Source of the DNA: Streptomyces sp. NBRC 110611
Lineage (GTDB): Bacteria; Actinomycetota; Actinomycetes; Streptomycetales; Streptomycetaceae
Direction: 5' to 3'
NCBI RefSeq assembly: GCF_001590865.1
Contig: NZ_BBUY01000003.1
Location: 547,061 to 611,060, forward strand
Length of the DNA stretch: 64,000 nucleotides
In this document: one piece after another, positions 1 through 64,000 of the stretch
Numbering within the stretch: position 1 is the first letter of the stretch
Layout: each line of letters starts with the position of its first letter
Notes under the pieces: generated by a model
The model's input: only the letters and a program-made list of their open reading frames with translations
Database searches by the model: none
Told to the model about the DNA's origin: nothing
Made by a program: the position numbers and the translations under genes

Positions 1-2
1 CC

Positions 3-92
3 GACGCCCGGACTTCCGACGCCCGGACTTCCGACGCCCGGACTTCCGACGCCCGGACTTCCGACGCCCGGACTTCTGACGCGCGGACTCCC
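3..92 (+). repeat. In-frame 15-bp tandem repeat encoding DARTS
   Basis: At least five adjacent copies of a 15-bp unit (gacgcccggacttcc), the fifth with one change and a sixth degenerate copy (DARTP). It is in frame with the HtrA-like protease, giving (DARTS)5 at its disordered N-terminus. It runs off the left edge, so total copy number is unknown. Confidence 0.95.
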
Positions 93-1421
93 GACATCCC
101 GCCCGCGCCCGCCACGCCCCCCACGGCGCCCCCGCCCCCGGGCTTCCCGCCGACCGAGCACACCGCCCAGATCCCGGCGTACGCCATGACCGGTCACGGC
201 TCATCCGGCGGCGGCTGGGGCCAGCCCCCGTACGGCAGCGGCGGCAGCAGTGGCGGTGGCGGCAACCCGTGGGCCGTCCCCGGTACCCCGTCCGCCCCCA
301 AGAAGCGCAACGGCGGCCTGATCGCCGCCATCCTGGCCGCCGCGCTGGTCGCCGGCGGGGTCGGCGGCGGCATCGGCTACTGGGCCGCGGGCCGCGACGG
401 CAGCTCCTCGACGACGGTCTCCGCCTCCGGTGACGCCGGCGCGCTCAACCGCAAGCCCACCTCGGTCGCAGGAATAGCGCAGAAGGCGCTGCCCAGCGTC
501 GTGACCATCGAGGCACAGGGGGTCACCGGTGAGGGCGGTACGGGCACCGGCTTCGTCTACGACAAACAGGGCCACATCCTCACCAACAACCACGTCGTCG
601 CCTCCGCGGCCGGCGGCGGGCGGCTCACCGCCACGTTCTCCAACGGCAAGAAGTACGACGTCGAGGTCATCGGCCGCGCCCAGGGCTACGACGTCGCCGT
701 GATCAAGCTCAAGAACGCCTCCGACGCCACCCTCAACCCCCTCCCGCTCGGCAAGTCCTCCGCCGTCCAGGTCGGTGACGCCACGATCGCGATCGGCGCG
801 CCCTTCGGCCTGTCCGGCACGGTCACCACCGGCATCGTCAGCGCCAAGGACCGCCCGGTGGCTTCCAGCGACGGCGGCGGCACCAGCGCCTCGTACATGA
901 GCGCCCTGCAGACGGACGCGTCGATAAACCCCGGCAACTCGGGCGGCCCGCTGCTGGACGCCGCCGGTAACGTCATCGGCATCAACTCCGCCATCCAGTC
1001 GGCCGGCAACGGCGGAATGGGCCCCGAGTCCAGCCAGTCCGGCAGCATCGGCCTCGGCTTCGCCATCCCCATCGACCAGGCCAAGCGAGTCGCCCAGGAT
1101 CTGATCAAGACGGGCAAGCCGGTCTACCCCCAGATCGGCGTCCAGGTCGCCATGAGGGACACCGGCGGCGGCGCGACCATCGCCCAGACCGGCAACAACG
1201 GCTCCGACGCGGTCGCCCCGAACGGCCCGGCCGACAAGGCGGGCCTCAAGCCCGGCGACACCATCACCAAGCTCGACAGCACCGTCATCGACAGCGGCCC
1301 CACCTTGATCAGCGAGATCTGGCGGCACAAGCCCGGCGACACCGTCACCCTCACCTTCGAGCGCGCCGGCAAGGAGCACACCACCCAGGTAACCCTGGGC
1401 CAGCGCACGGGCGACAAGTGA
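3..1421 (+). CDS. HtrA/DegP-like trypsin-type serine protease with PDZ domain (5' end outside window)
   Basis: Membrane-anchored envelope protease of the HtrA family. The reading frame is open from base 3 and the ATG at 186 has no ribosome binding site, so the true start very likely lies left of the window. In order: a Pro/Gly/Ser-rich cytoplasmic region with DARTS repeats, one membrane segment (about residues 43-68 counted from the ATG at 186), a trypsin-like domain and a C-terminal PDZ domain (GPADKAGLKPGD). The catalytic triad is visible: His in TNNHVV (591-593), Asp in GYDVAV (690-692), Ser in PGNSGG (939-941). Family role: quality control of exported proteins. The frame stops 52 bases before a tRNA gene. 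Family is certain; the start is unknown. Confidence 0.93.
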   Translation, partial: DARTSDARTSDARTSDARTSDARTSDARTPDIPPAPATPPTAPPPPGFPPTEHTAQIPAYAMTGHGSSGGGWGQPPYGSGGSSGGGGNPWAVPGTPSAPKKRNGGLIAAILAAALVAGGVGGGIGYWAAGRDGSSSTTVSASGDAGALNRKPTSVAGIAQKALPSVVTIEAQGVTGEGGTGTGFVYDKQGHILTNNHVVASAAGGGRLTATFSNGKKYDVEVIGRAQGYDVAVIKLKNASDATLNPLPLGKSSAVQVGDATIAIGAPFGLSGTVTTGIVSAKDRPVASSDGGGTSASYMSALQTDASINPGNSGGPLLDAAGNVIGINSAIQSAGNGGMGPESSQSGSIGLGFAIPIDQAKRVAQDLIKTGKPVYPQIGVQVAMRDTGGGATIAQTGNNGSDAVAPNGPADKAGLKPGDTITKLDSTVIDSGPTLISEIWRHKPGDTVTLTFERAGKEHTTQVTLGQRTGDK

Positions 1422-1473
1422 CGCGCTAGTCTGATCCCCGCGGCACCCGCGCCACGGCGCGCCGGCGTCGCGG

Positions 1474-1560
1474 GGAGGCTTGCCCGAGCGGCCTAAGGGA
1501 ACAGTCTTGAAAACTGTCGTGGCGGCGACGCCACCGTGGGTTCAAATCCCACAGCCTCCG
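1474..1560 (+). tRNA. tRNA-Ser (anticodon TGA)
   Basis: Class II tRNA with long variable arm. The acceptor strands GGAGGCT (1474-1480) and AGCCTCC (1553-1559) pair perfectly, followed by discriminator G. The anticodon loop CTTGAAA sits between ACAGT and ACTGT, giving anticodon TGA at 1508-1510, which reads UCA. The T-loop is GTTCAAAT. CCA is not encoded. Confidence 0.97.
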
Positions 1561-1567
1561 CAGGCGG

Positions 1568-1607
1568 ACGGCCCCTGACCAGGGATTTCCCGGTCGGGGG
1601 CCGTTTT
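1568..1607 (+). terminator. Rho-independent terminator of tRNA-Ser(TGA)
   Basis: Stem acggcccctgacc / ggtcgggggccgt with one mismatch and a short loop, followed by a T run (1603-1607), eight bases after the tRNA. Confidence 0.85.
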
Positions 1608-1640
1608 TGTTCCCGCTCGCCGTGTATCCGTGGCCGACTG

Positions 1641-1701
1641 CTCTTGGCGGCGTCCGACCGTTCCTTGGCGGCATCCGACCGCCCTTGGCCGCGTCCGGCC
1701 G
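1641..1701. repeat. Three imperfect 20-21-bp tandem repeats
   Basis: Units resemble cttggcggcgtccgaccg and lie between the tRNA terminator and the convergent small gene ending at 1805. No gene is supported in 1608-1804. Confidence 0.6.
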
Positions 1702-1804
1702 CCCTTTCCGGCACGGATCCGGCACGCGCAGAAGCCGTGACCCAGCGCTGCTCGGATATTGCAGTGCGCCCTGCTTGCCGGGCCGTTTTGGCTCCGCGAG
1801 GTAA

Positions 1805-2125
1805 TTACACGACCTCTTGCTGGCCCTGGTGGGGCTGGTCGAGTTGTTGCTCGCGTTTGCGTTGTTCGATGGCGTCGGCGGTCTGCTGGAGGTTGAAGCC
1901 GCGCTCCTTGAATTTGAAGTAGCCCATCACCGAGGTGATGACGGAGACGGCGGCTGAGCAGAGGATGAGCGTCCACTGGAGCCAGTTGTGTCGGCGGCGG
2001 TAGGTTGCGCTCTCGGTGCGCAGCCGGTCGATTTCCCGGGGGATGGCGTCCCGGTAGGAGTACTGGCGTTCGCGGGGCTCCGATCCACGCGGTGAGGCAC
2101 CGGCACCTTCGTCGTCGTTGCTCAG
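1805..2125 (-). CDS. Small membrane protein resembling a shortened SLATT/DUF4231 protein; CTG start or decayed
   Basis: A 106-codon frame not opened by ATG, GTG or TTG. An in-frame stop lies three codons upstream of CTG at 2125, and GAGGA lies three bases before that CTG. The product has an acidic Gly/Ala N-terminus, a segment RLRTESATYRRRHNWLQW, a hydrophobic stretch (LILCSAAVSVITSVMGYF), then FKFKERGFNLQQTADAIEQ and a charged Gln-rich tail. The last motif recalls the region after the second membrane helix of SLATT (SMODS/SLOG-associated 2TM) proteins, but the space between two helices seems deleted. It may be translated from CTG or be a remnant. The family match is from memory and is inference. 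Confidence 0.55.
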   Translation of the reverse strand: MSNDDEGAGASPRGSEPRERQYSYRDAIPREIDRLRTESATYRRRHNWLQWTLILCSAAVSVITSVMGYFKFKERGFNLQQTADAIEQRKREQQLDQPHQGQQEVV

Positions 2126-2182
2126 AGGTCCTCACAAAGGCTTGTGGAGGCCTGTGGGGGACTGTGGGGCCGCGTGAGGTCG

Positions 2183-2614
2183 TCAACTCCCGCTCATCAA
2201 GCGGTACATGCCGATCGAGTCATGTCCGGCGGTGTCGGCGAAGCCGAACTTCTCGTAGAGGAAGCGCGCAGGGCCGTCCGCGATCAGTGAGACGTAGGCG
2301 GTCGCCGGCGCCCGGCGCTCCAGTTCCTCGGTGAGCGCGGCCATGATGCGCTTGCCGAGGCCGCGGCCTTGGTGCGCGGGGTGCACGCAGATGTCGACGA
2401 TCTGGAACGCGGTACCGCCGTCACCGATGATCCGTCCCATGCCGATGGGCTCGCCCTCGTGGTGGAGGACCACGCCGTGCCACGTGTTGGGCAGGGCGAG
2501 CGCGACTGCCTCGGGGGTCTTGTCGGAGAGACCGGCGTCCGTGCGCAGGCGGCGGAAAGTCTCGACGGAGGGCACGCCCACGCGCACCTCGTAAGGGTCA
2601 TTTATCGAGTCCAT
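2183..2614 (-). CDS. GNAT family N-acetyltransferase
   Basis: A 143-residue single-domain acyl-CoA-dependent N-acetyltransferase of normal GNAT length. Acetyl-CoA binding motif A is seen as VHPAHQGRGLGKRIM (Q/RxxGxG), preceded by the strand ending in VDIC, and the C-terminal motif B region FLYEKFGF is typical. It opens with MDSINDPYEVRVGVPS. The substrate cannot be read from sequence. It lies between the SLATT-like gene and a short tandem repeat on the same strand and probably has its own promoter. Confidence 0.9.
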   Translation of the reverse strand: MDSINDPYEVRVGVPSVETFRRLRTDAGLSDKTPEAVALALPNTWHGVVLHHEGEPIGMGRIIGDGGTAFQIVDICVHPAHQGRGLGKRIMAALTEELERRAPATAYVSLIADGPARFLYEKFGFADTAGHDSIGMYRLMSGS

Positions 2615-2663
2615 GGATTACATGGTAAGGGGCTGGTCGAGGGCCGGCCCAGTGAAGTAGCTG

Positions 2664-2721
2664 GTCAGGAGGTCAGGAGGTCAGGAGGTCAGGAGCCAGG
2701 AGGTCAGGAGTCAGGAGGTCG
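2664..2721. repeat. 8-bp tandem repeat (gtcaggag)n
   Basis: Four exact gtcaggag units followed by degenerate 7-8-bp copies, in the divergent gap between the acetyltransferase (minus) and the methyltransferase (plus). It may affect spacing of promoter elements; nothing else is recognisable there. Confidence 0.8.
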
Positions 2722-2808
2722 GAAGGGGGTCGAATCGCCAGGCGAGGAGGGAGACGTTGGTGGGAAAAATCGCTGGCGGGGTGGAGGGGCTGCGGCGACC
2801 GTGGGGGT

Positions 2809-3576
2809 ATGAGGCGATCGTTTGAGGAACTGGTGGCCGAGGCGGAGGCCGTGTCCGTCGCGGGGTGGGACTTCTCATGGCTGGAGGGGCGGGCCACGGA
2901 GGAGCGGCCCTCGTGGGGGTATCAGCGGGCGATGGCGGAGCGGCTGGCGCGGGCCTCGGCCGCACTGGACATCCAGACGGGAGGCGGGGAGGTGCTCGCC
3001 GGGGCGGCGAAGCTGCCGCCGGTGATGGTCGCCACCGAGTCCTGGCCGCCGAACGTCGCCAAGGCCACCGCGCTATTGCATCCGCTCGGCGCGGTGGTGG
3101 TGGCCGACGAGGATGAGCCGCCGCTGCCGTTCGGCGATGCGGCCTTCGATCTGGTGACGAGTCGCCATCCGGTGACGGTGTGGTGGGAGGAGATCGCTCG
3201 TGTGCTGCGGCCGGGCGGTACGTACTTCTCCCAGCAGGTCGGCCCGGCGAGCGTGTTCGAGCTGGTGGAGTTCTTCTTGGGGCCACAGCCGGAGGACGTA
3301 CGGCGAGCCCGGCATCCCGACGATGCATGCCGGGCGGCGGAGGCGGCCGGGCTGGAGGTCGTCGATCTGCGTGCTGAGTCGCTGCGGACGGAGTTCTTCG
3401 ATATCGGGGCGGTCATCTACTTTCTGCGGAAGGTGGTGTGGATGGTTCCGGGGTTCACCGTGGAGGAATACCGGGAGCAGTTGCGGGAGTTGGATGCCTT
3501 GATCCGGAGGGACGGGCTGTTCGTCGCGCATACGACACGGTTTTTGATCGAGGCGCGAAAGCCGGACGGTGTGTGA
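2809..3576 (+). CDS. Class I SAM-dependent methyltransferase
   Basis: A 255-residue protein with Rossmann-type methyltransferase motifs: motif I as LDIQTGGGEVL (about residues 53-63), the acidic strand end VVVADEDEPPLPF, then DAAFDLVTSRHPV and the post-motif VLRPGGTYF. These place it in the Methyltransf_11-like group. The C-terminal half (EFFDIGAVIYFLRKVVWMVPGF) is typical of uncharacterised actinomycete small-molecule methyltransferases. ATG at 2809 follows a G-rich stretch acting as ribosome binding site. No pathway neighbour suggests a substrate. Confidence 0.9.
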   Translation: MRRSFEELVAEAEAVSVAGWDFSWLEGRATEERPSWGYQRAMAERLARASAALDIQTGGGEVLAGAAKLPPVMVATESWPPNVAKATALLHPLGAVVVADEDEPPLPFGDAAFDLVTSRHPVTVWWEEIARVLRPGGTYFSQQVGPASVFELVEFFLGPQPEDVRRARHPDDACRAAEAAGLEVVDLRAESLRTEFFDIGAVIYFLRKVVWMVPGFTVEEYREQLRELDALIRRDGLFVAHTTRFLIEARKPDGV

Positions 3577-3618
3577 CGTCCGGTGGTGTGTGACGTCCGG
3601 CGGTGTGTGAGGCGCGGC

Positions 3619-4569
3619 CTAGCGGTGGGCGGCTGAGGCGATGGTTGATCGTGCTTCGGCTTCGGGCAGGCCGGTGTGGTGGGCGGCGTCCAGGAGTCTG
3701 GCGGCCAGTTCCTGGCCCAGGCCGGATTCGTACGCCCGGCAGGCCGCCCAGAACAGGCGGGCATTGCGCTGGCCGTATGGGGAGGTGCGTACGAAGTGGA
3801 CGAGTGCCGCGGCGGGATGTGGGGATAGGGGTGGGGGTGGCTGTGAGGCCAGGGGCGGCCGTGGCGGTGGGGGCGTCAGCAAGGTGAGTAGGGCGGTTGG
3901 TGCGGGTGCGGGTGCGGGTGCGGGTGCGGGTGCCGGGGCGCCCGGGGCGTCTGGTGCGAGGACGTAGCGTCCACGGGTGGTGAGCGAGCCGGGGCCGACG
4001 AGATAGCCGCCCAGGCCGCGGACGTCGATGCCCGGGGCGAGTCGACCGGCCGAGTTGGGGACGGGCGGGCAGGGCGGGCCGGTGAACCAGAGGTGGTGGC
4101 CGCCGCTCGGAGTGCGGACCACGATGGTCGGCGGGATCTCGAAGCCGTGCTGTTCGGCGAGGAGCCGGAGCGCGGTGAGGCCGTCGGCGCCGTTCTTGGT
4201 GTCGAGGTCGATGCCGATGAGGTGGTGCGGGGGCAGGCCGCACGCGATGCCGTAGCCGGTTGCCCAGGGCGCGGCGGCGAACAGCCGGCGGATCAGGAGC
4301 GGGTCGGTGCTCGCGTCGTGGACGCCGTGCCCGATACGGCCGCAGCCGCCGCGGCAGGGCGGGACCTCGGGGTGGCCGCGGTGCGGGGACCTTACGGCGG
4401 GGAGTTTGCTGCGGGTCAGCGGGATGACCGGGTAGCCGCGCGCGGCGGCGCACAGAGCGTGGGCGAGTGCGGCGAAGTGCATGTCGGCGGGATGCGTGTC
4501 GGCGGGGTGTGCGCAGGCTGGGTGTGCGGCGTCGGGGTGCGCTTCGGCATGGCGTCGGTGCGTGGCCAT
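3619..4569 (-). CDS. Bifunctional DNA primase/polymerase (AEP/Prim-Pol N-terminal domain)
   Basis: A 316-residue archaeo-eukaryotic-primase-type protein. The start is ATG at 4569 (MATHRRHAEAH); the longer frame upstream is low-complexity and would run through the LexA-like box. The Prim-Pol core begins around ALAHALCAAARGYPVIPL. Catalytic acidic residues are seen in GIDLDTKNGADG (hhDhD pattern) and the conserved VVRTPSGGHHLWF with GIDVRGLGGYLVGPGS completes the fold. A C-terminal helical tail follows an Ala-Pro linker made by a 6-bp repeat around 3899-3945. No helicase domain is fused. Such proteins prime or extend DNA, and the upstream motif suggests damage-inducible expression. Confidence 0.88.
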   Translation of the reverse strand: MATHRRHAEAHPDAAHPACAHPADTHPADMHFAALAHALCAAARGYPVIPLTRSKLPAVRSPHRGHPEVPPCRGGCGRIGHGVHDASTDPLLIRRLFAAAPWATGYGIACGLPPHHLIGIDLDTKNGADGLTALRLLAEQHGFEIPPTIVVRTPSGGHHLWFTGPPCPPVPNSAGRLAPGIDVRGLGGYLVGPGSLTTRGRYVLAPDAPGAPAPAPAPAPAPAPTALLTLLTPPPPRPPLASQPPPPLSPHPAAALVHFVRTSPYGQRNARLFWAACRAYESGLGQELAARLLDAAHHTGLPEAEARSTIASAAHR

Positions 4570-4579
4570 GACGCTATTT

Positions 4580-4595
4580 TCGTACGAATGTTCGA
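4580..4595. promoter_or_regulatory. Putative LexA (SOS) box upstream of the Prim-Pol gene
   Basis: TCGTAC-GAAT-GTTCGA differs at one base from the actinobacterial/Gram-positive LexA consensus TCGAAC-N4-GTTCGA. It ends only 11 bases from the ATG at 4569, a position where a bound repressor would block transcription or initiation. Confidence 0.6.
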
Positions 4596-5025
4596 TGGAG
4601 GGAAGGGGGAGCAGGAAGGGGAGCGGGGGCGTGGGGGGTGGTGTGCACGCCGGGGGGCGTGGGTGAGGGGGCACCTGCGAGGGGCGTGATGCGGCAGAGG
4701 TTTACCGCGGAGTCCTCATGCTTGCGGGGGAAACGCCCCTGCGCGGCGGATTCGCCGGGGATTCGGTGGGCAATCCTGGGGTCGCGACGTCGTGGCAAGC
4801 ATCGCGGCAGTCGGCAGTCGAGCAGTCGGCATTCGGCAGGCCAACTGCGTGATGGTCAAGTGGAGTTCATGCAATCCGGAGTGAGATCGGATGGGTTGGA
4901 TGGGTCGGGTGATGTGGATGGGCCGGACGGATCGGGCGCGTGGATCCGGCAGGCCGGATCCGGGTGATCGATCCAGGAGGCCCATGCGGGAGATCCGGAA
5001 TTTGTGTTCCGTGGGAGGAATAGAC
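4596..5025. other. Intergenic region between divergent Prim-Pol and small secreted protein
   Basis: No convincing gene. It holds short iterations (cagtcgg-like at about 4805-4840, gatgggt/ggatgggc-like at about 4888-4935) and, just before 5026, a clear GGGAGGA ribosome binding site for the downstream gene. Confidence 0.5.
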
Positions 5026-5334
5026 ATGGCAAATACCCGTACCGCCCGCGCCATCGCCGCGGCCGCCGCGCTGCCCTTCGCGGTCACGGTGCTTTCCGGT
5101 GTGGCGCAGGCCGATAACGGCGGCTTTGCGGATCATGGGTCGAACTCGCTGGTCACGAGCCAGGGCGGGACCGAAATCGGTGGCACCAACAACGGCAACT
5201 CGACCACCGGCCAGCTGGTCGCCAACGGTGCCGGTGCTGCCACTCCGAACAGCACCGCGAGCGTGAGTGGTGACGGATTCACCCACGTCTACCAGACCAA
5301 TGCCACCCTCAACTTCGGGGGCGACAAGGGCTGA
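5026..5334 (+). CDS. Small secreted Asn/Gly/Ser-rich protein, function unknown
   Basis: 102 residues. ATG at 5026 follows GGGAGGAATAGAC, an excellent ribosome binding site; the frame extends further upstream but without one. MANTRTARAIAAAAALPF continues to a hydrophobic core and signal-peptidase site after GVAQA, so the mature chain is about 74 residues starting near DNGGFADHG. It is rich in Asn, Gly, Thr and Ser (NNGNSTTGQLVANG, TPNSTASVSG), has no cysteine and lacks the chaplin signature. A hairpin terminator follows. Extracellular or cell-surface role is inferred from export only. Confidence 0.8.
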   Translation: MANTRTARAIAAAAALPFAVTVLSGVAQADNGGFADHGSNSLVTSQGGTEIGGTNNGNSTTGQLVANGAGAATPNSTASVSGDGFTHVYQTNATLNFGGDKG

Positions 5335-5432
5335 CCGGGCGCCGCCAAGGGGAGCGGCCGACTGAAGGGTGATTGTCGGGGCGGCGCGGAGAGCGATGGG
5401 GTCGCTCTGGGGTTCATGGCGTCGGCCTTGAC

Positions 5433-5478
5433 AGTGAGCGGGTTTCTGACGGACAGTCAGGAACCCGCTCACTCGTTT
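5433..5478 (+). terminator. Hairpin terminator after the small secreted protein gene
   Basis: A 17-bp stem (agtgagcgggtttctga / tcaggaacccgctcact, one mismatch) with a 7-base loop, followed by cgtttgt. Confidence 0.75.
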
Positions 5479-5575
5479 GTCGGTGCGTCGGGGCGGTGCG
5501 CTGGTGTGCGTCGGCAAGGCGGCGCGTGGTGGCGAGCGCGTCGGCGGTGCGGCTGGGGATGGAGGGGGCGACGGT

Positions 5576-6712
5576 GTGACGAAGTCGGACGGTCTCCGTG
5601 CTCCGGGTGAGCGTCATGAGCGGGATGATCTTTACGGGCGGTTGAAGGCGTTCGAGGGGGTGTCGGCCGCCACCACAGGCGTCGGCAAGGACCCGGTGAA
5701 CGCCCCGATGATCCGGCACTGGTGCGAGGCGATGGGCGATGCCAACCCGGCGTACGACGGACCGGATGCCATCGCCCCGCCGACGATGCTCCAGGCCTGG
5801 ACGATGGGCGGCCTCTCCGGGCACGCCGACCGCTCGCCCGCGTACGACGGACTGTTCGGGCTGCTCGACGGCGCGGGCTACACCTCCGTGGTCGCCACGG
5901 ACTGCGAGCAGGAGTATCTGCGGCCGCTGCGGCCGGGTGACCGGATCACCTTCGACGCGGTGATCGAGTCGGTGTCGGAACGCAAGGCGACGAAGCTGGG
6001 GGCGGGGTACTTCGTCACCACGCGGATGGATATCCGGGCGAATGGGGAGCCGGCGGGGAAGCACCGCTTCCGTATCCTCAAGTACGCACCCGTGCAAAGG
6101 GGGTCGGAAGTCCAGGAGGCGGGCCACCCCGGAGCCGAGCGATCCCAGCCGCCGCTGCCGTCTCTGCCGCCCCCGCCGCCCCTGCCGCCCCTGCCGCCCC
6201 TGCCGTCCTCGTCACCCCCGCCGCCCCAGCAATTCCAGCAACCTCCGCGTCCCCGGCGGCCCCGCCCCGTGATCAACCGGGACAACGCCGGCTTCTGGGA
6301 GGGCGTGTCCCGGCACCGGCTGCTGATCCAGCGGTGCGGCGGCTGTGGCACCCTGCGCTTTCCCTGGCTGCCCGGCTGCCACGCCTGCGGGTCGCAGCGC
6401 TGGGACACGGTCGAGTCGTGCGGGGACGGCACGGTCTACTCGTACGTCGTCATGCACCACCCACCCTTCCCGGCCTTCGCCCCGCCCTACGCGGTGGGGC
6501 TGATCGAGCTCGCCGAGGGCGTGCGGATGGTCAGCGACGTGGTGGGGGTGCCGTACGGCGAGGTGCGGATCGGTATGCCGGTACGGCTGGAATTCCGGCA
6601 AGTGGATGAGGAGTTGGAGCTTCCGGTCTTCCGGGGCGTCGGTGGGGAGGGCGAGAGGTGCGGGGAAGGCGAGGGGCGTGGGGAGGGCGAGAGGTGTGGG
6701 GAGGAAGCGTGA
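5576..6712 (+). CDS. ChsH2-like fusion: MaoC-type dehydratase N-domain plus DUF35 zinc-ribbon/OB-fold domain
   Basis: 378 residues from GTG at 5576, chosen because GGAGGGGG lies about 7 bases upstream; an in-frame GTG/ATG extension adds only low-complexity sequence. Residues ~15-175 are a hot-dog (MaoC/FAS1-like) domain. A proline-rich linker of about 60 residues follows, then a DUF35 domain with zinc ribbon RCGGCG...CHACG and an OB fold. The tail is Gly/Glu-rich. The layout matches M. tuberculosis ChsH2 (Rv3542c), which pairs with ChsH1 as enoyl-CoA hydratase and whose DUF35 domain partners the Ltp2 aldolase in steroid side-chain removal. First gene of a coupled operon. The linker is longer than in the mycobacterial protein as I recall it. 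Confidence 0.88.
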   Translation: MTKSDGLRAPGERHERDDLYGRLKAFEGVSAATTGVGKDPVNAPMIRHWCEAMGDANPAYDGPDAIAPPTMLQAWTMGGLSGHADRSPAYDGLFGLLDGAGYTSVVATDCEQEYLRPLRPGDRITFDAVIESVSERKATKLGAGYFVTTRMDIRANGEPAGKHRFRILKYAPVQRGSEVQEAGHPGAERSQPPLPSLPPPPPLPPLPPLPSSSPPPPQQFQQPPRPRRPRPVINRDNAGFWEGVSRHRLLIQRCGGCGTLRFPWLPGCHACGSQRWDTVESCGDGTVYSYVVMHHPPFPAFAPPYAVGLIELAEGVRMVSDVVGVPYGEVRIGMPVRLEFRQVDEELELPVFRGVGGEGERCGEGEGRGEGERCGEEA

Positions 6713-7155
6713 ACGTCGGAGACGTTCTGCCGCCGCTGGAGATCCCGGTCACCCGCACTCTGATCGTCTCGGGCGCCATCGCCTCCCGGGACTACCAGGA
6801 CGTGCACCACGACGCCGAGCTCGCGCGCGCGAAGGGGGCACCGGACATCTTTATGAACATCCTGACGACCAACGGGCTCGTCGGGCGGTACGTCACCGAC
6901 TGCCTCGGGCCGGCCACCGTCCTGCGCAAGGTCGCGATCCGTCTCGGCGCGCCCAACTATCCCGGGGACACCATGACTCTGCGCGGCACCGTCGTCGCCC
7001 GTGACGGGGACGTCATCGACATCCGCGTCGTCGGCACGAACGGCATCGGCCACCACGTCACCGGCACGGTCAGGGCAAAGACGGCACCGTCAGAGGGGAC
7101 GGCGGGACGGATGCTGGAGCGGACGCCGGAGGGGACGACGGAGGCGACGGCGTGA
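6709..7155 (+). CDS. ChsH1-like MaoC family dehydratase
   Basis: 148 residues. GTG at 6709 overlaps the previous stop (GTGA) and follows GGGGAGGA, so translation is coupled. It is a single hot-dog domain with the hydratase signature residues in SRDYQDVHHDAELA (Asp and His of the R-hydratase motif) and the downstream IFMNILTTNGLVGRYVTD helix. In mycobacteria ChsH1 carries the catalytic residues and ChsH2's MaoC half is structural, hydrating the C17 side-chain enoyl-CoA of steroids. The last ~25 residues are low-complexity. The physiological substrate here is unproven. Confidence 0.88.
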   Translation: MNVGDVLPPLEIPVTRTLIVSGAIASRDYQDVHHDAELARAKGAPDIFMNILTTNGLVGRYVTDCLGPATVLRKVAIRLGAPNYPGDTMTLRGTVVARDGDVIDIRVVGTNGIGHHVTGTVRAKTAPSEGTAGRMLERTPEGTTEATA

Positions 7156-8318
7156 GCCTGCGCAGTGCCGATGCCCTCTCCGGCCGAGCCGCCATCGCCG
7201 GTGTCGGCGCGACCGAGTTCTCCAAGGACTCCGGCCGCAGCGAGCTGAAGCTCGCCGTGGAGGCCGTACACGCCGCCCTCGACGACGCCGGTCTCGCCCC
7301 GCCCGACGTCGACGGCCTCGTCACCTTCACCATGGACACCACCCCCGAGATCACCCTCGCGCAAGCAGCCGGCATCGGCGAGCTGTCCTTCTTCTCCCGC
7401 GTCCACTACGGCGGCGGCGCGGCCTGCGCCACCGTCCAGCAGGCGGCGCTGGCCGTGGCCACCGGAATCGCCGAAGTCGTCGTCTGCTACCGCGCGTTCA
7501 ATGAACGTTCGGGCCGCCGATTCGGTTCCGGCGTCCAGCACCGCGAGCCGACGGCCGAAGGCGCGGCGCTCGGCTGGTACCTCCCCTTCGGCCTGCTCAC
7601 CCCCGCCTCCTGGGTCGCGATGGCGGCCCGGCGCTACCTCCACACCTACCGCCTGACGGCCGAGGCGTTCGGCCGGGTCGCCGTCACCGGCCGCCGCCAC
7701 GCCGCCCGCAACCCGGCCGCGTACTTCCACGGCAAGCCCATCACCCTCGCCGACCACGCCGCCTCGCGCTGGATCGTCGAGCCGCTGCGCCTGCTGGACT
7801 GCTGCCAGGAGACGGACGGCGGCCAGGCGCTCGTCGTGACGACCCCCGAGCGGGCCCGGGGTCTCCGCCGTCCGCCGGTCCTGATCACCGCCGCGGCCCA
7901 GGGCGCCGGCCGCGCTCAGGAGCAGATGACCAGCTTCTACCGCGACGACCTGACCGGCCTGCCGGAGATGAACGTGGTCGCCCGCCAGCTCTGGCGCACC
8001 TCGCGCCTCACCCCGGCCGACATCGATGTCGCCATCCTCTACGACCACTTCACCCCGTTTGTTCTGATGCAGCTGGAAGAATTCGGCTTCTGCGCCCCCG
8101 GCGAGGCCGCCGACCTCGTCGCCGCGGACGGCCTCCCCCTCAACACCCACGGTGGCCAGCTCGGCGAGGCGTACCTGCACGGCATGAACGGCATCGCCGA
8201 GGCCGTACGCCAACTCCGCGGGACGTCCGTGAACCAGGTCCCGGACGCCGCCCATGCCCTGGTCACGGCGGGGACGGGAGTCCCGACGTCGGGGCTGATC
8301 CTCACCGCGAGCCGCTGA
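7152..8318 (+). CDS. Ltp2-like lipid-transfer protein/thiolase-fold retro-aldolase
   Basis: 388 residues with a thiolase fold, starting at a GTG that overlaps the previous stop by four bases. Family features: AIAGVGATEFSKDSGRSELKL at the N-terminus, GGGAACATVQQAALAV at the thiolase nucleophile region, and NTHGGQLGEAYLHGMNGI near the C-terminus, the pattern of SCP-x/Ltp proteins. In M. tuberculosis, Ltp2 with the DUF35 part of ChsH2 cleaves the hydrated side chain to release propionyl-CoA and a 17-keto steroid. Gene order ChsH2-ChsH1-Ltp2 is reproduced here, but no acyl-CoA dehydrogenase (ChsE type) is adjacent, so the operon alone would not complete the cycle. Confidence 0.88.
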   Translation: MSLRSADALSGRAAIAGVGATEFSKDSGRSELKLAVEAVHAALDDAGLAPPDVDGLVTFTMDTTPEITLAQAAGIGELSFFSRVHYGGGAACATVQQAALAVATGIAEVVVCYRAFNERSGRRFGSGVQHREPTAEGAALGWYLPFGLLTPASWVAMAARRYLHTYRLTAEAFGRVAVTGRRHAARNPAAYFHGKPITLADHAASRWIVEPLRLLDCCQETDGGQALVVTTPERARGLRRPPVLITAAAQGAGRAQEQMTSFYRDDLTGLPEMNVVARQLWRTSRLTPADIDVAILYDHFTPFVLMQLEEFGFCAPGEAADLVAADGLPLNTHGGQLGEAYLHGMNGIAEAVRQLRGTSVNQVPDAAHALVTAGTGVPTSGLILTASR

Positions 8319-8468
8319 CCCACGGCGTCCCCCACCCTGAGATGTCCCGCCCCCGCCCATCCCCCCAAAGGAGGTGGGGGCACCCCTACCCGTACGCCTT
8401 GAGACGGAGGCGGCTTCGGCACCTGGGGCCGATCCGTTGGGACCCCCCTCGCTTCTAGCGTGGAATCC

Positions 8469-9002
8469 ATGACCACGCCTGTGTGCACCAGCGCTTCGAC
8501 CGCCGCTGTGTTCCCGTCGTTCTCGTCCTATGTACGGGCCCGGGGGCCGGTTCTGCTGCGTGCCGCGCGGTCGCTGTCCGCCAACCCGAACGACGCCGAG
8601 GACCTCCTCCAGACGGCGCTGGCCAAGACCTTTGTGGCCTGGGAGCGCATCGAGGACCACCGCGCCCTGGACGGCTATGTCCGCCGCGCGCTGATCAACA
8701 CCCGCACATCCCAGTGGCGCAAGCGGAAGGTCGATGAGTACGCCGTCGACGAGCTCCCCGAGCCGGATCCGCTGCCCGTGCCGGACCCGGCCGAGCTGCA
8801 GGGGCTGCGCGATGCGATGTGGCGAGCGGTGATGCGACTGCCCGCCCGTCAGCGGGCCATGGTCGTCCTCAGGTATTACGAGGATCTCAGCGAGGCCCAG
8901 ACCGCCGAGATCATGGAAGTCTCGATCGGGACAGTCAAGAGCGCCGTCTCCCGCGCCCTGGCCAAGCTCCGGGAGGACCCGGAGCTGGCCATGATCGCCT
9001 AG
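8469..9002 (+). CDS. SigE-family ECF RNA polymerase sigma factor
   Basis: 177 residues from ATG at 8469 (GTG at 8460 is an alternative; neither has a strong ribosome binding site). Sigma region 2 (NPNDAEDLLQTALAKTFVAWERI) and region 4 (LPARQRAMVVLRYYEDLSEAQTAEIMEVSIGTVKSAVSRAL) are both intact and separated by an acidic Pro-rich linker. No anti-sigma factor or membrane partner is next to it. It directs RNA polymerase to its own regulon; the stimulus is not deducible here. Confidence 0.9.
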   Translation: MTTPVCTSASTAAVFPSFSSYVRARGPVLLRAARSLSANPNDAEDLLQTALAKTFVAWERIEDHRALDGYVRRALINTRTSQWRKRKVDEYAVDELPEPDPLPVPDPAELQGLRDAMWRAVMRLPARQRAMVVLRYYEDLSEAQTAEIMEVSIGTVKSAVSRALAKLREDPELAMIA

Positions 9003-9053
9003 GGTGCCGACAGGGCGGGCGGATCGTCTTGGGCTTCAACAGGGACGTGGTAC

Positions 9054-10106
9054 CTAACGGGTGTGTACGGCCGGGGGGTTGAGGCGGGCGAATCCCTCCT
9101 GCCGCTCATAGGGGAAGTGGGGGTACGGGGCGTCCTTGGCGCTCGCGGCGTCGAGCCTCGCCACCTGTTCGTCGGTCAGGCTCCATCCGACCGCACCGAG
9201 GTTCTGCCGCAGCTGGGCCTCGTTGCGGGCGCCGATGAGGACGGACGAGACGGTCGGGCGCCGCAGTAGCCAGTTGATGGCGATCTGGGGCACGGTCTTT
9301 CCGGTCTCCTGCGCGATCTCATCCAGCACGTCCACCACCCGGTACAGCAGCTCGTCCGCCACCGGAGGGCCGTAGTCCGCGGTCTGGTGCAGTCGGCTGT
9401 CGGCCGGCAGCGGCTGCCCGCGGCGGATCTTGCCGGTCAGGCGTCCCCACCCCAGCGGGCTCCATACGACGGCCCCGACGCCCTGGTCCTGGGCGAGCGG
9501 CAGCAGATCCCACTCGTAGTCGCGGCCCACGAGGGAGTAATAGACCTGGTGGGCCACGTAGCGCTGATAGCCGTGCCGATCCGCCGCGGCGAGGGACTTC
9601 ATCAGCTGCCAGCCTGAGAAGTTCGAGAGCCCGGTGTAGCGGAGCTTCCCGCTCCGGACGAGGTCGTCGAGTGTGGAGAGCACCTCCTCGACCGGCGTTC
9701 CGGCGTCGAAGGCGTGCAGCTGGAAGAGGTCTATGTAGTCCGTGCCGAGGCGGCGCAGCGCATCGTCGACCGCCCTGATGAGGCGCGAACGGGATGTCCC
9801 CGCGTCGCCCGGCCCGTCCCCCAGCGGCAGGCCGGCCTTCGTGGAGATGATGACCTGCTCACGGCGGCCCTTGATGGCGGCGCCGAGCACTTCTTCGGAG
9901 GCGCCGTTGGAGTAGACGTCCGCGGTGTCGAACATGGTGACCCCGGCCTCCAGGCAGATGTCCACCAGGCGGCGCGCCTCCGCCGCTTCGGTGGTGCCCC
10001 AGGCGCTGAAGAGCTCGCCCTGCCCGCCGAACGTGCCCGCACCGAAGCTCAGCGCGGGAACCATCAGACCCGACGCGCCCAGCCTTCTGTACTCCATGTG
10101 CTCCAC
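9054..10106 (-). CDS. Aldo/keto reductase (AKR superfamily)
   Basis: 350 residues from GTG at 10106, picked because AAGGGA lies six bases upstream; ATG at 10097 (MEYRRLGASGL) is nearly equivalent. The TIM-barrel AKR motifs are intact: FDTADVYSNGASEEVLG (catalytic Asp and Tyr), VIISTKAG (catalytic Lys), IDLFQLHAFD (catalytic His), and the NADPH-binding C-terminus SSVLIGARNEAQLRQNLGAVGWSL. It reduces carbonyls with NADPH; natural substrate unknown. It is divergent from a TetR gene across two palindromes, so the TetR protein very probably represses it. Confidence 0.93.
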   Translation of the reverse strand: MEHMEYRRLGASGLMVPALSFGAGTFGGQGELFSAWGTTEAAEARRLVDICLEAGVTMFDTADVYSNGASEEVLGAAIKGRREQVIISTKAGLPLGDGPGDAGTSRSRLIRAVDDALRRLGTDYIDLFQLHAFDAGTPVEEVLSTLDDLVRSGKLRYTGLSNFSGWQLMKSLAAADRHGYQRYVAHQVYYSLVGRDYEWDLLPLAQDQGVGAVVWSPLGWGRLTGKIRRGQPLPADSRLHQTADYGPPVADELLYRVVDVLDEIAQETGKTVPQIAINWLLRRPTVSSVLIGARNEAQLRQNLGAVGWSLTDEQVARLDAASAKDAPYPHFPYERQEGFARLNPPAVHTR

Positions 10107-10125
10107 AGCCGATCCCTTCCGCACG

Positions 10126-10165
10126 CCTTGCCTTGCCTTGCGTTGTCTTGCCTTGCGTTGCCTTG
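10126..10165. repeat. Pentanucleotide repeat (CCTTG)8 with variants
   Basis: Eight adjacent 5-bp units (ccttg, cgttg, tcttg variants) lie upstream of the aldo/keto reductase start. On its coding strand they read (CAAGG)n, presenting repeated AAGG motifs in the likely leader. Longer start choices for the reductase would read through it as Arg/Gln/Lys/Ala repeats, an argument against them. Confidence 0.85.
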
Positions 10166-10203
10166 TCGGCATTGCCGTGCCTCGGCAGGCGGGCGCGACT
10201 CCC

Positions 10204-10283
10204 TTAACGGGATTGGGTTCCCGTTAATATGTGGTCTCAAGGTAGCAGAGGTGGACCTCTTAATGGAATAGGAGTCCCGTTAT
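10204..10283. promoter_or_regulatory. Two TetR-type operator palindromes between divergent reductase and tetR genes
   Basis: Site 1 (10204-10227): perfect 9-bp arms TTAACGGGA / TCCCGTTAA separated by 6 bp. Site 2 (10260-10283): same 9-6-9 geometry, arms TTAATGGAA / TCCCGTTAT, overlapping the TetR start codon. Centres are 56 bp apart. The design fits repression of the reductase plus autoregulation. Confidence 0.75.
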
Positions 10284-10953
10284 GGAGTCAGGAAGCATGC
10301 CGGAGCCGGAGGCGGTACGTCCGGGACGAGATCCGGGGGGCGTACGTCCGGGTGCTGTGCGCCCAGGAGGGCGGACGGCGCGTGTGCGCACCGCCGTGCT
10401 GCGAGCCGCTGGAGACATGCTCGCGGAGGGCGGTCTCGCCCAGCTCGACCTCGGGGAGGTGGCGCGCCGCGCCGAGGTCGGGAGAACGACGGTCTACCGC
10501 CGCTGGGGAACGCCGGCCAACCTGATCGCAGACCTGCTGGTGGATATGGCCGAGCAATCGCTGCCGCGCACCGAGACGGGGGCACTCCTCGGCGACCTGC
10601 GCGCGAACGCCCGCCTCGTACAGCGAACGCTCGCGGACCCGCGCCAGGGCGCACTCTTCAAGGCCGTGATCGCCGCCGCAACCTGCGACGACCAGACGGC
10701 CGCCGCCCTCCACCGCTTCTACGGGACCCGCGTCGAGGAGTGGGAACCCTGCGCTCGGCAGGCCGTTGAGCGCGGCGAACTGCCCGTGGGGACGGACACG
10801 CGCGAGGTGATCCGCGCCGTCTCCGCCCCCCTCTACTACCGCCTGCTGACCACTGGTGAACCGCTCGACGAAGCGAGCGCGGACCGTGCCGCCGAAGCCG
10901 CGGCCGCGGCGGCACGGGCGGGAGCCTTCGTCAGCCCGACGGCGACGGCTTGA
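10282..10953 (+). CDS. TetR family transcriptional regulator
   Basis: 223 residues. ATG at 10282 lies inside the second operator, so a bound repressor would block its own expression. After a Pro/Gly/Arg-rich leader of ~35 residues comes the TetR HTH (RTAVLRAAGDMLAEGGLAQLDLGEVARRAEVGRTTVYRRW), ending in the recognition-helix pattern VGRTTVYRRWG. The C-terminal ligand domain (LRANARLVQRTLADPRQGALFKAVIAAA) is of the TetR_C_11-like type common in Streptomyces. Likely target is the divergent aldo/keto reductase; ligand unknown. Confidence 0.92.
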   Translation: MESGSMPEPEAVRPGRDPGGVRPGAVRPGGRTARVRTAVLRAAGDMLAEGGLAQLDLGEVARRAEVGRTTVYRRWGTPANLIADLLVDMAEQSLPRTETGALLGDLRANARLVQRTLADPRQGALFKAVIAAATCDDQTAAALHRFYGTRVEEWEPCARQAVERGELPVGTDTREVIRAVSAPLYYRLLTTGEPLDEASADRAAEAAAAAARAGAFVSPTATA

Positions 10954-10959
10954 CGAGCT

Positions 10960-11202
10960 TCATTGGCTTCGTTCGGCTGTGTCGTCGGTCTCCGCCGCTC
11001 CAGTTGTCGCGTCGCCCGCCTCGGTCGCGCTCACTCCGTCGTCCGCTTCGGCCGTACCCGCCGCGTCGTCGGCGGTGCCTTCCGCGGCTGCCGCGGCTTC
11101 CGCCGCCAGCTTCTCCCGGCGCTTGCGCTCCGCCAGCTCGGCCGCGAACTGCTCGGACCGGAGTCGCATTTCCGCTTCCGCCTTGAGGTCGAAATTCTCC
11201 AC
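10960..11202 (-). CDS. Small Ala/Glu-rich coiled-coil protein, function unknown
   Basis: 80 residues from GTG at 11202, preceded by GGGGA with a 6-base gap; the longer frame to 11322 has no such site. The product begins VENFDLKAEAEMRLRSEQF and continues as a highly charged amphipathic helix (ELAERKRREKLAAEAAAAAEG) before an acidic Ala/Asp/Thr-rich tail. No membrane segment or known domain. Its 3' end lies six bases from the 3' end of the convergent tetR gene. Confidence 0.65.
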   Translation of the reverse strand: MENFDLKAEAEMRLRSEQFAAELAERKRREKLAAEAAAAAEGTADDAAGTAEADDGVSATEAGDATTGAAETDDTAERSQ

Positions 11203-11589
11203 GGTTGATCCCCTACTCCCCAGAGCCGCCTGGACTTCTGCCGACCTGCCGAATCTGCCGAATGTGTCGAATGTGTCGATCTGCTGATCCGCCGGTACCG
11301 CTCCTGTCAGGGTTCCCGCCACGTCCGCCCTGACCCGGCTCTTGCCGCGACGGAGGCCAGTAGCCGTTGCGCATGCGAGCCGCTACGCGCCGTTGCGCAC
11401 GCTCCGGCGTGAAGGGCGCTCGGTGCATCCAGTATGTCCCACTTTGTCGCCAATTCGGCGCCCGTCTGGACCGTGCCGATCAGCTCCCCCGCAGTGCGTC
11501 GGCTCACCCGCACGGCGCAGTCGAGGCTGCCCTTCCGTCTGCGGGGTGCGTTCCTGGAAGCGCGAGTTTCTTCGACTGATGGAGGCAGT
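11203..11589. other. Intergenic region with a short 9-bp repeat tract
   Basis: No credible gene. Four near-identical 9-mers (ctgccgaat twice, then gtgtcgaat and a shortened copy) lie at 11246-11280. The right end carries the GGAGGC ribosome binding site of the YegP-like gene. Confidence 0.5.
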
Positions 11590-11784
11590 ATGGCTGGCAC
11601 GTTCGAGATGTATCAGGACAAAGCAGGCAAGCACCGCTTCCGGCTGAAGGCGAGCAATGGGGAGATCATCGCCGTCGGTGAGGCGTACAACTCCAAGGCC
11701 GCTTGCCAGAACGGCATCGACTCCGTGAAACGGAATGCGCCGACCGCACCGGTCAAGGAGGTGCGCAGCTCGGAGATGGCTTGA
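11590..11784 (+). CDS. YegP family protein (DUF1508)
   Basis: 64 residues from ATG at 11590 with GGAGGCAGT immediately upstream; a longer frame exists but lacks a start signal. It is a single DUF1508 repeat: FEMYQDKAGKHRFRLKASNGEII followed by GEAYNSKAACQNGIDSVKRNA, the beta-strand/helix unit named after E. coli YegP, which has two. Most actinomycete copies have one unit. Function is unknown; the fold is a small alpha/beta sandwich. Confidence 0.9.
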   Translation: MAGTFEMYQDKAGKHRFRLKASNGEIIAVGEAYNSKAACQNGIDSVKRNAPTAPVKEVRSSEMA

Positions 11785-11967
11785 GTGCCGGCCGATTCCC
11801 CGGCGGGCCGGACTCTTCGACGTCGGCCCGTCGGGGGGCGCAAACAGGCCCCGTCGGGGGCGGTCGCATGCGGGGGTAGGGCGTTTCTCGCTCCTTGTCG
11901 GACTCGTTGGGCCGGATGCATGTCATCCGATAATCCGCATCCGACCACCTCGGGAGACCGACACGCC

Positions 11968-12420
11968 ATGCGTCCGCAGATCATGTTCCATGTACTCGCG
12001 TCGGCGGCCGTCGCCGTAGGGGCCGCGCTCGTCCTGGCGCCGGCTGCCTCGGCTGCCTCCGTCCCTTCAGCCTCCTCGGTCGCTTTAGCTCCCTCCGCAG
12101 CCCCAGCCGCCCCAGCGGCGTCCGGGCGGGATGGGCATTACGGGCCCACGCCCGCGGAGTTCGTGGCGAGGGGAGGCGTTATCAAGGTCTGTACCCGGGG
12201 GACGCTCTTCGACGGGATGGCCAACCTGGGGTGCCGGGCGCCCCATGTGCTCGATGCCCGGACCACATGGCAGGACCTGCGGCAGGAGGAGGACGCGGTG
12301 GCGCCGATGCTCTGCAAGCCGTCCGTGGTGAACCGGGCCTTCGAGGCCACGGAGGTTGCCTGGCTGGGGGCCGGTGCCGCGTTCCAGTGCACTCCTGTGC
12401 CGGCCGCCTGGGGGCCGTGA
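11968..12420 (+). CDS. Small secreted protein with four cysteines, function unknown
   Basis: 150 residues from ATG at 11968, supported by GGGAGA upstream. A signal peptide (MRPQIMFHVLASAAVAVGAA then LVLAPAASA) is followed by a Ser/Ala/Pro-rich stretch and a conserved-looking domain of about 90 residues with four cysteines (KVCTRG, LGCRAP, MLCKPS, FQCTPV), enough for two disulfides. No catalytic motif is recognisable. It stands alone, with a large hairpin 38 bases downstream that could terminate it. Confidence 0.75.
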   Translation: MRPQIMFHVLASAAVAVGAALVLAPAASAASVPSASSVALAPSAAPAAPAASGRDGHYGPTPAEFVARGGVIKVCTRGTLFDGMANLGCRAPHVLDARTTWQDLRQEEDAVAPMLCKPSVVNRAFEATEVAWLGAGAAFQCTPVPAAWGP

Positions 12421-12457
12421 CGTAGCCGATGCGCCGATTCGGCGGCGGCGCCGGTTC

Positions 12458-12508
12458 CGTGTTGCGTAGTTCGTCCAGCAGGCGACCCGCTGGGCGCTAC
12501 GCAACACG
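12458..12508. other. Large nested stem-loop
   Basis: Outer stem: perfect 12 bp, cgtgttgcgtag (12458-12469) and ctacgcaacacg (12497-12508). The 27-base loop contains an inner hairpin ccagc/gctgg. No T run follows. It sits between the secreted-protein gene and the acyl-CoA ligase. It could be a terminator, leader structure or protein-binding dyad. Confidence 0.7.
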
Positions 12509-12664
12509 CGACCGGACAGCGGGAAGAAACCAGCCTCGTGCTTGTCGACTAGTGACGTACCACCGGATACGCCAGCAGAATCACCTGGCAGTTACGCCCG
12601 CTACCTCCGCGTAACAGCCGGGATCCATTCTGGCTCTATCTCTGGGAATCTCTGGGAGGCCCTG

Positions 12665-14317
<1,653 letters not shown>

Positions 14318-14370
14318 GGGTTTCGGGGTGGGGGTTTCGGGGTGGGGTCGGGGTGTTGGGGTCCAGCTGG

Positions 14371-14413
14371 GGGGCGGTGGGGCCTCGGCCGTCGGCCTGG
14401 GCCCCACCGCCCC
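14371..14413. terminator. Bidirectional hairpin between convergent genes
   Basis: Perfect 14-bp stem ggggcggtggggcc / ggccccaccgcccc with a 15-base loop, between the acyl-CoA ligase stop (14317) and the PAS protein stop (14430). Runs of gggtttcggggtgg precede it. Confidence 0.8.
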
Positions 14414-14429
14414 TACTTCGCGACCGCCG

Positions 14430-17400
14430 TCAGTTCGTGCCGATCTTGGCGAGGAGGTCGACGATGCGGGACTGCACCTCGGTGCTCGTCGAGCGTTCCG
14501 CGAGGAAGAGCACCGTCTCGCCGGCCGCCAGCCGCGGCAGCTGGGCCGGGTCCATGTCGGCGGACGTGTAGACGACCAGCGGAGTGTGGTCCAGCCGCCC
14601 GTTGGCACGCAGCCAGTCGACGATGCCGGCCCGTCGACGGCGTACCTGCATCAGGTCCATGACGACGAGATTCGGCCGCATCTGCGCCGCGAGGGTGACC
14701 GCTTCGGTGTCCGCGCCGGCTCGTGCGACCTGCATGCCGCGCCGTTCCAGCGATGTGGTCAGCGCGCCCGCGATGGCGTCGTTCTGCTCGATCAGCAGCA
14801 CGCGCGGCGGGTGCGCCTCGCTGTCGGGCGGGGCCAGCGCCTTGAGCAGGACGGCCGGGTCCGCGCCGTACGCGGCCTCCCGGGTGGCCTGCCCCAGGCC
14901 GGCGGTCACGAGTACGGGCACCTCGGCCGCGCCCGCTGCCTGGCGCAGCGACTGCAGCGCGGTACGGGTGATCGGCCCGGTCAGCGGGTCGACGAAGAGC
15001 GCCGCTGGGTAGGCGGCGATCTGCGCGTCCACCTCCTCCCGGGAGTTGACGATCACCGGGCGGTAGCCACGGTCGCTCAGCGCCTGCTGGGTGGCGACAT
15101 CGGGCGCCGGCCAGACCAGCAGCCGGCGCGGGTTGTCCAGTGGCTCCGGCGGCAGCTCGTCGTCCATCGGCGGCGGCTGACGGTCCAGCACCTCTACGGC
15201 GCCGTTCGGGCCGTCCAGCGGCTCGGGGCCTTCGCTGCCCTCGTCGGGCGCGGAGATCGCGAAGGCCCGGCCTTCGGTGGCGTCCATCAGGTGCGACTGG
15301 TGCGTCTGGTGCGGCTGATGTGATTGGTGCGGCTGAGGTAGCTGATGCGGGTGACGCTGCTGGGGCGGTGACGGCTTCCGGTCCGGCTGCTGGTCTTGCG
15401 AACCGGCCGGGTGCGGGCGCGCCTCGGCCTGCGCGGCGTCGGCGGCGGTCCTCCGCTCCCCGTCCTGCGGCGGCGTGGCGAGCTTCCGGCGGCGGCCCGA
15501 ACCGGCGGACGTCCCTCCGGGCGGGGTACTGCCGGGGGGCGTCCCGCCGGTCTGGGGGGTGCTGCCGGGCGGCGGCACCGGCGGGCGCTGCGGGTCGGCG
15601 AGCGGGCGTCGCGGATCCGTCAGCGGGCGCTGCTGGTCGGTGGTGCGCTGCGGGTCGGTGAGCGGGTGGGCGAACGGCACGCCCTGGCCAAGGGTGCGCA
15701 CGCTGAACGCCCGCCCGCCGGGGAGGTGCCCGTCGTCCTCAGCGGTGGGCGGCAGCGGCTGCTGGTGCGGTGCCGGTCGGCCGGGTGCGGGCGTGCCGGT
15801 CTGGCCCGTGGCCTCTTCGGCGGGGCTGGGACGACCGCGGCGGCGGCCGGTGGGGGCGGGCGCCTGAGTGGGGGACTGCGTGGTGACGTCGGGCGCCTGG
15901 GGCGTGCCTCCGGTCGGGGAAGCAGCTCCGGGACGAGCGGCGCCTCCGGGCTGAGCGGGGTCTTCAGTGGGGGGCGTGCCTCCGAGCTGAGCAGCGCGTC
16001 CAGTGGCGGGGGCGGGCGTGCCTCCGGCGAGGGGCAGGTCTCCCGTGGAGGGCGTGTCTTCAACGGGTGGCGCGACGACGCCGGGTGGCGCGACGACGTC
16101 GGGTGCCGTGCCGCTGGCCGTATCGGTTCCCTCAGCCGGGACGTTGGGGCCGACGGACCCGGTCGGTGCGGTGGGACCGTCCGGCTGTGCCTCCAGCCCG
16201 TCCGGGCCGGCGACGAAGGTGCCGGACGACTCCGAGTCGGCCATCGCGGCTGCCGCCCGCTCTTCGGCCGCGGCGCGCCTGGCCCGTCGACGGCCGGTCG
16301 GCTCGGCGCCCCAATCCCCTTGCGGAGCAGGAGCGGTGTGATGGGCGTGGGAGGGGCCGGCGGCAGGGCTGGAGCTCGGGCCGGGGCCGGTAGGGGGATG
16401 GGGGGTGGCGTCCGGACCGGTGGCCACCGGCCGGCGCGCACGGCGGCGCCCCGTCCCGGCGCCGACCTGCGGATTGGGCGCCTGTGCCGGTACCTGCTCG
16501 GCCGCTGCGGGCAGCGCCGGCCGCCCCGACCGCGCCGACTCCGGCGTCTGGTCCGCGGCGGCGGGCGGCAGCGCGAAAGCGGTACGCGCACCGGCCGACG
16601 GCTGGGCCGTGCCGGTTGCCCGTACGGAATGCTCGCTCTGCTCCGAATGCCCGCTCGGTACCGAATGCTCGCCCTGTGCGGAAGGCTCGGCCTGGGAGGA
16701 GCGATGCTCGCCCTGGGCGGAGCGCTGGGGTGCCTCGGCCAGCGCCCGGCGCGCTCGACGGCCGGTCGGCTGTACGGGCCCCAGCCCCTCCGGCCTGGCC
16801 GGAACCTGCGTCTGTCCGGGGATGTGCGTCTGCCCGGGGACGGGTGCCTGGCTGTGGGCCTGCGCCTGGTGATGGGCCTGCGCCTGGCCGTGGTCATGTG
16901 CCGCCTGGCCCGGAATCTGTGCCTGTCCCGGGGCAGGCTGCTGCTGCGCTGCCCCTGAGGCGTGGCCCGCAGTCGGGGCCTGACCCGCCGCCGGGGCCTG
17001 GGCCGGGATATGCGGGCGTGCCGGAACGGCGGCCGAAGTCGCCCCGGATCCCGGCCGCCCGGGCGCCTGGTCGGGTACCTGGGCTGCCCGATGCGCCTGG
17101 TTCGCCCGACCTGCCTGGTCTGGCTGGTGCGCCTGCTGGTCTGGCTGGTGTGCCTGGGCCGCGCCGGTCGGCAGCTCAGGCAATCCGCCGCCCTCCGTCG
17201 CACTCTGCCGGGCCCGCCGCCGCCCGGTCGGCGGTACGGCCTCGGCCCCCGCGACGCCCGACGGCAGCCCCGTACCGTCCGCACCCTGCCGCCTGCCCTG
17301 GCCACCGCCCTGGTCGGCGTCCGCCGCCCGCGAGCCGTCCGCCGCTGCCCGGTCGCCCTCGGCTCCGGCACCCTGCGGGCCCTCGGCACCCTGGTCCGCG

Positions 17401-19451
17401 GCCGGGCGCCGGGCCCGCCGTCCCGTCGGCCGCGCCGTGCCCTCCGTGCCGCCCGCGCCGTCCGCGTTGCCCGAGGCGCCGCCCGTACGGCCCTGGGCAC
17501 CCTGAGCATCCTCGTTACCCCGGTCGCCCTGGGCGCCGCCCCGCGACTCGGCGGCCGACCTCCTGGCCCCTGTCGCCCCTGTCGTCTCCGACGACTCCGC
17601 CTTCTCGGCTTCTCCGGACCCTCCGGATCCCCCGGACCCTCCGGCCTTGCCCGTCCCTCCGGCCTTGCCCGTCCCTCCGGCCTCTCCGGCCTGCGCGCCG
17701 ACCAGCCTGGCGCCAACACCTACCTGCCCCACCGAGCCCGTAACCGCTGAGCCCATGCCCGCCGAGCCCATGCCCGCCGAGGTCGTGCCCGCCGAGGTCG
17801 TGCCCGCCGAGCCCGCCTCCACGGCATCCGGAGCATCCAGCGTCGCCGCGCCGTCCGCCGCTACCGGCAGCTCCAGCACGTACGCGCTGCCGCCCGCGCC
17901 CGGACCGCCCGGGCTGCCGCCCGGCACCTCGTGCGTCTGCATCAGCCCGCCGTGCCGCCGTACGATCCCGCGCACGATCGGCTCATGGACCGGGTCGCCG
18001 CCGCCGAACGGCCCGCGCACCTCGATCCGTACGACATCGCCGCGCTGGGCCGCCGCCACCACGATCGTCGAGTCACCGGGGACCACAACCGGCCCCGTCC
18101 CGGTCCCCGCTCCCGTCGTCGTCCCCGTTCCCGGCCCCGTCCCCGTACGCCCGCTCGCGCCGAGAGCGGCCGCACTGCCCGGCCCGCCGAGCGGCATCCG
18201 CCCCGTCGAGTCCACGCCCGCGACGTCCGCGATCAGATGCGACAGCGCCTGCGCGAGCCGCTCCGCGTCCACCGTCGCTGCTATCGGCGGCGCGTGTACC
18301 GCGAACTGCGCCCGGCCGGGGCCGATCAGCTCGATCGCGCCCTCCACGCCCGCTGCGACCACGGCATCCAGCGAAACCTTCGTGCGGTGGAGCTTCTCCT
18401 TGCCGGAGTCCAGACGCTGGTAGCTCAGGACGTTGTCCACCAGCGTCGTCATCCGGGCGTGGCCGGCCGCGAGGTGGTGCAGGATCTGGTTCGCCTCCGG
18501 CCACAGCTGGCCTGCCGGGTCGGACGCGAGCGTGCCCAGCTCGCCCTTCAGCTCCTCCAGCGGCCCGCGCAGCGCCTGTTCCAGCACGGCCAGCAGCTGC
18601 GCGTGGCGCGCCGCCAGCGCGTCGTACGGGCGCCGGTCGGTGAACGTCATCACCGCGCCGACGAGCTGATCGCCGTCCCGTACCGGCGCCGTCGTCAGGT
18701 CGACGGCCACCGCACGCCCGTCCTTCGCCCACAGCACCTGTCCGCGCACCCGGTGCTTGCGCCCGGATTTGAGCGTGTCGGACAGCGGGGTGTCCTCCCA
18801 CGGCAGCGCCGTGCCGTCCGCCCGCGAGTGGTGAATGAGCGGGTGCAGCACCTTGCCGCCCAGCTCGCTCGCCCGGTAGCCGAGGATCTGCGCCGCGGAC
18901 GGGTTGACGAGGACGACCTTGCCCTCGGCGTCGACGCCGACCACACCCTCGGCCGCGGCCCGCAGGATCATCTCGGTCTGCCGCTGCTGGCGGGCCAGCT
19001 CGGTCTCGGTGTCCAGAGTGCCGGTCAGATCGCGTACGACGAGCATCAGCAGCTCGTCGCCCGTATAGCCGTTGCGGTGATCGGCGTATGCGGCCTCGAA
19101 GGCGGACTCGTACGGGGTGCGCCCGTCCTCCAGGTTGGCGCTGGTCACCTCGACCAGCAGCTCGGTCCCGTCCGTACGCCGCGCCACCATCCGCGTCGGC
19201 TTCGTCCGGCCGCCTTCGCTCTCCTCGTCGTGGCGCCGCATCGAGCCCGGAATGCGCTTGGAGTCGAACGACGGCAGCAGATCCAGCAGACCGCGCCCCA
19301 CCAGGGCCGTGCCCGGCGCCTCGAAGGTCTCCAGCGCGATGGCGTTGGCGTTGACGACCGTTCCGTTGCAGTTGACGAGCAACAGGGCGTCGGGAAGGGC
19401 GTCGAGTATGGCTGCGAGGCGAGCAGCGCCTCGGGATGGCCTGCTGCTCAC
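14430..19451 (-). CDS. Giant PAS-domain protein with degenerate histidine kinase and two pseudo-receiver domains
   Basis: 1673 residues from GTG at 19451 (GGGAGGAAA upstream). Order: PAS 1 (~8-125), PAS 2 (~140-275), DHp-like helices (~280-350), HATPase-like region (~360-520), a disordered region of roughly 900 residues rich in Ala, Gly, Gln, Pro and Ser, then two receiver-like domains (~1440-1670). The H-box reads EQALRGPLEEL, with Gln where histidine kinases have the phospho-acceptor His. The ATPase N-box reads ALSHLIADVAG without the usual Asn pair. The last receiver keeps the Asp (VVMDLM) but lacks the switch Lys (FLAERS). The middle repeats TGRRRARR-like basic clusters about seven times. 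Probably a cytoplasmic scaffold or sensor without classical phosphotransfer. Confidence 0.85.
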   Translation of the reverse strand: MSSRPSRGAARLAAILDALPDALLLVNCNGTVVNANAIALETFEAPGTALVGRGLLDLLPSFDSKRIPGSMRRHDEESEGGRTKPTRMVARRTDGTELLVEVTSANLEDGRTPYESAFEAAYADHRNGYTGDELLMLVVRDLTGTLDTETELARQQRQTEMILRAAAEGVVGVDAEGKVVLVNPSAAQILGYRASELGGKVLHPLIHHSRADGTALPWEDTPLSDTLKSGRKHRVRGQVLWAKDGRAVAVDLTTAPVRDGDQLVGAVMTFTDRRPYDALAARHAQLLAVLEQALRGPLEELKGELGTLASDPAGQLWPEANQILHHLAAGHARMTTLVDNVLSYQRLDSGKEKLHRTKVSLDAVVAAGVEGAIELIGPGRAQFAVHAPPIAATVDAERLAQALSHLIADVAGVDSTGRMPLGGPGSAAALGASGRTGTGPGTGTTTGAGTGTGPVVVPGDSTIVVAAAQRGDVVRIEVRGPFGGGDPVHEPIVRGIVRRHGGLMQTHEVPGGSPGGPGAGGSAYVLELPVAADGAATLDAPDAVEAGSAGTTSAGTTSAGMGSAGMGSAVTGSVGQVGVGARLVGAQAGEAGGTGKAGGTGKAGGSGGSGGSGEAEKAESSETTGATGARRSAAESRGGAQGDRGNEDAQGAQGRTGGASGNADGAGGTEGTARPTGRRARRPAADQGAEGPQGAGAEGDRAAADGSRAADADQGGGQGRRQGADGTGLPSGVAGAEAVPPTGRRRARQSATEGGGLPELPTGAAQAHQPDQQAHQPDQAGRANQAHRAAQVPDQAPGRPGSGATSAAVPARPHIPAQAPAAGQAPTAGHASGAAQQQPAPGQAQIPGQAAHDHGQAQAHHQAQAHSQAPVPGQTHIPGQTQVPARPEGLGPVQPTGRRARRALAEAPQRSAQGEHRSSQAEPSAQGEHSVPSGHSEQSEHSVRATGTAQPSAGARTAFALPPAAADQTPESARSGRPALPAAAEQVPAQAPNPQVGAGTGRRRARRPVATGPDATPHPPTGPGPSSSPAAGPSHAHHTAPAPQGDWGAEPTGRRRARRAAAEERAAAAMADSESSGTFVAGPDGLEAQPDGPTAPTGSVGPNVPAEGTDTASGTAPDVVAPPGVVAPPVEDTPSTGDLPLAGGTPAPATGRAAQLGGTPPTEDPAQPGGAARPGAASPTGGTPQAPDVTTQSPTQAPAPTGRRRGRPSPAEEATGQTGTPAPGRPAPHQQPLPPTAEDDGHLPGGRAFSVRTLGQGVPFAHPLTDPQRTTDQQRPLTDPRRPLADPQRPPVPPPGSTPQTGGTPPGSTPPGGTSAGSGRRRKLATPPQDGERRTAADAAQAEARPHPAGSQDQQPDRKPSPPQQRHPHQLPQPHQSHQPHQTHQSHLMDATEGRAFAISAPDEGSEGPEPLDGPNGAVEVLDRQPPPMDDELPPEPLDNPRRLLVWPAPDVATQQALSDRGYRPVIVNSREEVDAQIAAYPAALFVDPLTGPITRTALQSLRQAAGAAEVPVLVTAGLGQATREAAYGADPAVLLKALAPPDSEAHPPRVLLIEQNDAIAGALTTSLERRGMQVARAGADTEAVTLAAQMRPNLVVMDLMQVRRRRAGIVDWLRANGRLDHTPLVVYTSADMDPAQLPRLAAGETVLFLAERSTSTEVQSRIVDLLAKIGTN

Positions 19452-19712
19452 GAGACGCTTTCCTCCCTCTTACCGCACCGTGCCGGTCCGCCGTGGCGGA
19501 CCGCTGGGATGGAGTCTACGGGCACTTCGCTGCGACGCGGAGGCGGATGACGGGGCGGATGGCGGGGCGGTGACGCGGTGGAGATGTGGTGGGGATGCGG
19601 TGGCGACGCGACGGCCGGGTGCGACTCACCGCACGCCCGACATGTGCCGCTCATATGCCCCTCGTCCTGACCTTTCGCACCACTCCCGCAGGAAAGAGGT
19701 ACACCGGGCTGG

Positions 19713-20627
19713 TCACGACAAGGGGTTCGAACCGGTCGTCGTGGGGAGCAGCGGCTCGAAGTCGTTCCAGCGGCTGACCTCGCACCCATTGGTGCGCTTG
19801 AAGTGGGCGTTGACGCGCCGACCCGCCCAGGTCCCGGTGACTCGCGCGGTGGCCGGGCCGCCATAGATCATCGTGCATTGCGCGCTCTGCGGTGTGGGGG
19901 CGAACGGATCCTTGCCCCACTTCGTCATGCGGTCCAGCTTGGCGCAGGCGCCTTTGGGGTCGCGGTGGGTGCTGCCGTTGCTCGGGTGGCAGTACAGCTC
20001 GAAGGTCCCGTTCGCGCTCGACGAACCGGAGTGGTGGACGGTGACGGTGAGGTGGTCGACGGGGGCGTGCGGCACCAGCACGTCGTGGTGGAAGGGCAGA
20101 CGGTCGTCGCCGGCCACTCCGGTCCAGGCGGGTACGTCGGGTGGGACGGGCGAGCCTTGAGCCCCGCGCGAGCCCCGGCCGCCGGGGCTGCTGTGCCCCC
20201 CGTGCCCCTGGTGCCGCCTGTGCCTGATGTTCTCGGGGTTCTCGGGGTGATCATCCAAGCCGTAGAGGAAGCCGAGCACCCCGCGGTTCGGACGCTCCGC
20301 ACCCACCTGACCTGCGTCTGCCCGATCGCCGCGAGTCCCATGATCACTGCGGTCACCGAGTCGGTAGCGGTCGATGGGCGCCGGGTGGCCGGCAGGGAGG
20401 GCCATGGCTCTGTGGTGGCCCGCGCCCGTGACCCCGTTCTCGGACACATGGCGAGGCAGCGGGACCGGGGCGGCCGACACGGTGGCCGATGCGGTGGCCG
20501 ATGCGGTGGGTGCCGCCAGGCCCAGCATGGCGGTGGCGGCAGCCGTGGCGACGATGGGCAAGATCCGCCGGTACGTCTGTCGGTACGTCCGGCAATGCGT
20601 TCGGTGGTGCGTCCACTGGTACGGCAT
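19713..20627 (-). CDS. Secreted subtilisin-inhibitor-like (SSI) protein with long N-terminal extension
   Basis: 304 residues from ATG at 20627 with GGAG six bases upstream. A signal peptide (RRILPIVATAAATAMLGLAA) is followed by a His/Gly/Arg/Pro-rich stretch of about 150 residues, then a full SSI domain (~195-304). The domain has the four conserved cysteines in two pairs (LYC...GAC and QC...NGC), the strand DHLTVTVHHSG, and a reactive-site loop QCTMIYGG with P1 Met and P1' Ile. Ordinary SSI proteins are only about 110-145 residues long. Family role: tight inhibition of extracellular subtilisin-type proteases. The extension is unlike any domain I know. Confidence 0.85.
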   Translation of the reverse strand: MPYQWTHHRTHCRTYRQTYRRILPIVATAAATAMLGLAAPTASATASATVSAAPVPLPRHVSENGVTGAGHHRAMALPAGHPAPIDRYRLGDRSDHGTRGDRADAGQVGAERPNRGVLGFLYGLDDHPENPENIRHRRHQGHGGHSSPGGRGSRGAQGSPVPPDVPAWTGVAGDDRLPFHHDVLVPHAPVDHLTVTVHHSGSSSANGTFELYCHPSNGSTHRDPKGACAKLDRMTKWGKDPFAPTPQSAQCTMIYGGPATARVTGTWAGRRVNAHFKRTNGCEVSRWNDFEPLLPTTTGSNPLS

Positions 20628-20867
20628 CACAGTCTCCAGAGAGGCGAGTGCGGGGCGGTACGCGGTCCATACGCGCCGGGGGCGCACGACACAAAGGTCG
20701 ACACGGCCCCACACACCTAACGCGTTGCCGCCCCCGACGTTTCGCCGCAGGAACGTCTTTGCCGGGTGGCCCGCGCGCCTAGTACCGTAGGGGGCGATTG
20801 GTGACAGCCCTTGGGACTGTGCCATCATCTGGACACGCCACAGTGCGCATGCGCGCGTGGGGTGTGT

Positions 20868-20958
20868 GGAGGCGTCGCCTAGTCCGGTCTATGGCGCCGC
20901 ACTGCTAATGCGGTTTGGGGCTTACCCCCCATCGAGGGTTCAAATCCCTCCGCCTCCG
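20868..20958 (+). tRNA. tRNA-Ser (anticodon GCT)
   Basis: Acceptor strands GGAGGCG and CGCCTCC pair perfectly, discriminator G. Anticodon loop CTGCTAA between CCGCA and TGCGG gives GCT at 20904-20906 (reads AGC/AGU). Long class II variable arm; T-loop GTTCAAAT; CCA not encoded. Confidence 0.97.
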
Positions 20959-20970
20959 CTCTCTTTAGTT

Positions 20971-20999
20971 CAGGCCCTGGTCATCCCGACCAGGGCCTG
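20971..20999 (+). terminator. Hairpin after tRNA-Ser(GCT)
   Basis: Perfect 12-bp stem caggccctggtc / gaccagggcctg with a 5-base loop. The T tract is weak (actgctttcc). Confidence 0.75.
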
Positions 21000-21297
21000 A
21001 CTGCTTTCCGCCCGCAGGACGCTCACCCGCGCACAGCGCCTCTCCTGGCCCACCGAGTGCCCCTCCTAGCCCAGCGAGTGCCTCTTCCTGGTCCACTCAG
21101 CCGAGGGGCGTGGTGCCCGTCACAATCGGCACTGATTCCGTCGAGGCCGCCCTCGGGCAGAGTGCGCCCCGATCCCCGCCCTAAGTGCATATCCGCAGGT
21201 CAGCGGGGGTGAGGCGAACGGATTTCGCCTCACGGCGCAGGTCATGTAATGTTGTTCCCGCAACGCCGACCGGCAAGAAAAACCGCCGGAAAGCCAA
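21000..21297. other. Spacer between tRNA genes
   Basis: No gene seen. Three degenerate repeats of the type cctggcccaccgagtgcc occupy about 21045-21101. Confidence 0.5.
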
Positions 21298-21370
21298 GCG
21301 CTCGTAGCTTAACGGATAGAGCATCTGACTACGGATCAGAAGGTTGCAGGTTCGAATCCTGCCGAGCGCA
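21298..21370 (+). tRNA. tRNA-Arg (anticodon ACG)
   Basis: Acceptor GCGCTCG / CGAGCGC with discriminator A. Anticodon loop CTACGGA between TCTGA and TCAGA gives ACG at 21331-21333, read as ICG after wobble deamination (CGN codons). T-loop GTTCGAAT. Confidence 0.97.
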
Positions 21371-21378
21371 CAGTAGGT

Positions 21379-21412
21379 CAAAGCCCCTCCGGGATCTTCC
21401 GGAGGGGCTTTG
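21379..21412 (+). terminator. Terminator of tRNA-Arg(ACG)
   Basis: Perfect stem caaagcccctccgg / ccggaggggctttg closed by a 6-base loop, with T-rich 3' arm end. Confidence 0.85.
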
Positions 21413-21474
21413 TCGTGCCGTACGGCGGTCCGCCCGGGGGGCGCGGCGAGCCCCGGGCGGCTATTGCACCTGGC

Positions 21475-22206
21475 TTACGGGTGGTCGCTCATGGTGATGG
21501 GGCGTGGGGCCGTGGGGCTGGGAGGGCGGAGCATGGACCAGGTGCGGGGGCCGTTGCCGGGGAGGTGGAGGGTGGCGGTGATCTGGAAGCCCAGGCGTTC
21601 GTAGAAGCGGACATTGCCTTCGTCGGAGGTTTCCAGATAGGCCGGTACGCCTGCCCGCTCCGCCGCTGCGATGCCCGGACGGATGACCGCACGGCCCAGA
21701 CCGCTCCCCTGGCGGTCGGGGGTGACGCCTATGGTGCCGAGGAACCAGGCCGGTTCGGTCGGCCGGTGCGGCAGCAGGGCCGCCTCTGCCTCCTCGTACG
21801 CCGTGAGGCGGTCGCCCGCCAAGGCGGCGAATTCCGGTGCCAGTTCGGCGAAGACGGCCTCGGCGTTCACCGTTTCCGGGGTCGTCCAGACGGCTACCGC
21901 ATCGCCGTCGTCGGCGACCCAGACGCGGCCGTGGGCCAGGCCGACACGGGTCAGGAAGATCTCCTGGAAGCGTTCCATGCGGTGTGCGTGGTCGGCGGCG
22001 TCCACGGTGTGCCGGGTCCATGGGTAGTTGGCGAAGGCCTGGGTCAGCGTCCGGACGGCGCGGGGGACGTCTTCGGCGGTGGCCGGCCGGACGACGGCCC
22101 TGGCTTCGGGGCCGGCTTCGGGGGCGGTTGCGGTGCCGGCTGTGGGGTCGGCTTTCGGGGTGGTTGTGGTGCCGGGTGCTGGGCTGCCGTTGTGGTTCCC
22201 GGTCAT
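21475..22206 (-). CDS. GNAT family N-acetyltransferase
   Basis: 243 residues from ATG at 22206 with GGAGG six bases upstream; the 303-residue frame has a low-complexity leader without start signal. The first ~40 residues are Thr/Ala/Pro-rich and probably disordered. The GNAT fold follows: VVRPATAEDVPRAVRTLTQAF, motif A IGVTPDRQGSGLGRAVI and motif B DEGNVRFYERLGFQITATL. Acetyl-CoA is the expected donor; the acceptor is unknown. The gene ends between two tRNA genes and converges with tRNA-Arg. Confidence 0.9.
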   Translation of the reverse strand: MTGNHNGSPAPGTTTTPKADPTAGTATAPEAGPEARAVVRPATAEDVPRAVRTLTQAFANYPWTRHTVDAADHAHRMERFQEIFLTRVGLAHGRVWVADDGDAVAVWTTPETVNAEAVFAELAPEFAALAGDRLTAYEEAEAALLPHRPTEPAWFLGTIGVTPDRQGSGLGRAVIRPGIAAAERAGVPAYLETSDEGNVRFYERLGFQITATLHLPGNGPRTWSMLRPPSPTAPRPITMSDHP

Positions 22207-22440
22207 GGGTGGCCTCCGCTCTGTGACGTGCGGGCTGTCTGCGTCCTCGTCGGGGTCGCGATGCTGGGCTGGTCTGGGGGCTGGGCTGTTCTGGGACAGT
22301 AAGGCCACTTCTGGGGCATGCGGCTGCGGGGCGGAGACAATGCGCCACCGCCGGTCGGGGTCGGGACGCGGCCATGACCGTCGCACCGGGAGAAACGATT
22401 AGGCGTGGGCGTGACAGTCGCGTAAGGTTGGGGCTACCGA

Positions 22441-22514
22441 CGCGGGGTGGAGCAGCTCGGTAGCTCGCTGGGCTCATAACCCAGAGGTCGCAGGTTCAAA
22501 TCCTGTCCCCGCTA
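22441..22514 (+). tRNA. Initiator tRNA-Met (anticodon CAT)
   Basis: Initiator hallmarks: unpaired first acceptor position (C1 opposite U72) and three consecutive G:C pairs in the anticodon stem (GGG...CCC) around loop CTCATAA; anticodon CAT at 22475-22477. T-loop GTTCAAAT, discriminator A. Confidence 0.95.
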
Positions 22515-22519
22515 CTGAT

Positions 22520-22564
22520 GCCGTAGGCCCAGTGGACTGATGTCCGCTGGGCCTACGGCTTTTT
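22520..22564 (+). terminator. Terminator of the initiator tRNA gene
   Basis: A 17-bp stem (gccgtaggcccagtgga / tccgctgggcctacggc, one mismatch), 6-base loop, then a run of five T. Confidence 0.9.
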
Positions 22565-22644
22565 GTGCTCTCGGTGTTCTCGGTGCCCTCGCTGCGCTCG
22601 CAGTGCTCAGTGCCCCGCTGTTCTCGGTGTTCTCGGTGTCGGGG

Positions 22645-23436
22645 TCAGGGGTGTGCGGGGGGTGGTGGGGAGGTGTAGTGGGCGCCGGGGCCGGTGGGGG
22701 CCGCGGGGAGGTGGGGGTGGAGGAGGAGCTCGTCGTCGTAGTCGCCGGTGTTCTGGTGGCGGAAGGGGAGAGGGGGAGTGGTGGGGAGGGTGAGAAGGCG
22801 GTCGCGTAGGCGGGTGGCGGCGGTTTCGTAGGTGGTGGCGGTGGTGCGGTCCGCGCTGGGGATCGGGAGGGGAGGGACGACGGACATCCCGGTGTACCAG
22901 AGGGTGCCGTGCTGGAGGGGGAAGAGGAGGTCGTTGAGGTCGCCGTTCACGCCGCGCGGGCCGAGGGTTGCGGCGCGGGCGCCGGCGGTGGTGATGACCA
23001 TGGCCCGTTTGCCGGTCAGCCGGCCGTCGCCGTAGCGGCGGTGGTGGCCGGTGGCAGGGTCGGTGAGGCCGAAGCCGAAGCCCTTGACGAGGACGCGGTC
23101 GAACCAGCCCTTGAGGATGGCCGGCATTCCGTACCACCAGAGGGGGAACTGGACGATCAGGGTGTCCGCCCAGGTGACCTTCTCCTGCTCGATGACGATG
23201 TCCGGGCTCAACGTGCCTTGCCTATAGGCACGTTCGGAGGCGTCGCCCACGAAGAAGCGGTCGGCCGGGTTGTGGTCGTAGTCGGTGGCGTCGACCACGG
23301 GATTCCACTTCATCGCGTAGAGGTCGGAGACGCGGTGCTGGTGGCCGTGGGCTTCGAGGGTGCGCAGCCCCTCGGTCTTGAGGGTGCCGCTCAGGGAGCG
23401 CTGGTCGGGGTGGGCGAACAGCCAGAGGACCTTCAT
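22645..23436 (-). CDS. KefF/MdaB-type NAD(P)H-dependent flavodoxin-fold oxidoreductase
   Basis: 263 residues from ATG at 23436 (MKVLWLFAHPDQRSLSG). Flavodoxin_2 features: FMN-phosphate-binding turn AHPDQRSLSG near the N-terminus, QFPLWWYGMPAILKGWFDRVL in the middle, and TTAGARAATLGPRGVNGDL. Such enzymes carry out two-electron reduction of quinones or electrophiles using FAD/FMN and NAD(P)H. The last ~40 residues are His/Pro-rich and not part of the fold. No clear ribosome binding site is seen. Its start codon overlaps, on the opposite strand, the 5' end of a broken GlxA-type regulator, so regulation may have been lost. Confidence 0.9.
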   Translation of the reverse strand: MKVLWLFAHPDQRSLSGTLKTEGLRTLEAHGHQHRVSDLYAMKWNPVVDATDYDHNPADRFFVGDASERAYRQGTLSPDIVIEQEKVTWADTLIVQFPLWWYGMPAILKGWFDRVLVKGFGFGLTDPATGHHRRYGDGRLTGKRAMVITTAGARAATLGPRGVNGDLNDLLFPLQHGTLWYTGMSVVPPLPIPSADRTTATTYETAATRLRDRLLTLPTTPPLPFRHQNTGDYDDELLLHPHLPAAPTGPGAHYTSPPPPAHP

Positions 23437-24209
23437 GGGGTCCGAGGTGGGGATCGTGCACCGGATCTTCGGGGAGGCGCGGTCCGCGCACGGGGAGCGG
23501 CTGTACGAGGTGGTGACCTGTGCGCCGGCGCCCGGTGAGGTGCGTACGGACACCGACTTCACGGTCAATGTGGCGTACGGGCCGGAGGCGCTGGCGGAGG
23601 CCGACACCGTGGTCGTACCGGCGTCCGACAACGACTACGACCTGGGGAGGGTGCGGTGTGACGGGCGGCTGAGCGAGGGCATGGCCGACGCCCTGGGGCG
23701 GATCCGGCCGGGTGCCCGGATCGCGTCGATCTGCACGGGGTCGTTCGCGCTGGCCGCGGCCGGTCTGCTGGACGGGCGGCGGGCCACGACGCACTGGCGG
23801 TCGGTGGATGACTTCCGGCAGCTGTTCCCCGCGGTCGAGCTGGACGCGGGCGTGCTGTACACGGACGAGGGGGAAGTCCTGACGGCCGCCGGGGTCGCGT
23901 CGGGGATCGACCTGTGTCTGCACATGGTCCGGTGTGATCACGGGGCGGCCGTCGCCAACGAAGTGGCCCGCGTCGATGAGCGTACGGACGTTCACCCGGC
24001 GGTTCCGGGAGGAGGTCGGGGTCTCTCCGCTGCAGTGGCTGACCGGGCAACGCGTCGAACGGGCGCGGCAGTTGCTGGAGGAGACGGACCTGCCGGTGGA
24101 TCGGGTGGCGGCGGAGGCGGGGTTTGGGACGGCGGCCTCGTTGCGGGCACATCTGCAGTCGGCGCTGGGGGTGTCGCCGCGGGCCTATCGGAGCACGTTT
24201 CGGGGGTGA
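23435..24209 (+). pseudogene. Broken GlxA/AraC-family transcriptional regulator
   Basis: Two pieces of one gene in different frames. Frame 1 encodes the DJ-1/PfpI-like domain from VGIVHRIFGEARSAHGERL through SICTGSFALAAAGLL to DLCLHMVRCDHGAAVANEVAR. Frame 2 then resumes with ASMSVRTFTRRFREEVGVSP, the AraC HTH, and ends normally with SPRAYRSTFRG. At about 23966-23974 the codons that normally link the domains (roughly 45-50 by comparison with the family) are missing and the frame shifts. The first ~12-15 residues of the usual N-terminal strand are also absent. Deletion between GC-rich micro-repeats is plausible. An HTH-only product from ATG 23976 cannot be excluded. Confidence 0.8.
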
Positions 24210-24268
24210 GGGGAGGGCCGGGAGAGTGGGTGGGGATGGGGGAGCGGGCAGGGGAGAGGCGGGGGGGT

Positions 24269-25360
24269 ATGTCCGAGGCCGTTGTCAGTGGGGGGTCGTA
24301 CGCTGGCGATGTGTGGCGATGTACGGGGCCGCGCTGGTCAGGTGGCGGGTCGGCGGGCAGGCCGGATGGCAGGTCCGGGGCGGGAGCGGAGGCTGCGCCG
24401 GGGGCGGCGCGGGGGCAGGTGCCGGGGGCGGGGCTGGAGTGGGGGTTCGCACAGCGGCTCGGCTGGTACTGCGCCGAGCGCGGGGAGGCGCGGGTCAGCA
24501 TGCTGCCCGCGGGCAAGCGGCTGGCGTTCGCCGCGCTGGGGGAGCGGCGGTGCCTGGGGGTGTGGCGGGCCGGTCGTTGGATCGTGTGCCCGTATGCGGC
24601 GGTGCTCGACGGGGCGAGTGCCAGGGACCAGTGTGCGCGCTGTGCCCAGCTGGATCGTTCGCGGTCGGTGGCTGCCGACACGATGGCCGACGATCCGCGT
24701 CCGTACGGCGTCTATCTCGCGTACTTCGGTCCCGGTCTGCTCAAGGTGGGGATCACGGCGATCGGGCGGGGGCCGGCGCGCCTGGTGGAGCAGGGGGCGG
24801 TGGCGTACGCGTGGCTGGGGCGCGGGCCCCTGATGGCGGCGCGGCGAGCAGAGGCGCTGCTGGGAAGCGCGCTGGCGGTGCCCGACCGGTTCGGGAAGGC
24901 GGCGAAGAGGGCGGCGCGCGGGGCGCTGCCGCCGGCGCCGGAGCGGGTTGCCGAACTCGCCCGACTTCACGATGCGGCCTGCGGGTTGGCGGGCTGGCCC
25001 GAGACGCTGACGCCGGTGGAGTTCGCCTGCACGGATCATACGGAGCTGTTCGGGCTCGACCGGATTCCGGGCGAGGTGGCGGAGCTGGGCGGACTGACGT
25101 CGGGCGCGGAGATCGTGGGGGAGGTGCTGACCGGGGTGGGGGCGGACGTGTATCTGCGGCTGGCTGGGGCCGAGGAGGCCGGCGGGGTGGTTGCGGTGCT
25201 GGATGCGCGGATGCTGTCGGGGTGGGTGCTGGGGGCGGCAACGGGGCGGACGACGACCGTCCCGTTGCGGTCCGCGGTGCGTGGGGCGGGGGAGCGGCAG
25301 GCCCCTCGGCGGGACCAGCAGGAGCATCGGCAGGCGGGTCGGCAGGAGGGGCTGTTCTGA
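24269..25360 (+). CDS. DUF2797 domain-containing protein
   Basis: 363 residues from ATG at 24269 (MSEAVVSGGSYAGDVWRCTG), preceded by a run of G. After a Gly/Ala-rich insertion of ~45 residues comes the DUF2797 core: GLEWGFAQRLGWYCAERGEARVS written across ~50-75, a cysteine set (IVCPY...DQCARCAQL) suggesting metal binding, and the diagnostic DDPRPYGVYLAYFGPG plus LLKVGITAIGRGPARLVEQGA. The C-terminal half is a family-typical alpha/beta region. Function unknown. Downstream, 63 bases on, lies an amidohydrolase gene that may be co-transcribed. Confidence 0.88.
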   Translation: MSEAVVSGGSYAGDVWRCTGPRWSGGGSAGRPDGRSGAGAEAAPGAARGQVPGAGLEWGFAQRLGWYCAERGEARVSMLPAGKRLAFAALGERRCLGVWRAGRWIVCPYAAVLDGASARDQCARCAQLDRSRSVAADTMADDPRPYGVYLAYFGPGLLKVGITAIGRGPARLVEQGAVAYAWLGRGPLMAARRAEALLGSALAVPDRFGKAAKRAARGALPPAPERVAELARLHDAACGLAGWPETLTPVEFACTDHTELFGLDRIPGEVAELGGLTSGAEIVGEVLTGVGADVYLRLAGAEEAGGVVAVLDARMLSGWVLGAATGRTTTVPLRSAVRGAGERQAPRRDQQEHRQAGRQEGLF

Positions 25361-25361
25361 T

Positions 25362-25418
25362 GGGAGTGGGGGAGCAGGGGAGTAAGGGAGTAGAGGGAGC
25401 AGGGGAGTGGAGGAGGGG
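25362..25418. repeat. Purine-rich degenerate repeat (gggagtgg/gggagcag)
   Basis: Repeated GGGAG-containing 8-10-mers fill the gap between the DUF2797 gene and the amidohydrolase. The last copies serve as the ribosome binding site (ggaggagggg) for GTG 25424. Confidence 0.7.
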
Positions 25419-25423
25419 CTCGG

Positions 25424-26314
25424 GTGGCGGATGGTGATGAGCGGGTCGGGGCGTTCTGGCGGGGGTTGGGGCTGCCGGGGCTGATCGATGTGCATACGCA
25501 CTTCATGCCGGAGCGGGTGATGGCGAAGGTCTGGGCGTACTTCGATACGGCCGGGCCGCTGGTGGGCCGGGAATGGCCGATCGCGTACCGCTTCGAGGAG
25601 GCCGGGCGGCTGGCGGTGCTGCGCGGCTTCGGCGTACGGGCGTTCACCTCGATGATCTATCCGCACAAGCCGGGGATGGCCCGGTGGCTGAACGGCTGGG
25701 CGGCCGAATTCGCGGCCCGTACGCCGGACTGTCTGCGGACCGCGACCTTCTATCCGGAGGCCGGTGCCGAGGCGTATGTACGGCACGAACTGGCCGAGGG
25801 GGTACGGGTTTTCAAGGCGCATGTGCAGGTGGGGGCGTACGACCCGGCCGATGTGCGGCTCGATCCGGTGTGGGGGGCCGTCGCGGAGGCCGGTGTGCCG
25901 GTGGTCGTGCACTGCGGGTCGGGGCCCGCGCCCGGGGAGCACACCGGCCCTGAGCCGATCGCACGGGTGCTGGCCCGTCACCCTCGGCTGCGGCTGGTCA
26001 TCGCCCACATGGGCACGCCGGAGTACGCCGAATTCCTGGACCTCGCGCAGCGCTATCCGGGTGTGCACCTTGATACGACGATGGCCTTCACGGACTTCGC
26101 CGAACGGGCCGCACCGTTTCCGAAGGAGGAGCGCGGCCGGCTCGCGGACCTCGGCGGCCGGGTGCTGTTCGGCAGCGACTTTCCGAATATCCCCTATGGG
26201 TACGCCCATGCGCTGGAGGCGCTGGAGCGGTTGGGCATGGGGGAGGAGTGGCTGCGCGGCGTCTGCTACGGGAATGCGGCGCGGCTGTTCGGGGTTGGCC
26301 GGTCCCGGGCGTGA
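25424..26314 (+). CDS. Amidohydrolase family protein (ACMSD/AMDHD-type metal-dependent hydrolase)
   Basis: 296 residues from GTG at 25424 with GGAGGAGGGG upstream. A TIM-barrel amidohydrolase_2 protein: metal-binding DVHTHFMPERV at the N-terminus, His in VVVHCGSG, IAHMGTPEY, and the catalytic Asp in LFGSDFPNIPYGY near the C-terminus. These residues match zinc-dependent decarboxylases/hydrolases of the ACMSD group. Substrate unknown. It follows the DUF2797 gene closely on the same strand. Confidence 0.9.
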   Translation: MADGDERVGAFWRGLGLPGLIDVHTHFMPERVMAKVWAYFDTAGPLVGREWPIAYRFEEAGRLAVLRGFGVRAFTSMIYPHKPGMARWLNGWAAEFAARTPDCLRTATFYPEAGAEAYVRHELAEGVRVFKAHVQVGAYDPADVRLDPVWGAVAEAGVPVVVHCGSGPAPGEHTGPEPIARVLARHPRLRLVIAHMGTPEYAEFLDLAQRYPGVHLDTTMAFTDFAERAAPFPKEERGRLADLGGRVLFGSDFPNIPYGYAHALEALERLGMGEEWLRGVCYGNAARLFGVGRSRA

Positions 26315-26416
26315 TTGTGCAGGTCAGGGCGATTGTCAGTGGTGGGTGCCATGCTTGGGGAGTGGTGATCGACCTGGACCGCGCGGGGGGCGGCCCAGGT
26401 TGTTCGGTAGGGAGGA

Positions 26417-26460
26417 GTTCTCAGGAGATTCACAGGAAGGGGCAAGGGAGTTCTCACGGG
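26417..26460. promoter_or_regulatory. Four 11-bp direct repeats upstream of OmpR-type regulator
   Basis: Consecutive units GTTCTCAGGAG, ATTCACAGGAA, GGGGCAAGGGA, GTTCTCACGGG with exact 11-bp period. This is the geometry of PhoP/OmpR-family direct-repeat operators in streptomycetes (GTTCACC-like half-sites). Ends 20 bases before the ATG at 26481. Likely autoregulation or PhoP-type control. Confidence 0.55.
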
Positions 26461-26480
26461 GGTGGGCCAGAGTCGGCGGT

Positions 26481-26918
26481 ATGACCGTGACCTCTTCGTC
26501 CTCAGTGTCCATAGCGTCCAGCGGTGCGCCGGGCTCGGCCACGTCGTCGTCCAGGGGTGCGTCCGCGCAGCAGTCGGAGCGGTTGCGGCGGGCCGGAGTG
26601 GTGGCCGCGCGGAGCGAAGCGCGGCTGACGGTGGGCGATCTGGTGCTCGACGAGGACAGTCGGGAGGTGTGGCGGGGCGGTCAGGAGATTCATGTGACAG
26701 CCACCGAGTTCGCGCTGCTGCGTTATCTGATGCGCAATCCGCGGCGGGTGCTGAGCAAGACGCAGATCCTCGACCGGGTCTGGAGCTATGACTTCGGGGG
26801 CCAGGCGAACATCGTGGAGCTGTACATCTCGTATCTGCGGCGGAAGATCGACGCGGGGCGGGCACCGATGATTCACACCCGTCGGGGAGCGGGCTATCTG
26901 ATCAAGCCGGCGGAGTAG
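26481..26918 (+). CDS. OmpR-type winged-helix regulator lacking a receiver domain
   Basis: 145 residues from ATG at 26481. The N-terminal ~45 residues are Ser/Ala-rich (SSSSVSIASSGAPGSATSSS) where a receiver of ~120 residues would normally be. The output domain is complete: LTVGDLVLDEDSREVWRGG, the transactivation loop/helix TATEFALLRYLMRNPRRVLS, recognition region KTQILDRVWSYDFGGQANIV and the wing HTRRGAGYLIKP. It closely resembles the output half of canonical Streptomyces response regulators. No histidine kinase is adjacent. It may bind DNA constitutively. Receiver loss is inferred from comparison with family architecture. Confidence 0.85.
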   Translation: MTVTSSSSVSIASSGAPGSATSSSRGASAQQSERLRRAGVVAARSEARLTVGDLVLDEDSREVWRGGQEIHVTATEFALLRYLMRNPRRVLSKTQILDRVWSYDFGGQANIVELYISYLRRKIDAGRAPMIHTRRGAGYLIKPAE

Positions 26919-26937
26919 GCGGGCGGGCCGGGGGAGT

Positions 26938-26970
26938 GCGGGCCCAGCCCCTGTGCAGGGCTGGGCCCGC
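26938..26970. terminator. Bidirectional terminator between convergent genes
   Basis: Perfect 13-bp stem gcgggcccagccc / gggctgggcccgc, loop ctgtgca, between the regulator stop (26918) and the glucanase stop (26976). Confidence 0.85.
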
Positions 26971-26975
26971 GTGGC

Positions 26976-29084
26976 TCAGCTGCGGGGCTTGGGCAGTTCC
27001 AGGTTCATCCGATGGACGTCCTCCCGGTACAGGGTGCCGACCGAGGCGGGCGACAGGTCGACGGTCGAGGCGCGAACAGAGCTGATCCGCCCGGGGAAGT
27101 AGTCACCAGCGGTCCCGGCCCACTTTCCGCGGCCGATGACGAAGGCGCCCTTCGCCTCCCAGGGCTTCTGGGCCAGCTTGACCGGGGCGCCTTGGGGGCG
27201 GCCGTTGACGTACAGGCTGATGGTGTTCGTGGCGGCGCTGTAGACACCGGCCAGATGGGTCCACTCGGTGCCGGCGGGTGCCGTCGAGAGGACACCTGCG
27301 TTTCCTTGCGGGGAGGCGGAGTCCTCGCTCATCCGCTTGAACGCCCACTTCTTCGCCGTGGCGTCGTACTGGAGGTGGAAGCCGCTGGTCTGTTTGCCGT
27401 CCTGGCTGACGAGGGTCCGGTTCCAGGGCTGGTCGACGGAGTCCAGCTTCACCCACGCCGACACGGTGAAGTTATCGGAGGTGTTCACCACCGGCTTGTC
27501 CGCGGAGCAGGATCCGCTGGTGCCGTCAAAGCGGGCGGAGACGCCCCTGACGGTGTCATCCGTCCAGTCGGCACCGTTGGTGCACGTCAGAGTCAGATCG
27601 TGGGTCGTGCTGTTGGCGTTCCGCGCGGTCATCGGCTCGGTGGAGGGCTTGTCGAGGTCGGCCGGGTCCATGAGCCGGTCATGCAGCGGCCATTCGGCGG
27701 ACACCGGAAGCGTCCAGACCTCCGCGGGCGTGTCGATGCACTGGTAGATCTCCAGGCGGGCCGACTCCGCTGTGGAGGCGTGGGAGATGTGCAGGCATTT
27801 ACCGGAGTTGGGGTTGCGCAGTTTGCCGTCCTTCTGGGCGACCCACTGCTGCGCGCCGGAACCGTTGCACTCATAGAGTTGTACCGGTGTGCCGTCGGTG
27901 GTGCCCGAAGTCCGGACGTCCAGGCACTTGTCCGCCCCGAGCGCACTGCGCACCGTGCCGTCCGTCTTCACACTCCAGCGCTGCGCCGGATTGTTCTTGC
28001 AGTTGAGAGTCTGCAACGGGGTGCTGTTGGCGGTGGAGGCGCCGACGACGTCGATGCACTTGTCCCCCGCGTACGGGCTGCGGATGGTGCCGGTGGCTTC
28101 CACCAGAGGCCGCTTGGGCTGGTAGAGCCGCACATAGTCCACGTACATCTTCTGCGGGAAAGATGTCTCGGGGGGCGGGTCCTTGGGCCACCCGCCGCCG
28201 ACGGCGAGGTTCAGAACCACATAGAACGGTCGGTCGAATACCCAACTGCCCTGTGGCACATCGGCTTTGCGCTGTTCGTGGATCAGCATGCCGTCCACGG
28301 AGAAGGTGACGCGATCCGGGAACCAGTCCATCGCGTAGACGTGGAATTCTTCGGAAAGCTGCTTGTTGGTCAGTTTCTGGAATTTGTTCTTGCTGCCGTT
28401 GCCCCAGTGGTGGCTGAAGCGAGCATCGCCGGACTGCGAGTCGACAAGCCTGTTGGGCCCGATCAGGCCGCTGCACACCAGGCATTCGGGCTTGGCGACG
28501 GACTCCAGGATGTCCATCTCGCCGCCGTTGGGCCACCCCTGGCTGGTGCCGAGTGCCCAGAAGGCCGGCAGCAGGCCTTTTCCGCCGGGCAGTTTGATAC
28601 GCGATTCGATACGGCCGTACCGGGACTGGGCGAAGGGGGCGTTCTGCGTGGTGATGCGGGCGGAGGTGTAGTCGCAGTCGGCTTCTTTGCGCTGTGCCGG
28701 ATCCGGATTGTCGGCCTGTGCCCGGCCAGGGTTGTCCTCGCGTACGTATGCGCACTTGAGGCCTTTGGACCCGCGCCGGGCGGTGATGACGAGGTTGTCA
28801 CCGTCCGTCTGAGCGTTGTCCGCGTCCTTGGTGTAGTACTGCAGTTCCTTGTTGCCGGAGTTGTAATTTCCTGCGTTGCCGACCTCATAGGTCCACGCGT
28901 CGCCGGGCTGGTGCGGGGCACCGTTGAATTCGTCGGCCCAGGCGAGCTCCCACTGCTGGGAATCCGCCTGTCCGGGGAGCGCGGCAGCGGGGGACGCGGG
29001 AAGAGCGAGGAGGCCTGCGCAGAGCGATGCCGTAAGGGCGGCTCCTGATATGCCACGCAGGATTCTTCGACGGGTGCTTCTCAT
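26976..29084 (-). CDS. Secreted GH16 endo-beta-glucanase with ricin-type lectin and LamG-like domains
   Basis: 702 residues. The signal peptide has a twin-arginine-like RRRILRG followed by a hydrophobic core and SPAAA cleavage region. Residues ~45-300 are a GH16 catalytic domain with the nucleophile/acid-base motif GEMDILES (~185-192), typical of laminarinase/beta-1,3-1,4-glucanase. Residues ~305-440 form a beta-trefoil (CBM13) with QW-type repeats (PAQRWSV, AQQWVAQ, AEVWTL). The C-terminal ~200 residues are a concanavalin-like LamG/pentraxin domain (NFTVSAWVKLDS...HLAGVYSAATNTISLYVNG). It degrades extracellular beta-glucans. The triple architecture is less common than GH16 plus CBM13. Confidence 0.92.
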   Translation of the reverse strand: MRSTRRRILRGISGAALTASLCAGLLALPASPAAALPGQADSQQWELAWADEFNGAPHQPGDAWTYEVGNAGNYNSGNKELQYYTKDADNAQTDGDNLVITARRGSKGLKCAYVREDNPGRAQADNPDPAQRKEADCDYTSARITTQNAPFAQSRYGRIESRIKLPGGKGLLPAFWALGTSQGWPNGGEMDILESVAKPECLVCSGLIGPNRLVDSQSGDARFSHHWGNGSKNKFQKLTNKQLSEEFHVYAMDWFPDRVTFSVDGMLIHEQRKADVPQGSWVFDRPFYVVLNLAVGGGWPKDPPPETSFPQKMYVDYVRLYQPKRPLVEATGTIRSPYAGDKCIDVVGASTANSTPLQTLNCKNNPAQRWSVKTDGTVRSALGADKCLDVRTSGTTDGTPVQLYECNGSGAQQWVAQKDGKLRNPNSGKCLHISHASTAESARLEIYQCIDTPAEVWTLPVSAEWPLHDRLMDPADLDKPSTEPMTARNANSTTHDLTLTCTNGADWTDDTVRGVSARFDGTSGSCSADKPVVNTSDNFTVSAWVKLDSVDQPWNRTLVSQDGKQTSGFHLQYDATAKKWAFKRMSEDSASPQGNAGVLSTAPAGTEWTHLAGVYSAATNTISLYVNGRPQGAPVKLAQKPWEAKGAFVIGRGKWAGTAGDYFPGRISSVRASTVDLSPASVGTLYREDVHRMNLELPKPRS

Positions 29085-29171
29085 TCCGGCATTTTCCCTT
29101 ATTCACACTTTGTGCCCGTATGGGGGGTGTCGACCTCAGTTCTCGGTGGCTGCCGCGATGGTTGGGGGCGA

Positions 29172-29233
29172 CCCTCGCTCCTCCGGCCCCTCGCTCCTCC
29201 GGCCCCTCACTCCTCCGGCCCTCACCCCTCCGG
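29172..29233. repeat. 16-bp tandem repeat, about four copies
   Basis: Unit ccctcgctcctccggc: two exact copies, then one with a single change and one shortened, in the divergent gap between the glucanase and the MFS exporter. Confidence 0.8.
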
Positions 29234-29243
29234 AGAAAAGAGA

Positions 29244-29276
29244 TGTACGGCGTATAACTCACGCTGTACGGTGTAT
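29244..29276. promoter_or_regulatory. Paired direct repeats upstream of MFS exporter
   Basis: TGTACGGCGTAT (29244-29255) and TGTACGGTGTAT (29265-29276) are spaced 21 bp start to start (two helical turns). TATAAC at about 29253-29258 could be a -10 element. Probable binding site of the TetR protein encoded after the exporter. Confidence 0.5.
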
Positions 29277-29307
29277 GGCATCCGCTCGCACCGTACAGGG
29301 AGCCCGT

Positions 29308-30870
29308 ATGACCGCCGTGGCCTCCGACGCCACTCCCACCCCCTCGTCCACCTCCACCCCCACATCCACCCCCACTCTCCAGCCGCCGGGCCGGCACGCC
29401 GCCCGTTGGCTGATCCTGGCCGTCATCTGCGTCGCGCAGCTGACCGTCGTCCTCGACAACACCGTCCTCAACGTCGCCATCCCCTCCCTCACCACTGAGC
29501 TGGGCGCGACCACCGCCGACGTCCAGTGGATGATCAACGCCTATTCGCTGGTCCAGTCCGGTCTGCTGCTCACCGCGGGCAACTCCGCCGACCGTTACGG
29601 CCGCAAGAAGATGCTCGCCGTCGGTCTGGTGCTCTTCGGGCTCGCCTCGCTCGGCGCCGCCCTCGCCCAGTCCCCCGGTCAGCTGATCGCCGCCCGCGCC
29701 GGTATGGGCGTCGGCGGTGCGCTGCTGGTCACCACCACCCTCGCCGTCGTCATGCAGATCTTCGACGACGCGGAGCGCCCCCGGGCCATCGCGATCTGGA
29801 GCTCGGTCAACTCGCTCGGCTTCGCCGCCGGACCGCTGATCGGCGGCGCGCTGCTGGACCACTTCTGGTGGGGTTCGCTGTTCCTGGTCAACATCCCCGT
29901 CGCCGTCATAGCGCTGGCGTCCGTCGTCACCCTCGTCCCGGAGTCCAAGAGCCGAGAGGGTGAGCGCCCGGACCTGCTGGGCGCCCTGCTCTCCATGATC
30001 GGTATGGGTGCGGTGGTCTTCGCGATCATCTCCGGACCGCACGCCGGCTGGTGGTCCGGACGGGTGGTGATCTCCGCCGCCGTCGGGATCGCGGCGCTCG
30101 CCCTCTTCGCGGGGTGGGAGCTGCATGTCCCGCACCCCATGCTGGACATGCACTTCTTCCGGAACCGCCGCTTCATCGGCGCGGTCTCCGGCGGCATCCT
30201 CGTCGCCTTCGGGATGGGCGGCTCGATGTTCCTGCTCACCCAGCACCTCCAGCTGGTGCTCGGTTACGGCCCGCTGGACGCCGGTCTGCGGATGGCGCCG
30301 CTCGCGGTGACGGTCATCCTGATCAATTTCACCGGCCTGAGCGCCCGCCTGATGCCCAAGCTGGGCACCCCGGGAATGATCGTCACGGGGATGTCGCTGC
30401 TCGCGGCCGGTCTCGCGGCCATAGCGCTGCTCGGCGGCCACAGCTACGGCGGCATGCTGTCCGGCCTGATCGTGATGGGCGTCGGCGTCGCGCTCGCCAT
30501 GCCGACCATGGCCAACGCCATCATGTCCGCGATCCCGCCGGCCAAGGCGGGCGTGGGCGCCGGCGTCAACGGCACGCTGATGGAGTTCGGCCAGGGCCTC
30601 GGGGTCGCCGTCCTCGGTGCGGTCCTCAACTCCCGCTTCGTGGCCCTGCTTCCGCTGGTCGCCGCGGGCGCCGGGTCACTGCCCGCGGCGCTCGGCAGGA
30701 CCCGTACGGACGCCGAACGGACGGCCGTACAGGATGCCTTCGCCTCCGGCATCGGCACCAGCCAGCTGGTCGGCGCGGCCGCGGTGTTCCTCGGCGGGCT
30801 GCTCGCCGCCGTACTGCTGCGCCGGGCCGAGCGCGCGGGCCAGGAACCAGCGGCCGCCGGAGCGCAATAG
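29308..30870 (+). CDS. DHA2-type (14-TMS) MFS drug/proton exporter
   Basis: 520 residues from ATG at 29308 (AGGGAG five bases upstream). After a Thr/Pro/Ser-rich cytoplasmic N-terminus, ~14 hydrophobic segments follow. DHA2 motifs: VVLDNTVLNVAIPSL in TM1, loop 2-3 motif GNSADRYGRKKML, and motif C GFAAGPLIGGALL in TM5. This EmrB/QacA group exports hydrophobic compounds using the proton gradient. The tetR gene 92 bases downstream, with a large inverted repeat between them, indicates a drug-responsive exporter/repressor unit. Confidence 0.92.
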   Translation: MTAVASDATPTPSSTSTPTSTPTLQPPGRHAARWLILAVICVAQLTVVLDNTVLNVAIPSLTTELGATTADVQWMINAYSLVQSGLLLTAGNSADRYGRKKMLAVGLVLFGLASLGAALAQSPGQLIAARAGMGVGGALLVTTTLAVVMQIFDDAERPRAIAIWSSVNSLGFAAGPLIGGALLDHFWWGSLFLVNIPVAVIALASVVTLVPESKSREGERPDLLGALLSMIGMGAVVFAIISGPHAGWWSGRVVISAAVGIAALALFAGWELHVPHPMLDMHFFRNRRFIGAVSGGILVAFGMGGSMFLLTQHLQLVLGYGPLDAGLRMAPLAVTVILINFTGLSARLMPKLGTPGMIVTGMSLLAAGLAAIALLGGHSYGGMLSGLIVMGVGVALAMPTMANAIMSAIPPAKAGVGAGVNGTLMEFGQGLGVAVLGAVLNSRFVALLPLVAAGAGSLPAALGRTRTDAERTAVQDAFASGIGTSQLVGAAAVFLGGLLAAVLLRRAERAGQEPAAAGAQ

Positions 30871-30910
30871 CATCGACGCTGTACGTGATCGCGACCGCCA
30901 TCGAGAACAT

Positions 30911-30948
30911 CCCGTACGGACCGGACAACCCGGAGCGGTCCGTACGGG
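30911..30948. promoter_or_regulatory. Perfect 13-bp inverted repeat before tetR
   Basis: cccgtacggaccg (30911-30923) and cggtccgtacggg (30936-30948) with a 12-base loop, just upstream of the ribosome binding site for ATG 30963. It could be a TetR operator or an attenuating hairpin between exporter and repressor genes. Confidence 0.65.
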
Positions 30949-30962
30949 CAGGAAGGGGCCCC

Positions 30963-31820
30963 ATGGCAGCGACGGACGGGCGCGTCGGAAAGCGGCCGCA
31001 CAGCGTCTGGCTGACCGAGCGGCCCCCACTGAAGCGGAAGGCGGACCAGCCGGCCGGACTCGACCTCGACAAGATTGTCGCGGCGACGGTCCGGCTGCTG
31101 GACGCCGAGGGCCTGGCGAAGTTCTCGATGCGCCGGCTCGCCGCGGAGCTGGGTGTCACCGCGATGTCCGTCTACTGGTACGTCGACACCAAGGACGACC
31201 TGCTGGAGCTCGCCCTGGACAGTGTCATGGCCGAGATCCGACTGCCGGACGAGCCCGGCACGGGCACTGGCACTAGCACTGGCACCGGCACTAGCCCCGG
31301 CCCCGGCACCGGCACCGGCACTGGCACCGGAACCGGCGGGGGCGCGAGCGGGGACTGGCGCGACCATCTGCGGGCCCTGGCCCACGAGTACCGGGCGCTG
31401 CTGACCGGCCACCCCTGGGTGGCGCGGCTGATGGGCACGTACATCAACATCGGCCCGCACTCCCTCGCCTTCTCCAACGCCAGTGTGCGGGTGATGAGGG
31501 AGAGCGGGCTGTCGCTGGAGCAGATCACCGGCGGGCTGTCCGCCGTCTTCCAGTTCGTCTACGGCTTCGCCACCGTCGAGGGCCTGTTCAACGCCCGCTG
31601 CGCGGAGGCCGGGATGCCGGTCGACGAGTACCACCAGCAGGTGATGTCCGCCGTCCGGGGCCGCCCGGAGTTCGCCGAAACGGTGGAGAACACCACGCAG
31701 GTCATGGAGGCCCGCGGCGGCCGGACCATCGCGGAGATGCGCGACCGGGACTTCACCTTCGCCCTCGACCTCCAGATCGCGGGCATCGAGGCGATGCAGT
31801 CCCACGCGGCGGGGCGCTAG
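30963..31820 (+). CDS. TetR family repressor (TetR_C type) with Gly-Thr repeat insertion
   Basis: 285 residues from ATG at 30963 (GGAAGGGG upstream). The HTH sits at ~35-80 (LDLDKIVAATVRLLDAEGL, FSMRRLAAELGVTAMSVYWYV) and resembles tetracycline-repressor-type regulators. Between helices 4-5 of the ligand domain a ~29-residue (GT)n/(GS)n stretch is inserted, encoded by a 6-bp repeat (ggcact/ggcacc) at about 31257-31341. The rest (DHLRALAHEYRALLTGHPWVARLMG) is family-typical. Presumed repressor of the upstream MFS gene. Confidence 0.9.
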   Translation: MAATDGRVGKRPHSVWLTERPPLKRKADQPAGLDLDKIVAATVRLLDAEGLAKFSMRRLAAELGVTAMSVYWYVDTKDDLLELALDSVMAEIRLPDEPGTGTGTSTGTGTSPGPGTGTGTGTGTGGGASGDWRDHLRALAHEYRALLTGHPWVARLMGTYINIGPHSLAFSNASVRVMRESGLSLEQITGGLSAVFQFVYGFATVEGLFNARCAEAGMPVDEYHQQVMSAVRGRPEFAETVENTTQVMEARGGRTIAEMRDRDFTFALDLQIAGIEAMQSHAAGR

Positions 31821-31838
31821 CGGTGTGCTGGCGGCGCG

Positions 31839-32000
31839 CTAGTCGACAGGCCCGGGCCTGTCGTCCTCGGGGCGGTCGGCCCAGGCCACGCCTTGCCAGT
31901 CCACATGGTCCCCGTCCCGGTGCTCGGTACGCACGCAGGGGCGGGGATTGTTGCACTCTTCGGGACGGGTGGCCCCGCACAGCTGAGGCGGCGCCGGCAT
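31839..32000 (-). CDS. Small 53-residue Cys-containing protein, function unknown
   Basis: A short frame read by hand: MPAPPQLCGATRPEECNN, continuing through CVRTEHRDGDHVDWQGVAW to an acidic end. Three cysteines (LCG, ECN, PCV) and one Asp/His-rich stretch suggest a small metal- or redox-binding fold. Its ATG lies one base after the stop of the preceding gene (TGATATG), so it is the third gene of a coupled operon. No family recognised. Confidence 0.7.
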   Translation of the reverse strand: MPAPPQLCGATRPEECNNPRPCVRTEHRDGDHVDWQGVAWADRPEDDRPGPVD

Positions 32001-32001
32001 A

Positions 32002-32259
32002 TCAGGCCGCCGCCGATCGCATGGTGAGCAGTACGTAGGGACGTACTCCGGTGACGGTGTCCGTGAAGGGTTCGTCGGCCGCCGCGTCCCGGGCGTACGG
32101 GCTCTTGTGCGTCGGCAGACCTGTACGACGGCGAGGCCGCGGTAGCGGACCGGAGGTCGTCGCGGGGGACGTGGCGCAGTGCCGCCCGGTCGCCGGGAAC
32201 AGCCGCTCGGCCCAGCGGACCAGAACGCTCCGGACCCGGCCAGGTTGCGGAGGTCTCAC
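32002..32259 (-). CDS. Small basic protein, function unknown
   Basis: 85 residues starting at a GTG that overlaps the stop of the upstream gene (GTGA). Arg/Pro-rich N-terminus (MRPPQPGRVRSVLVRWAERL) and a conserved-looking LPTHKSPYARDAAADEPF followed by VRPYVL. Proteins with this THKSPYAR...PVRPYVL pattern occur beside Scr1/DUF397 loci in Streptomyces as I recall; no function is known. Middle gene of a three-gene operon divergent from the Scr1-type regulator. Confidence 0.75.
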   Translation of the reverse strand: MRPPQPGRVRSVLVRWAERLFPATGRHCATSPATTSGPLPRPRRRTGLPTHKSPYARDAAADEPFTDTVTGVRPYVLLTMRSAAA

Positions 32260-32453
32260 GTGTCCTTACCTTCCGATGGCTGTGCCGTCTGGAATGTCGC
32301 GACAGGGACGTCGTCATGGCGGGGGTGACGCCGGAGCAGCACCCGGTGGTCGACGGCTCTTGAGTGGTCGCCGATGTGGAGGGCACGTTCCAACTCCACT
32401 TTGAGCCAGGCGCACTCGGCGCACTCGGGGGCGCCCTCTTCCTGCTCAGCCAT
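32256..32453 (-). CDS. Small acidic Cys-containing protein, function unknown
   Basis: 65 residues from ATG at 32453 with GAGGAG five bases upstream. MAEQEEGAPECAECAWLKVE carries a CxxC pair, followed by LERALHIGDHSRAVDHRVLLRRH. The Cys pair and later His residues suggest a possible zinc site. First gene of the operon, with promoter in the 174-base gap shared with the Scr1-type gene. Confidence 0.78.
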   Translation of the reverse strand: MAEQEEGAPECAECAWLKVELERALHIGDHSRAVDHRVLLRRHPRHDDVPVATFQTAQPSEGKDT

Positions 32454-32627
32454 CCGAACTCCTCACTGAATGTGGCCGATTGGTCACAAGGATGCAGTAA
32501 GGGTCGGTAGCGTGGCGGATATTCGGCGCCCGATCAGAGGGTTGAGTAGCTGGGCATATGCCTCGCTGGCTGACCTGCGGGAAAGCCGACTCGCTGTACA
32601 TGATCAGCCATGTGGTCAGGGGGAGTG

Positions 32628-33467
32628 ATGGGCGAACAAGGAGAGGTCACTGGCGGCGAGGTTTCGGACCCTCGACGACGCTTCGCCGAGGAGTGCCAGA
32701 GCGCGCGAGAGCTCTACCCGGAACGAAAGCTGAATCAGGACCAGCTGGCCCGCAAGCTCCGGACGTCGCGGTCCACGATCAGCCGTGTGGAGACGTGCCG
32801 TGGCCCGATTCCGCCGGACCTGCCGCCGCTCTTGGACCAGGTGTTCTCGACGGACGGGCTGTTCAAGCGGCTGTACGAGGAGATCGTGGCGCAGTCTTTC
32901 CCGGCGCAGTACCGACGCGGGGTGGCGTTGGAGCGCGAGGCAATAGTCGTACGACAGTGGTCCCCGACGGTCGTGCCCGGCCTCCTCCAAACCGCGGACT
33001 ACGCCCGAACCCTGCTTCGGGGTGGGGCACCGCGAGCCAGTGAGGAGGAGATCAAAGCCTCGGTCGCCGCCCGGATGGCTCGGCAGGACATTTTGAAGGG
33101 GGAAGCCCCTCCCGATGTGCACCTCGTGCTCTGTGAGTCCGTAATCCGGCGACAGATCGGCAGCCGCGACATCATGCGTGGGCAACTCGCCGCGCTGTTG
33201 ACCCAGGGCGCCAAAGCCACTGTCCGGATTCAGGTTCTGCCGTTGGATGCAGAGGCGCATCTGTTCGTTGATGACGGGGCCAGGTTCCTCACAGGGCCAC
33301 ATCATCTGACGGTTGTCTGCGTCGAGGGGTACCGCACGGTGGCGATTATTGACGACCCGGAGCATGTGCGGGAAGCACTGCGTGCCTACGATGGACTGAC
33401 AGGGGAGGCGCTTTCACCCCGGGAGAGCGCGCGCCTGATCAGGGGACAGATGGAGGCACTGACGTGA
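32628..33467 (+). CDS. Scr1-family XRE transcriptional regulator (HTH plus DUF5753)
   Basis: 279 residues from ATG at 32628 (GGGGGAG upstream). An N-terminal XRE helix-turn-helix (LNQDQLARKLRTSRSTISRVET) is followed by the Scr1/DUF5753 domain (VVRQWSPTVVPGLLQTADYARTLL, VHLVLCESVIRRQIGS, LTVVCVEGYRTVAIIDDPE). Paired downstream with a DUF397 gene by GTGA overlap. Such pairs (Scr1-Scr2, WhiJ-type loci) affect antibiotic production and development in streptomycetes; the DUF397 partner is thought to antagonise the HTH protein. Confidence 0.92.
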   Translation: MGEQGEVTGGEVSDPRRRFAEECQSARELYPERKLNQDQLARKLRTSRSTISRVETCRGPIPPDLPPLLDQVFSTDGLFKRLYEEIVAQSFPAQYRRGVALEREAIVVRQWSPTVVPGLLQTADYARTLLRGGAPRASEEEIKASVAARMARQDILKGEAPPDVHLVLCESVIRRQIGSRDIMRGQLAALLTQGAKATVRIQVLPLDAEAHLFVDDGARFLTGPHHLTVVCVEGYRTVAIIDDPEHVREALRAYDGLTGEALSPRESARLIRGQMEALT

Positions 33468-33661
33468 CCACAGGCTCTGCCGTCCGCGAGTGGGTGAAGT
33501 CCAGCTACAGCGGCGCCCAACATGGTAGCGACTGCCTCGAATGGGCTCCCAGCAGCGCCCCCGTCGGCGTCGTCCCCGTACGGGACTCCAAGAACCCCGG
33601 GCCGGAGATCCACTTCTCGACGGAGGCCTGGACGACCTTCGTCCGTCTGGTCCGGCGGTGA
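33464..33661 (+). CDS. DUF397 domain protein (Scr2-like partner)
   Basis: 65 residues, GTG overlapping the regulator's stop by four bases. A complete DUF397 domain: VREWVKSSYSGAQHGSDCLEW and VPVRDSKNPGPEIHFSTEAW with FVRLVR end. Expected to act together with the preceding Scr1-type regulator. Confidence 0.92.
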   Translation: MTTGSAVREWVKSSYSGAQHGSDCLEWAPSSAPVGVVPVRDSKNPGPEIHFSTEAWTTFVRLVRR

Positions 33662-33754
33662 TACGGCATTGGTCCGAGCAAGGGAGCCGGCTCGCGGGAG
33701 CGGCACCCCGGTGCGCTGGACACGGCCACCGAAGCATCCGGCGTCCCTGGGCTG

Positions 33755-34084
33755 GTGAAGAGGGCACTTCAGGTGCTGAGCCGCCACTCGACCTGGCGGG
33801 ACTGGGCCTGGGCCCAGGTCTCCCTCGTGGCGAGCTGGTTCCTCGCGGTTGTCCCCCTCCTGCTGTTCGCGATGGGCCTCTTCGGCATCCTGATGCCGGT
33901 CCTGTGGGACCCGTGGGTCTCCACCTGGGACAACAGCTGGTACGGCTTCATACGGCTGGAGACCGCCCGCTCGGCGAACTGGGCGGCCGGACTCGGCGCA
34001 GTGTGGCTCCTGCTGGGCCTGTGGATCGGACCGTACGCACTGCGCGGCCAGGCCAAGCTGGCGCGAGCGGTACTGGGCCGCTGA
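33755..34084 (+). CDS. Small integral membrane protein, function unknown
   Basis: 109 residues from GTG at 33755 (weak start signal). Three hydrophobic segments: VSLVASWFLAVVPLLLFAMG, a second including GILMPVLW, and ANWAAGLGAVWLLLGLWIG. A Trp-rich N-terminal helix precedes (HSTWRDWAWAQ). The arrangement resembles the membrane half of actinobacterial 'sensor' domains but no kinase follows. Ends before a terminator shared with the convergent YceI gene. Confidence 0.75.
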   Translation: MKRALQVLSRHSTWRDWAWAQVSLVASWFLAVVPLLLFAMGLFGILMPVLWDPWVSTWDNSWYGFIRLETARSANWAAGLGAVWLLLGLWIGPYALRGQAKLARAVLGR

Positions 34085-34089
34085 TGCCC

Positions 34090-34123
34090 GAGGGACCCCG
34101 CGGCGCTTTCCAGGGGTCCCCTC
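34090..34123. terminator. Hairpin between convergent genes
   Basis: Stem gagggacccc / ggggtcccctc with one bulged base, followed by cgtaat; lies between stops at 34084 and 34144. Confidence 0.65.
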
Positions 34124-34143
34124 GTAATCGGGCCCGCTGTCGC

Positions 34144-34992
34144 TCAGCCCATCGGCAAGGCGTCGCCCTGCACCGCCTGTACGTCCAGTTCGACCTTCAG
34201 GGTGGTGCCGATGGCGGCGATGCCGGCGGCTACGACCTGGTTGTAGTTCATTTTGAAGTCCTCGCGGTGCAGTTCGGTCGTGGCGCGGAAGGCGGCGCGG
34301 GTGCCGCCCCACGGGTCCGGGCCGGTGCCGAGGTAGCTCAGGTCGAGGTCCACCGGGCGGCTGACGCCGCGCAGGGACAGTTCGCCGTGCACCGTCCAGC
34401 GGTCCGGGCCGGCCGGTGACAGGCCCGTGCTGCGGTAGGTGATGTGCGGGTACGCCTCGATGTCGAGGAAGTCCTCGTTGCGGAGGTGCCCGTCCCGCAT
34501 GCCGTTGCCGGTGTCGATCGAGGCGGCGGCGATGACCGCCTCGACCCGGGACTGGGCCAGGTCCTCGGCGATGTCGATCCGGCCGCTGAACTCGGCGAAT
34601 CGGCCGCGCACGCTGGAGATCCCCAGGTGCTGGGCGACGGCGGCCACGGTCGAGTGCATGGGGTCGATGGTCCATGGACCCGGCGGTGGCAGTTCGGCTC
34701 CGCCCTGGCGGGCCAGTACGACGGTGCCCACGTCCATCCGGCCGCTCGCCGTCACGATCGCGCTGGACGCGGCCGGCGCATAGCCCACGGCCGTCACGAT
34801 GACCGTGTACGGGCCGGCGGGCAGCGGCTGCGTGGTGCGGAGGGCGCCGTCCTCGTCCGCCGTCGCGCGCAGCACCTGCGTGCCCGTCATGTCGGTGACG
34901 GTCAGTACGGCGTGCTGGACGGCCCAGCCGTCCCGCGTGCGGACCTGCGCCCTGACGCCCGCAGTTCCCGCTCCCGCGCCCGTCGAATCCAC
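34144..34992 (-). CDS. YceI family protein with N-terminal carboxypeptidase-regulatory-like domain
   Basis: 282 residues from GTG at 34992. Residues ~10-95 form an Ig-like carboxypeptidase-regulatory domain (VRAQVRTRDGWAVQHAVLTV, TTQPLPAGPYTVIVTAVGY). Residues ~105-282 are a YceI lipocalin-like barrel (GPWTIDPMHSTVAAVAQHL, GRFAEFSGRIDIAEDL, FLDIEAYPHITYRSTGL, VHGELSLRGVSRPVDLDL). YceI proteins bind isoprenoid-type lipids. There is no signal peptide, so it is probably cytoplasmic. It lies downstream of an MFS exporter with three domains of the same Ig-like type. Confidence 0.88.
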   Translation of the reverse strand: MDSTGAGAGTAGVRAQVRTRDGWAVQHAVLTVTDMTGTQVLRATADEDGALRTTQPLPAGPYTVIVTAVGYAPAASSAIVTASGRMDVGTVVLARQGGAELPPPGPWTIDPMHSTVAAVAQHLGISSVRGRFAEFSGRIDIAEDLAQSRVEAVIAAASIDTGNGMRDGHLRNEDFLDIEAYPHITYRSTGLSPAGPDRWTVHGELSLRGVSRPVDLDLSYLGTGPDPWGGTRAAFRATTELHREDFKMNYNQVVAAGIAAIGTTLKVELDVQAVQGDALPMG

Positions 34993-35096
34993 TGCTGCTC
35001 CTGTGTGTCGCTTGCCTCGTGTGTGTCGGGCTCCGGGCGGCGGCGGGCAGGCCGTCCCCTGCCTGTGCGCCGCGCCGCCGCCGGAGCCCTGGTGCC

Positions 35097-35135
35097 GGGC
35101 CGGGGCGCGTCTCCGCTCGACGCGCGCCCCGGCCC
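35097..35135 (-). terminator. GC-rich hairpin downstream of the MFS gene
   Basis: Stem gggccggggcgcgt / acgcgcgccccggccc with a two-base bulge; lies between the MFS stop (35172) and the YceI start (34992). It may attenuate rather than stop read-through. Confidence 0.6.
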
Positions 35136-35171
35136 GGGGCTGTGGTGCTCCCGGAGAGGGAGCCGTCCGGG

Positions 35172-37826
35172 TCAGTCCCCGGGGTGGGCGAGGTCGATGT
35201 CGTGGGCGTCGACCCCGCTTGCGTCGACCGCCAGGCCGGTGGCGACCGGCGGGTAGCCGCTCGCGATGACCGTGTAGTCGCCCGCGTCCAGGTCGGTGAA
35301 GGCGTACGCACCGTCCTCGCCGGTCGTGGACGTCGCCACGACATTGCCCGCCGCGTCCACCAGCGTCACCCGCGCATCGGCCAGCGGCTGCGGGCTCCCG
35401 TCGCGGCCGCCCGCCCGTACCGTGCCCTGCACCCGCGCGCCGGACAGCAGCTCGACCTCGATATGGGTCGTGCCCTGGCCGCCGACCTCGATCGGCAGCG
35501 CCGCCGGGCGGTGGTGGGCGGCGTTCACCGCGAGGGTGAAGGTGCCGGGCGCCAGCTCGTCGAAGGCGAAGTAGCCCTCGGCGCTGGTCTTCCCGGTGGC
35601 CAGCACCTCCCCGCGTACGTCGGTGACCACGACCATCGCCCCGTCGACCGGCTCGCCGGCCGCCGCGCTGCGGACCTGGCCGGCGAGGCCGCTGGTGCCG
35701 CTGAGCAGGATGTCGTAGCTGTGCGGCTGGTCGCCGACGACGACCGTGGCGGCCTGCGGCTGGTGCCCGTCGGCCGCGGCGATCAGGACGTACGAGCCGG
35801 CGCCGGGGGCGGTGAGCGCGTACGAGCCGTTGGCCTGGGCGACCACGCGGGCCAGCTGACGTCCGCTGAGCGAGATCAGCGTCACCGCGGAGCGCGGGAC
35901 GGGGTTGCCGTCCGCGTTACGGACGAAGCCGTGGACGGACGGGCCGGAGGGGTCGGGCGGGGTGCCGTTTCCGGTGTCGGCCGAGGCGTACGCCTGGAGC
36001 GACTGCGACGGCAGTCGTGCCGGCTGCGCCCAGGACGGCGGGGTCTTCGTGCCCTTCGTGCCCTCGTCGCCGTACGGCTCCGGATCCGAGTGGTCCGAGA
36101 CGGCCGTAGCTCCCACCAGGGCGGGCTCCCGCTCGCCATAGGCCTCATGAGCGGCGGGAGCGCCGGGACCCGCGTTCTCCGCATTGCCCTGCACACTGCC
36201 CTGGGCAGCACCCTGTTCGCTGCTCTGGGCCAGGCCGCCGCGCGTCTTCAGCGCCACCTCCTTGATGAACAGGGTGAGGAGGAAGGCGAGCAGCGCGCAG
36301 GGCGCCGCGTACAGGAACACATCGCCGACGCCGTGCCCGTAGGCGCTCTCCATGACGGTGCGCAGCGGCGCCGGGAGGGCGTCCAGGTCCGGGATGCCGC
36401 CGCCGCTGGTGCCCCCGCCGTGCGCGGCGGCCTGAGCGGCCCGGGGGCCGAGTTCGGCCAGCCCGTCCTTGACGTAGTGGGTGACGCGGTTGGCGAGCAC
36501 CGCACCGAGCGCCGAGACGCCCACCGCACCACCGAGGGAGCGGAAGAAGGTGACGACGGAGGAGGCCGAACCGAGGTCTTCCGGGGCCACCTGGTTCTGG
36601 GTGGCCAGGACCAGGTTCTGCATCATCATGCCGATGCCGAGGCCCATCAGCGCCATGAAGATCGCGATGTGCCAGTACTCGGTGTCGTAACGGATGGTGC
36701 CCAGCAGGCCCAGGCCGGCGGTCAGCAGCGCGCCGCCGGAGACCAGCCACGCCTTCCAGCGTCCGGTCTTGGTGATGATCTGGCCCGAGACGGTGGAGGA
36801 GACGAACAGCCCGCCGATCATCGGGATGGTCATGATCCCGGACATCGTCGGCGACTTGTCGCGCGCCAGCTGGAAGTACTGGCTGAAGAACACGGTGCCG
36901 GTGAACATCGCGATACCGACGAACAGCGAGGCGGCCGAGGCGAGGGTGATCGTCGGGTTGCGGAACAGCCGCAGCGGGATGATCGGCTCCTTGGCCTTGG
37001 CCTCGACGAGGACGAAGACCGCGCCGAGCAGCACCGCGCCGCCGACCATCGCGAGGGTCTGCCAGGACAGCCAGTCGTACTTGTCGCCGGCCAGCGTCAC
37101 CCACACCAGCAGCAGCGAGACCGCCGCGGTGATGAAGAACGCGCCCGCCCAGTCGACCCTGACGCCCTCGCGCCTGACGACGGGCAGCTTCAGGGTCTTC
37201 TGCAGCACGATCAGCGCGATGACCGCGAAGGGCACGCCGACGTAGAAGCACCAGCGCCAGCCGAGCCAGCTGGTGTCGGTGATCACGCCGCCGAGCAGCG
37301 GGCCGCCGACCGTGGCGACGGCGAACACCGCGCCGAGGTAGCCGCTGTACCGGCCGCGCTCGCGCGGCGAGATCATCGCGGCCATGACGATCTGGGCCAG
37401 GGCGGACAGCCCGCCCACGCCTATGCCCTGCACCACGCGGCAGGCGATCAGCATGCCGGTGTTCTGCGACAGCCCGGCGACCACCGAGCCGGCGACGTAA
37501 ATGATCAGTGCGACCTGCACCAGCAGCTTCTTGCTGAACAGGTCGGAGAGCTTGCCCCACAGCGGTGTGGAAGCCGTCATCGCCAGCAGCGACGCCGTGA
37601 CCACCCACGTGTACGCGCTCTGCCCGCCCTCCAGGTCATGGATGATCTCCGGCAGCGCGTTCGACACGATCGTCGACGAGAGAATGGCGACGAACATGCC
37701 GAGCAGCAGCCCGGACAGCGCCTCCATGATATGACGGTGCGTCATGGGCGCCCCGTTGGAGGGGCCGTGGCCGCCTCCATGCTTGGCGTGGCCGCCCCGC
37801 ACACCGGCTGGTGTGGTCGTAGCCAT
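35172..37826 (-). CDS. DHA2-type MFS exporter fused to three carboxypeptidase-regulatory-like domains
   Basis: 884 residues from ATG at 37826 (AAGGAA upstream). Residues ~30-535 are a 14-segment DHA2 exporter (SSTIVSNALPEIIHDL in TM1, GKLSDLFSKKLLVQVAL, TVGGPLLGGVITD motif C). A Ser/Gly/Pro-rich linker leads to three tandem Ig-like repeats (~640-884), e.g. VHGFVRNADGNPVPRSAVTL, LAGQVRSAAAGEPVDGAMVV and VQGTVRAGGRDGSPQPLADA. With an even number of helices these would face the cytoplasm, which is odd for such domains. The marR gene lies 68 bases upstream on the same strand. Confidence 0.92.
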   Translation of the reverse strand: MATTTPAGVRGGHAKHGGGHGPSNGAPMTHRHIMEALSGLLLGMFVAILSSTIVSNALPEIIHDLEGGQSAYTWVVTASLLAMTASTPLWGKLSDLFSKKLLVQVALIIYVAGSVVAGLSQNTGMLIACRVVQGIGVGGLSALAQIVMAAMISPRERGRYSGYLGAVFAVATVGGPLLGGVITDTSWLGWRWCFYVGVPFAVIALIVLQKTLKLPVVRREGVRVDWAGAFFITAAVSLLLVWVTLAGDKYDWLSWQTLAMVGGAVLLGAVFVLVEAKAKEPIIPLRLFRNPTITLASAASLFVGIAMFTGTVFFSQYFQLARDKSPTMSGIMTIPMIGGLFVSSTVSGQIITKTGRWKAWLVSGGALLTAGLGLLGTIRYDTEYWHIAIFMALMGLGIGMMMQNLVLATQNQVAPEDLGSASSVVTFFRSLGGAVGVSALGAVLANRVTHYVKDGLAELGPRAAQAAAHGGGTSGGGIPDLDALPAPLRTVMESAYGHGVGDVFLYAAPCALLAFLLTLFIKEVALKTRGGLAQSSEQGAAQGSVQGNAENAGPGAPAAHEAYGEREPALVGATAVSDHSDPEPYGDEGTKGTKTPPSWAQPARLPSQSLQAYASADTGNGTPPDPSGPSVHGFVRNADGNPVPRSAVTLISLSGRQLARVVAQANGSYALTAPGAGSYVLIAAADGHQPQAATVVVGDQPHSYDILLSGTSGLAGQVRSAAAGEPVDGAMVVVTDVRGEVLATGKTSAEGYFAFDELAPGTFTLAVNAAHHRPAALPIEVGGQGTTHIEVELLSGARVQGTVRAGGRDGSPQPLADARVTLVDAAGNVVATSTTGEDGAYAFTDLDAGDYTVIASGYPPVATGLAVDASGVDAHDIDLAHPGD

Positions 37827-37894
37827 GTCGTTCCTTTTCGTTCCTCGGGTGTACGGGTCTGTGCGGCCTTACGGGTCAGTCCGTCTTCACGGGG

Positions 37895-38449
37895 TCAGTC
37901 CGTCGGAGCAAGGGTGGTTCGGCTGTCGTGCGTCGCCCGGGGGTCGGGGACGTGGTGGTGTGCTCCCCGGGGCCGGCAGTCGCCAAAGCTCGTACGGAGC
38001 CGTGCCAGCAGCGCGTTGAGGCACCCGATGTCGTCATCGGTCCAGTCGCTCAAGTACCGTGCCAGCGCGGCCGTATAGCGCTCGGCGAGCTCGCCGAGGA
38101 GCTCCCGGCCGCTCGGGGTCAGCCGCAGCAGCCGCGACCGCCGGTCCTCGGGATCGGCCTTCCGCTCGACCCACCCGCGCTCACACACATGCGCGACGTG
38201 CCGGCTGGTCACGGACGTGTCGATCGCCAGCAGCTCGGCCAGCTGACTCATCCGCATCTCGCCGTGCCGGTCGAGGAGCGTCAGCACACCGGCCGAGGCG
38301 GGCGGGCAGTCCTGCGGCAGGATCCGCCCCATCTCGCGCTTGACGGCTCCGATGGCGCTGAGTTGCCGTGCCAGCTCCTCGTACTGACTGTGGGCGGCCA
38401 CGGGCTCCTCCAGGCATCCCTGCACGCGTACATCCCTGCGCGCAGGCAT
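37895..38449 (-). CDS. MarR family transcriptional regulator
   Basis: 184 residues from ATG at 38449; the longer frame would read through the operator region and is rejected. Winged-helix MarR fold: RQLSAIGAVKREMGRILPQD, then GVLTLLDRHGEMRMSQLAELL, recognition region DTSVTSRHVAHVCERGWVER and wing DPEDRRSRLLRLTPSGRELL. Two matching operators lie just upstream, and the MFS exporter gene follows, so it likely represses itself and the exporter until a drug ligand binds. The C-terminal ~25 residues are His/Arg/Thr-rich and probably disordered. Confidence 0.9.
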   Translation of the reverse strand: MPARRDVRVQGCLEEPVAAHSQYEELARQLSAIGAVKREMGRILPQDCPPASAGVLTLLDRHGEMRMSQLAELLAIDTSVTSRHVAHVCERGWVERKADPEDRRSRLLRLTPSGRELLGELAERYTAALARYLSDWTDDDIGCLNALLARLRTSFGDCRPRGAHHHVPDPRATHDSRTTLAPTD

Positions 38450-38469
38450 GCACACTCTTGCTCTCTTCG

Positions 38470-38511
38470 TTGCTTGAAGCAACCATAAGCAAGGTTGGTT
38501 GCTGAAGGCAA
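38470..38511. promoter_or_regulatory. Two MarR-type operators
   Basis: TTGCTTGAAGCAA (38470-38482; the arms extend to GTTGCTT/AAGCAAC) and TTGCTGAAGGCAA (38499-38511) are near-identical 13-bp palindromes 29 bp apart, 21 bases upstream of the marR start. Confidence 0.65.
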
Positions 38512-38638
38512 ACGATTCGGTGTCCTGTGCAGGTAAAAATCCGACAAAGTGCCCAGGGCTTCCGCTGGGCCGCACGGCCCGTTCTCCCAAGGGCCCCAGG
38601 GGTGCCCCCGGCCCCCTGGTTCGCTAGGGTCCTCCCCC

Positions 38639-38860
38639 ATGGCGACCAACCCGCAGAACCAGGCCGAGGGCAACTACGACCCGGCGGGCAGCACGCAGAT
38701 GTTCCGCGCCTTCGTCGACGAGGGCAGCACCCCCCAGGCCGCCGGCGGCCGCCGCGCCCCGGCCCCTCAGCAGTCGGCCGGCCCGCGCGTGGGCATCATC
38801 CTGGGCGTCATCGTGGCCATCCTGGCCGTTGCGGGCGCGGTGTGGCTGGCGCTTTCCTGA
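38639..38860 (+). CDS. Small tail-anchored membrane protein, function unknown
   Basis: 73 residues from ATG at 38639. A hydrophilic N-terminus (NPQNQAEGNYDPAGSTQMFR) is followed by an Ala/Pro/Arg linker and one C-terminal membrane helix (VGIILGVIVAILAVAGAVWL). No ribosome binding site is present; TAGGGT ends ten bases before the ATG, suggesting a leaderless transcript from a -10 element there. No family function known. Confidence 0.75.
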   Translation: MATNPQNQAEGNYDPAGSTQMFRAFVDEGSTPQAAGGRRAPAPQQSAGPRVGIILGVIVAILAVAGAVWLALS

Positions 38861-39009
38861 TCAGCCTGGAACAGGGCGTAGGCCGTGGGATGTAGGTGCG
38901 GCTGGTCCTCTCCGCCGATGCCACGGGCCGATCAACCTTCCTAGGCTCGGAACAGCCGGGGCGACCAACCCGAGGCCCGACCCCGAGCCCGAGCCCAGGA
39001 GGAGATCCA

Positions 39010-39834
39010 GTGATCGCAGTGACCGGTGCCACCGGCAATGTCGGCCGCGCCCTTGTCGGGCGTCTCGCCGCCGCGGGCCGGCCCGTGCGGGCGGTGAGCC
39101 GTAACCCGGAGGGCGCCGCGCTGCCCCCGGGGGTGGAGGTGGCGCGTCCCGAATCGGCCGGGCTCTTCGACGGGGCGTCGAAGCTCTTCCTCCACGTGCA
39201 GGCGGCCGAGGGCCGTATCGGCGCCGTCCTCGACGCGGCCCGCGCCGCCGGCGTACGGCACGTCGTCCTGCTCTCCTCGGGAATCATCCAGGAAGGCGCC
39301 GACGAGACCCACCCCATCCATGTGACGCATGCGCGGGCCGAGCAGCTGGTCCGGGACAGCGGTCTGGAGTGGACCTTCCTGCGCCCCAACGCGTTCTCCG
39401 TCAACGCCCTCCAGTGGGCCGGGCAGATCCGCGCGGGCGACACCGTGCGCGGCCCCTTCGCGGACGCCGTCAGCGCGCCGATCCACGAGGATGACATCGC
39501 CGCCGTGGCCGAGCGCGCCCTCCTCGACGACGGACACATCGGTGCGGCGCACCGGCTCACCGGGCCCGAGGCGGTGACCCACGCGGGGCAGATCGCGGCC
39601 ATCGGGCGGGCGCTCGGCCGGGATCTGACCTACGTGGAGGTGCAGGGGGAAGAGGCGGAGGCCGCTTTCCTCCCGCATGTGCCGAAGGAGGCCGTGCGGG
39701 CCTTGCTGAAGTCCTTCGCGGCGATGGTCGGTACCGAACCCGAGATCACGTCCACGGTCGAGGAGATCACGGGGCGCCCGGCGCGTACGTTCGCCGCGTG
39801 GGCCGAGGACCACCGGGCGGATTTCGCGGCCTGA
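39010..39834 (+). CDS. NmrA/SDR-type NAD(P)-binding oxidoreductase
   Basis: 274 residues from GTG at 39010 with AGGAGGAG upstream; the frame extends earlier without a signal. Rossmann dinucleotide-binding motif VTGATGNVGRALVGRL opens the protein and VVLLSSGIIQEG marks the SDR core. The Tyr-x-x-x-Lys pair of classical SDRs is absent, as usual for NmrA/azoreductase-like atypical SDRs. C-terminal part FLPHVPKEAVRALLKSFAAM is family-typical. Substrate not predictable. Confidence 0.9.
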   Translation: MIAVTGATGNVGRALVGRLAAAGRPVRAVSRNPEGAALPPGVEVARPESAGLFDGASKLFLHVQAAEGRIGAVLDAARAAGVRHVVLLSSGIIQEGADETHPIHVTHARAEQLVRDSGLEWTFLRPNAFSVNALQWAGQIRAGDTVRGPFADAVSAPIHEDDIAAVAERALLDDGHIGAAHRLTGPEAVTHAGQIAAIGRALGRDLTYVEVQGEEAEAAFLPHVPKEAVRALLKSFAAMVGTEPEITSTVEEITGRPARTFAAWAEDHRADFAA

Positions 39835-39844
39835 GCCGAGCCGG

Positions 39845-39889
39845 CCGGCCGCTGAGCCGCGAGCCGACCGGCCGCTGAGCCGCGAGCCG
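39845..39889. repeat. Tandem duplication of a 22-23-bp unit
   Basis: Two copies of ccggccgctgagccgcgagc plus two to three more bases directly follow the oxidoreductase stop codon; a third partial copy overlaps 39841-39850. Confidence 0.75.
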
Positions 39890-39905
39890 CTGGGCGGCCG
39901 GCCGT

Positions 39906-40349
39906 TCAGCGGGCAGTGGGTGCGGAGAGGGGGACGGGGGCGGTGACGGGGGCGTCCTGGGCCTGGGCGCGGCGGTAGAAGTCGAACTGGGTCACCCCGT
40001 TGTAGCCGTAGCTCTCGGGGTGCAGTTCGTGGAGTGCGACGCCGGAACGGGGGAGGGGGCCGAGGACGTTCGACAGCAGTTCACCGGCGGCGGCGATGAA
40101 GTCGGCCTTCTCCGTGGCGCTGTTGGTCCCCGCGGTGATGCCGGCCTCCACGTGCGCGTCGCGTGCGCCGGTCAGGGGCTCACCGCCGATGAAGTAGCGG
40201 CCCGGCGGGACGAGGTCGAGGTGGACGATGGTGCGCGCGCTGGACTTGCGGAGGACCGAGACCGCCAGCCGGGTCAGGCCATCGGCGAGGGCGCGCTGGG
40301 CGTCGGCCGGCAGGTCGGGGTCGGTGATGGTGACGCGGAAGTACGGCAT
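39906..40349 (-). CDS. Tautomerase (4-oxalocrotonate tautomerase/MIF superfamily)
   Basis: 147 residues from ATG at 40349 with GAGGAG upstream. The second residue is Pro (MPYFRVTITDPDLPADAQ), which becomes the catalytic N-terminal Pro1 after Met removal. Two tautomerase-like halves are seen, the second with IVHLDLVPPGRYFIGGEPL and HVEAGITAGTNSATEKADFIAA spread across it. Divergent from a LysR regulator 138 bases away, so it is the likely target of that regulator. Confidence 0.88.
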   Translation of the reverse strand: MPYFRVTITDPDLPADAQRALADGLTRLAVSVLRKSSARTIVHLDLVPPGRYFIGGEPLTGARDAHVEAGITAGTNSATEKADFIAAAGELLSNVLGPLPRSGVALHELHPESYGYNGVTQFDFYRRAQAQDAPVTAPVPLSAPTAR

Positions 40350-40464
40350 GTCTCTCCTCTGTCCTCTGTTCCTGTGCCGGAGCCGGCGGTACGGAGGACC
40401 GGGCCGGCGGGCGGGTAGGAAGCAAGCGTCGCCGGGCTGCCACTATAGATCCAACGCATAGCTG

Positions 40465-40478
40465 TCATACGTATATGA
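40465..40478. promoter_or_regulatory. Candidate LysR-type operator
   Basis: TCATA-CGTA-TATGA (T-N12-A geometry, arms TCATA/TATGA) ends nine bases before the lysR start in the divergent tautomerase/lysR promoter region. Confidence 0.45.
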
Positions 40479-40487
40479 GGCGGCCTC

Positions 40488-41360
40488 ATGACCGTGAACC
40501 TTCCCCAGCTGAGGGCCTTTCTCGCCGTGGTTGACGCGGGCGGCTTCAGCGCGGCCGCCGTGGAGCTGGGTATGAGCCAGTCCGCGGTGTCGCACGCCGT
40601 CGCCTCCCTGGAACGGGAGTTGGCCGCCCCGCTGCTGGTCCGTGCCAACCCGGCCCGGGCCACGGCACTCGGGCAGCAGGTCCTGCCGCACGCCCGCACC
40701 GCGCTCGCGGGGGCCCGGGCCGTGGAGCAGATCGCGGCCGAAGCCACCGAGACCCTGACCGGCACTGTGCGGTTGGCCGCCACGCCAACGGTCTGCCAGG
40801 GCCTGATCCCGGTTCTGCTCCGGCACTGGCGCGAGGACCAGCCGCGCATCACGTTGCGGGTCTTCGAGGGCGACAGCGCGGAGGTGTCGTCCTGGCTGGA
40901 CGACGGGACCGCCGACGCCGCGGTTCTCATCGACCCTCCGCCCGGCCCCGGCATCCAGCTCGCCCTGGACCACTACCGGGCCTTGCTGCCGCGGGACCAC
41001 CCGCTGGCGGATGAGCCGTCCGTCGACATCCGTGACCTGGAGGACGACCAGTTCCTGATCTCGCCCAACGGCTGTGAAGCCCGCATCCGCGCGATCCACG
41101 ATCTGGCCGGGCTGCGCTTCACACCGACTCACCGGGTACGGGATCTGGCGACCCTGATCAGCATGGTGCAGGCCGGTCTCGGTGTGACCATCCTGTCCGA
41201 GGTCTCGTGCTCCCTGATCCCCGACGATCTGGTGCTGGTGCCGCTGGAGCCCCGGACCTCGCGTCGCCTCGTCCTCACCGGGCCGCCGGCCCGCCCCTGG
41301 CATCCCGCGATCCGCACCTTGGCCGAGTCGGCCGTCGGCCGGCTGGCCCGGATGCCGTAA
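40488..41360 (+). CDS. LysR family transcriptional regulator
   Basis: 290 residues from ATG at 40488. N-terminal winged HTH (LPQLRAFLAVVDAGGFSAAA, ELGMSQSAVSHAVASLEREL) and a periplasmic-binding-like effector domain (TGTVRLAATPTVCQGLIPVLL, LATLISMVQAGLGVTILSE). Normal length for the family. The divergent tautomerase gene is its probable target; coinducer unknown. Confidence 0.93.
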   Translation: MTVNLPQLRAFLAVVDAGGFSAAAVELGMSQSAVSHAVASLERELAAPLLVRANPARATALGQQVLPHARTALAGARAVEQIAAEATETLTGTVRLAATPTVCQGLIPVLLRHWREDQPRITLRVFEGDSAEVSSWLDDGTADAAVLIDPPPGPGIQLALDHYRALLPRDHPLADEPSVDIRDLEDDQFLISPNGCEARIRAIHDLAGLRFTPTHRVRDLATLISMVQAGLGVTILSEVSCSLIPDDLVLVPLEPRTSRRLVLTGPPARPWHPAIRTLAESAVGRLARMP

Positions 41361-41405
41361 GCGCCGACGAAGGGTGCGAAGGGTGCGTCGAAGGGGGCCC
41401 GGTGC

Positions 41406-41894
41406 CTATGGCGCGGCGTCAGCGTCGTCGTCGGCGGCGGCCTGTAGTGCTGCGAGGTCGATCTTCTTCATCCCGAACATGGCCTTCATGGCGCGGGCGG
41501 CACGCTCCTGGTCCGGATCGTTCAGCAGGTCCGCCATATCGCCCGGTGCGACCTGCCAGGACAGGCCGTATTTGTCCTTGAGCCAGCCGCAGGGGCCCTC
41601 CTCGCCGCCTTCGGAGAGCTTGGTCCAGTAGTAGTCGATCTCGTCCTGGTCGGCGCAGTTGATCAGCAGCGAGACCGCTTCGTTGAAGGCGAACTCGGGG
41701 CCGCCGTTGAGCGCGGTGTACGGCTGGCCGTCGAGCTCGAACTCCACGGTCAGTACGGTGCCGGCCGGGCGTGGGCCCGCCGCGTTGTAGTAGGTGACGT
41801 TCGTGATCTTCGAGTTCGGGAACACCGAGCAGTAGAACGCGGCGGCTTCCTTGCCCTGGGTGTCGAACCAGAGGTTGGGGGTGATCTTCGGCAT
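41406..41894 (-). CDS. VOC superfamily protein (PhnB/3-demethylubiquinone-methyltransferase-like fold)
   Basis: 162 residues from ATG at 41894 with AGGGAGAAG upstream. It opens PKITPNLWFDTQGKEAAAFY, then TVEFELDGQPYTALNGGPEF, DQDEIDYYWTKLSEGGEEG and CGWLKDKYGLSWQVAP, the signature of this VOC subgroup. Glyoxalase-fold proteins of this type have no proven reaction in streptomycetes. Stands alone. Confidence 0.9.
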   Translation of the reverse strand: MPKITPNLWFDTQGKEAAAFYCSVFPNSKITNVTYYNAAGPRPAGTVLTVEFELDGQPYTALNGGPEFAFNEAVSLLINCADQDEIDYYWTKLSEGGEEGPCGWLKDKYGLSWQVAPGDMADLLNDPDQERAARAMKAMFGMKKIDLAALQAAADDDADAAP

Positions 41895-41984
41895 TTCTTC
41901 TCCCTGTGCCGGAGGCTGGCCGGGTCCTGTGCCGGCAACGGTGGCGTGTGCTGCCTCTCCGTAGACCGTGGCACCGGCCGGGCG

Positions 41985-42803
41985 CTACTGCCAGGTGAAG
42001 GTTGCGTCCTGGGTGTCGATGCGCATGCCCGGGGGGACTCGCCAGGCGGCTACACACACCCGCCAGGTGCCGGATTTCCGCTCGCCGGGGTTGAGCGGTA
42101 GCGGGAGCTTGTGGCGGGAGGTGGCGGTGGCCCAGTCGATGCCGAGCGGGCCGATGAGGTGCGTCCCGAAGGTGACCGTGCCGGCCGTGACGGGTGCGCT
42201 GCCGGTGTTGAGGAAGTCGAGGGTGACTCGCTCGCACCAGCGGACGTCGGTGTCGGCGAGGCGGGGCTTGCCGATGAGGAGGCCGTCGGGGGCGTTCGGG
42301 CCGGCGGGGGTGGTGGGGAAGGGCGGCTTGGGGGAGCCGGAGGGGCTCGTGGGGTCTGAGGGGGGCGAGGGGCTTGAGGGGGCCGGGGGAGCGGGGGAAG
42401 GGGGTGAGGGGGGTGTCGGGGGCCGGGGGTGGCCGTCGGTGTCGGGCCCGGTGGGGGGTGTGGAGGGGCCGGGGCGGCCATTGGCGCTCGCTATGCCTCC
42501 GCCAGGCCTGCCAGGCCCACCAGTCCTGCCAAGCCCGCCAGGCCCACCAGTCCCGTCAGGGGTACTTCGTTGGCCCTGGCCGGCACGGCCGCCCGGGTCG
42601 CCCTGGTTTTCCAGGGGGGTCAGCTGCACGCCGTCCTGTGGCGGTATGGGGCGCGTCGGCGCGTCCTCGTCGCCGGGGCCCGCGGCGCCCAGCGCGGCAT
42701 AGCCCTTTTCGGGCGTGCTGCCGCAGCCGGTGAGCAGGGCACCCAGACACAGCAAGGCCGCCGAGGCGGCGCCGAGGGTCGATGTCGTCCGTCGTCGTCG
42801 CAT
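41985..42803 (-). CDS. Proline-rich lipoprotein, function unknown
   Basis: 272 residues from ATG at 42803 (GTG at 42809 possible). Basic MRRRRTTSTLGAASAALLCL leads to a lipobox LLTGC with lipidated Cys27. A Gly/Pro/Ser/Thr-rich linker of ~130 residues follows, as expected for a cell-wall-spanning tether. The C-terminal ~100 residues form a beta-rich domain (RLADTDVRWCERVTLDFLNTG, WRVCVAAWRVPPGMRI) with two Cys that could pair. No known family recognised. Confidence 0.8.
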   Translation of the reverse strand: MRRRRTTSTLGAASAALLCLGALLTGCGSTPEKGYAALGAAGPGDEDAPTRPIPPQDGVQLTPLENQGDPGGRAGQGQRSTPDGTGGPGGLGRTGGPGRPGGGIASANGRPGPSTPPTGPDTDGHPRPPTPPSPPSPAPPAPSSPSPPSDPTSPSGSPKPPFPTTPAGPNAPDGLLIGKPRLADTDVRWCERVTLDFLNTGSAPVTAGTVTFGTHLIGPLGIDWATATSRHKLPLPLNPGERKSGTWRVCVAAWRVPPGMRIDTQDATFTWQ

Positions 42804-42960
42804 CGGCACAGTGTTACTGACGAAGCGTCAGGTTAATAGCCCATAGCCCATAGCCCATGGGGCGCGGGGCTCCGCGGCAGCGCTGGCGCTCCGCGGCTGT
42901 CCGCCGAGTGGCGCGGAGGCGGCACCCGTTGGCGGCGCCCGCCCCTCGGCGGACCGTTCC

Positions 42961-43809
42961 TCAGTCGGAGATCAGGCCCTCGCGCAGCTGTGCCAGGGTG
43001 CGGGTGAGCAGGCGGGAGACGTGCATCTGGGAGATGCCGACCTCCTCGCCGATCTGGGACTGGGTCATGTTGGCGAAGAAGCGCAGCATGATGATCTGGC
43101 GCTCACGGGCCGGGAGTTTGGCCAGCAGCGGTTTGAGGGACTCGCGGTACTCGACGCCTTCCAGGGCGCTGTCCTCGTAGCCGAGGCGGTCCGCGAGGGA
43201 GCCCTCGCCGCCGTCGTCCTCCGGGGAGGGGGAGTCGAGTGAGGAGGCCGTGTACGCGTTGCCGACGGCCAGGCCGTCGACGACGTCCTCCTCCGACACC
43301 CCGAGGCAGAGCGCCAGTTCGGGGACGGTGGGGGAGCGGTCCAGCTTCTGGGAGAGCTCGTCACTGGCCTTGGTGAGGGCGAGCCGGAGCTCCTGGAGCC
43401 GGCGCGGGACCCGTACCGACCATGAGGTGTCACGGAAGAAGCGCTTGATCTCACCGACGACGGTCGGCATCGCGAACGTCGGGAATTCCACCCCGCGTTC
43501 GCAATCGAAACGGTCGATCGCCTTGATCAGACCGATCGTTCCGACCTGGACGATGTCCTCCATCGGTTCGTTGCGGCTGCGGAAGCGGGCTGCCGCGTAG
43601 CGCACGAGCGGGAGGTTGAGTTCGATGAGTGTGTCACGGACATATGTCCGCTCCGCGCAGTCCTTGTCGAGCGAGGCCAGCCGCAGGAACAGGGAGCGGG
43701 AGAGCGTGCGGGTGTTGATGGCGTCGTCGTCGTGCATGTTGTCATGCACGTGCGGTGCGGGCGCGGGAATCGCGGAAAGCACCTTCGAGCTGCCCAGTTC
43801 TACGGACAT
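42961..43809 (-). CDS. SigB/SigF/SigG-family stress RNA polymerase sigma factor
   Basis: 282 residues from ATG at 43809 (AAGGGGG upstream). Regions 2-4 are complete: [21 protein letters not shown] (2.1), GTIGLIKAIDRFDCERGVEFPTFA (2.2-2.4), RSPTVPELALCLGVSEEDVV (3), [37 protein letters not shown] (4) in two parts. No anti-sigma gene is adjacent. A second, clearly paralogous sigma gene lies directly upstream in the same orientation. Confidence 0.92.
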   Translation of the reverse strand: MSVELGSSKVLSAIPAPAPHVHDNMHDDDAINTRTLSRSLFLRLASLDKDCAERTYVRDTLIELNLPLVRYAAARFRSRNEPMEDIVQVGTIGLIKAIDRFDCERGVEFPTFAMPTVVGEIKRFFRDTSWSVRVPRRLQELRLALTKASDELSQKLDRSPTVPELALCLGVSEEDVVDGLAVGNAYTASSLDSPSPEDDGGEGSLADRLGYEDSALEGVEYRESLKPLLAKLPARERQIIMLRFFANMTQSQIGEEVGISQMHVSRLLTRTLAQLREGLISD

Positions 43810-43887
43810 GCCACCCCCTTGAGGTCGCGGACGGGTCGCTGCGGCATCCCGGCCCGAGGCGGACCGGGAACGTATACCTCCACCTGA

Positions 43888-43913
43888 ATACCGGAGGCAG
43901 CGCTACGGCAAAC
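43888..43913 (-). promoter_or_regulatory. Candidate SigB-type promoter of the 42961-43809 sigma gene
   Basis: On the minus strand: GTTT, 16 bases, CGGTAT, one base from the streptomycete SigB-type pattern GTTT-N13-16-GGGTAT. The -10 is 79 bases upstream of the start codon. Confidence 0.45.
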
Positions 43914-44007
43914 GCGGTTCCTGCAGAATGTCACATGTCGGCAACACGCTGTAGCGCCTTGTCGACATATCTGCGCAGGTGCGCCGGGTGCCGGTAGCCC
44001 GTCCCGG

Positions 44008-44817
44008 TTAGGCGTCGATCCTGTTTGCGGATCGCAGACGGGCGAAGCTCCGCGACAGTAGCCGCGACACATGCATCTGCGACACCCCCAGTTCGGCACT
44101 GATCTGGGACTGCGTCAGATTGCTGTAGTAACGCAGCAGAAGGATCCGTTGCTCGCGCTCGGGCAGCTGGACGAGGAGGTGCCGTACGAGGTCACGGTGC
44201 TCGACGCCGGCCAGTTCGGGGTCCTCGTAGCCGAGGCGGTCGAGCAGGCCGGGCAGGCCGTCGCCCTCCTGGGCGGCCTCCAGAGATGTGGCGTGATATG
44301 AGCGGCCGGCCTCCAGACAGGCCAGCACCTCGTCCTCGCCGATCTTCAGGCGTTCGGCGATCTCGGCGGTGGTGGGGGTGCGTCCGTGCAGCACCGTCAG
44401 GTCCTCGGTCGCGCCGTTGACCTGGACCCACAGCTCGTGGAGGCGGCGCGGTACATGGACCGTACGGACATTGTCCCGAAAGTAGCGTTTGATCTCACCG
44501 ACGACCGTGGGCATGGCGAAGGTGGGGAACTGGACTCCCCGGTCGGGGTCGAACCGGTCGATGGCGTTGATCAGGCCGATGGTGCCGACCTGGATGACGT
44601 CCTCCATCGGTTCGTTGCGGCTGCGGAAGCGTGCCGCGGCGTAGCGGACCAGCGGCAGATTGGCCTCGATCAGTGCGGCACGGACACGGGTGTGCTCGGG
44701 GGTGCCGGGCTCCAGATCCGCCAGCTCCGCGAAGAGCACCTGGGTCAGCGCCCGTGTGTCCGCGCTCCGGCTCTCGCGGGACGGAGCCTTCGGCGCAGTA
44801 CGGGCCGTCACGGTCAC
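44008..44817 (-). CDS. SigB/SigF/SigG-family RNA polymerase sigma factor (paralogue)
   Basis: 269 residues from GTG at 44817, chosen because AAGGG lies four bases upstream and the length then matches the family; a frame reaching 44967 adds only a Pro/Ala-rich leader. Same region order as its neighbour: [101 protein letters not shown]. Regions 2 and 4 are nearly the same in both proteins, indicating tandem duplication; the N-termini and region 3 differ. Downstream gap to the paralogue is 198 bases and holds its promoter. Confidence 0.9.
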
Positions 44818-45172
44818 GCCACCCTTCACAGTGCTCGCAGTGCATGGACTCGCAGTGCAGATATCCGGCAGGTGGACCTGCACCGGCGACGGGGCCGGTA
44901 GGGCAGCCGGCACCGGCGGAGGAGCCGGCGCCAGCAAAGGAGTCGGAACCGGTAAATGGTCTGGCAAAAGCGGTCATAGCATCACAATTAATGTGCACTG
45001 TGCGCAAGCACCCATAACGCCGTGTTGGTAGAGAGAGTTGGGTTGCGGGAGGGGAGTTGTGGCGGAGGCGCGCGGGGCGGCCGGAGGGTCGTACCGGCCC
45101 GGTGTATGGCTCAGCCCCCCGCCTGTGAGGCGAGGGGCTGGTGAGGAGCCGAGGGGGCGGGCGTCCCGCCGC
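44818..45172. other. Upstream region of the second sigma gene
   Basis: No separate gene supported. The first ~150 bases could encode an alternative longer N-terminus of the sigma factor. An AT-rich patch with the dyad CACAATTAATGTG at about 44984-44996 and TATGAC (minus strand, about 44973-44978) may be its promoter/operator. Confidence 0.45.
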
Positions 45173-45466
45173 TCAGAACTCGTAGTCGGCGATCACCCAG
45201 GTGGCGAATTCGCGCCATTGGGCGGCGGCCGCTTGGTGGGCCGGGTGCTCCAGGTAGCGCTGGAGGGCGTCCTTGTCGGCGACGGCCGAGTTGATCGCGA
45301 AGTCGTACGCGATCGGGCGGTCGGTGATGTTCCAGGCGCACTCCCAGAACGTCAGCTCGGCGATGTCGTCCTTGAGCGTTTCGAAGGCGCGGACGGCGGT
45401 CCGGACGCGCTCCTCGTCACGGGAGACGCCGTCGTTGAGCTTGAACAGGACCAGGTGGCGGATCAC
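45173..45466 (-). CDS. Dabb family (stress-responsive A/B barrel) protein
   Basis: 97 residues from GTG at 45466. A dimeric ferredoxin-like alpha/beta barrel domain: MIRHLVLFKLNDGVSRDEERV, FWECAWNITDRPIAYDFAIN, DALQRYLEHPAHQAAA and the C-terminal strand FATWVIADYEF. The His near the N-terminus and the HPAH motif are typical. Function in streptomycetes is unknown. Followed on the same strand upstream by a 54-residue membrane protein gene 71 bases away. Confidence 0.92.
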   Translation of the reverse strand: MIRHLVLFKLNDGVSRDEERVRTAVRAFETLKDDIAELTFWECAWNITDRPIAYDFAINSAVADKDALQRYLEHPAHQAAAAQWREFATWVIADYEF

Positions 45467-45537
45467 TGGGGCCTCCCGTACGGCGGACGATCACCGGGGC
45501 GGCCGGCGGCCGGTGCCTGCCGGCGGCCCGGACGTCC

Positions 45538-45702
45538 CTAGCGGATCAGCTGGGTCATGAACTCGCCGACGCCCTGAGCGGCGGACGAGATGCCCTCGAA
45601 GCCTACTTGGACCATCTGGGCGGCGCGCTGCGGGGAGGTGATGATCGTGTACAGCACGAAGACGATAAGTAGGTACAACACGATCTTCTTCGCCTGCGCC
45701 AT
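45538..45702 (-). CDS. 54-residue membrane protein, function unknown
   Basis: A short frame read by hand from ATG at 45702, preceded by GGGAGAGACAGG. MAQAKKIVLYLLIVFVLYTI forms one N-terminal membrane helix, followed by an amphipathic stretch (ITSPQRAAQMVQVGFEGISS) and a short tail. Codon choice is typical of the surrounding genes. No known domain. Possibly co-transcribed with the Dabb gene. Confidence 0.75.
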   Translation of the reverse strand: MAQAKKIVLYLLIVFVLYTIITSPQRAAQMVQVGFEGISSAAQGVGEFMTQLIR

Positions 45703-46327
45703 CGTCCTGTCTCTCCCCTGTGGCAGTCCTCGCGGCAGTCGCCCGTGCGGCGGTCTCTGCGGCGCCGCCCTGTCCGCATGCGGGCGGCTGGATGCAGTCG
45801 GGCGAGTGTAACCACACGTGTTCGATCACGGGAGCCGGATGTCGGAGCATTGATCCGGACTTTATGGACCAAAGGCCCGCCAAGGGAGGCCCTTCGGCGG
45901 CCTGCTGGGGCGCGCCCCGGAGGCACCATGAGGAGGAGGCCCGGGGGATCTGGCAGGAATCCACGGGCCCCGGGACCAGGGCCCCTCTGCGGGGTCCATG
46001 CCGCGTGCTTCCCCCTGACTGCGGCGTGGACTTTGGGGTTCGGTCCTCATCGGGGGGAGCGGTGACGCCCCCCTGTACGCCGCTTCCCCCGACCGACTTC
46101 CAGCCCCGCCTCCGAGCCGACCCGACCCGGCCCAGAGGCGGGGCTTTGCCGTTCCGGGAACCCGCGGCCTCGGCGCCTCGCGGCCTTGGCACCCCGCGGC
46201 CTCGGCGCCCCGGGGATGTCACCGAGGCCGGCGCTCCACCGCCGTCCCGGACGTCAAGATCTCGGCCGGGGTGAGCGCCCCGGCCCATAATGGAGGGGAT
46301 GTCTGAACCAGAGGGGGGACCCACGAC
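45703..46327. other. Long intergenic region with hairpin and tandem repeat
   Basis: No convincing gene on either strand. A hairpin with perfect 11-bp stem (agccccgcctc 46102-46112 / gaggcggggct 46135-46145, then ttg) looks like a terminator. Three 16-bp tandem repeats (cgcggcctcggcgcct-like) lie at 46163-46210. The right end carries the G-rich start signal of the next gene. Confidence 0.6.
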
Positions 46328-46846
46328 ATGCCCATGAACTCCACCCGGCCCCAGTCCGATTCGTCCGGTGTCACACCCGCCCGGCGGGCCCTGAAACCGC
46401 GTCGGCCGGCCGTCGTCCTGGCGCTGCTGGCCGGTCTGCTGGCGGCGGCCGTCGCCCCGGCGCAGGCCGCCGCCGTCACGTTCGAGAAGCCGGACACGAC
46501 GTACACGGCTGGCGCGACGCACACGTCCGGTACGACGCACACGGCCGGCGCGGCCAACGTGGCGAACGCGGCCAACGTGGCGAACGCGGCCAACGTGGCG
46601 AACGCGGCCAACGTGGCGAACGCGGGCCAGGTGACCGACACGGCCCGTCAGGTCCACAAGGTCAAGAAGGCCAAGTGGAAGTCGAAGGACGACTCGTCCA
46701 AGAAGAAAAAGAAGGGCGGCTTCTTCAAGAAGCTCGGCATCTTCCTGATCGTGCTGCTGGTCGTCTTCCTGGTCGTCGTGATCCTGGTGATCTGGCTGAT
46801 CGTCCACTTCATCCGCCGCGCACTGCGGGGCCGGCGCAACAGCTGA
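46328..46846 (+). CDS. Exported/membrane protein with NVANAA repeats and Lys-rich juxtamembrane region
   Basis: 172 residues from ATG at 46328 (GAGGGGGGA upstream). A signal sequence (ALLAGLLAAAVAPAQAAA) is followed by a Thr/His/Ala-rich region, four exact copies of ANVANA-type hexapeptides from an 18-bp repeat (46550-46621), a strongly basic stretch (VKKAKWKSKDDSSKKKKKGG) and a C-terminal membrane helix (FLIVLLVVFLVVVILVIWLI). Probable membrane anchor with a short extracellular repeat domain. No family recognised. Confidence 0.75.
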   Translation: MPMNSTRPQSDSSGVTPARRALKPRRPAVVLALLAGLLAAAVAPAQAAAVTFEKPDTTYTAGATHTSGTTHTAGAANVANAANVANAANVANAANVANAGQVTDTARQVHKVKKAKWKSKDDSSKKKKKGGFFKKLGIFLIVLLVVFLVVVILVIWLIVHFIRRALRGRRNS

Positions 46847-47005
46847 TCCTCGCCGGCCCGAACCACGCGCTGTCCTCGGGTACTTCCCGGGGTACGGGTA
46901 CTTCCCGGGGTAGGGGAAACCCCCGTGCCGGGCCACGGTTTTCCGCACTGTGCGACGGAGGCCCGCCGGATGGATCCCAGGCGCGCGGGGCGAAAGCCTG
47001 GGGTC

Positions 47006-48508
47006 ATGAAACGGCACGGCACACGCCACTGGAAACCGCACGGCAAGCGGCGCTGCACCGCAGCTGTCCTGGGTCTGCTGCTGGGACTCGGCACGGCGAC
47101 GGCAGGGGCGCCGGCAGGGGCGCCGGAGGCCGCGGCCGCCGGTTCGGCGTCCGCTGCCCCGGACGCCTCCGTCGGCCCGGTCGTCGCGGCACTTGAGAGG
47201 GCGGCCCGGCCCCTGCGGACCGTTGAGCCGCAGGGGGACGGCAGCCGCGATCTGCGTCCCGTCGGCAGCATGATCGGCGAGGCCCGGGTCGTCGGCGTCG
47301 GTGAGGCCACGCACAGCTCGCACGACTTCTTCGCCCTGAAGCACCGCCTCTTCCGGCACCTCGTCGAGGAGAAGGGGTTCCGCACCTTCGCCCTGGAGGC
47401 CAGCTGGAGCACCGGACTGCGCCTCAACGCCTATGTGCTGCACGGCACGGGCGATGTGCGGCGCATCATGAAGGACGAGTTCCAGGGCGGCTACCTGTGG
47501 TGGAACAACACCGAGTACCTGCGGCTCATCGAGTGGATGCGCGCGTACAACGTCCGCCATCCGCACGACCCGGTCCGCTTCATGGGCGACGACATGGCCT
47601 GGAGCGGGCCCGAGCTGTACGACGCGGTCACGGGCTATGTGGCCCGCGCGTACCCGGAGTTGAGCGCCCGCCTCGATGAGCTCTACCGCGGGCTGCGGCC
47701 CACCGTGGCGACGGGCACGTACCTGGATCAGTACCTGAAGAAGCCGTACGGCGAGCGCAAGGAGATGGCGGAGCGGACGGGGCGGGCCCTCCAGCTGCTG
47801 GAGTCGGTGGAGCCACGGGAGCCGGTGGAGTCACCGGAGCCGGTGGAGCGGCAGGCTGCGGGCCACGCGGGCCGCGGGGCCCGCGGGGCGTACGAGCGGG
47901 CCGTGCAGAACGCGCGGGTCATCGATCAGACCGCCCGGCAGTACGCCTATGACTTCGAGGACCCCGCGCAGGTCGCCGCGAGTATGCGCTACCGCGACGC
48001 GGCGATGGCGGCCAATGTGGTCTGGTGGCAGCGGCACACGGGCACGAAGGTGCTGCTGTCGGCGCACGGTGCCCATGTCGCCTACGAGACGCGGGACCCC
48101 GCGAACTACCCGAAGGTGCAGGGCGCGTTCCTGCGGGACAGCCTCGGCTCCGGGTACGTGAGCGTGGGCCTCACCTTCGAGCAGGGCTCGTTCAACGCCA
48201 CCGGCCCGGACGGTGCCGTCCACCGGTGGGCGCTCGGCCCGGCGGGCCCCGGCAGCAACGAGCGGACCCTGGACCGGGTCCGGTACCGGGACTACGCGGT
48301 CGACCTGCGGGCCGTCGGCGCTCCGGCCCGCGGGTGGCTGGCCGCGGCCCGGCCGACGCGCAGCATCGGCACGGACTATCCGGACGGCCCGTACACGGTC
48401 GCGCTCGGCCGCAGCCACGACGTCCTCATCCACCTGCACCGCGTCGAGGCGGCGTCGTTGCGGGACCGGCCCGTCAGCAGCGCCCTGGGCCCGGTGCCGG
48501 GTCAGTAG
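47006..48508 (+). CDS. Secreted erythromycin-esterase-family protein
   Basis: 500 residues from ATG at 47006; a longer frame to 46925 lacks a signal. The N-terminus is a basic signal peptide (MKRHGTRHWKPHGKRRC then AAVLGLLLGLGTATAGAPAG). The body matches the erythromycin esterase (Ere/PF05139) family: VVGVGEATHSSHDFFALKHR holds the metal/catalytic His and Glu, then TFALEASWS, RFMGDDMAW and LLSAHGAHVAYETRD. Known Ere enzymes open macrolide lactones, but most members are uncharacterised. An acidic Pro/Val repeat (EPVESPEPVE) is inserted around residue 270. Its stop overlaps the convergent response-regulator stop by a few bases. Confidence 0.88.
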   Translation: MKRHGTRHWKPHGKRRCTAAVLGLLLGLGTATAGAPAGAPEAAAAGSASAAPDASVGPVVAALERAARPLRTVEPQGDGSRDLRPVGSMIGEARVVGVGEATHSSHDFFALKHRLFRHLVEEKGFRTFALEASWSTGLRLNAYVLHGTGDVRRIMKDEFQGGYLWWNNTEYLRLIEWMRAYNVRHPHDPVRFMGDDMAWSGPELYDAVTGYVARAYPELSARLDELYRGLRPTVATGTYLDQYLKKPYGERKEMAERTGRALQLLESVEPREPVESPEPVERQAAGHAGRGARGAYERAVQNARVIDQTARQYAYDFEDPAQVAASMRYRDAAMAANVVWWQRHTGTKVLLSAHGAHVAYETRDPANYPKVQGAFLRDSLGSGYVSVGLTFEQGSFNATGPDGAVHRWALGPAGPGSNERTLDRVRYRDYAVDLRAVGAPARGWLAAARPTRSIGTDYPDGPYTVALGRSHDVLIHLHRVEAASLRDRPVSSALGPVPGQ

Positions 48509-49167
48509 GACGTCGAGTCGTCGCGGAGGTGGGCGAGGACGGCCAGGACGCGGCGGTTGCCGTCGGTGGGGTCGAGGTCGAGTTTGGCGAAGATGTTGCT
48601 GGCGTGTTTGACGACGGCGGCCTCGGTGACGGACAGCCGGTGGGCGATGGTCTGGTTGTTGAGGCCCTCGGCCATGAGGGCGAGGACCTCGCGTTCGCGC
48701 GGGGTGAGGCGCCGCAGGGGGTGGTCGGCGGTCTGGCGGGTGAGGAGGACCCGGACGACCTCGGGGTCGATGACGGTTTCGCCGGCCGCGATGCGGCGCA
48801 GATCGGTGAGGAATTCGGAGACCTCGCCGACGCGGTCCTTGAGGAGGTAGCCGAGCCCTCCGGTGCCCGTGCCGCCGCTGAGGAGCTGGGTGGCGTAGGC
48901 GGTGGCCACGTACTGGGACAGCACCAGGACGGCGAGTCCGGGGTGGCGGGTGCGCAGGTCGAGGGCGGCCTTCAGGCCCTGGTCGTCGTAGTCCGGGGGC
49001 ATCCGGACGTCGGTGACGACGAGGTCCGGGCAGTCCTCGTCCACGGCGCGGGCCAGCGCCTCGGCGTCGCCGACCGCGGCGATGACCTCGTGGCCGCCGC
49101 GCGTGAGCAGTTCGACGAGGCCGGCCCGGAGCAGGACCGAGTCCTCGGCCAGGACTACACGGAGCAC
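48502..49167 (-). CDS. NarL/LuxR-family response regulator
   Basis: 221 residues from GTG at 49167 (GGAGG four bases upstream). Receiver domain with acidic pair AED near the N-terminus, phospho-acceptor Asp53 in VVTDVRMPP, Lys in GYLLKDRVG. C-terminal LuxR HTH: LTPREREVLALMAEGLNNQT, IAHRLSVTEAAVVKHASNIF. The histidine kinase gene overlaps it by 13 bases upstream, giving a classical pair. Confidence 0.93.
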   Translation of the reverse strand: MLRVVLAEDSVLLRAGLVELLTRGGHEVIAAVGDAEALARAVDEDCPDLVVTDVRMPPDYDDQGLKAALDLRTRHPGLAVLVLSQYVATAYATQLLSGGTGTGGLGYLLKDRVGEVSEFLTDLRRIAAGETVIDPEVVRVLLTRQTADHPLRRLTPREREVLALMAEGLNNQTIAHRLSVTEAAVVKHASNIFAKLDLDPTDGNRRVLAVLAHLRDDSTSY

Positions 49168-50438
49168 GGGACCTCCACACGCAGCTGGGTGGGACCGCCG
49201 ACGGGGCTGGACAGCACGAGCCTGCCTTTCAGAATCGCTACTCGGTCGGCCAATCCTTGCAGGCCGGTGCCCGCCGCGGGATCGGCGCCTCCTGCCCCGT
49301 CGTCGGTGATGAGCAGGGTGAGGCGGCCGTCCTTGAGGGAGCCGACGACGCCGATGTGGGTGGCACCGCCGTGTTTGGTGGCGTTGGTGAGCGCCTCGGT
49401 GACGGCGAAGTAGGCCATCGTCTCCACCGGGGCGGGCAGGCGGTGCGGGAGGCCGATGTCGACGGTGACGGGGACGGGGCTGCGGGACGCGATCTCCTCG
49501 ACGGCGGCGGCGAGGCCGTGGTCGGTGAGGACCTGGGGGTGGATGCCGCGGACGAGGTCGCGCAGCTGGCCGAGGGCCTGACGGGCCTCGGCGCGGGCGC
49601 GGCGGACCAGTTCGCCCGCGCCGGAGTCGCTGCCCTGGAGCTCCATCTCGGCCAGCCCCAGGGTCATGGTCAGCGCGACGAGCTGCTGTTGGGCGCCGTC
49701 GTGCAGATCGCGTTCGATACGGCGCCGCTCGGCCTCGAAGGCGTCCACCAGGCGGGCCCGGGAGCGGGTCAGCTCCACCACCCGGCTGCTGAGGTCCTCG
49801 TCGCGGGCGGCCAGCAGGAACCACGCGGTACGCGCCTGCAGCCCGGCCAGCAGCCCGCCCGCGTACGCGCACACGACCAGGCCCAGCAGGCCGACGGCCG
49901 CGGCCGGCAGGGCGGCGACGGGGCCGGAGACCGGCTCACCGGGGATCAGCATGACGGTGTCGGGAGCCACCGCCGCCACGATCACCGGTGCCGCCAGCAG
50001 CAGGCAGGAGAAGGCCAGCAGCGCCGCGAAGCCGATGCCGGTGGCGGTGAAGACCAGGCAGAACACGGCGGTGTAGCCCAGTTCGCGCCAGGTGGCGCGC
50101 TCGCGCAGCCGGCTGCGCAGCCAGTACCAGGGGCCGGTACCGGGGAGGGTGCCGTGCGGGTCGGGTACCGGTGCCGGTTCGACCAGCCGCAGCCGGCGGC
50201 GTTCCACGGCGGCGACGGGGATGCCGAGGACCGCGGCCACCGCCAGGATCAGCAGGCCGACGCCGACGACGGAGAGCACCACCCCGACGGCGATCAGGGC
50301 GTAGAGGACGAGCAGGGTGAGCGCGCCCAGCACCGTCCCGCTGAGCAGATACGCCCAGCAGCGCCAGGGCCAGGACGAGACGAGGAAGCGCAGGGGGCGG
50401 CTCCGGACCGCGTCCCATACGGCTATGCGTGGTTCCAC
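49155..50438 (-). CDS. NarL-type sensor histidine kinase
   Basis: 427 residues from GTG at 50438. Two pairs of membrane helices in the N-terminal half (LLSGTVLGALTLLVLYALIA, ILAVAAVLGIPVAAV; GYTAVFCLVFTATGIGFAAL, VGLLGLVVCAYAGGLLAGL), then HisKA_3 with phospho-acceptor His in RIERDLHDGAQQQLVAL (~246) and a HATPase domain (EALTNATKHGGATHIGVV, ITDDGAGGADPAAGTGLQGL). Almost no extracellular loop, so it probably senses within or at the membrane. Partner regulator overlaps downstream. Confidence 0.93.
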   Translation of the reverse strand: MEPRIAVWDAVRSRPLRFLVSSWPWRCWAYLLSGTVLGALTLLVLYALIAVGVVLSVVGVGLLILAVAAVLGIPVAAVERRRLRLVEPAPVPDPHGTLPGTGPWYWLRSRLRERATWRELGYTAVFCLVFTATGIGFAALLAFSCLLLAAPVIVAAVAPDTVMLIPGEPVSGPVAALPAAAVGLLGLVVCAYAGGLLAGLQARTAWFLLAARDEDLSSRVVELTRSRARLVDAFEAERRRIERDLHDGAQQQLVALTMTLGLAEMELQGSDSGAGELVRRARAEARQALGQLRDLVRGIHPQVLTDHGLAAAVEEIASRSPVPVTVDIGLPHRLPAPVETMAYFAVTEALTNATKHGGATHIGVVGSLKDGRLTLLITDDGAGGADPAAGTGLQGLADRVAILKGRLVLSSPVGGPTQLRVEVPCSV

Positions 50439-50523
50439 GGCGAGGACCCTAACGTGTGGCGGGGCGGGTGGTCCGGGGTGGCGAAGTCAGGGAGAAGGTA
50501 GGGAAAACCCGACCGTGAACTCT

Positions 50524-50537
50524 CGACATAGGTGTCG
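50524..50537. promoter_or_regulatory. Small palindrome in divergent promoter region
   Basis: CGACA-TAGG-TGTCG, perfect 5-bp arms, lies between the histidine kinase (minus) and the membrane glycosyltransferase-like gene (plus). Operator role is only a possibility. Confidence 0.3.
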
Positions 50538-50572
50538 TGACCTGCGGTGTTGCCCTGGGATGCAATGACGGG

Positions 50573-52087
50573 GTGAGCACCTACCGAGTCCTGGACCGAT
50601 CCGCTGCGCTGCCGGTGGCCGACCGCCGCCGGTGGGACCGGCGCGGTGCCTGGGCCCTGGGCTGGCTGGCCGCCGCCGGGTGGGCGGGTGCCTTCCCGGT
50701 CGTCTCGGCACTCACCACCCACCGGACGTGGGGGCTGTGTGCCGCCGTCGGCTATGTCCTCGCCGCTGCCGCCGTGTGGTGGCTTCCGGGCCGCCGGGCG
50801 CGCGCGGCGTCGGTGGTGCTCGCACTGGCGGGTGCGGTGGTGGTACCGCTGCTGCTCCTGGTCCTCAGCGGGGCCCAGCAGTCCGAAGTGGGCGTCATCG
50901 AGCGCTCGATGACGCAGCTGCTGGCGACGGGCAGCCCCTACCTGCCCGACCCGCGGGGCCTGGCGGACTACAACCCGTACCTGCCGGGGATGGCGCTGCT
51001 CGGCCTGCCACGGGCGGTGTTCGGCGAGGGCACCTGGGTCACCGCGCTGCTCGGGGACGCCCGGGTGTGGTGCGCGGTGGTGTTCCTGGGGTGCCTGGCC
51101 GCCGGGCGTGCGGTGCTGCGGACCGCCGGCCGCAGCCCGTACGGCCTGGGGATGGCCGCGCTGATCGCCTCGCCGGTGGTGGCGCTGCCGCTGTGCGTCA
51201 GCGGGGTGGACCTGCCGCTCACCGGGGTCTGCTGTCTGGCACTGGCCTGCGCGGCGCGCGGGCGGGTGCTGGGGGCCGGGGCGGCGCTCGCGCTGGCCTG
51301 TTCCTTCAAGTGGACGGCCTGGCCCGCGCTGCCGGTCGCGCTGGCGGTGCTGGCCTGCCTGTACGGGTGGCGGGCGGCGGCCAGGTGCCTGGCGGTGGCG
51401 GGTGCGGGCGCGGCCGTACTGATCGTGCCCGGTGCGCTGCTGACCCCGGCCGCGATGGTGGAGCACGTCCTGGCCTTCCCCACCGGGCGGGGCGCGGTGC
51501 CCACCCCTGCGGGCAGCCCGCTGCCCGGGCACCTGCTGGCCGGGCTGGGCCCCGGCGGCTGGCTGGCGGCGGTGGTGCTGCTGGGCGCGGCGGCGCTGGC
51601 GGTGGCCGGCTCGCTGGTGGTGCGGCCGCCGGCCGGTGTGGTGGCCGGCGCGGACCGGCTGGCACTGGGCCTCACGGCGGCGTTCCTGCTGGCGCCGGCG
51701 GGCCGGTTCGGGTATCTGGCGCTGCCCGTCGTGCTGGTCGTCTGGTCGCGGCTGGCCGCCGGGTCGTGGGGCCGGGCACGGCCGGGGCGGGGCGTGGTAC
51801 CCCCCGGTGCACAGGGTGGGGAGGGGTATAGCAGCATAGGGGGCAAAGCGGCCAGCGCTACCCATGTAGGTGGCGCAGGGGCGTGTGCCGCGGCTCTGGC
51901 CGGCGCGCGGCGCACCCCTGAGGCAGTGTCCGCCCCTGCCCGTCAGGCACCAGTTCGCCGGCCCGCCGTTCTCGGCTCCCTCCCACGGTCGTCGTGCTTG
52001 TCGCGGGTGCGTCCTGCCGCCGTCGTCGGTTCCGTACCGCAGGCCCCCGTTCACGCGGCTCAGCCGCCCCGACCGAAAGGCAACTGA
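50573..52087 (+). CDS. Polytopic membrane protein, GT87/mannosyltransferase-like
   Basis: 504 residues from GTG at 50573 (an earlier ATG-like start at 50537 is less likely). About ten hydrophobic segments up to ~residue 415. The loop DYNPYLPGMALLGLPRAVFG and SFKWTAWPALPVAL resemble GT-C-fold polyprenyl-phosphate mannose-dependent transferases (GT87). The last ~90 residues are a hydrophilic Ala/Pro/Arg-rich tail ending nine bases before the next ATG and look like read-through rather than a domain. It precedes a PimB'-like gene, consistent with lipoglycan or PIM assembly. Precise enzyme activity is inference. Confidence 0.75.
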   Translation: MSTYRVLDRSAALPVADRRRWDRRGAWALGWLAAAGWAGAFPVVSALTTHRTWGLCAAVGYVLAAAAVWWLPGRRARAASVVLALAGAVVVPLLLLVLSGAQQSEVGVIERSMTQLLATGSPYLPDPRGLADYNPYLPGMALLGLPRAVFGEGTWVTALLGDARVWCAVVFLGCLAAGRAVLRTAGRSPYGLGMAALIASPVVALPLCVSGVDLPLTGVCCLALACAARGRVLGAGAALALACSFKWTAWPALPVALAVLACLYGWRAAARCLAVAGAGAAVLIVPGALLTPAAMVEHVLAFPTGRGAVPTPAGSPLPGHLLAGLGPGGWLAAVVLLGAAALAVAGSLVVRPPAGVVAGADRLALGLTAAFLLAPAGRFGYLALPVVLVVWSRLAAGSWGRARPGRGVVPPGAQGGEGYSSIGGKAASATHVGGAGACAAALAGARRTPEAVSAPARQAPVRRPAVLGSLPRSSCLSRVRPAAVVGSVPQAPVHAAQPPRPKGN

Positions 52088-52095
52088 GACCAGTC

Positions 52096-53283
52096 ATGGG
52101 CTCCACCCTCGTCATCACCAACGACTTCCCGCCCCGTCAGGGAGGGATCGAGACCTTTGTCCACGCGATGGCCACGCGGATGCCGAAGGACGAGGTCGTC
52201 GTCTACACCTCGCACGAGCCCGGTGCCGCCGCGTACGACGCGACGCTGCCGTTCCCGGTCGTCCGGGACACCACCCGCATGCTGCTGCCCACCCGCCGGG
52301 CGACCCGGCGGGCCGTGGAGATCGCCCGGGCGCACGGCTGTGACCGGGTCTGGTTCGGGGCCGCGGCGCCGCTGGGGCTGATGGCGCCCGCACTGCGGCG
52401 CGCCGGGGTCCGGCGGATGGTCGCCACCACCCACGGCCACGAGATCTGGTGGGCCAAGACGCCCGGGGCGCGGCAGTTGATGCGGCGGATCGGCACGGGC
52501 GTCGACGTGGTCACGTACCTCGGGGAGTACACCCGGACGCGCATCGAGCCCGCGCTGGGGCCGCGGGGGCGGATGAGCCGGCTGGTGCCGGGGGTGGACG
52601 CCGGCGCGTTCGCCGCGGACGCGGTGGACGATGCCGCCGCCGAGGCGCTGCGCACGAAGTTCGCTCTGCACGGCAAGCGCGTGATCGTGTGTGTCTCGCG
52701 GCTGGTGGAGCGCAAGGGGCAGGACGCGCTCATCAGGGCACTGCCGCAGATCCGGAGCCGGATACCCGAGGCGGTGCTGCTGATCGTCGGTCAGGGGCCG
52801 TACGAGAAGCGGCTGCGGGAGCTGGCCCGGGAGCACGGGGTCGAGGGGGCGGTGCGCTTCGCGGGCGGGGTGCCGCACGCCGACACCCCCGCCTGCTACG
52901 CGGTGGCGGACGTCTTCGCGATGCCCTGCCGTACCCGCAAGAAGGGGCTGGAGGCCGAGGGGCTGGGGATCGTGTTCCTGGAGGCCGCGGCGAGCGGGCT
53001 GCCGGTCGTGGTCGGCGACTCGGGAGGGGCGCCGGACACCGTGCTGGACGGGCGTACGGGGCACGTCGTGGACGGGAACGAGCCGTCGGCGGTGGCCCGG
53101 GCGCTGACCGGCGTCCTCGACGACCCGGCGCGGGCCGCGGAGATGGGGGCGGAGGGCCGCCGCTGGGTGGCGCGGGAGTGGTCCTGGGACGGCTCGGCGC
53201 GCCATCTGATGCGGCTGCTCACCCCCGAGGGCGAGGGCGAACACCCCGCGCAGCGGACCGATGCGGTGTCCGCGCGCCACTGA
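52096..53283 (+). CDS. pimB: PimB'-like GT4 mannosyltransferase
   Basis: 395 residues from ATG at 52096. It aligns along its length with M. tuberculosis PimB' (Rv2188c) as I recall it: LVITNDFPPRQGGIETFVHA at the N-terminus, VWFGAAAPLGLMAPALRRAG, ATTHGHEIWW, RLVPGVDAGAFAADA, CVSRLVERKGQDALIRALP, DVFAMPCRTRKKGLEAEGLG and IVFLEAAASGLPVVVGDSGG (EX7E-type GT-B motif). PimB' adds the second mannose to phosphatidyl-inositol mannoside using GDP-mannose on the cytoplasmic face. The C-terminal ~20 residues are variable. Confidence 0.88.
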   Translation: MGSTLVITNDFPPRQGGIETFVHAMATRMPKDEVVVYTSHEPGAAAYDATLPFPVVRDTTRMLLPTRRATRRAVEIARAHGCDRVWFGAAAPLGLMAPALRRAGVRRMVATTHGHEIWWAKTPGARQLMRRIGTGVDVVTYLGEYTRTRIEPALGPRGRMSRLVPGVDAGAFAADAVDDAAAEALRTKFALHGKRVIVCVSRLVERKGQDALIRALPQIRSRIPEAVLLIVGQGPYEKRLRELAREHGVEGAVRFAGGVPHADTPACYAVADVFAMPCRTRKKGLEAEGLGIVFLEAAASGLPVVVGDSGGAPDTVLDGRTGHVVDGNEPSAVARALTGVLDDPARAAEMGAEGRRWVAREWSWDGSARHLMRLLTPEGEGEHPAQRTDAVSARH

Positions 53284-53403
53284 GCAGGCCCCGGGTGCGG
53301 ATTCCCCCGCCGCGCCCGGGGCCGTACGTCCTCCGGCCGCCGCTCCCGTTGTCCGGCGCCGCACCGCCCCGGCGGCCCACGCTTCGACAAGGACCTGATT
53401 CCC

Positions 53404-54150
53404 GTGACCATCCCGACCGACATCCGCCTGCCCGCGACCCAGCTGGCGGGCGTGTCCAAGAGCTATGAGAGCGCGTCAGGCCCGGTGCCGGTGCTGCGCG
53501 AGGTCTCGCTCGGCTTCCCGCAGGGGGCCATGACCGCCGTCATGGGCCCCTCGGGGTCGGGCAAGACCACGCTGCTGCACTGCGCCGCCGGGCTCGACCG
53601 GCCCACCGGCGGGCAGGTGCTGCTGGGCGAGACCGACCTGGGCGCGTGCGACGAGCGGGAGCTGACGCGCATCCGGCGGGACCGGATCGGGTTTGTGTTC
53701 CAGCAGTTCAATCTGCTGCCGATGCTCACCGCGTACGAGAACGTCGCACTGCCGCTGCGGCTGGGCCGCCGCGCCCCCAAGCGGGCCGTCGTCATGGAGG
53801 CGCTGCGCCAGGTGGGGCTGGAGGGCAAGGAGAAGCGGCGGCCCGCCGAGCTCTCCGGCGGGCAGCAGCAGCGGGTGGCGATCGCCCGCACGCTGGTGGC
53901 CGAGCCGGAGATCGTCTACGCGGACGAGCCGACGGGCGCGCTGGACACCGCGGCCGGCCGCCGGGTCATGGGGCTGCTGCGCCAGGCCGTGGACCGGGCG
54001 GGCCGCACGGTGGTGATGGTCACGCACGACCCGCACGCCGCGGCCTGGGCGGACCGGGTGGTCTTCCTCGTGGACGGGCGGATCGTCGGCAAGCTCGACC
54101 ACCCCACCGCGGAGCAGGTCGCCGCCTACATCAGCGGCTGGGACCGGTGA
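53404..54150 (+). CDS. ABC transporter ATPase (MacB/LolD/BceA type)
   Basis: 248 residues from GTG at 53404. Walker A GPSGSGKTT, Q-loop FVFQQFNLLPMLTAYENV, signature LSGGQQQRVAIAR, Walker B IVYADEPTGALD and switch His in VTHDPH are intact. The FQQFNLLP and EPTGALD forms are typical of the MacB/LolD/BceA group that powers FtsX-type permeases by mechanotransmission. Its stop overlaps the permease start (GTGA). Expected role: peptide or lipid-II-targeting antibiotic export/defence next to an NRPS locus. Confidence 0.95.
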   Translation: MTIPTDIRLPATQLAGVSKSYESASGPVPVLREVSLGFPQGAMTAVMGPSGSGKTTLLHCAAGLDRPTGGQVLLGETDLGACDERELTRIRRDRIGFVFQQFNLLPMLTAYENVALPLRLGRRAPKRAVVMEALRQVGLEGKEKRRPAELSGGQQQRVAIARTLVAEPEIVYADEPTGALDTAAGRRVMGLLRQAVDRAGRTVVMVTHDPHAAAWADRVVFLVDGRIVGKLDHPTAEQVAAYISGWDR

Positions 54151-56144
54151 GCGGGATGTGGCAGCTGTCCGTGCGTTCCGCGCGCCACTACTGGGCGCTG
54201 TTCGCGGGTGCCTTCGTCGTCCTCGCCCTGGGGGTGGCGCTGATCGGGACGACGGCCGCCGCGCTGGCCGCCACCTGGAACGCGCAGCGGCCGGCCGGCG
54301 GGCCCGCGGTCACGCTCAGGGACGGTACGGGGGCGAGCCATACCCTCTCCGCAGGTGAGGTGGACCTCGGCGGGGTGCAGAGCGTGCTGGCGATGGCCGG
54401 GGTGGTCTCGGCGTTCGTGACGGTGTTCGTGATCGCCGGGACGTTCGCGTTCGGTGTGGCGCTGCGCGGCCGGGACATGGGGCTGCTCCGGCTGGTCGGC
54501 GCGGGCGGGCCGCAGGTGCGGCGGATGGTACTGGGCGAGGCGCTGGCGGTGGCGGTGCCGGCCGCGGCCGCGGGCTGCGCGCTGGGGGCGGTGGCCGCGC
54601 CGTGGGCGGTACGGGCCCTGAACGGAACCGGGCTGACGCCCGTGGAGCTGCGGGCCGGGCCGTTGGGCGGGCCGCTGCTGTTCGCCGCGGGCAGCGGGCT
54701 GGTGATCGCCGTCCTGGGGGCGCTGGCCGCCGCCCGCCGGGCCGCCCGGGTGGGGCCCACCGCGTCGCTGCGCGAGGCCGATCTGGACGCGAAGGCGATG
54801 ACCGCCGGGCGGTGGATCTCCGGGCTGGTCCTGCTGGCCGCGGGCGGGATCATGGTGGCGCTGGCGCCGAACGCGGGGCCGGAGGCGGCCACGCCGCTGG
54901 CGCTCTTCGGGCCGCTGGCGCTGACGCTGGCCGCCACGGCGTGGGGACCGCTGTATCTGCCGTTCCTGGTACGGGCGTTGACCGCGCCGCTCACCTGGTC
55001 GGGGTCGGTGTCCGGGCGGCTGGCCGGGGCGGCGGCGGGGACGGCCAAGCGGCGAACCGCCGCGCTGGTGGGGCCCGTTCTGGCGATCGTGGCCATCGTG
55101 GGCACCTTCACCTCGGTGATGGCGACCACGGGCGCCGCCGCGGCCGCCGACGAGCGGGCCCGCACCCTGGGACAGCTCGTGGTCGAACCCGCCGACGGGA
55201 GCGGGGAGCTGAGCGGGCGGGCGCTGGCCGCACTGCGCGGTGACCCCCGGGTGCGGGCCGTCTCGGCGCCCGCGCCGGTCGAACTCGCCGTGGCCGGACC
55301 GGACACGGTGTGGCGGGAGCAGGCCGCGGTGGCCGACCTGCAGGCGCTGGCCCGTACCCACCGCCTCACCGCCGTGCAGGGCGCCGTCCGGGAGCTGGCG
55401 CCCGGAACGGTCGCGGTGTCCCGGGAGTTCGCCGACTGGTACGGGTACCGCGTGGGCGGCCGGATCACGTACGGGTTCTTCGGCGGGCAGCCGGTGAGCG
55501 CGCGGGTGGTGGCGGTGCTGGACGGCGGCGCGGCGGTGCCGCATCTGCTGCTGCCGGAGGCGGAGCGCGCCCGCGCGGCGGCCCCGGAGCGGGCCACGGT
55601 GCTGCTCGCGGACCCGTCCGGCGGTGCCGGGGCGGCGGCCGGGGGACTGGCGGACGCCCTTCGTGCACAGGGCGGGCAGCCGGTCGCCGTGACCCCCACC
55701 GCCGAGTGGTACGCGGGCCGGGCCACCGAACAGGACCGGCTCAACGACCTGGTGCTGGTGGTGCTGACCGGGCCCGCCGCCGTGTATGCCCTGATCGCCG
55801 TCGCCAACACCCTGGTGATGTCGTACAGCCGGCGGGGGCGGGAGATCGCGGGGATGCGCATGCTCGGGGCCGGTGCCGGGCAGGTGCGGCGGATGGCGCT
55901 GTGGGAGGCGCTGGGCACCACCACGGTCGGGGTGGGGCTGGCGGCCGGGGTGATCGCCCTGGGTCTGGCGGCCTACCGCGCCGGGCTGCGCGTATCCTAT
56001 GGAGCGATTCCGCTCAGCGTGCCGTGGGGGGCCCTGCTCGGTCTCGTCGGCGGGTGCCTGCTCGTGGCCGTATGCGTAAGTCTGACGGCTGTGCGACGCC
56101 TGCTGCGGCGCGGCACCGTCGCCGCTGTCACCGCTCGAGAGTAG
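54147..56144 (+). CDS. FtsX-domain ABC transporter permease
   Basis: 665 residues, GTG overlapping the ATPase stop. Layout: one N-terminal helix, an FtsX helix bundle (~75-210: LAMAGVVSAFVTVFVIAGTF, VPAAAAGCALGAVAAPWAV), further helices, a soluble extracytoplasmic domain of ~190 residues (~335-520), and a C-terminal FtsX bundle (LVVLTGPAAVYALIAVANTL, TVGVGLAAGVIALGLAAYRA, LLGLVGGCLLVAVCVSLTAV). The large extracytoplasmic domain between bundles resembles BceB-type peptide sensors/exporters more than LolCE. A NarL-type two-component pair follows. Confidence 0.92.
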   Translation: MSGMWQLSVRSARHYWALFAGAFVVLALGVALIGTTAAALAATWNAQRPAGGPAVTLRDGTGASHTLSAGEVDLGGVQSVLAMAGVVSAFVTVFVIAGTFAFGVALRGRDMGLLRLVGAGGPQVRRMVLGEALAVAVPAAAAGCALGAVAAPWAVRALNGTGLTPVELRAGPLGGPLLFAAGSGLVIAVLGALAAARRAARVGPTASLREADLDAKAMTAGRWISGLVLLAAGGIMVALAPNAGPEAATPLALFGPLALTLAATAWGPLYLPFLVRALTAPLTWSGSVSGRLAGAAAGTAKRRTAALVGPVLAIVAIVGTFTSVMATTGAAAAADERARTLGQLVVEPADGSGELSGRALAALRGDPRVRAVSAPAPVELAVAGPDTVWREQAAVADLQALARTHRLTAVQGAVRELAPGTVAVSREFADWYGYRVGGRITYGFFGGQPVSARVVAVLDGGAAVPHLLLPEAERARAAAPERATVLLADPSGGAGAAAGGLADALRAQGGQPVAVTPTAEWYAGRATEQDRLNDLVLVVLTGPAAVYALIAVANTLVMSYSRRGREIAGMRMLGAGAGQVRRMALWEALGTTTVGVGLAAGVIALGLAAYRAGLRVSYGAIPLSVPWGALLGLVGGCLLVAVCVSLTAVRRLLRRGTVAAVTARE

Positions 56145-56254
56145 CCACATGGTGGTCGGACGTACCTTCATGTCGTAATGCCGCCTATGCTGAGCAACCC
56201 TGAGAACACCACTGTGCTTTGAGGCAGGCACTTCACGAACAGGCAGGGATCACC

Positions 56255-56902
56255 GTGCGCGTCGCCATCGCTGAGGATTCTGCGCTCTTGCGGATGGGGA
56301 TGGTGCGGCTGCTGGCCGATGAAGGCATCGAAGTGGTGGCGTCGCTCAGTGACGCGGAGACCATGTGCGAGGTGGTCGAAGAGTTCTCGCCACACGTCGT
56401 GATCATGGATGTGCGGATGCCGCCCAGCCATACCGACGAAGGAATACGCGCGGCCTGCGCAATTCAGGAGACCAGCCCCGGCACCGCGGTTCTGGTGCTG
56501 TCGCAGTACGTGGAGCAGACGTACGCGGAGGAGCTGGTGCGGAACGCCCGTGGCGGGGTCGGCTACCTGCTCAAGCAGCGGGTGGCGGACTTCGACGAGT
56601 TCCTCTCCGCCCTGCAGCGGGTGTCCCGGGGCGGCACGGTACTGGACTCCGACATCTTCAAGCAGTTCGTCGGACACCCCCGCGAACAGCGGGCCACGGA
56701 TCTGCTCACCGCGCGCGAGCGACAGGTTCTCGAACTCGTCGCCACCGGCCTGACCAACTCCGGTATCGCCACCCGGCTCGATATTTCCCAACGGGCCGTG
56801 GAAAAGCATGTGACCTCGATTCTGGGGAAGTTGAAGATTCCCAGTTCCGGGGCGGACCACCGGCGCGTGCTGGCGGTTCTGAATTATCTACGGGGGCGTT
56901 AG
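56255..56902 (+). CDS. NarL/LuxR-family response regulator
   Basis: 215 residues from GTG at 56255 (AGGGA upstream); the frame's TTG at 56219 adds a peptide without signal. Receiver with AED, Asp52 in VIMDVRMPPSH, Lys in GYLLKQRV. HTH: LTARERQVLELVATGLTNSG, IATRLDISQRAVEKHVTSIL. Partner of the kinase encoded 47 bases downstream. Placed between an ABC exporter and an NRPS gene, it may regulate either. Confidence 0.93.
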   Translation: MRVAIAEDSALLRMGMVRLLADEGIEVVASLSDAETMCEVVEEFSPHVVIMDVRMPPSHTDEGIRAACAIQETSPGTAVLVLSQYVEQTYAEELVRNARGGVGYLLKQRVADFDEFLSALQRVSRGGTVLDSDIFKQFVGHPREQRATDLLTARERQVLELVATGLTNSGIATRLDISQRAVEKHVTSILGKLKIPSSGADHRRVLAVLNYLRGR

Positions 56903-56949
56903 ACACGCCCTGGCGGATTTGCCCGGGTGAGTGTGACCGCATTGCAGTG

Positions 56950-58398
56950 ATGAGCGAGAGCGTCGTGGAATTCTGTGCAGAACGAGCAGCCGGTCCGGTG
57001 CGGCGCGGTGCCGACCGTCCGCCGACCGCCTTCCGGGTCGCCGCCGGGCTCATCTATCTGTCCGTCGGCAGTCTGGTCGGTCTGCTGCTCGTCCCGCTCG
57101 TCGTCAGCTCCGTGGTGCTGCGCGCGGTCACGCTCCTGCTCTCCGCCGTGCCGCAGCTGGCGACGCTGGGGGTGCGCTCCGCCACCGCGGCGGTGCGGCG
57201 GGCGCTGGGCGCCGAACGGCCGCCGCCGCAGCGCGCCGAGCGGTTCACGGCGCGCGCGGTGTGGCGGAAGGCCGGCGACCTCCGCGCGTGGTTCGTGCCG
57301 AGCCTGCCGCTGCTGCGCGCGGTCGCCGATCTCGAACGCCTGCTGGCCGCCCGGGTGGTGGATCCGGACGCGCCACCGCGCCGGCCGCGCACCAAGGACA
57401 CCGGCGACGAGGCCGCCGGCAGGGGGGCCGACGGCAGGAGGGCCGGACCGGCCGGGGCGGACACCGGCTGGGCCGACGTCGGCTACCTGGGCCTGCTGCT
57501 GCTCGGCACGGTCTGGCTGGTGCCGATCCTCGCGCTGGTGGTGCCGATCGCCGCGTTCGTCGTCAGCCTGCCCATCGGCCCGCCCGAGCAGCTGGCCTTC
57601 GGCCCGGGGCTGACCGTCCTGGTCGAGGGCTTCTGGAAGCGCCTGGCGGTGGGCGTGGGGTCGATGGCGGGCTTCGGGCTGCTGGTGACGCTGCTGTTCT
57701 GGCTGGGCAAGGTACGTGCCCGGCTGGTGCGCCGGGTGCTCAGCCGGCTGGACGAGGCCGACGAGCGCCGCAAGAAGGAGCAGGCGGAGCTGCGGCGCAC
57801 CGCCGCGCTGCGGGTCAACGACGCCGACTACCGGCGGCTGGAACGCGATCTGCACGACGGGGCACAGGCCCGGCTGGCCGTGCTGCTCATGCGCCTTTCG
57901 CACGCCAAGCGGCGGGTGGGAAAGGACCCGGATGCCTTCTCCCACCTGCTGGACGAGACATATCAGGAAGTCAGCAAGGCGCTGGACGAACTCCGCGATC
58001 TGGTCCGGGGAATTCAGCCGCCCATTCTCAGTGACCGTGGTCTGGATGCCGCCGTCGCGGTACTGACCGAGAAATTCCATGTGCCGGTCGTCGTGCGCAG
58101 CACTTTGTCCGTCCGGCCGGCCGCCAGTGTGGAATCGGCGGCGTATTACATCATCGCCGAATCGCTGACGAACGCCGTCAAGCACGCCTCGGCGACCGAG
58201 CTGCGGGTGGACCTGGACCGGGCGGACGGCTGTCTGCGGGTCGCGGTCACCGACAACGGCTCGGGCGGCGCCAGCCAGGAGGCGGGAACCGGCCTGCGCG
58301 GGCTGGCGGACCGGGCCACCGCGCTCAACGGAGAGCTCACCGTGACCAGCCCGCCAGGGGGTCCCACCACCGTGCGGGCCGTCCTCCCCTGGGCCTGA
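56950..58398 (+). CDS. NarL-type sensor histidine kinase
   Basis: 482 residues from ATG at 56950 (GTG at 56947 equivalent). A membrane region near the N-terminus (AAGLIYLSVGSLVGLLLVPL then VLRAVTLLLSAV), a charged cytoplasmic insert of ~110 residues, a second membrane region (GYLGLLLLGTVWLVPILALV), then HisKA_3 with phospho-acceptor His302 in RRLERDLHDGAQARLAVLLM and HATPase (AESLTNAVKHASATELRVDL, VTDNGSGGASQEAGTGLRGL). Forms a pair with the preceding regulator. No large extracellular domain, as in intramembrane-sensing kinases. Confidence 0.93.
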   Translation: MSESVVEFCAERAAGPVRRGADRPPTAFRVAAGLIYLSVGSLVGLLLVPLVVSSVVLRAVTLLLSAVPQLATLGVRSATAAVRRALGAERPPPQRAERFTARAVWRKAGDLRAWFVPSLPLLRAVADLERLLAARVVDPDAPPRRPRTKDTGDEAAGRGADGRRAGPAGADTGWADVGYLGLLLLGTVWLVPILALVVPIAAFVVSLPIGPPEQLAFGPGLTVLVEGFWKRLAVGVGSMAGFGLLVTLLFWLGKVRARLVRRVLSRLDEADERRKKEQAELRRTAALRVNDADYRRLERDLHDGAQARLAVLLMRLSHAKRRVGKDPDAFSHLLDETYQEVSKALDELRDLVRGIQPPILSDRGLDAAVAVLTEKFHVPVVVRSTLSVRPAASVESAAYYIIAESLTNAVKHASATELRVDLDRADGCLRVAVTDNGSGGASQEAGTGLRGLADRATALNGELTVTSPPGGPTTVRAVLPWA

Positions 58399-58747
58399 CG
58401 CATCCCTGTGCCAACCCTGGACACCCTCGCTGATACCCCATCTGACCTGTGGTTTTTCGCCCAGGCCAAACCGCTTGCCCGTCCTTGTATGCGTGATCAA
58501 CAATGACGGGGTACGGATAACCGCACCCCCCACGGTGCGGATATCCGTACCGGGGAGGTTTCGGTCGGACCCAGAAGTCGTCGAGCCCACTGGCCGAAAC
58601 TTCCCACTCCCATGGCCGGCCCCGCCCGGCCTTGTGGCCGAACCATCAGCTCAGCGGACGGCCGTCCCGCCCTGGCCAGAGGGCGGGCAGGCGCCGCGGC
58701 GGCCCCGCCGCACGACGGGGCCCGATTCACCACTCTCCTGGGAAGGC
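58399..58747. promoter_or_regulatory. Leader region with 18-bp inverted repeat
   Basis: ggtacggataaccgcacc (58510-58527) and ggtgcggatatccgtacc (58534-58551) pair at 17 of 18 positions with a 6-base loop, followed by CGGGGAGG. It lies ~200 bases before the serine hydrolase start. It could be a repressor operator or strong RNA hairpin. No other gene seen here. Confidence 0.6.
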
Positions 58748-60091
58748 ATGGAAGTGCAGTATGTGGGGGACCGGCTGCGGGAACTCGCCGCGGAAACCGG
58801 TGTTCCAGGAGCCCAGCTCGCCGTGTACACCGAAGGGGAAACCCTTTCGCTGGCCACGGGAGTCCGGCGGATCGGAGCCGACGATGCGGTGGACACCGGC
58901 ACCGCCTTTCCCTATGGATCGGTGAGCAAGGCATTCACCGCGACCGTGGTGATGCAGCTGGTTTCCGACGGCGATGTGGAACTCGACGACACGGTGGCGG
59001 AATTCCTGCCGGAATTCGCCCGCCCCGCGGACCCGGAAATGGCCGCGGTCACCGTACGGCAGCTGCTGAGCCACACCGGCGGGATGCTGGCCGACCATGA
59101 ACTCGACGACGCCGACGAGCGCTCGCTGCGGCGCTACGCGGCCGCCGTGGCGGCCACCGGGCTGCTGCACCGGCCCGGCGAGGTCTTCTCGTACTCCAAC
59201 ACCGGCTACAACCTCCTCGGCCGGGTCATCGAGGCGGTCACGGACCTGAGCTGGCAGGCGGCGGTGGAGAGCTTCCTGCTGCGTCCGCTCGGCATCGACC
59301 CGTACTTCCTGCACGGCCCCGCCGCGTCGCGCGCCGTGGCCACCGGGCACGCCGTCCGGCTCGAACGCGGCGGCGCGCACCCGGTCGAGGTCTTCCTGCC
59401 GCCCACCTGGGCCCCGGCCAGCGGTCTCGGCGGCAGCGCCGAGGACCTGGTCGCCCTCGCTCGACTGCACTTCGGCGACTCGCCGTCGGCCGCCGACCTG
59501 CTGGATGAGGACGCACGTGCCGAGATGCACACACCGGTGCCGGCCGCCGACGCCTTCGGCATGGCGGACGGCTGGGCGCTGGGCCTGGCCCGCTACGGCG
59601 GTGCGGACAGCGGGTGGCTGGGCCATGACGGCACGGTCGACGGCGGCACCGCCCAGCTGCGCTTCCACCCCGGCCGGCGGGTGGCCGTCGCGCTGACCAC
59701 CAACGCCACCACGGGCACGCTCCTGTGGCCGCGGATCGTCGCGGAGCTGCGGAAGGCCGGTATCGACGTCGCCGACCACCAGCAGCCCGTCCCGGACGCG
59801 CCGCCGGGCCAACAGCCAGACCCGGCACGGCTGTTGGGTGACTACCTCAACGGTGACACGCGCTTCACCATCGCCCGCCACGAGGGCGGGCTGCGGCTGA
59901 GCGACCGTACCGGACTCCTCGCCGACATGACCCTGCACGGCCCCGACGGGCTGCTGTTCACCGCTCGCCGCACCGACGCCGACGAGGCCCCCTACACCGG
60001 GCGGTTCGTCCTGGACGGCGCCACCGGTGAGGCCGCGCTGATGCAGCTCGCCGGGCGCTCGGCCCGCCGCGAGCGGCCCGCGGCCCGCTAG
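58748..60091 (+). CDS. Serine hydrolase of the class C beta-lactamase/D-aminopeptidase fold
   Basis: 447 residues from ATG at 58748 (GGGAAGG upstream). No signal peptide. Catalytic tetrad S58-V-S-K61 in FPYGSVSKAFTATVVMQL, Tyr-x-Asn motif in FSYSNTGYNLLG (~150), and HDGT motif in GWLGHDGTVDGG as third box. A C-terminal ~100-residue beta domain follows (GDYLNGDTRFTIARHEGGLR). Such enzymes in peptide clusters hydrolyse peptides, esters or activate/inactivate products. It lies 162 bases upstream of the NRPS gene in the same direction. Confidence 0.92.
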   Translation: MEVQYVGDRLRELAAETGVPGAQLAVYTEGETLSLATGVRRIGADDAVDTGTAFPYGSVSKAFTATVVMQLVSDGDVELDDTVAEFLPEFARPADPEMAAVTVRQLLSHTGGMLADHELDDADERSLRRYAAAVAATGLLHRPGEVFSYSNTGYNLLGRVIEAVTDLSWQAAVESFLLRPLGIDPYFLHGPAASRAVATGHAVRLERGGAHPVEVFLPPTWAPASGLGGSAEDLVALARLHFGDSPSAADLLDEDARAEMHTPVPAADAFGMADGWALGLARYGGADSGWLGHDGTVDGGTAQLRFHPGRRVAVALTTNATTGTLLWPRIVAELRKAGIDVADHQQPVPDAPPGQQPDPARLLGDYLNGDTRFTIARHEGGLRLSDRTGLLADMTLHGPDGLLFTARRTDADEAPYTGRFVLDGATGEAALMQLAGRSARRERPAAR

Positions 60092-60253
60092 GCCCGGCGC
60101 GCGGTCCCCACACCACTTCCCTACGCATCCCGTCTTTTCCCACGCACCCGACTTTTCACGTTTTCACGGTCACTTCCCGGCCCCGGAGAGCTGACGCCTG
60201 GCCGCAGGCGGTGTTCGGGCTGCGCGGAAGTCACCCGATCCTGGAGGTACAAC

Positions 60254-63200
60254 GTGGCTCGCGCCAACGCGTCGACCGACCGAGCGGCCCACCCGCCGGT
60301 GGAGTACTGGCGAGACCGGCTGGCGGGGATCACCCCGCTGGAGCTGCCCATCGACCGTCCGCGCCCCGTGGTGCGCTCCACCGACTGCGCGTCGTACGCG
60401 TACACCGTGCCGGCCGCCACCGTCGCGGGCCTGCGGGAGCTGGCCGGGCGCCACGACGCCACGCTGCTGGAGGTCCTGGTGGCCGCCGCGCAGGCGCTGT
60501 TCGCCCGCTACTCCGGCCAGGAGGACATCGCGCTGGGCACCGTCTCCGAGGAAGCCGGCACCACCGTCGTCCTGCGGACCCAGGTCGAGGCGCGGGCGTC
60601 CTTCGCGGCGCTGCTGGGCGACGTCAAGGAGACCGTGCGCGGCGCGTTCGCGCACGACGGCGTGGAGCCGGCCGAGCTGGTCGAGGCGCTGCGGCCGGAG
60701 CGCGACACCAGCACCACCCCCTTCGTCCAGGCCATGGTGGTCCTGCACCGCGACGCCGGCGCCGAGATCGACCCGCTCGATCTGTCGCTGGAGTTCGCCG
60801 AGAGCGGCGAGGAGCTCGCGGCCCGGATCGGCTACAGCACCGCCCTGTTCGACGAGGCCACCGTCGTCCGGCTGGCCGGGCATGTGAACACCCTCCTCGC
60901 GGGCGCCGCGGCCGACCCCGGGCGGCCGGTCTCGGCGCTGCCGATGCTCACCGACGGCGAGTTCGAGCAGGTCGTACGGGAGTGGAACGCCACCGACCGC
61001 GAGGTGCCGGCCGGGACCTTCCCCGAGCTGTTCGCGGCCCGGGTCGCCGCACTGCCCGACGCGGTCGCCGTCGTGGACGAGCAGGGCCGGGTCACCTACC
61101 GGGAGTTGGATGAGCGGGCCAACCAGCTGGCCCACCACCTGCGGGAGCGGGGCGTCGGGACGGACGACCTGGTCGGCCTGTGCGTGGAGCGCGGCGCCGA
61201 GATGGTCGTCGGGCTGCTGGGCATCATGAAGGCGGGCGCCGCCTACCTGCCGCTGGACCCCTCGTACCCCGCCGACCGCCTGGCGTACATGCTGGAGGAC
61301 TCCGGCGCGCGGCTGATCGTCACCCAGGAGCGGCTGGCGGACCATCTGCCCGGCACCGACGCCGAGTTCGTGATGCCGGACCGGGACCGCGAGGACATCG
61401 CCCGGCACCCCACCACGGCCCCGGACGTCGCGTTCGCGCCGGAGGACCTGGCCTACGTCATCTACACGTCCGGCTCCACCGGCCGTCCCAAGGGCGTCCT
61501 GGTCTCCCACGCGGGTATCGGCAACCTCGCCGCCGTCCAGATCGAGCACTTCGATGTCACGCCGGGCAGCCGGGTGCTGCAGTTCGCCTCCGCCAGCTTC
61601 GACGCGGCGTTCTGGGAGATCTGCATGGGCATCCTCACCGGCGCCGCGCTGGTGATGGGCGGCAAGGACACCATGCTGCCCGGCGAGCCGCTGGCCGCCT
61701 ACGCCGCCGAGCACGGCGTCACCCACGCCACCCTGACCCCCGCCACCGTCGCCGTACTGCCCGACGGCCGCGGCCTGCCCGAGCGGGCCACGCTCGTCGT
61801 GGCCGGCGAGGCGAGCACCGGTGACCTGGTGGCGCGCTGGTCGGCGGGCCGCCGCATGATCAACGCGTACGGCCCGACCGAGAGCACGGTGTGCGCCACC
61901 ATGAGCGCCCCGCTCTCCGGCGCCGCCGTACCGCCCATCGGCACCCCGATCGCCAACACCCGGATCTACGTCCTCGATGACGCGCTGCAGCCGGTCCCCG
62001 CCGGTGTGCGCGGCGAGCTCTACATCGCCGGTGCCGGTCTGGCGCGCGGCTACCACGGCCGGACCGGGCTGACCGCCGAGCGGTTCGTCGCCAACCCCTT
62101 CGGCGAGCCGGGCAGCCGGATGTACCGCTCGGGCGACATCGCCCGCTGGCGCGCGGACGGCATGCTGGAGTACCTGGGCCGCGCCGACGACCAGGTCAAG
62201 GTCCGCGGCTTCCGGATCGAACTGGGCGAGATCGAGGAGGAGCTGGCCCGCCACCCGGACGTCGCCCAGGCCGTGGTGATCACCCACAACACCAACCTGC
62301 TGGCGTACGTCGCGGCGGCCGACGCCGGGCGCCGCCCGAGCGCCGAGGGCCTCAAGGCGCACCTGGCCGAGCGGCTGCCCGAATACATGGTCCCGGCCGC
62401 CGTCGTCGTGCTGGACGCGCTGCCGCTGACCCCCAACGGCAAGGTGGACCGCCGGGCGCTGCCCGAGCCGGGCGCCGCCGCCGAACCGGCCGACGAGGCC
62501 TTCGCGGCCCCCCGCAACGCCGTCGAGCAGACCCTCTCCGGGGTGTGGGCCGAGGTGCTGGGCGTGGAGCGGGTCGGCATCCACGACAACTTCTTCGACA
62601 CCCTCGGCGGCAACTCCATCCTGTCCGTCCGTGCCGTCTCCCGGATGCGCCAGGCGCTGGGCGTCCAGCTCTCGCCGCGGGCGCTCTTCGACGCGCCCAC
62701 CGTCGCCGAACTGGCCGCGCAGGTCGCGCCGGAGGAGTCCGTGGAGGACGCCCCGATCCCGGCCGTGCCGCGCACCGGACCGCTGCCGATGTCCTTCGGC
62801 CAGCAGCGGCTGTGGTTCCTGGAGGACTTCGACCCGGGCAGCGCCGAGTACCACACCGCGTTCGGGCTGCGGCTGACCGGTGAGCTGGACGCGGACGCGC
62901 TGCGCGCCGCCGCCGGCGACCTGACGTCCCGGCACGAATCGCTGCGTACCACCTTCGGTGCCGTCGAGGGCAAGGGCGTCCAGGTCGTCCACGAGGAGCT
63001 GGCGCCCGAGTGGCACACCGCGGACATCTCCGCGGTCGCCGCCGACCTGCGTGAGGAGCGGCTGCGGGAGCTGGTGCGCGCCGAGACCGCCCGCGCCTAC
63101 GACCTCCAGGCGGGCCCGCTGGTGCGGGTACTGCTGGTGAAGGCCGGTGCCGCCGAGCACGTCTGCGTCCTGGGGATGCACCACATCGTCACCGACGGCT

Positions 63201-64000
63201 GGTCGATGGGCGTGATCGCGGCCGAGCTGGGCGAGCTGTACGCGGCCCGGGTCGAGGGACGCGCCGCCGCACTGCCCGAACTGTCCGTCCAGTACGCCGA
63301 CTTCGCGGCCTGGCAGCGCGGCCGGCTGGAGGGCGGCGGGCTGCTGGACGAGCAGCTCGACTGGTGGCGGGAGCGCCTCGCCGGCGTCACCCCGCTGGAG
63401 CTGCCCACCGACCGGCCGCGCCCCGCCGTGCGCTCCACGGCCGGCGCCGTGTACGGCTTCGACGTGCCGGCGGCCACCGTCGCCGGCGTCAAGGAGCTGG
63501 CCAAGGGCCGCGGCGCGACCCTGTTCATGGCGTTGACCGCGGCCGTCAAGGCGGTCTTCGCGCGCTACTCCGGCCAGGAGGACATCGCGGTGGGCACCGC
63601 GTCCGCCGGCCGCGGCCACAAGGACCTGGAGCAGCTGGTCGGCTTCCTGGTCAACACCGTCGTGCTGCGCTCGCACATCGACCCGCAGGCGTCTTTCGGG
63701 CGGCTGCTGGGACAGGTCAAGGAGACCGTCCTGGAGGCCTTCGCGCACGAGGAGGTGCCCTTCGAGCGCGTGGTGGAGGCGATGCAGCTGGAGCGCGACA
63801 CCAGCCGCACCCCGCTGATCCAGGCCATGGTCGTGCTGCAGAACGCCCCCAACGAGGGCGTCACCTTCCCCGGCGTCGAGGCCGCCGACCACCCGGTGCT
63901 GCGGGACGCGGCGCCCTTCGACCTGACGGTGGAGTTCTTCGAGGCCGGTGACGCGCTTCAGGCCCGGATCGGCTACAGCACCGCCCTGTTCGACGAGGCC
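60254..64000 (+). CDS. Nonribosomal peptide synthetase, partial (half-C, A(Phe), PCP, C...)
   Basis: 1249 codons to the window edge, from GTG at 60254 with GGAGG six bases upstream. Residues ~15-230 are only the C-terminal half of a condensation domain, entering at [20 protein letters not shown]; the N-terminal half with HHxxxDG is missing. A domain ~240-745: A3 [11 protein letters not shown] (~403), SFDAAFWE (D450, A451, W454), [32 protein letters not shown]. Aligned to GrsA the ten specificity residues are D-A-W-T-V-A-A-V-C-K, predicting phenylalanine. PCP ~757-825 with DTLGGNSIL. The second C domain (~840 on) is complete with MHHIVTDGW and [18 protein letters not shown]. No epimerase domain follows the first carrier. 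Looks like the loading module of a peptide line continuing off the window. Confidence 0.95.

Follow-up and report, generated by a model that had tools for sequence, protein, structure and literature searches.

The window, i.e., the whole stretch of 64,000 nucleotides that was analysed, ends inside a nonribosomal peptide synthetase (NRPS) whose first domain is the C-terminal half of a condensation (C) domain, referred to here as half-C. The features that bear on it are listed below.

58748..60091, + strand: SurE/Ulm16-like PBP-type thioesterase gene (PF00144; E value 1.8e-57)
60243..60247, + strand: GGAGG ribosome binding site, present ahead of the start in all 13 half-C loci of the window group
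60254..60298, + strand: GTG start and N-terminal tail of 15 residues, poorly conserved (identity, pLDDT)
60299..60967, + strand: half-C, the C-lobe of a condensation domain, residues 16–238 (PF00668 positions 189–454, alignment, AlphaFold model)
61034..62443, + strand: adenylation domain A1 with its C-terminal subdomain (PF00501, residues 261–601; PF13193, residues 659–730)
62531..62722, + strand: carrier (T) domain T1 (PF00550, residues 760–823)
62783..64000, + strand: C2, the complete second condensation domain, which continues beyond the window (PF00668 from residue about 844; G000:C3:609843-611174)
63179..63199, + strand: HHIVTDG active-site motif of C2 (residues 976–982), absent from half-C

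Half-C is N-terminal and sits directly ahead of the first A domain of the line. Its residues from about 16 to 238 match positions 189–454 of the 456 in PF00668 (G000:C3:607341-608030) with an E value of 6.2e-28 and 99 bits, against a cut-off of 30.6, and homology to the C-lobe is therefore clear. The other characteristics of a catalytic PF00668 domain, starter C domains included, are an N-lobe with HHxxxDG and loops of normal length, and neither is found. The first-pass annotation had described an NRPS that starts in the middle of a condensation domain behind a good ribosome binding site, and this is borne out by the GTG at 60254 after GGAGG and by a match confined to PF00668 189–454. It was also right that half-C is unable to condense by the HHxxxDG route, since the N-lobe and the active-site motif are absent. 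A motif of 21 residues in half-C does recur in C2, as it had noted, although the spacing is about 1,019 residues and not 1,030; the HHIVTDG is indeed among the C2 residues ahead of this motif, which number about 190 rather than about 180.

The whole first subunit has 3405 residues in the order half-C-A-T-C-A-T-E-C-A-T, with the E domains assigned by motif. On its 3' side there is a short MbtH-like gene, recognised by eye, and then a second subunit that is cut by the contig end.

Conservation of the start among Streptomyces loci

A search of 295 Streptomyces genomes, of which the best 30 loci were read, gave at least 10 with the same NRPS start, counting that of the window, and this excludes chance. 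These 10 loci, together with L033, L035 and L036 from another collection, make up the 13 half-C loci of the window group; L034, L037 and L038 are the same loci as G099, G229 and G252 and were not counted twice. The start codon and GGAGG coincide in all 13 (12 GTG and one TTG), and a wrong start was rejected on this basis. A near copy of the window's locus is that of G090, a genome in one contig, with 97% DNA identity over the query. Its alignment with the window has no gap columns in 700 coding bases, whereas the region immediately upstream has 20 of them alongside 170 aligned bases, so the frame has been kept. The G090 line is complete, with six modules arranged 3 + 3, the last of them with an E domain. 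In the second subunit of G090 (contig C1), modules 5 and 6 have near-identical A domains with a single common code, which reads as Thr-like.

It is hardly credible that a frameshift, an assembly error or a wrong start conceals the N-half. The assembly does consist of 98 contigs, with a contig end inside the second subunit, but nothing at the start itself points to such an error. The reading frame on the 5' side of GTG 60254 is open for 54 codons only and is not C-like. A whole-genome six-frame search with PF00668, with stops read through, revealed neither an N-lobe or HHxxxDG motif nor an NRPS module upstream of half-C on the contig; in particular, it found no N-half or frameshift at 60092–60254, where the first-pass annotation had allowed for one, or in a preceding protein of the contig. 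Moreover, the 13 loci with the same start include the single-contig genomes G090 and G273, and in two Thermoflavimicrobium loci the start is an ATG directly after an in-frame stop codon. We conclude that the starter module carries a genuine and conserved C-lobe without catalytic function, of the same type as the domain called C* in ThdA (see below).

Two copies of the locus are irregular. In Streptomyces sp. 8L (L045:1500-2627) the half-C region translates into scrambled proline/glycine sequence, presumably through an error of sequencing or assembly, and this locus was set aside and does not enter the counts. In G273 (C1:6189 onward; L101) the frame of the half-C-starting NRPS ends at residue 493, and the copy looks broken or misassembled.

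Loops, selection and predicted fold of half-C

The first-pass annotation had reported the loss of the VGFLVN segment from half-C. This was confirmed as a deficit of 12 residues relative to C2 at the floor loop, and a second loss that had gone unnoticed there, of 16 residues, was found at the latch.

60539..60562, + strand: shortened floor-loop segment of half-C, 8 residues (20 in C2), placed by alignment to the fuscachelin C domain
60740..60775, + strand: shortened latch segment of half-C, 12 residues (28 in C2), placed in the same way
63596..63655, + strand: intact floor-loop segment of C2, 20 residues
63833..63916, + strand: intact latch segment of C2, 28 residues

The fuscachelin C domain has its floor loop at A2843-L2858 and its latch at R2923-T2944 according to excerpts of PMC8097023, and these elements were placed on chain positions 363–378 and 443–464 with an offset of 2480 inferred from end letters and lengths. 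In a set of 22 half-C starters (described below) and 57 of 59 full C domains (C_L146_2026 and C_L097_976 were left out), the floor segment has 7–14 residues in the former vs. 20–22 in the latter, and the latch segment 6–22 vs. 27–34. Both are short in every one of the 22 half-C starters. The median lengths of the other three segments are the same in half and full domains (78/78, 59/59 and 36/36), although individual half-Cs can be shorter there (44 instead of 59 at the lowest). In the available part of PMC11186497, floor loop and latch are both described as stretching from the C-lobe across to the N-lobe. What is missing is thus the N-lobe together with the two elements that normally reach over to it.

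The loss of both loops also bears on the idea of a split C domain, in which another protein would provide the N-lobe in trans. A single partial PF00668 match at another place in the genome, covering mostly the N-half (C9:194432-194968, positions 33–214), might be a partner of this kind; however, it belongs to another NRPS region on another contig, the parts of half-C that would reach towards it are gone, and there is no upstream carrier to donate. We give this explanation almost no credence.

Sequence comparisons indicate that half-C is under weakened selection, although its A-facing end matches that of a functional C domain in conservation. The mean pairwise identity among 12 loci (G273, with its frame ending early, was left out) is 0.61 for half-C, 0.72 for the C-lobe of C2, 0.76 for the N-lobe of C2 and 0.84 for the A1 core. 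Values of dN/dS by the NG86 method, which is rough at this G+C content, are 0.30–0.68 for half-C, below 1 in all five pairs, and 0.09–0.33 for the C2 C-lobe; in the pair L033-G099 the half-C value is slightly the lower of the two (0.296 vs. 0.325). When segments were compared in 11 loci, omitting G090 as a near copy of the window, seven body segments were less conserved in half-C than in C2, while the last helix (0.65 vs. 0.63) and the C-A linker (0.69 vs. 0.58) were not. This contrast between body and A-facing end is seen in 52 of 55 pairs, a count that is not equivalent to a p-value because the pairs share ancestry. Conservation is also higher in A1 than in A2 (0.79 vs. 0.68), which the conserved linker may partly reflect. 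One motif of 14 residues, which we take to be C6, is degenerate in half-C when compared with its counterpart in C2.

These data are relevant to whether half-C is a pure relic, i.e., decaying sequence that contributes nothing and awaits deletion. The faster evolution of the body segments and the degenerate motif would be expected of a relic, and related lines manage without a half-C. Yet the frame is open in 13 of the 13 species loci used, dN/dS stays below 1, the A-facing end is not relaxed, and both loops are trimmed in every separate group, which looks like refinement. We consider a pure relic unlikely, while leaving it some weight.

An AlphaFold model of residues 1–656 was obtained with a pLDDT of 90.6 and a pTM of 0.89 from 53 alignment rows, of which 42 are full C-A pairs. 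It superposes on known C-A structures (PDB: 6p1j_A, rmsd 2.1 over 636 residues; PDB: 6oyf, TM 0.89). With 11 half-C rows only, the pLDDT was 68.4 and the pTM 0.54; the strands and helices of half-C were unchanged and the A domain was mostly poor. The predicted fold of half-C is well supported, and its seat on the A domain, which leans on the full C-A rows, is plausible.

The adjacent thioesterase and the proposed role of half-C

The listed frame of the thioesterase gene opens at 58475. Its homologues align from about residue 79–92, leaving the first 80–90 codons unmatched, so ATG 58748 is probably the start instead. The best solved structures are 6ksu (E value 4.5e-103) and 8fek, the latter entitled 'PBP cyclase Ulm16'; 6ksu is named SurE in the available text of PMC11735501. 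A PBP-type thioesterase gene is found upstream of the half-C NRPS in 12 of the 12 loci whose contig is long enough on that side, and in G099, where the contig starts 50 bases ahead of the NRPS start, the thioesterase gene is on another contig. The line thus has the stand-alone PBP-type thioesterase beside the NRPS that typifies SurE-type systems. The window's own line being cut by the contig end, the other characteristic, a last module with an E domain and without a cis thioesterase, was established by motif scan in G090 only. Directly on the 5' side of the thioesterase gene, at 53404-58398, are an ABC ATPase with an FtsX-like permease and a LuxR-type regulator with a histidine kinase, all recognised by eye; permease and kinase frames also lie 5' of the thioesterase gene in G090.

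More distant SurE-like genes were found in 31 genomes, and 20 Streptomyces loci were read. Fifteen of these NRPSs start with a bare A domain and one with a full C domain (L177); in the remaining four there is no start downstream. In the 15 bare-A loci the A domain follows 133–634 bases downstream, too little room for such a half-C. Since these related lines begin with A alone, half-C is not generally needed to start, and it is one among several starter designs. At one locus (L153, G085:C123:129208-130575) the match to the SurE-like gene contains one in-frame TAG.

We propose that the NRPS at 60254 opens a peptide assembly line as its first subunit, with half-C-A-T as the initiation module. A1 would activate the first residue, presumably an aromatic one to judge from its code, T1 would carry it, and C2 would take the T1-bound residue as the donor for the first peptide bond. 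Half-C would perform no chemistry. It would be a leftover of an elongation module recruited as a starter, retained since its last helix and the linker form the face that seats the A domain. That a non-catalytic C-lobe has been kept in this way, as a platform on which the A domain of the starter module rests, is in our opinion the probable explanation, even though half-C evolves faster than the C2 C-lobe and the 15 bare-A lines do without it. The 'structural remnant on a starter module' of the first-pass annotation is the suggestion that fits best.

Its other two suggestions fared less well. No evidence was found for a docking role, and the 15 N-terminal residues that might mediate it are poorly conserved (mean pairwise identity 0.50 among 12 loci), with a pLDDT of 39 at residues 1–10. 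A broader version, in which half-C or its tail would bind a partner, for instance the thioesterase or the last module's carrier, and so aid cyclisation or ordering, draws on the thioesterase gene that adjoins in all visible loci and that also precedes the half-C starters of Pseudonocardiales. Against it stand, besides the tail, the related SurE-type lines that have no half-C, and the Streptomyces starters L062, L096, L097 and L098, where no such thioesterase gene was seen upstream of the NRPS in the loci read. Such a function is in our view improbable. Recombination that removed an upstream module was likewise unsupported. A half-C common to 13 species loci cannot have arisen by a recent accident. 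The domains most closely related to it are C2 domains from lines of the same type, which suggests that an internal module was copied and recruited as the starter. Loss of an older upstream module may be an alternative origin.

Other half-C starters and known systems

The set of 22 half-C starters was defined by start and not by tree, a quick tree having been seen beforehand. It comprises the 13 of the window group, two from Pseudonocardiales, four of the L062 group, two from Thermoflavimicrobium and one from Shouchella. The Pseudonocardiales starters are from two MAGs (L039 and L088). The L062 group (L062, L096, L097 and L098) is a separate group of Streptomyces, and the first A domain of L062 has a code that reads as Asn-like. 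The Thermoflavimicrobium starters belong to two species (L145 and L146), and the Shouchella starter (L147) is from the same genome as L084. Judged by match length with starts unread, no further half-C was recognised in a sample of five other genera of the family or among the matches listed for 396 Actinomycetota genomes (seven candidates per genome scored), and these surveys give no frequency.

In a tree of C-lobes, the half and full labels need five changes, at least three of which are forced by starred branches; four are needed when two long rows (C_L146_2026 and C_L074_553) are removed. The window group nests among the C2 domains found in lines of its own type (branch 99/87), apart from the Thermoflavimicrobium starters. 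On the set without the two long rows, a single origin for all 22 was rejected (p-AU 0.000377). The window group and Pseudonocardiales as one clade were not rejected (p-AU 0.256), and a pairing of Pseudonocardiales with the L062 group in one tree is without support (38/32). Several half-C branches are long, which makes exact placements unsure. We see an even chance that half-C starters are a recurrent, convergent type, in which, in at least three lineages, an elongation module would have turned into a starter on losing the N-lobe, floor loop and latch, with the streamlined C-lobe being selected as a platform for A. These lineages would be the window group, the L062 group and Thermoflavimicrobium, and perhaps Shouchella and Pseudonocardiales.

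The nearest described case is ThdA, the thermoactinoamide synthetase, whose starter is described with a 'C*, truncated condensation domain, probably inactive' in the part of PMC7253712 consulted. As in the window, the truncated domain is at the N-terminus of the starter module, ahead of the first A domain, and is incomplete and predicted to be inactive. The ThdA line makes a cyclohexapeptide with two trimodular subunits, in accord with the 3 + 3 modules of G090; however, Thermoactinomyces is by name from another phylum, and the two are likened by description only. The same excerpts mention that the truncated domain could influence the selectivity of the following A domain, which would fit the conserved A-facing end of half-C.

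In the desotamide family, as described in the available parts of PMC7459860 and PMC11735501, the thioesterase is also a stand-alone PBP-type enzyme, as is the product of the SurE/Ulm16-like gene here, and G090 has in common with this family six modules, a last E domain and no cis thioesterase by motif. In contrast, the loading modules of this family are A-PCP (PMC7459860) and not half-C-A-T. The XUC exchange unit, CAsub-A-T-CDsub, starts at the acceptor half of C, about where the window protein does (excerpts of PMC11546977 and PMC11355689). The XUC cut is man-made in a complete C domain and rejoined to a donor half, whereas half-C has no donor half at all, and its floor loop and latch have been lost. 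The starter C (Cs) domains of lipopeptide synthetases (PMC11546977, in part) are also C-type domains ahead of the first A, but acylate the first residue, and half-C is without the catalytic half. Other truncated C domains, in the portions of PMC4041764, PMC3705289, PMC8739492 and PMC6737921 that were available, are internal or C-terminal. The accessible text of PMC7565604, PMC7827011 and PMC11934086 has no mention of a half-C starter, and that of PMC7486941 refers only to cloning of C fragments. Beyond ThdA, the literature covered, in which subscription journals are thinly represented, yielded no recognised account of half-C starters as a recurrent type or of a lost floor loop and latch. The truncated starter C itself is already known from ThdA, and what looks new is that it arose repeatedly with both loops shortened alike.

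Half-C separates the catalytic part of a C domain from a part that perhaps only supports A, a natural experiment carried out more than once. If half-C helps A, the rule for turning elongation modules into starter modules would be to keep the C-lobe and drop the floor loop and latch. If the convergent origin is true, nature cuts NRPSs about where XUC does and shows which loops become superfluous. For annotation, the start position of the first C-type match in a starter module needs to be checked before it is named a condensation domain.
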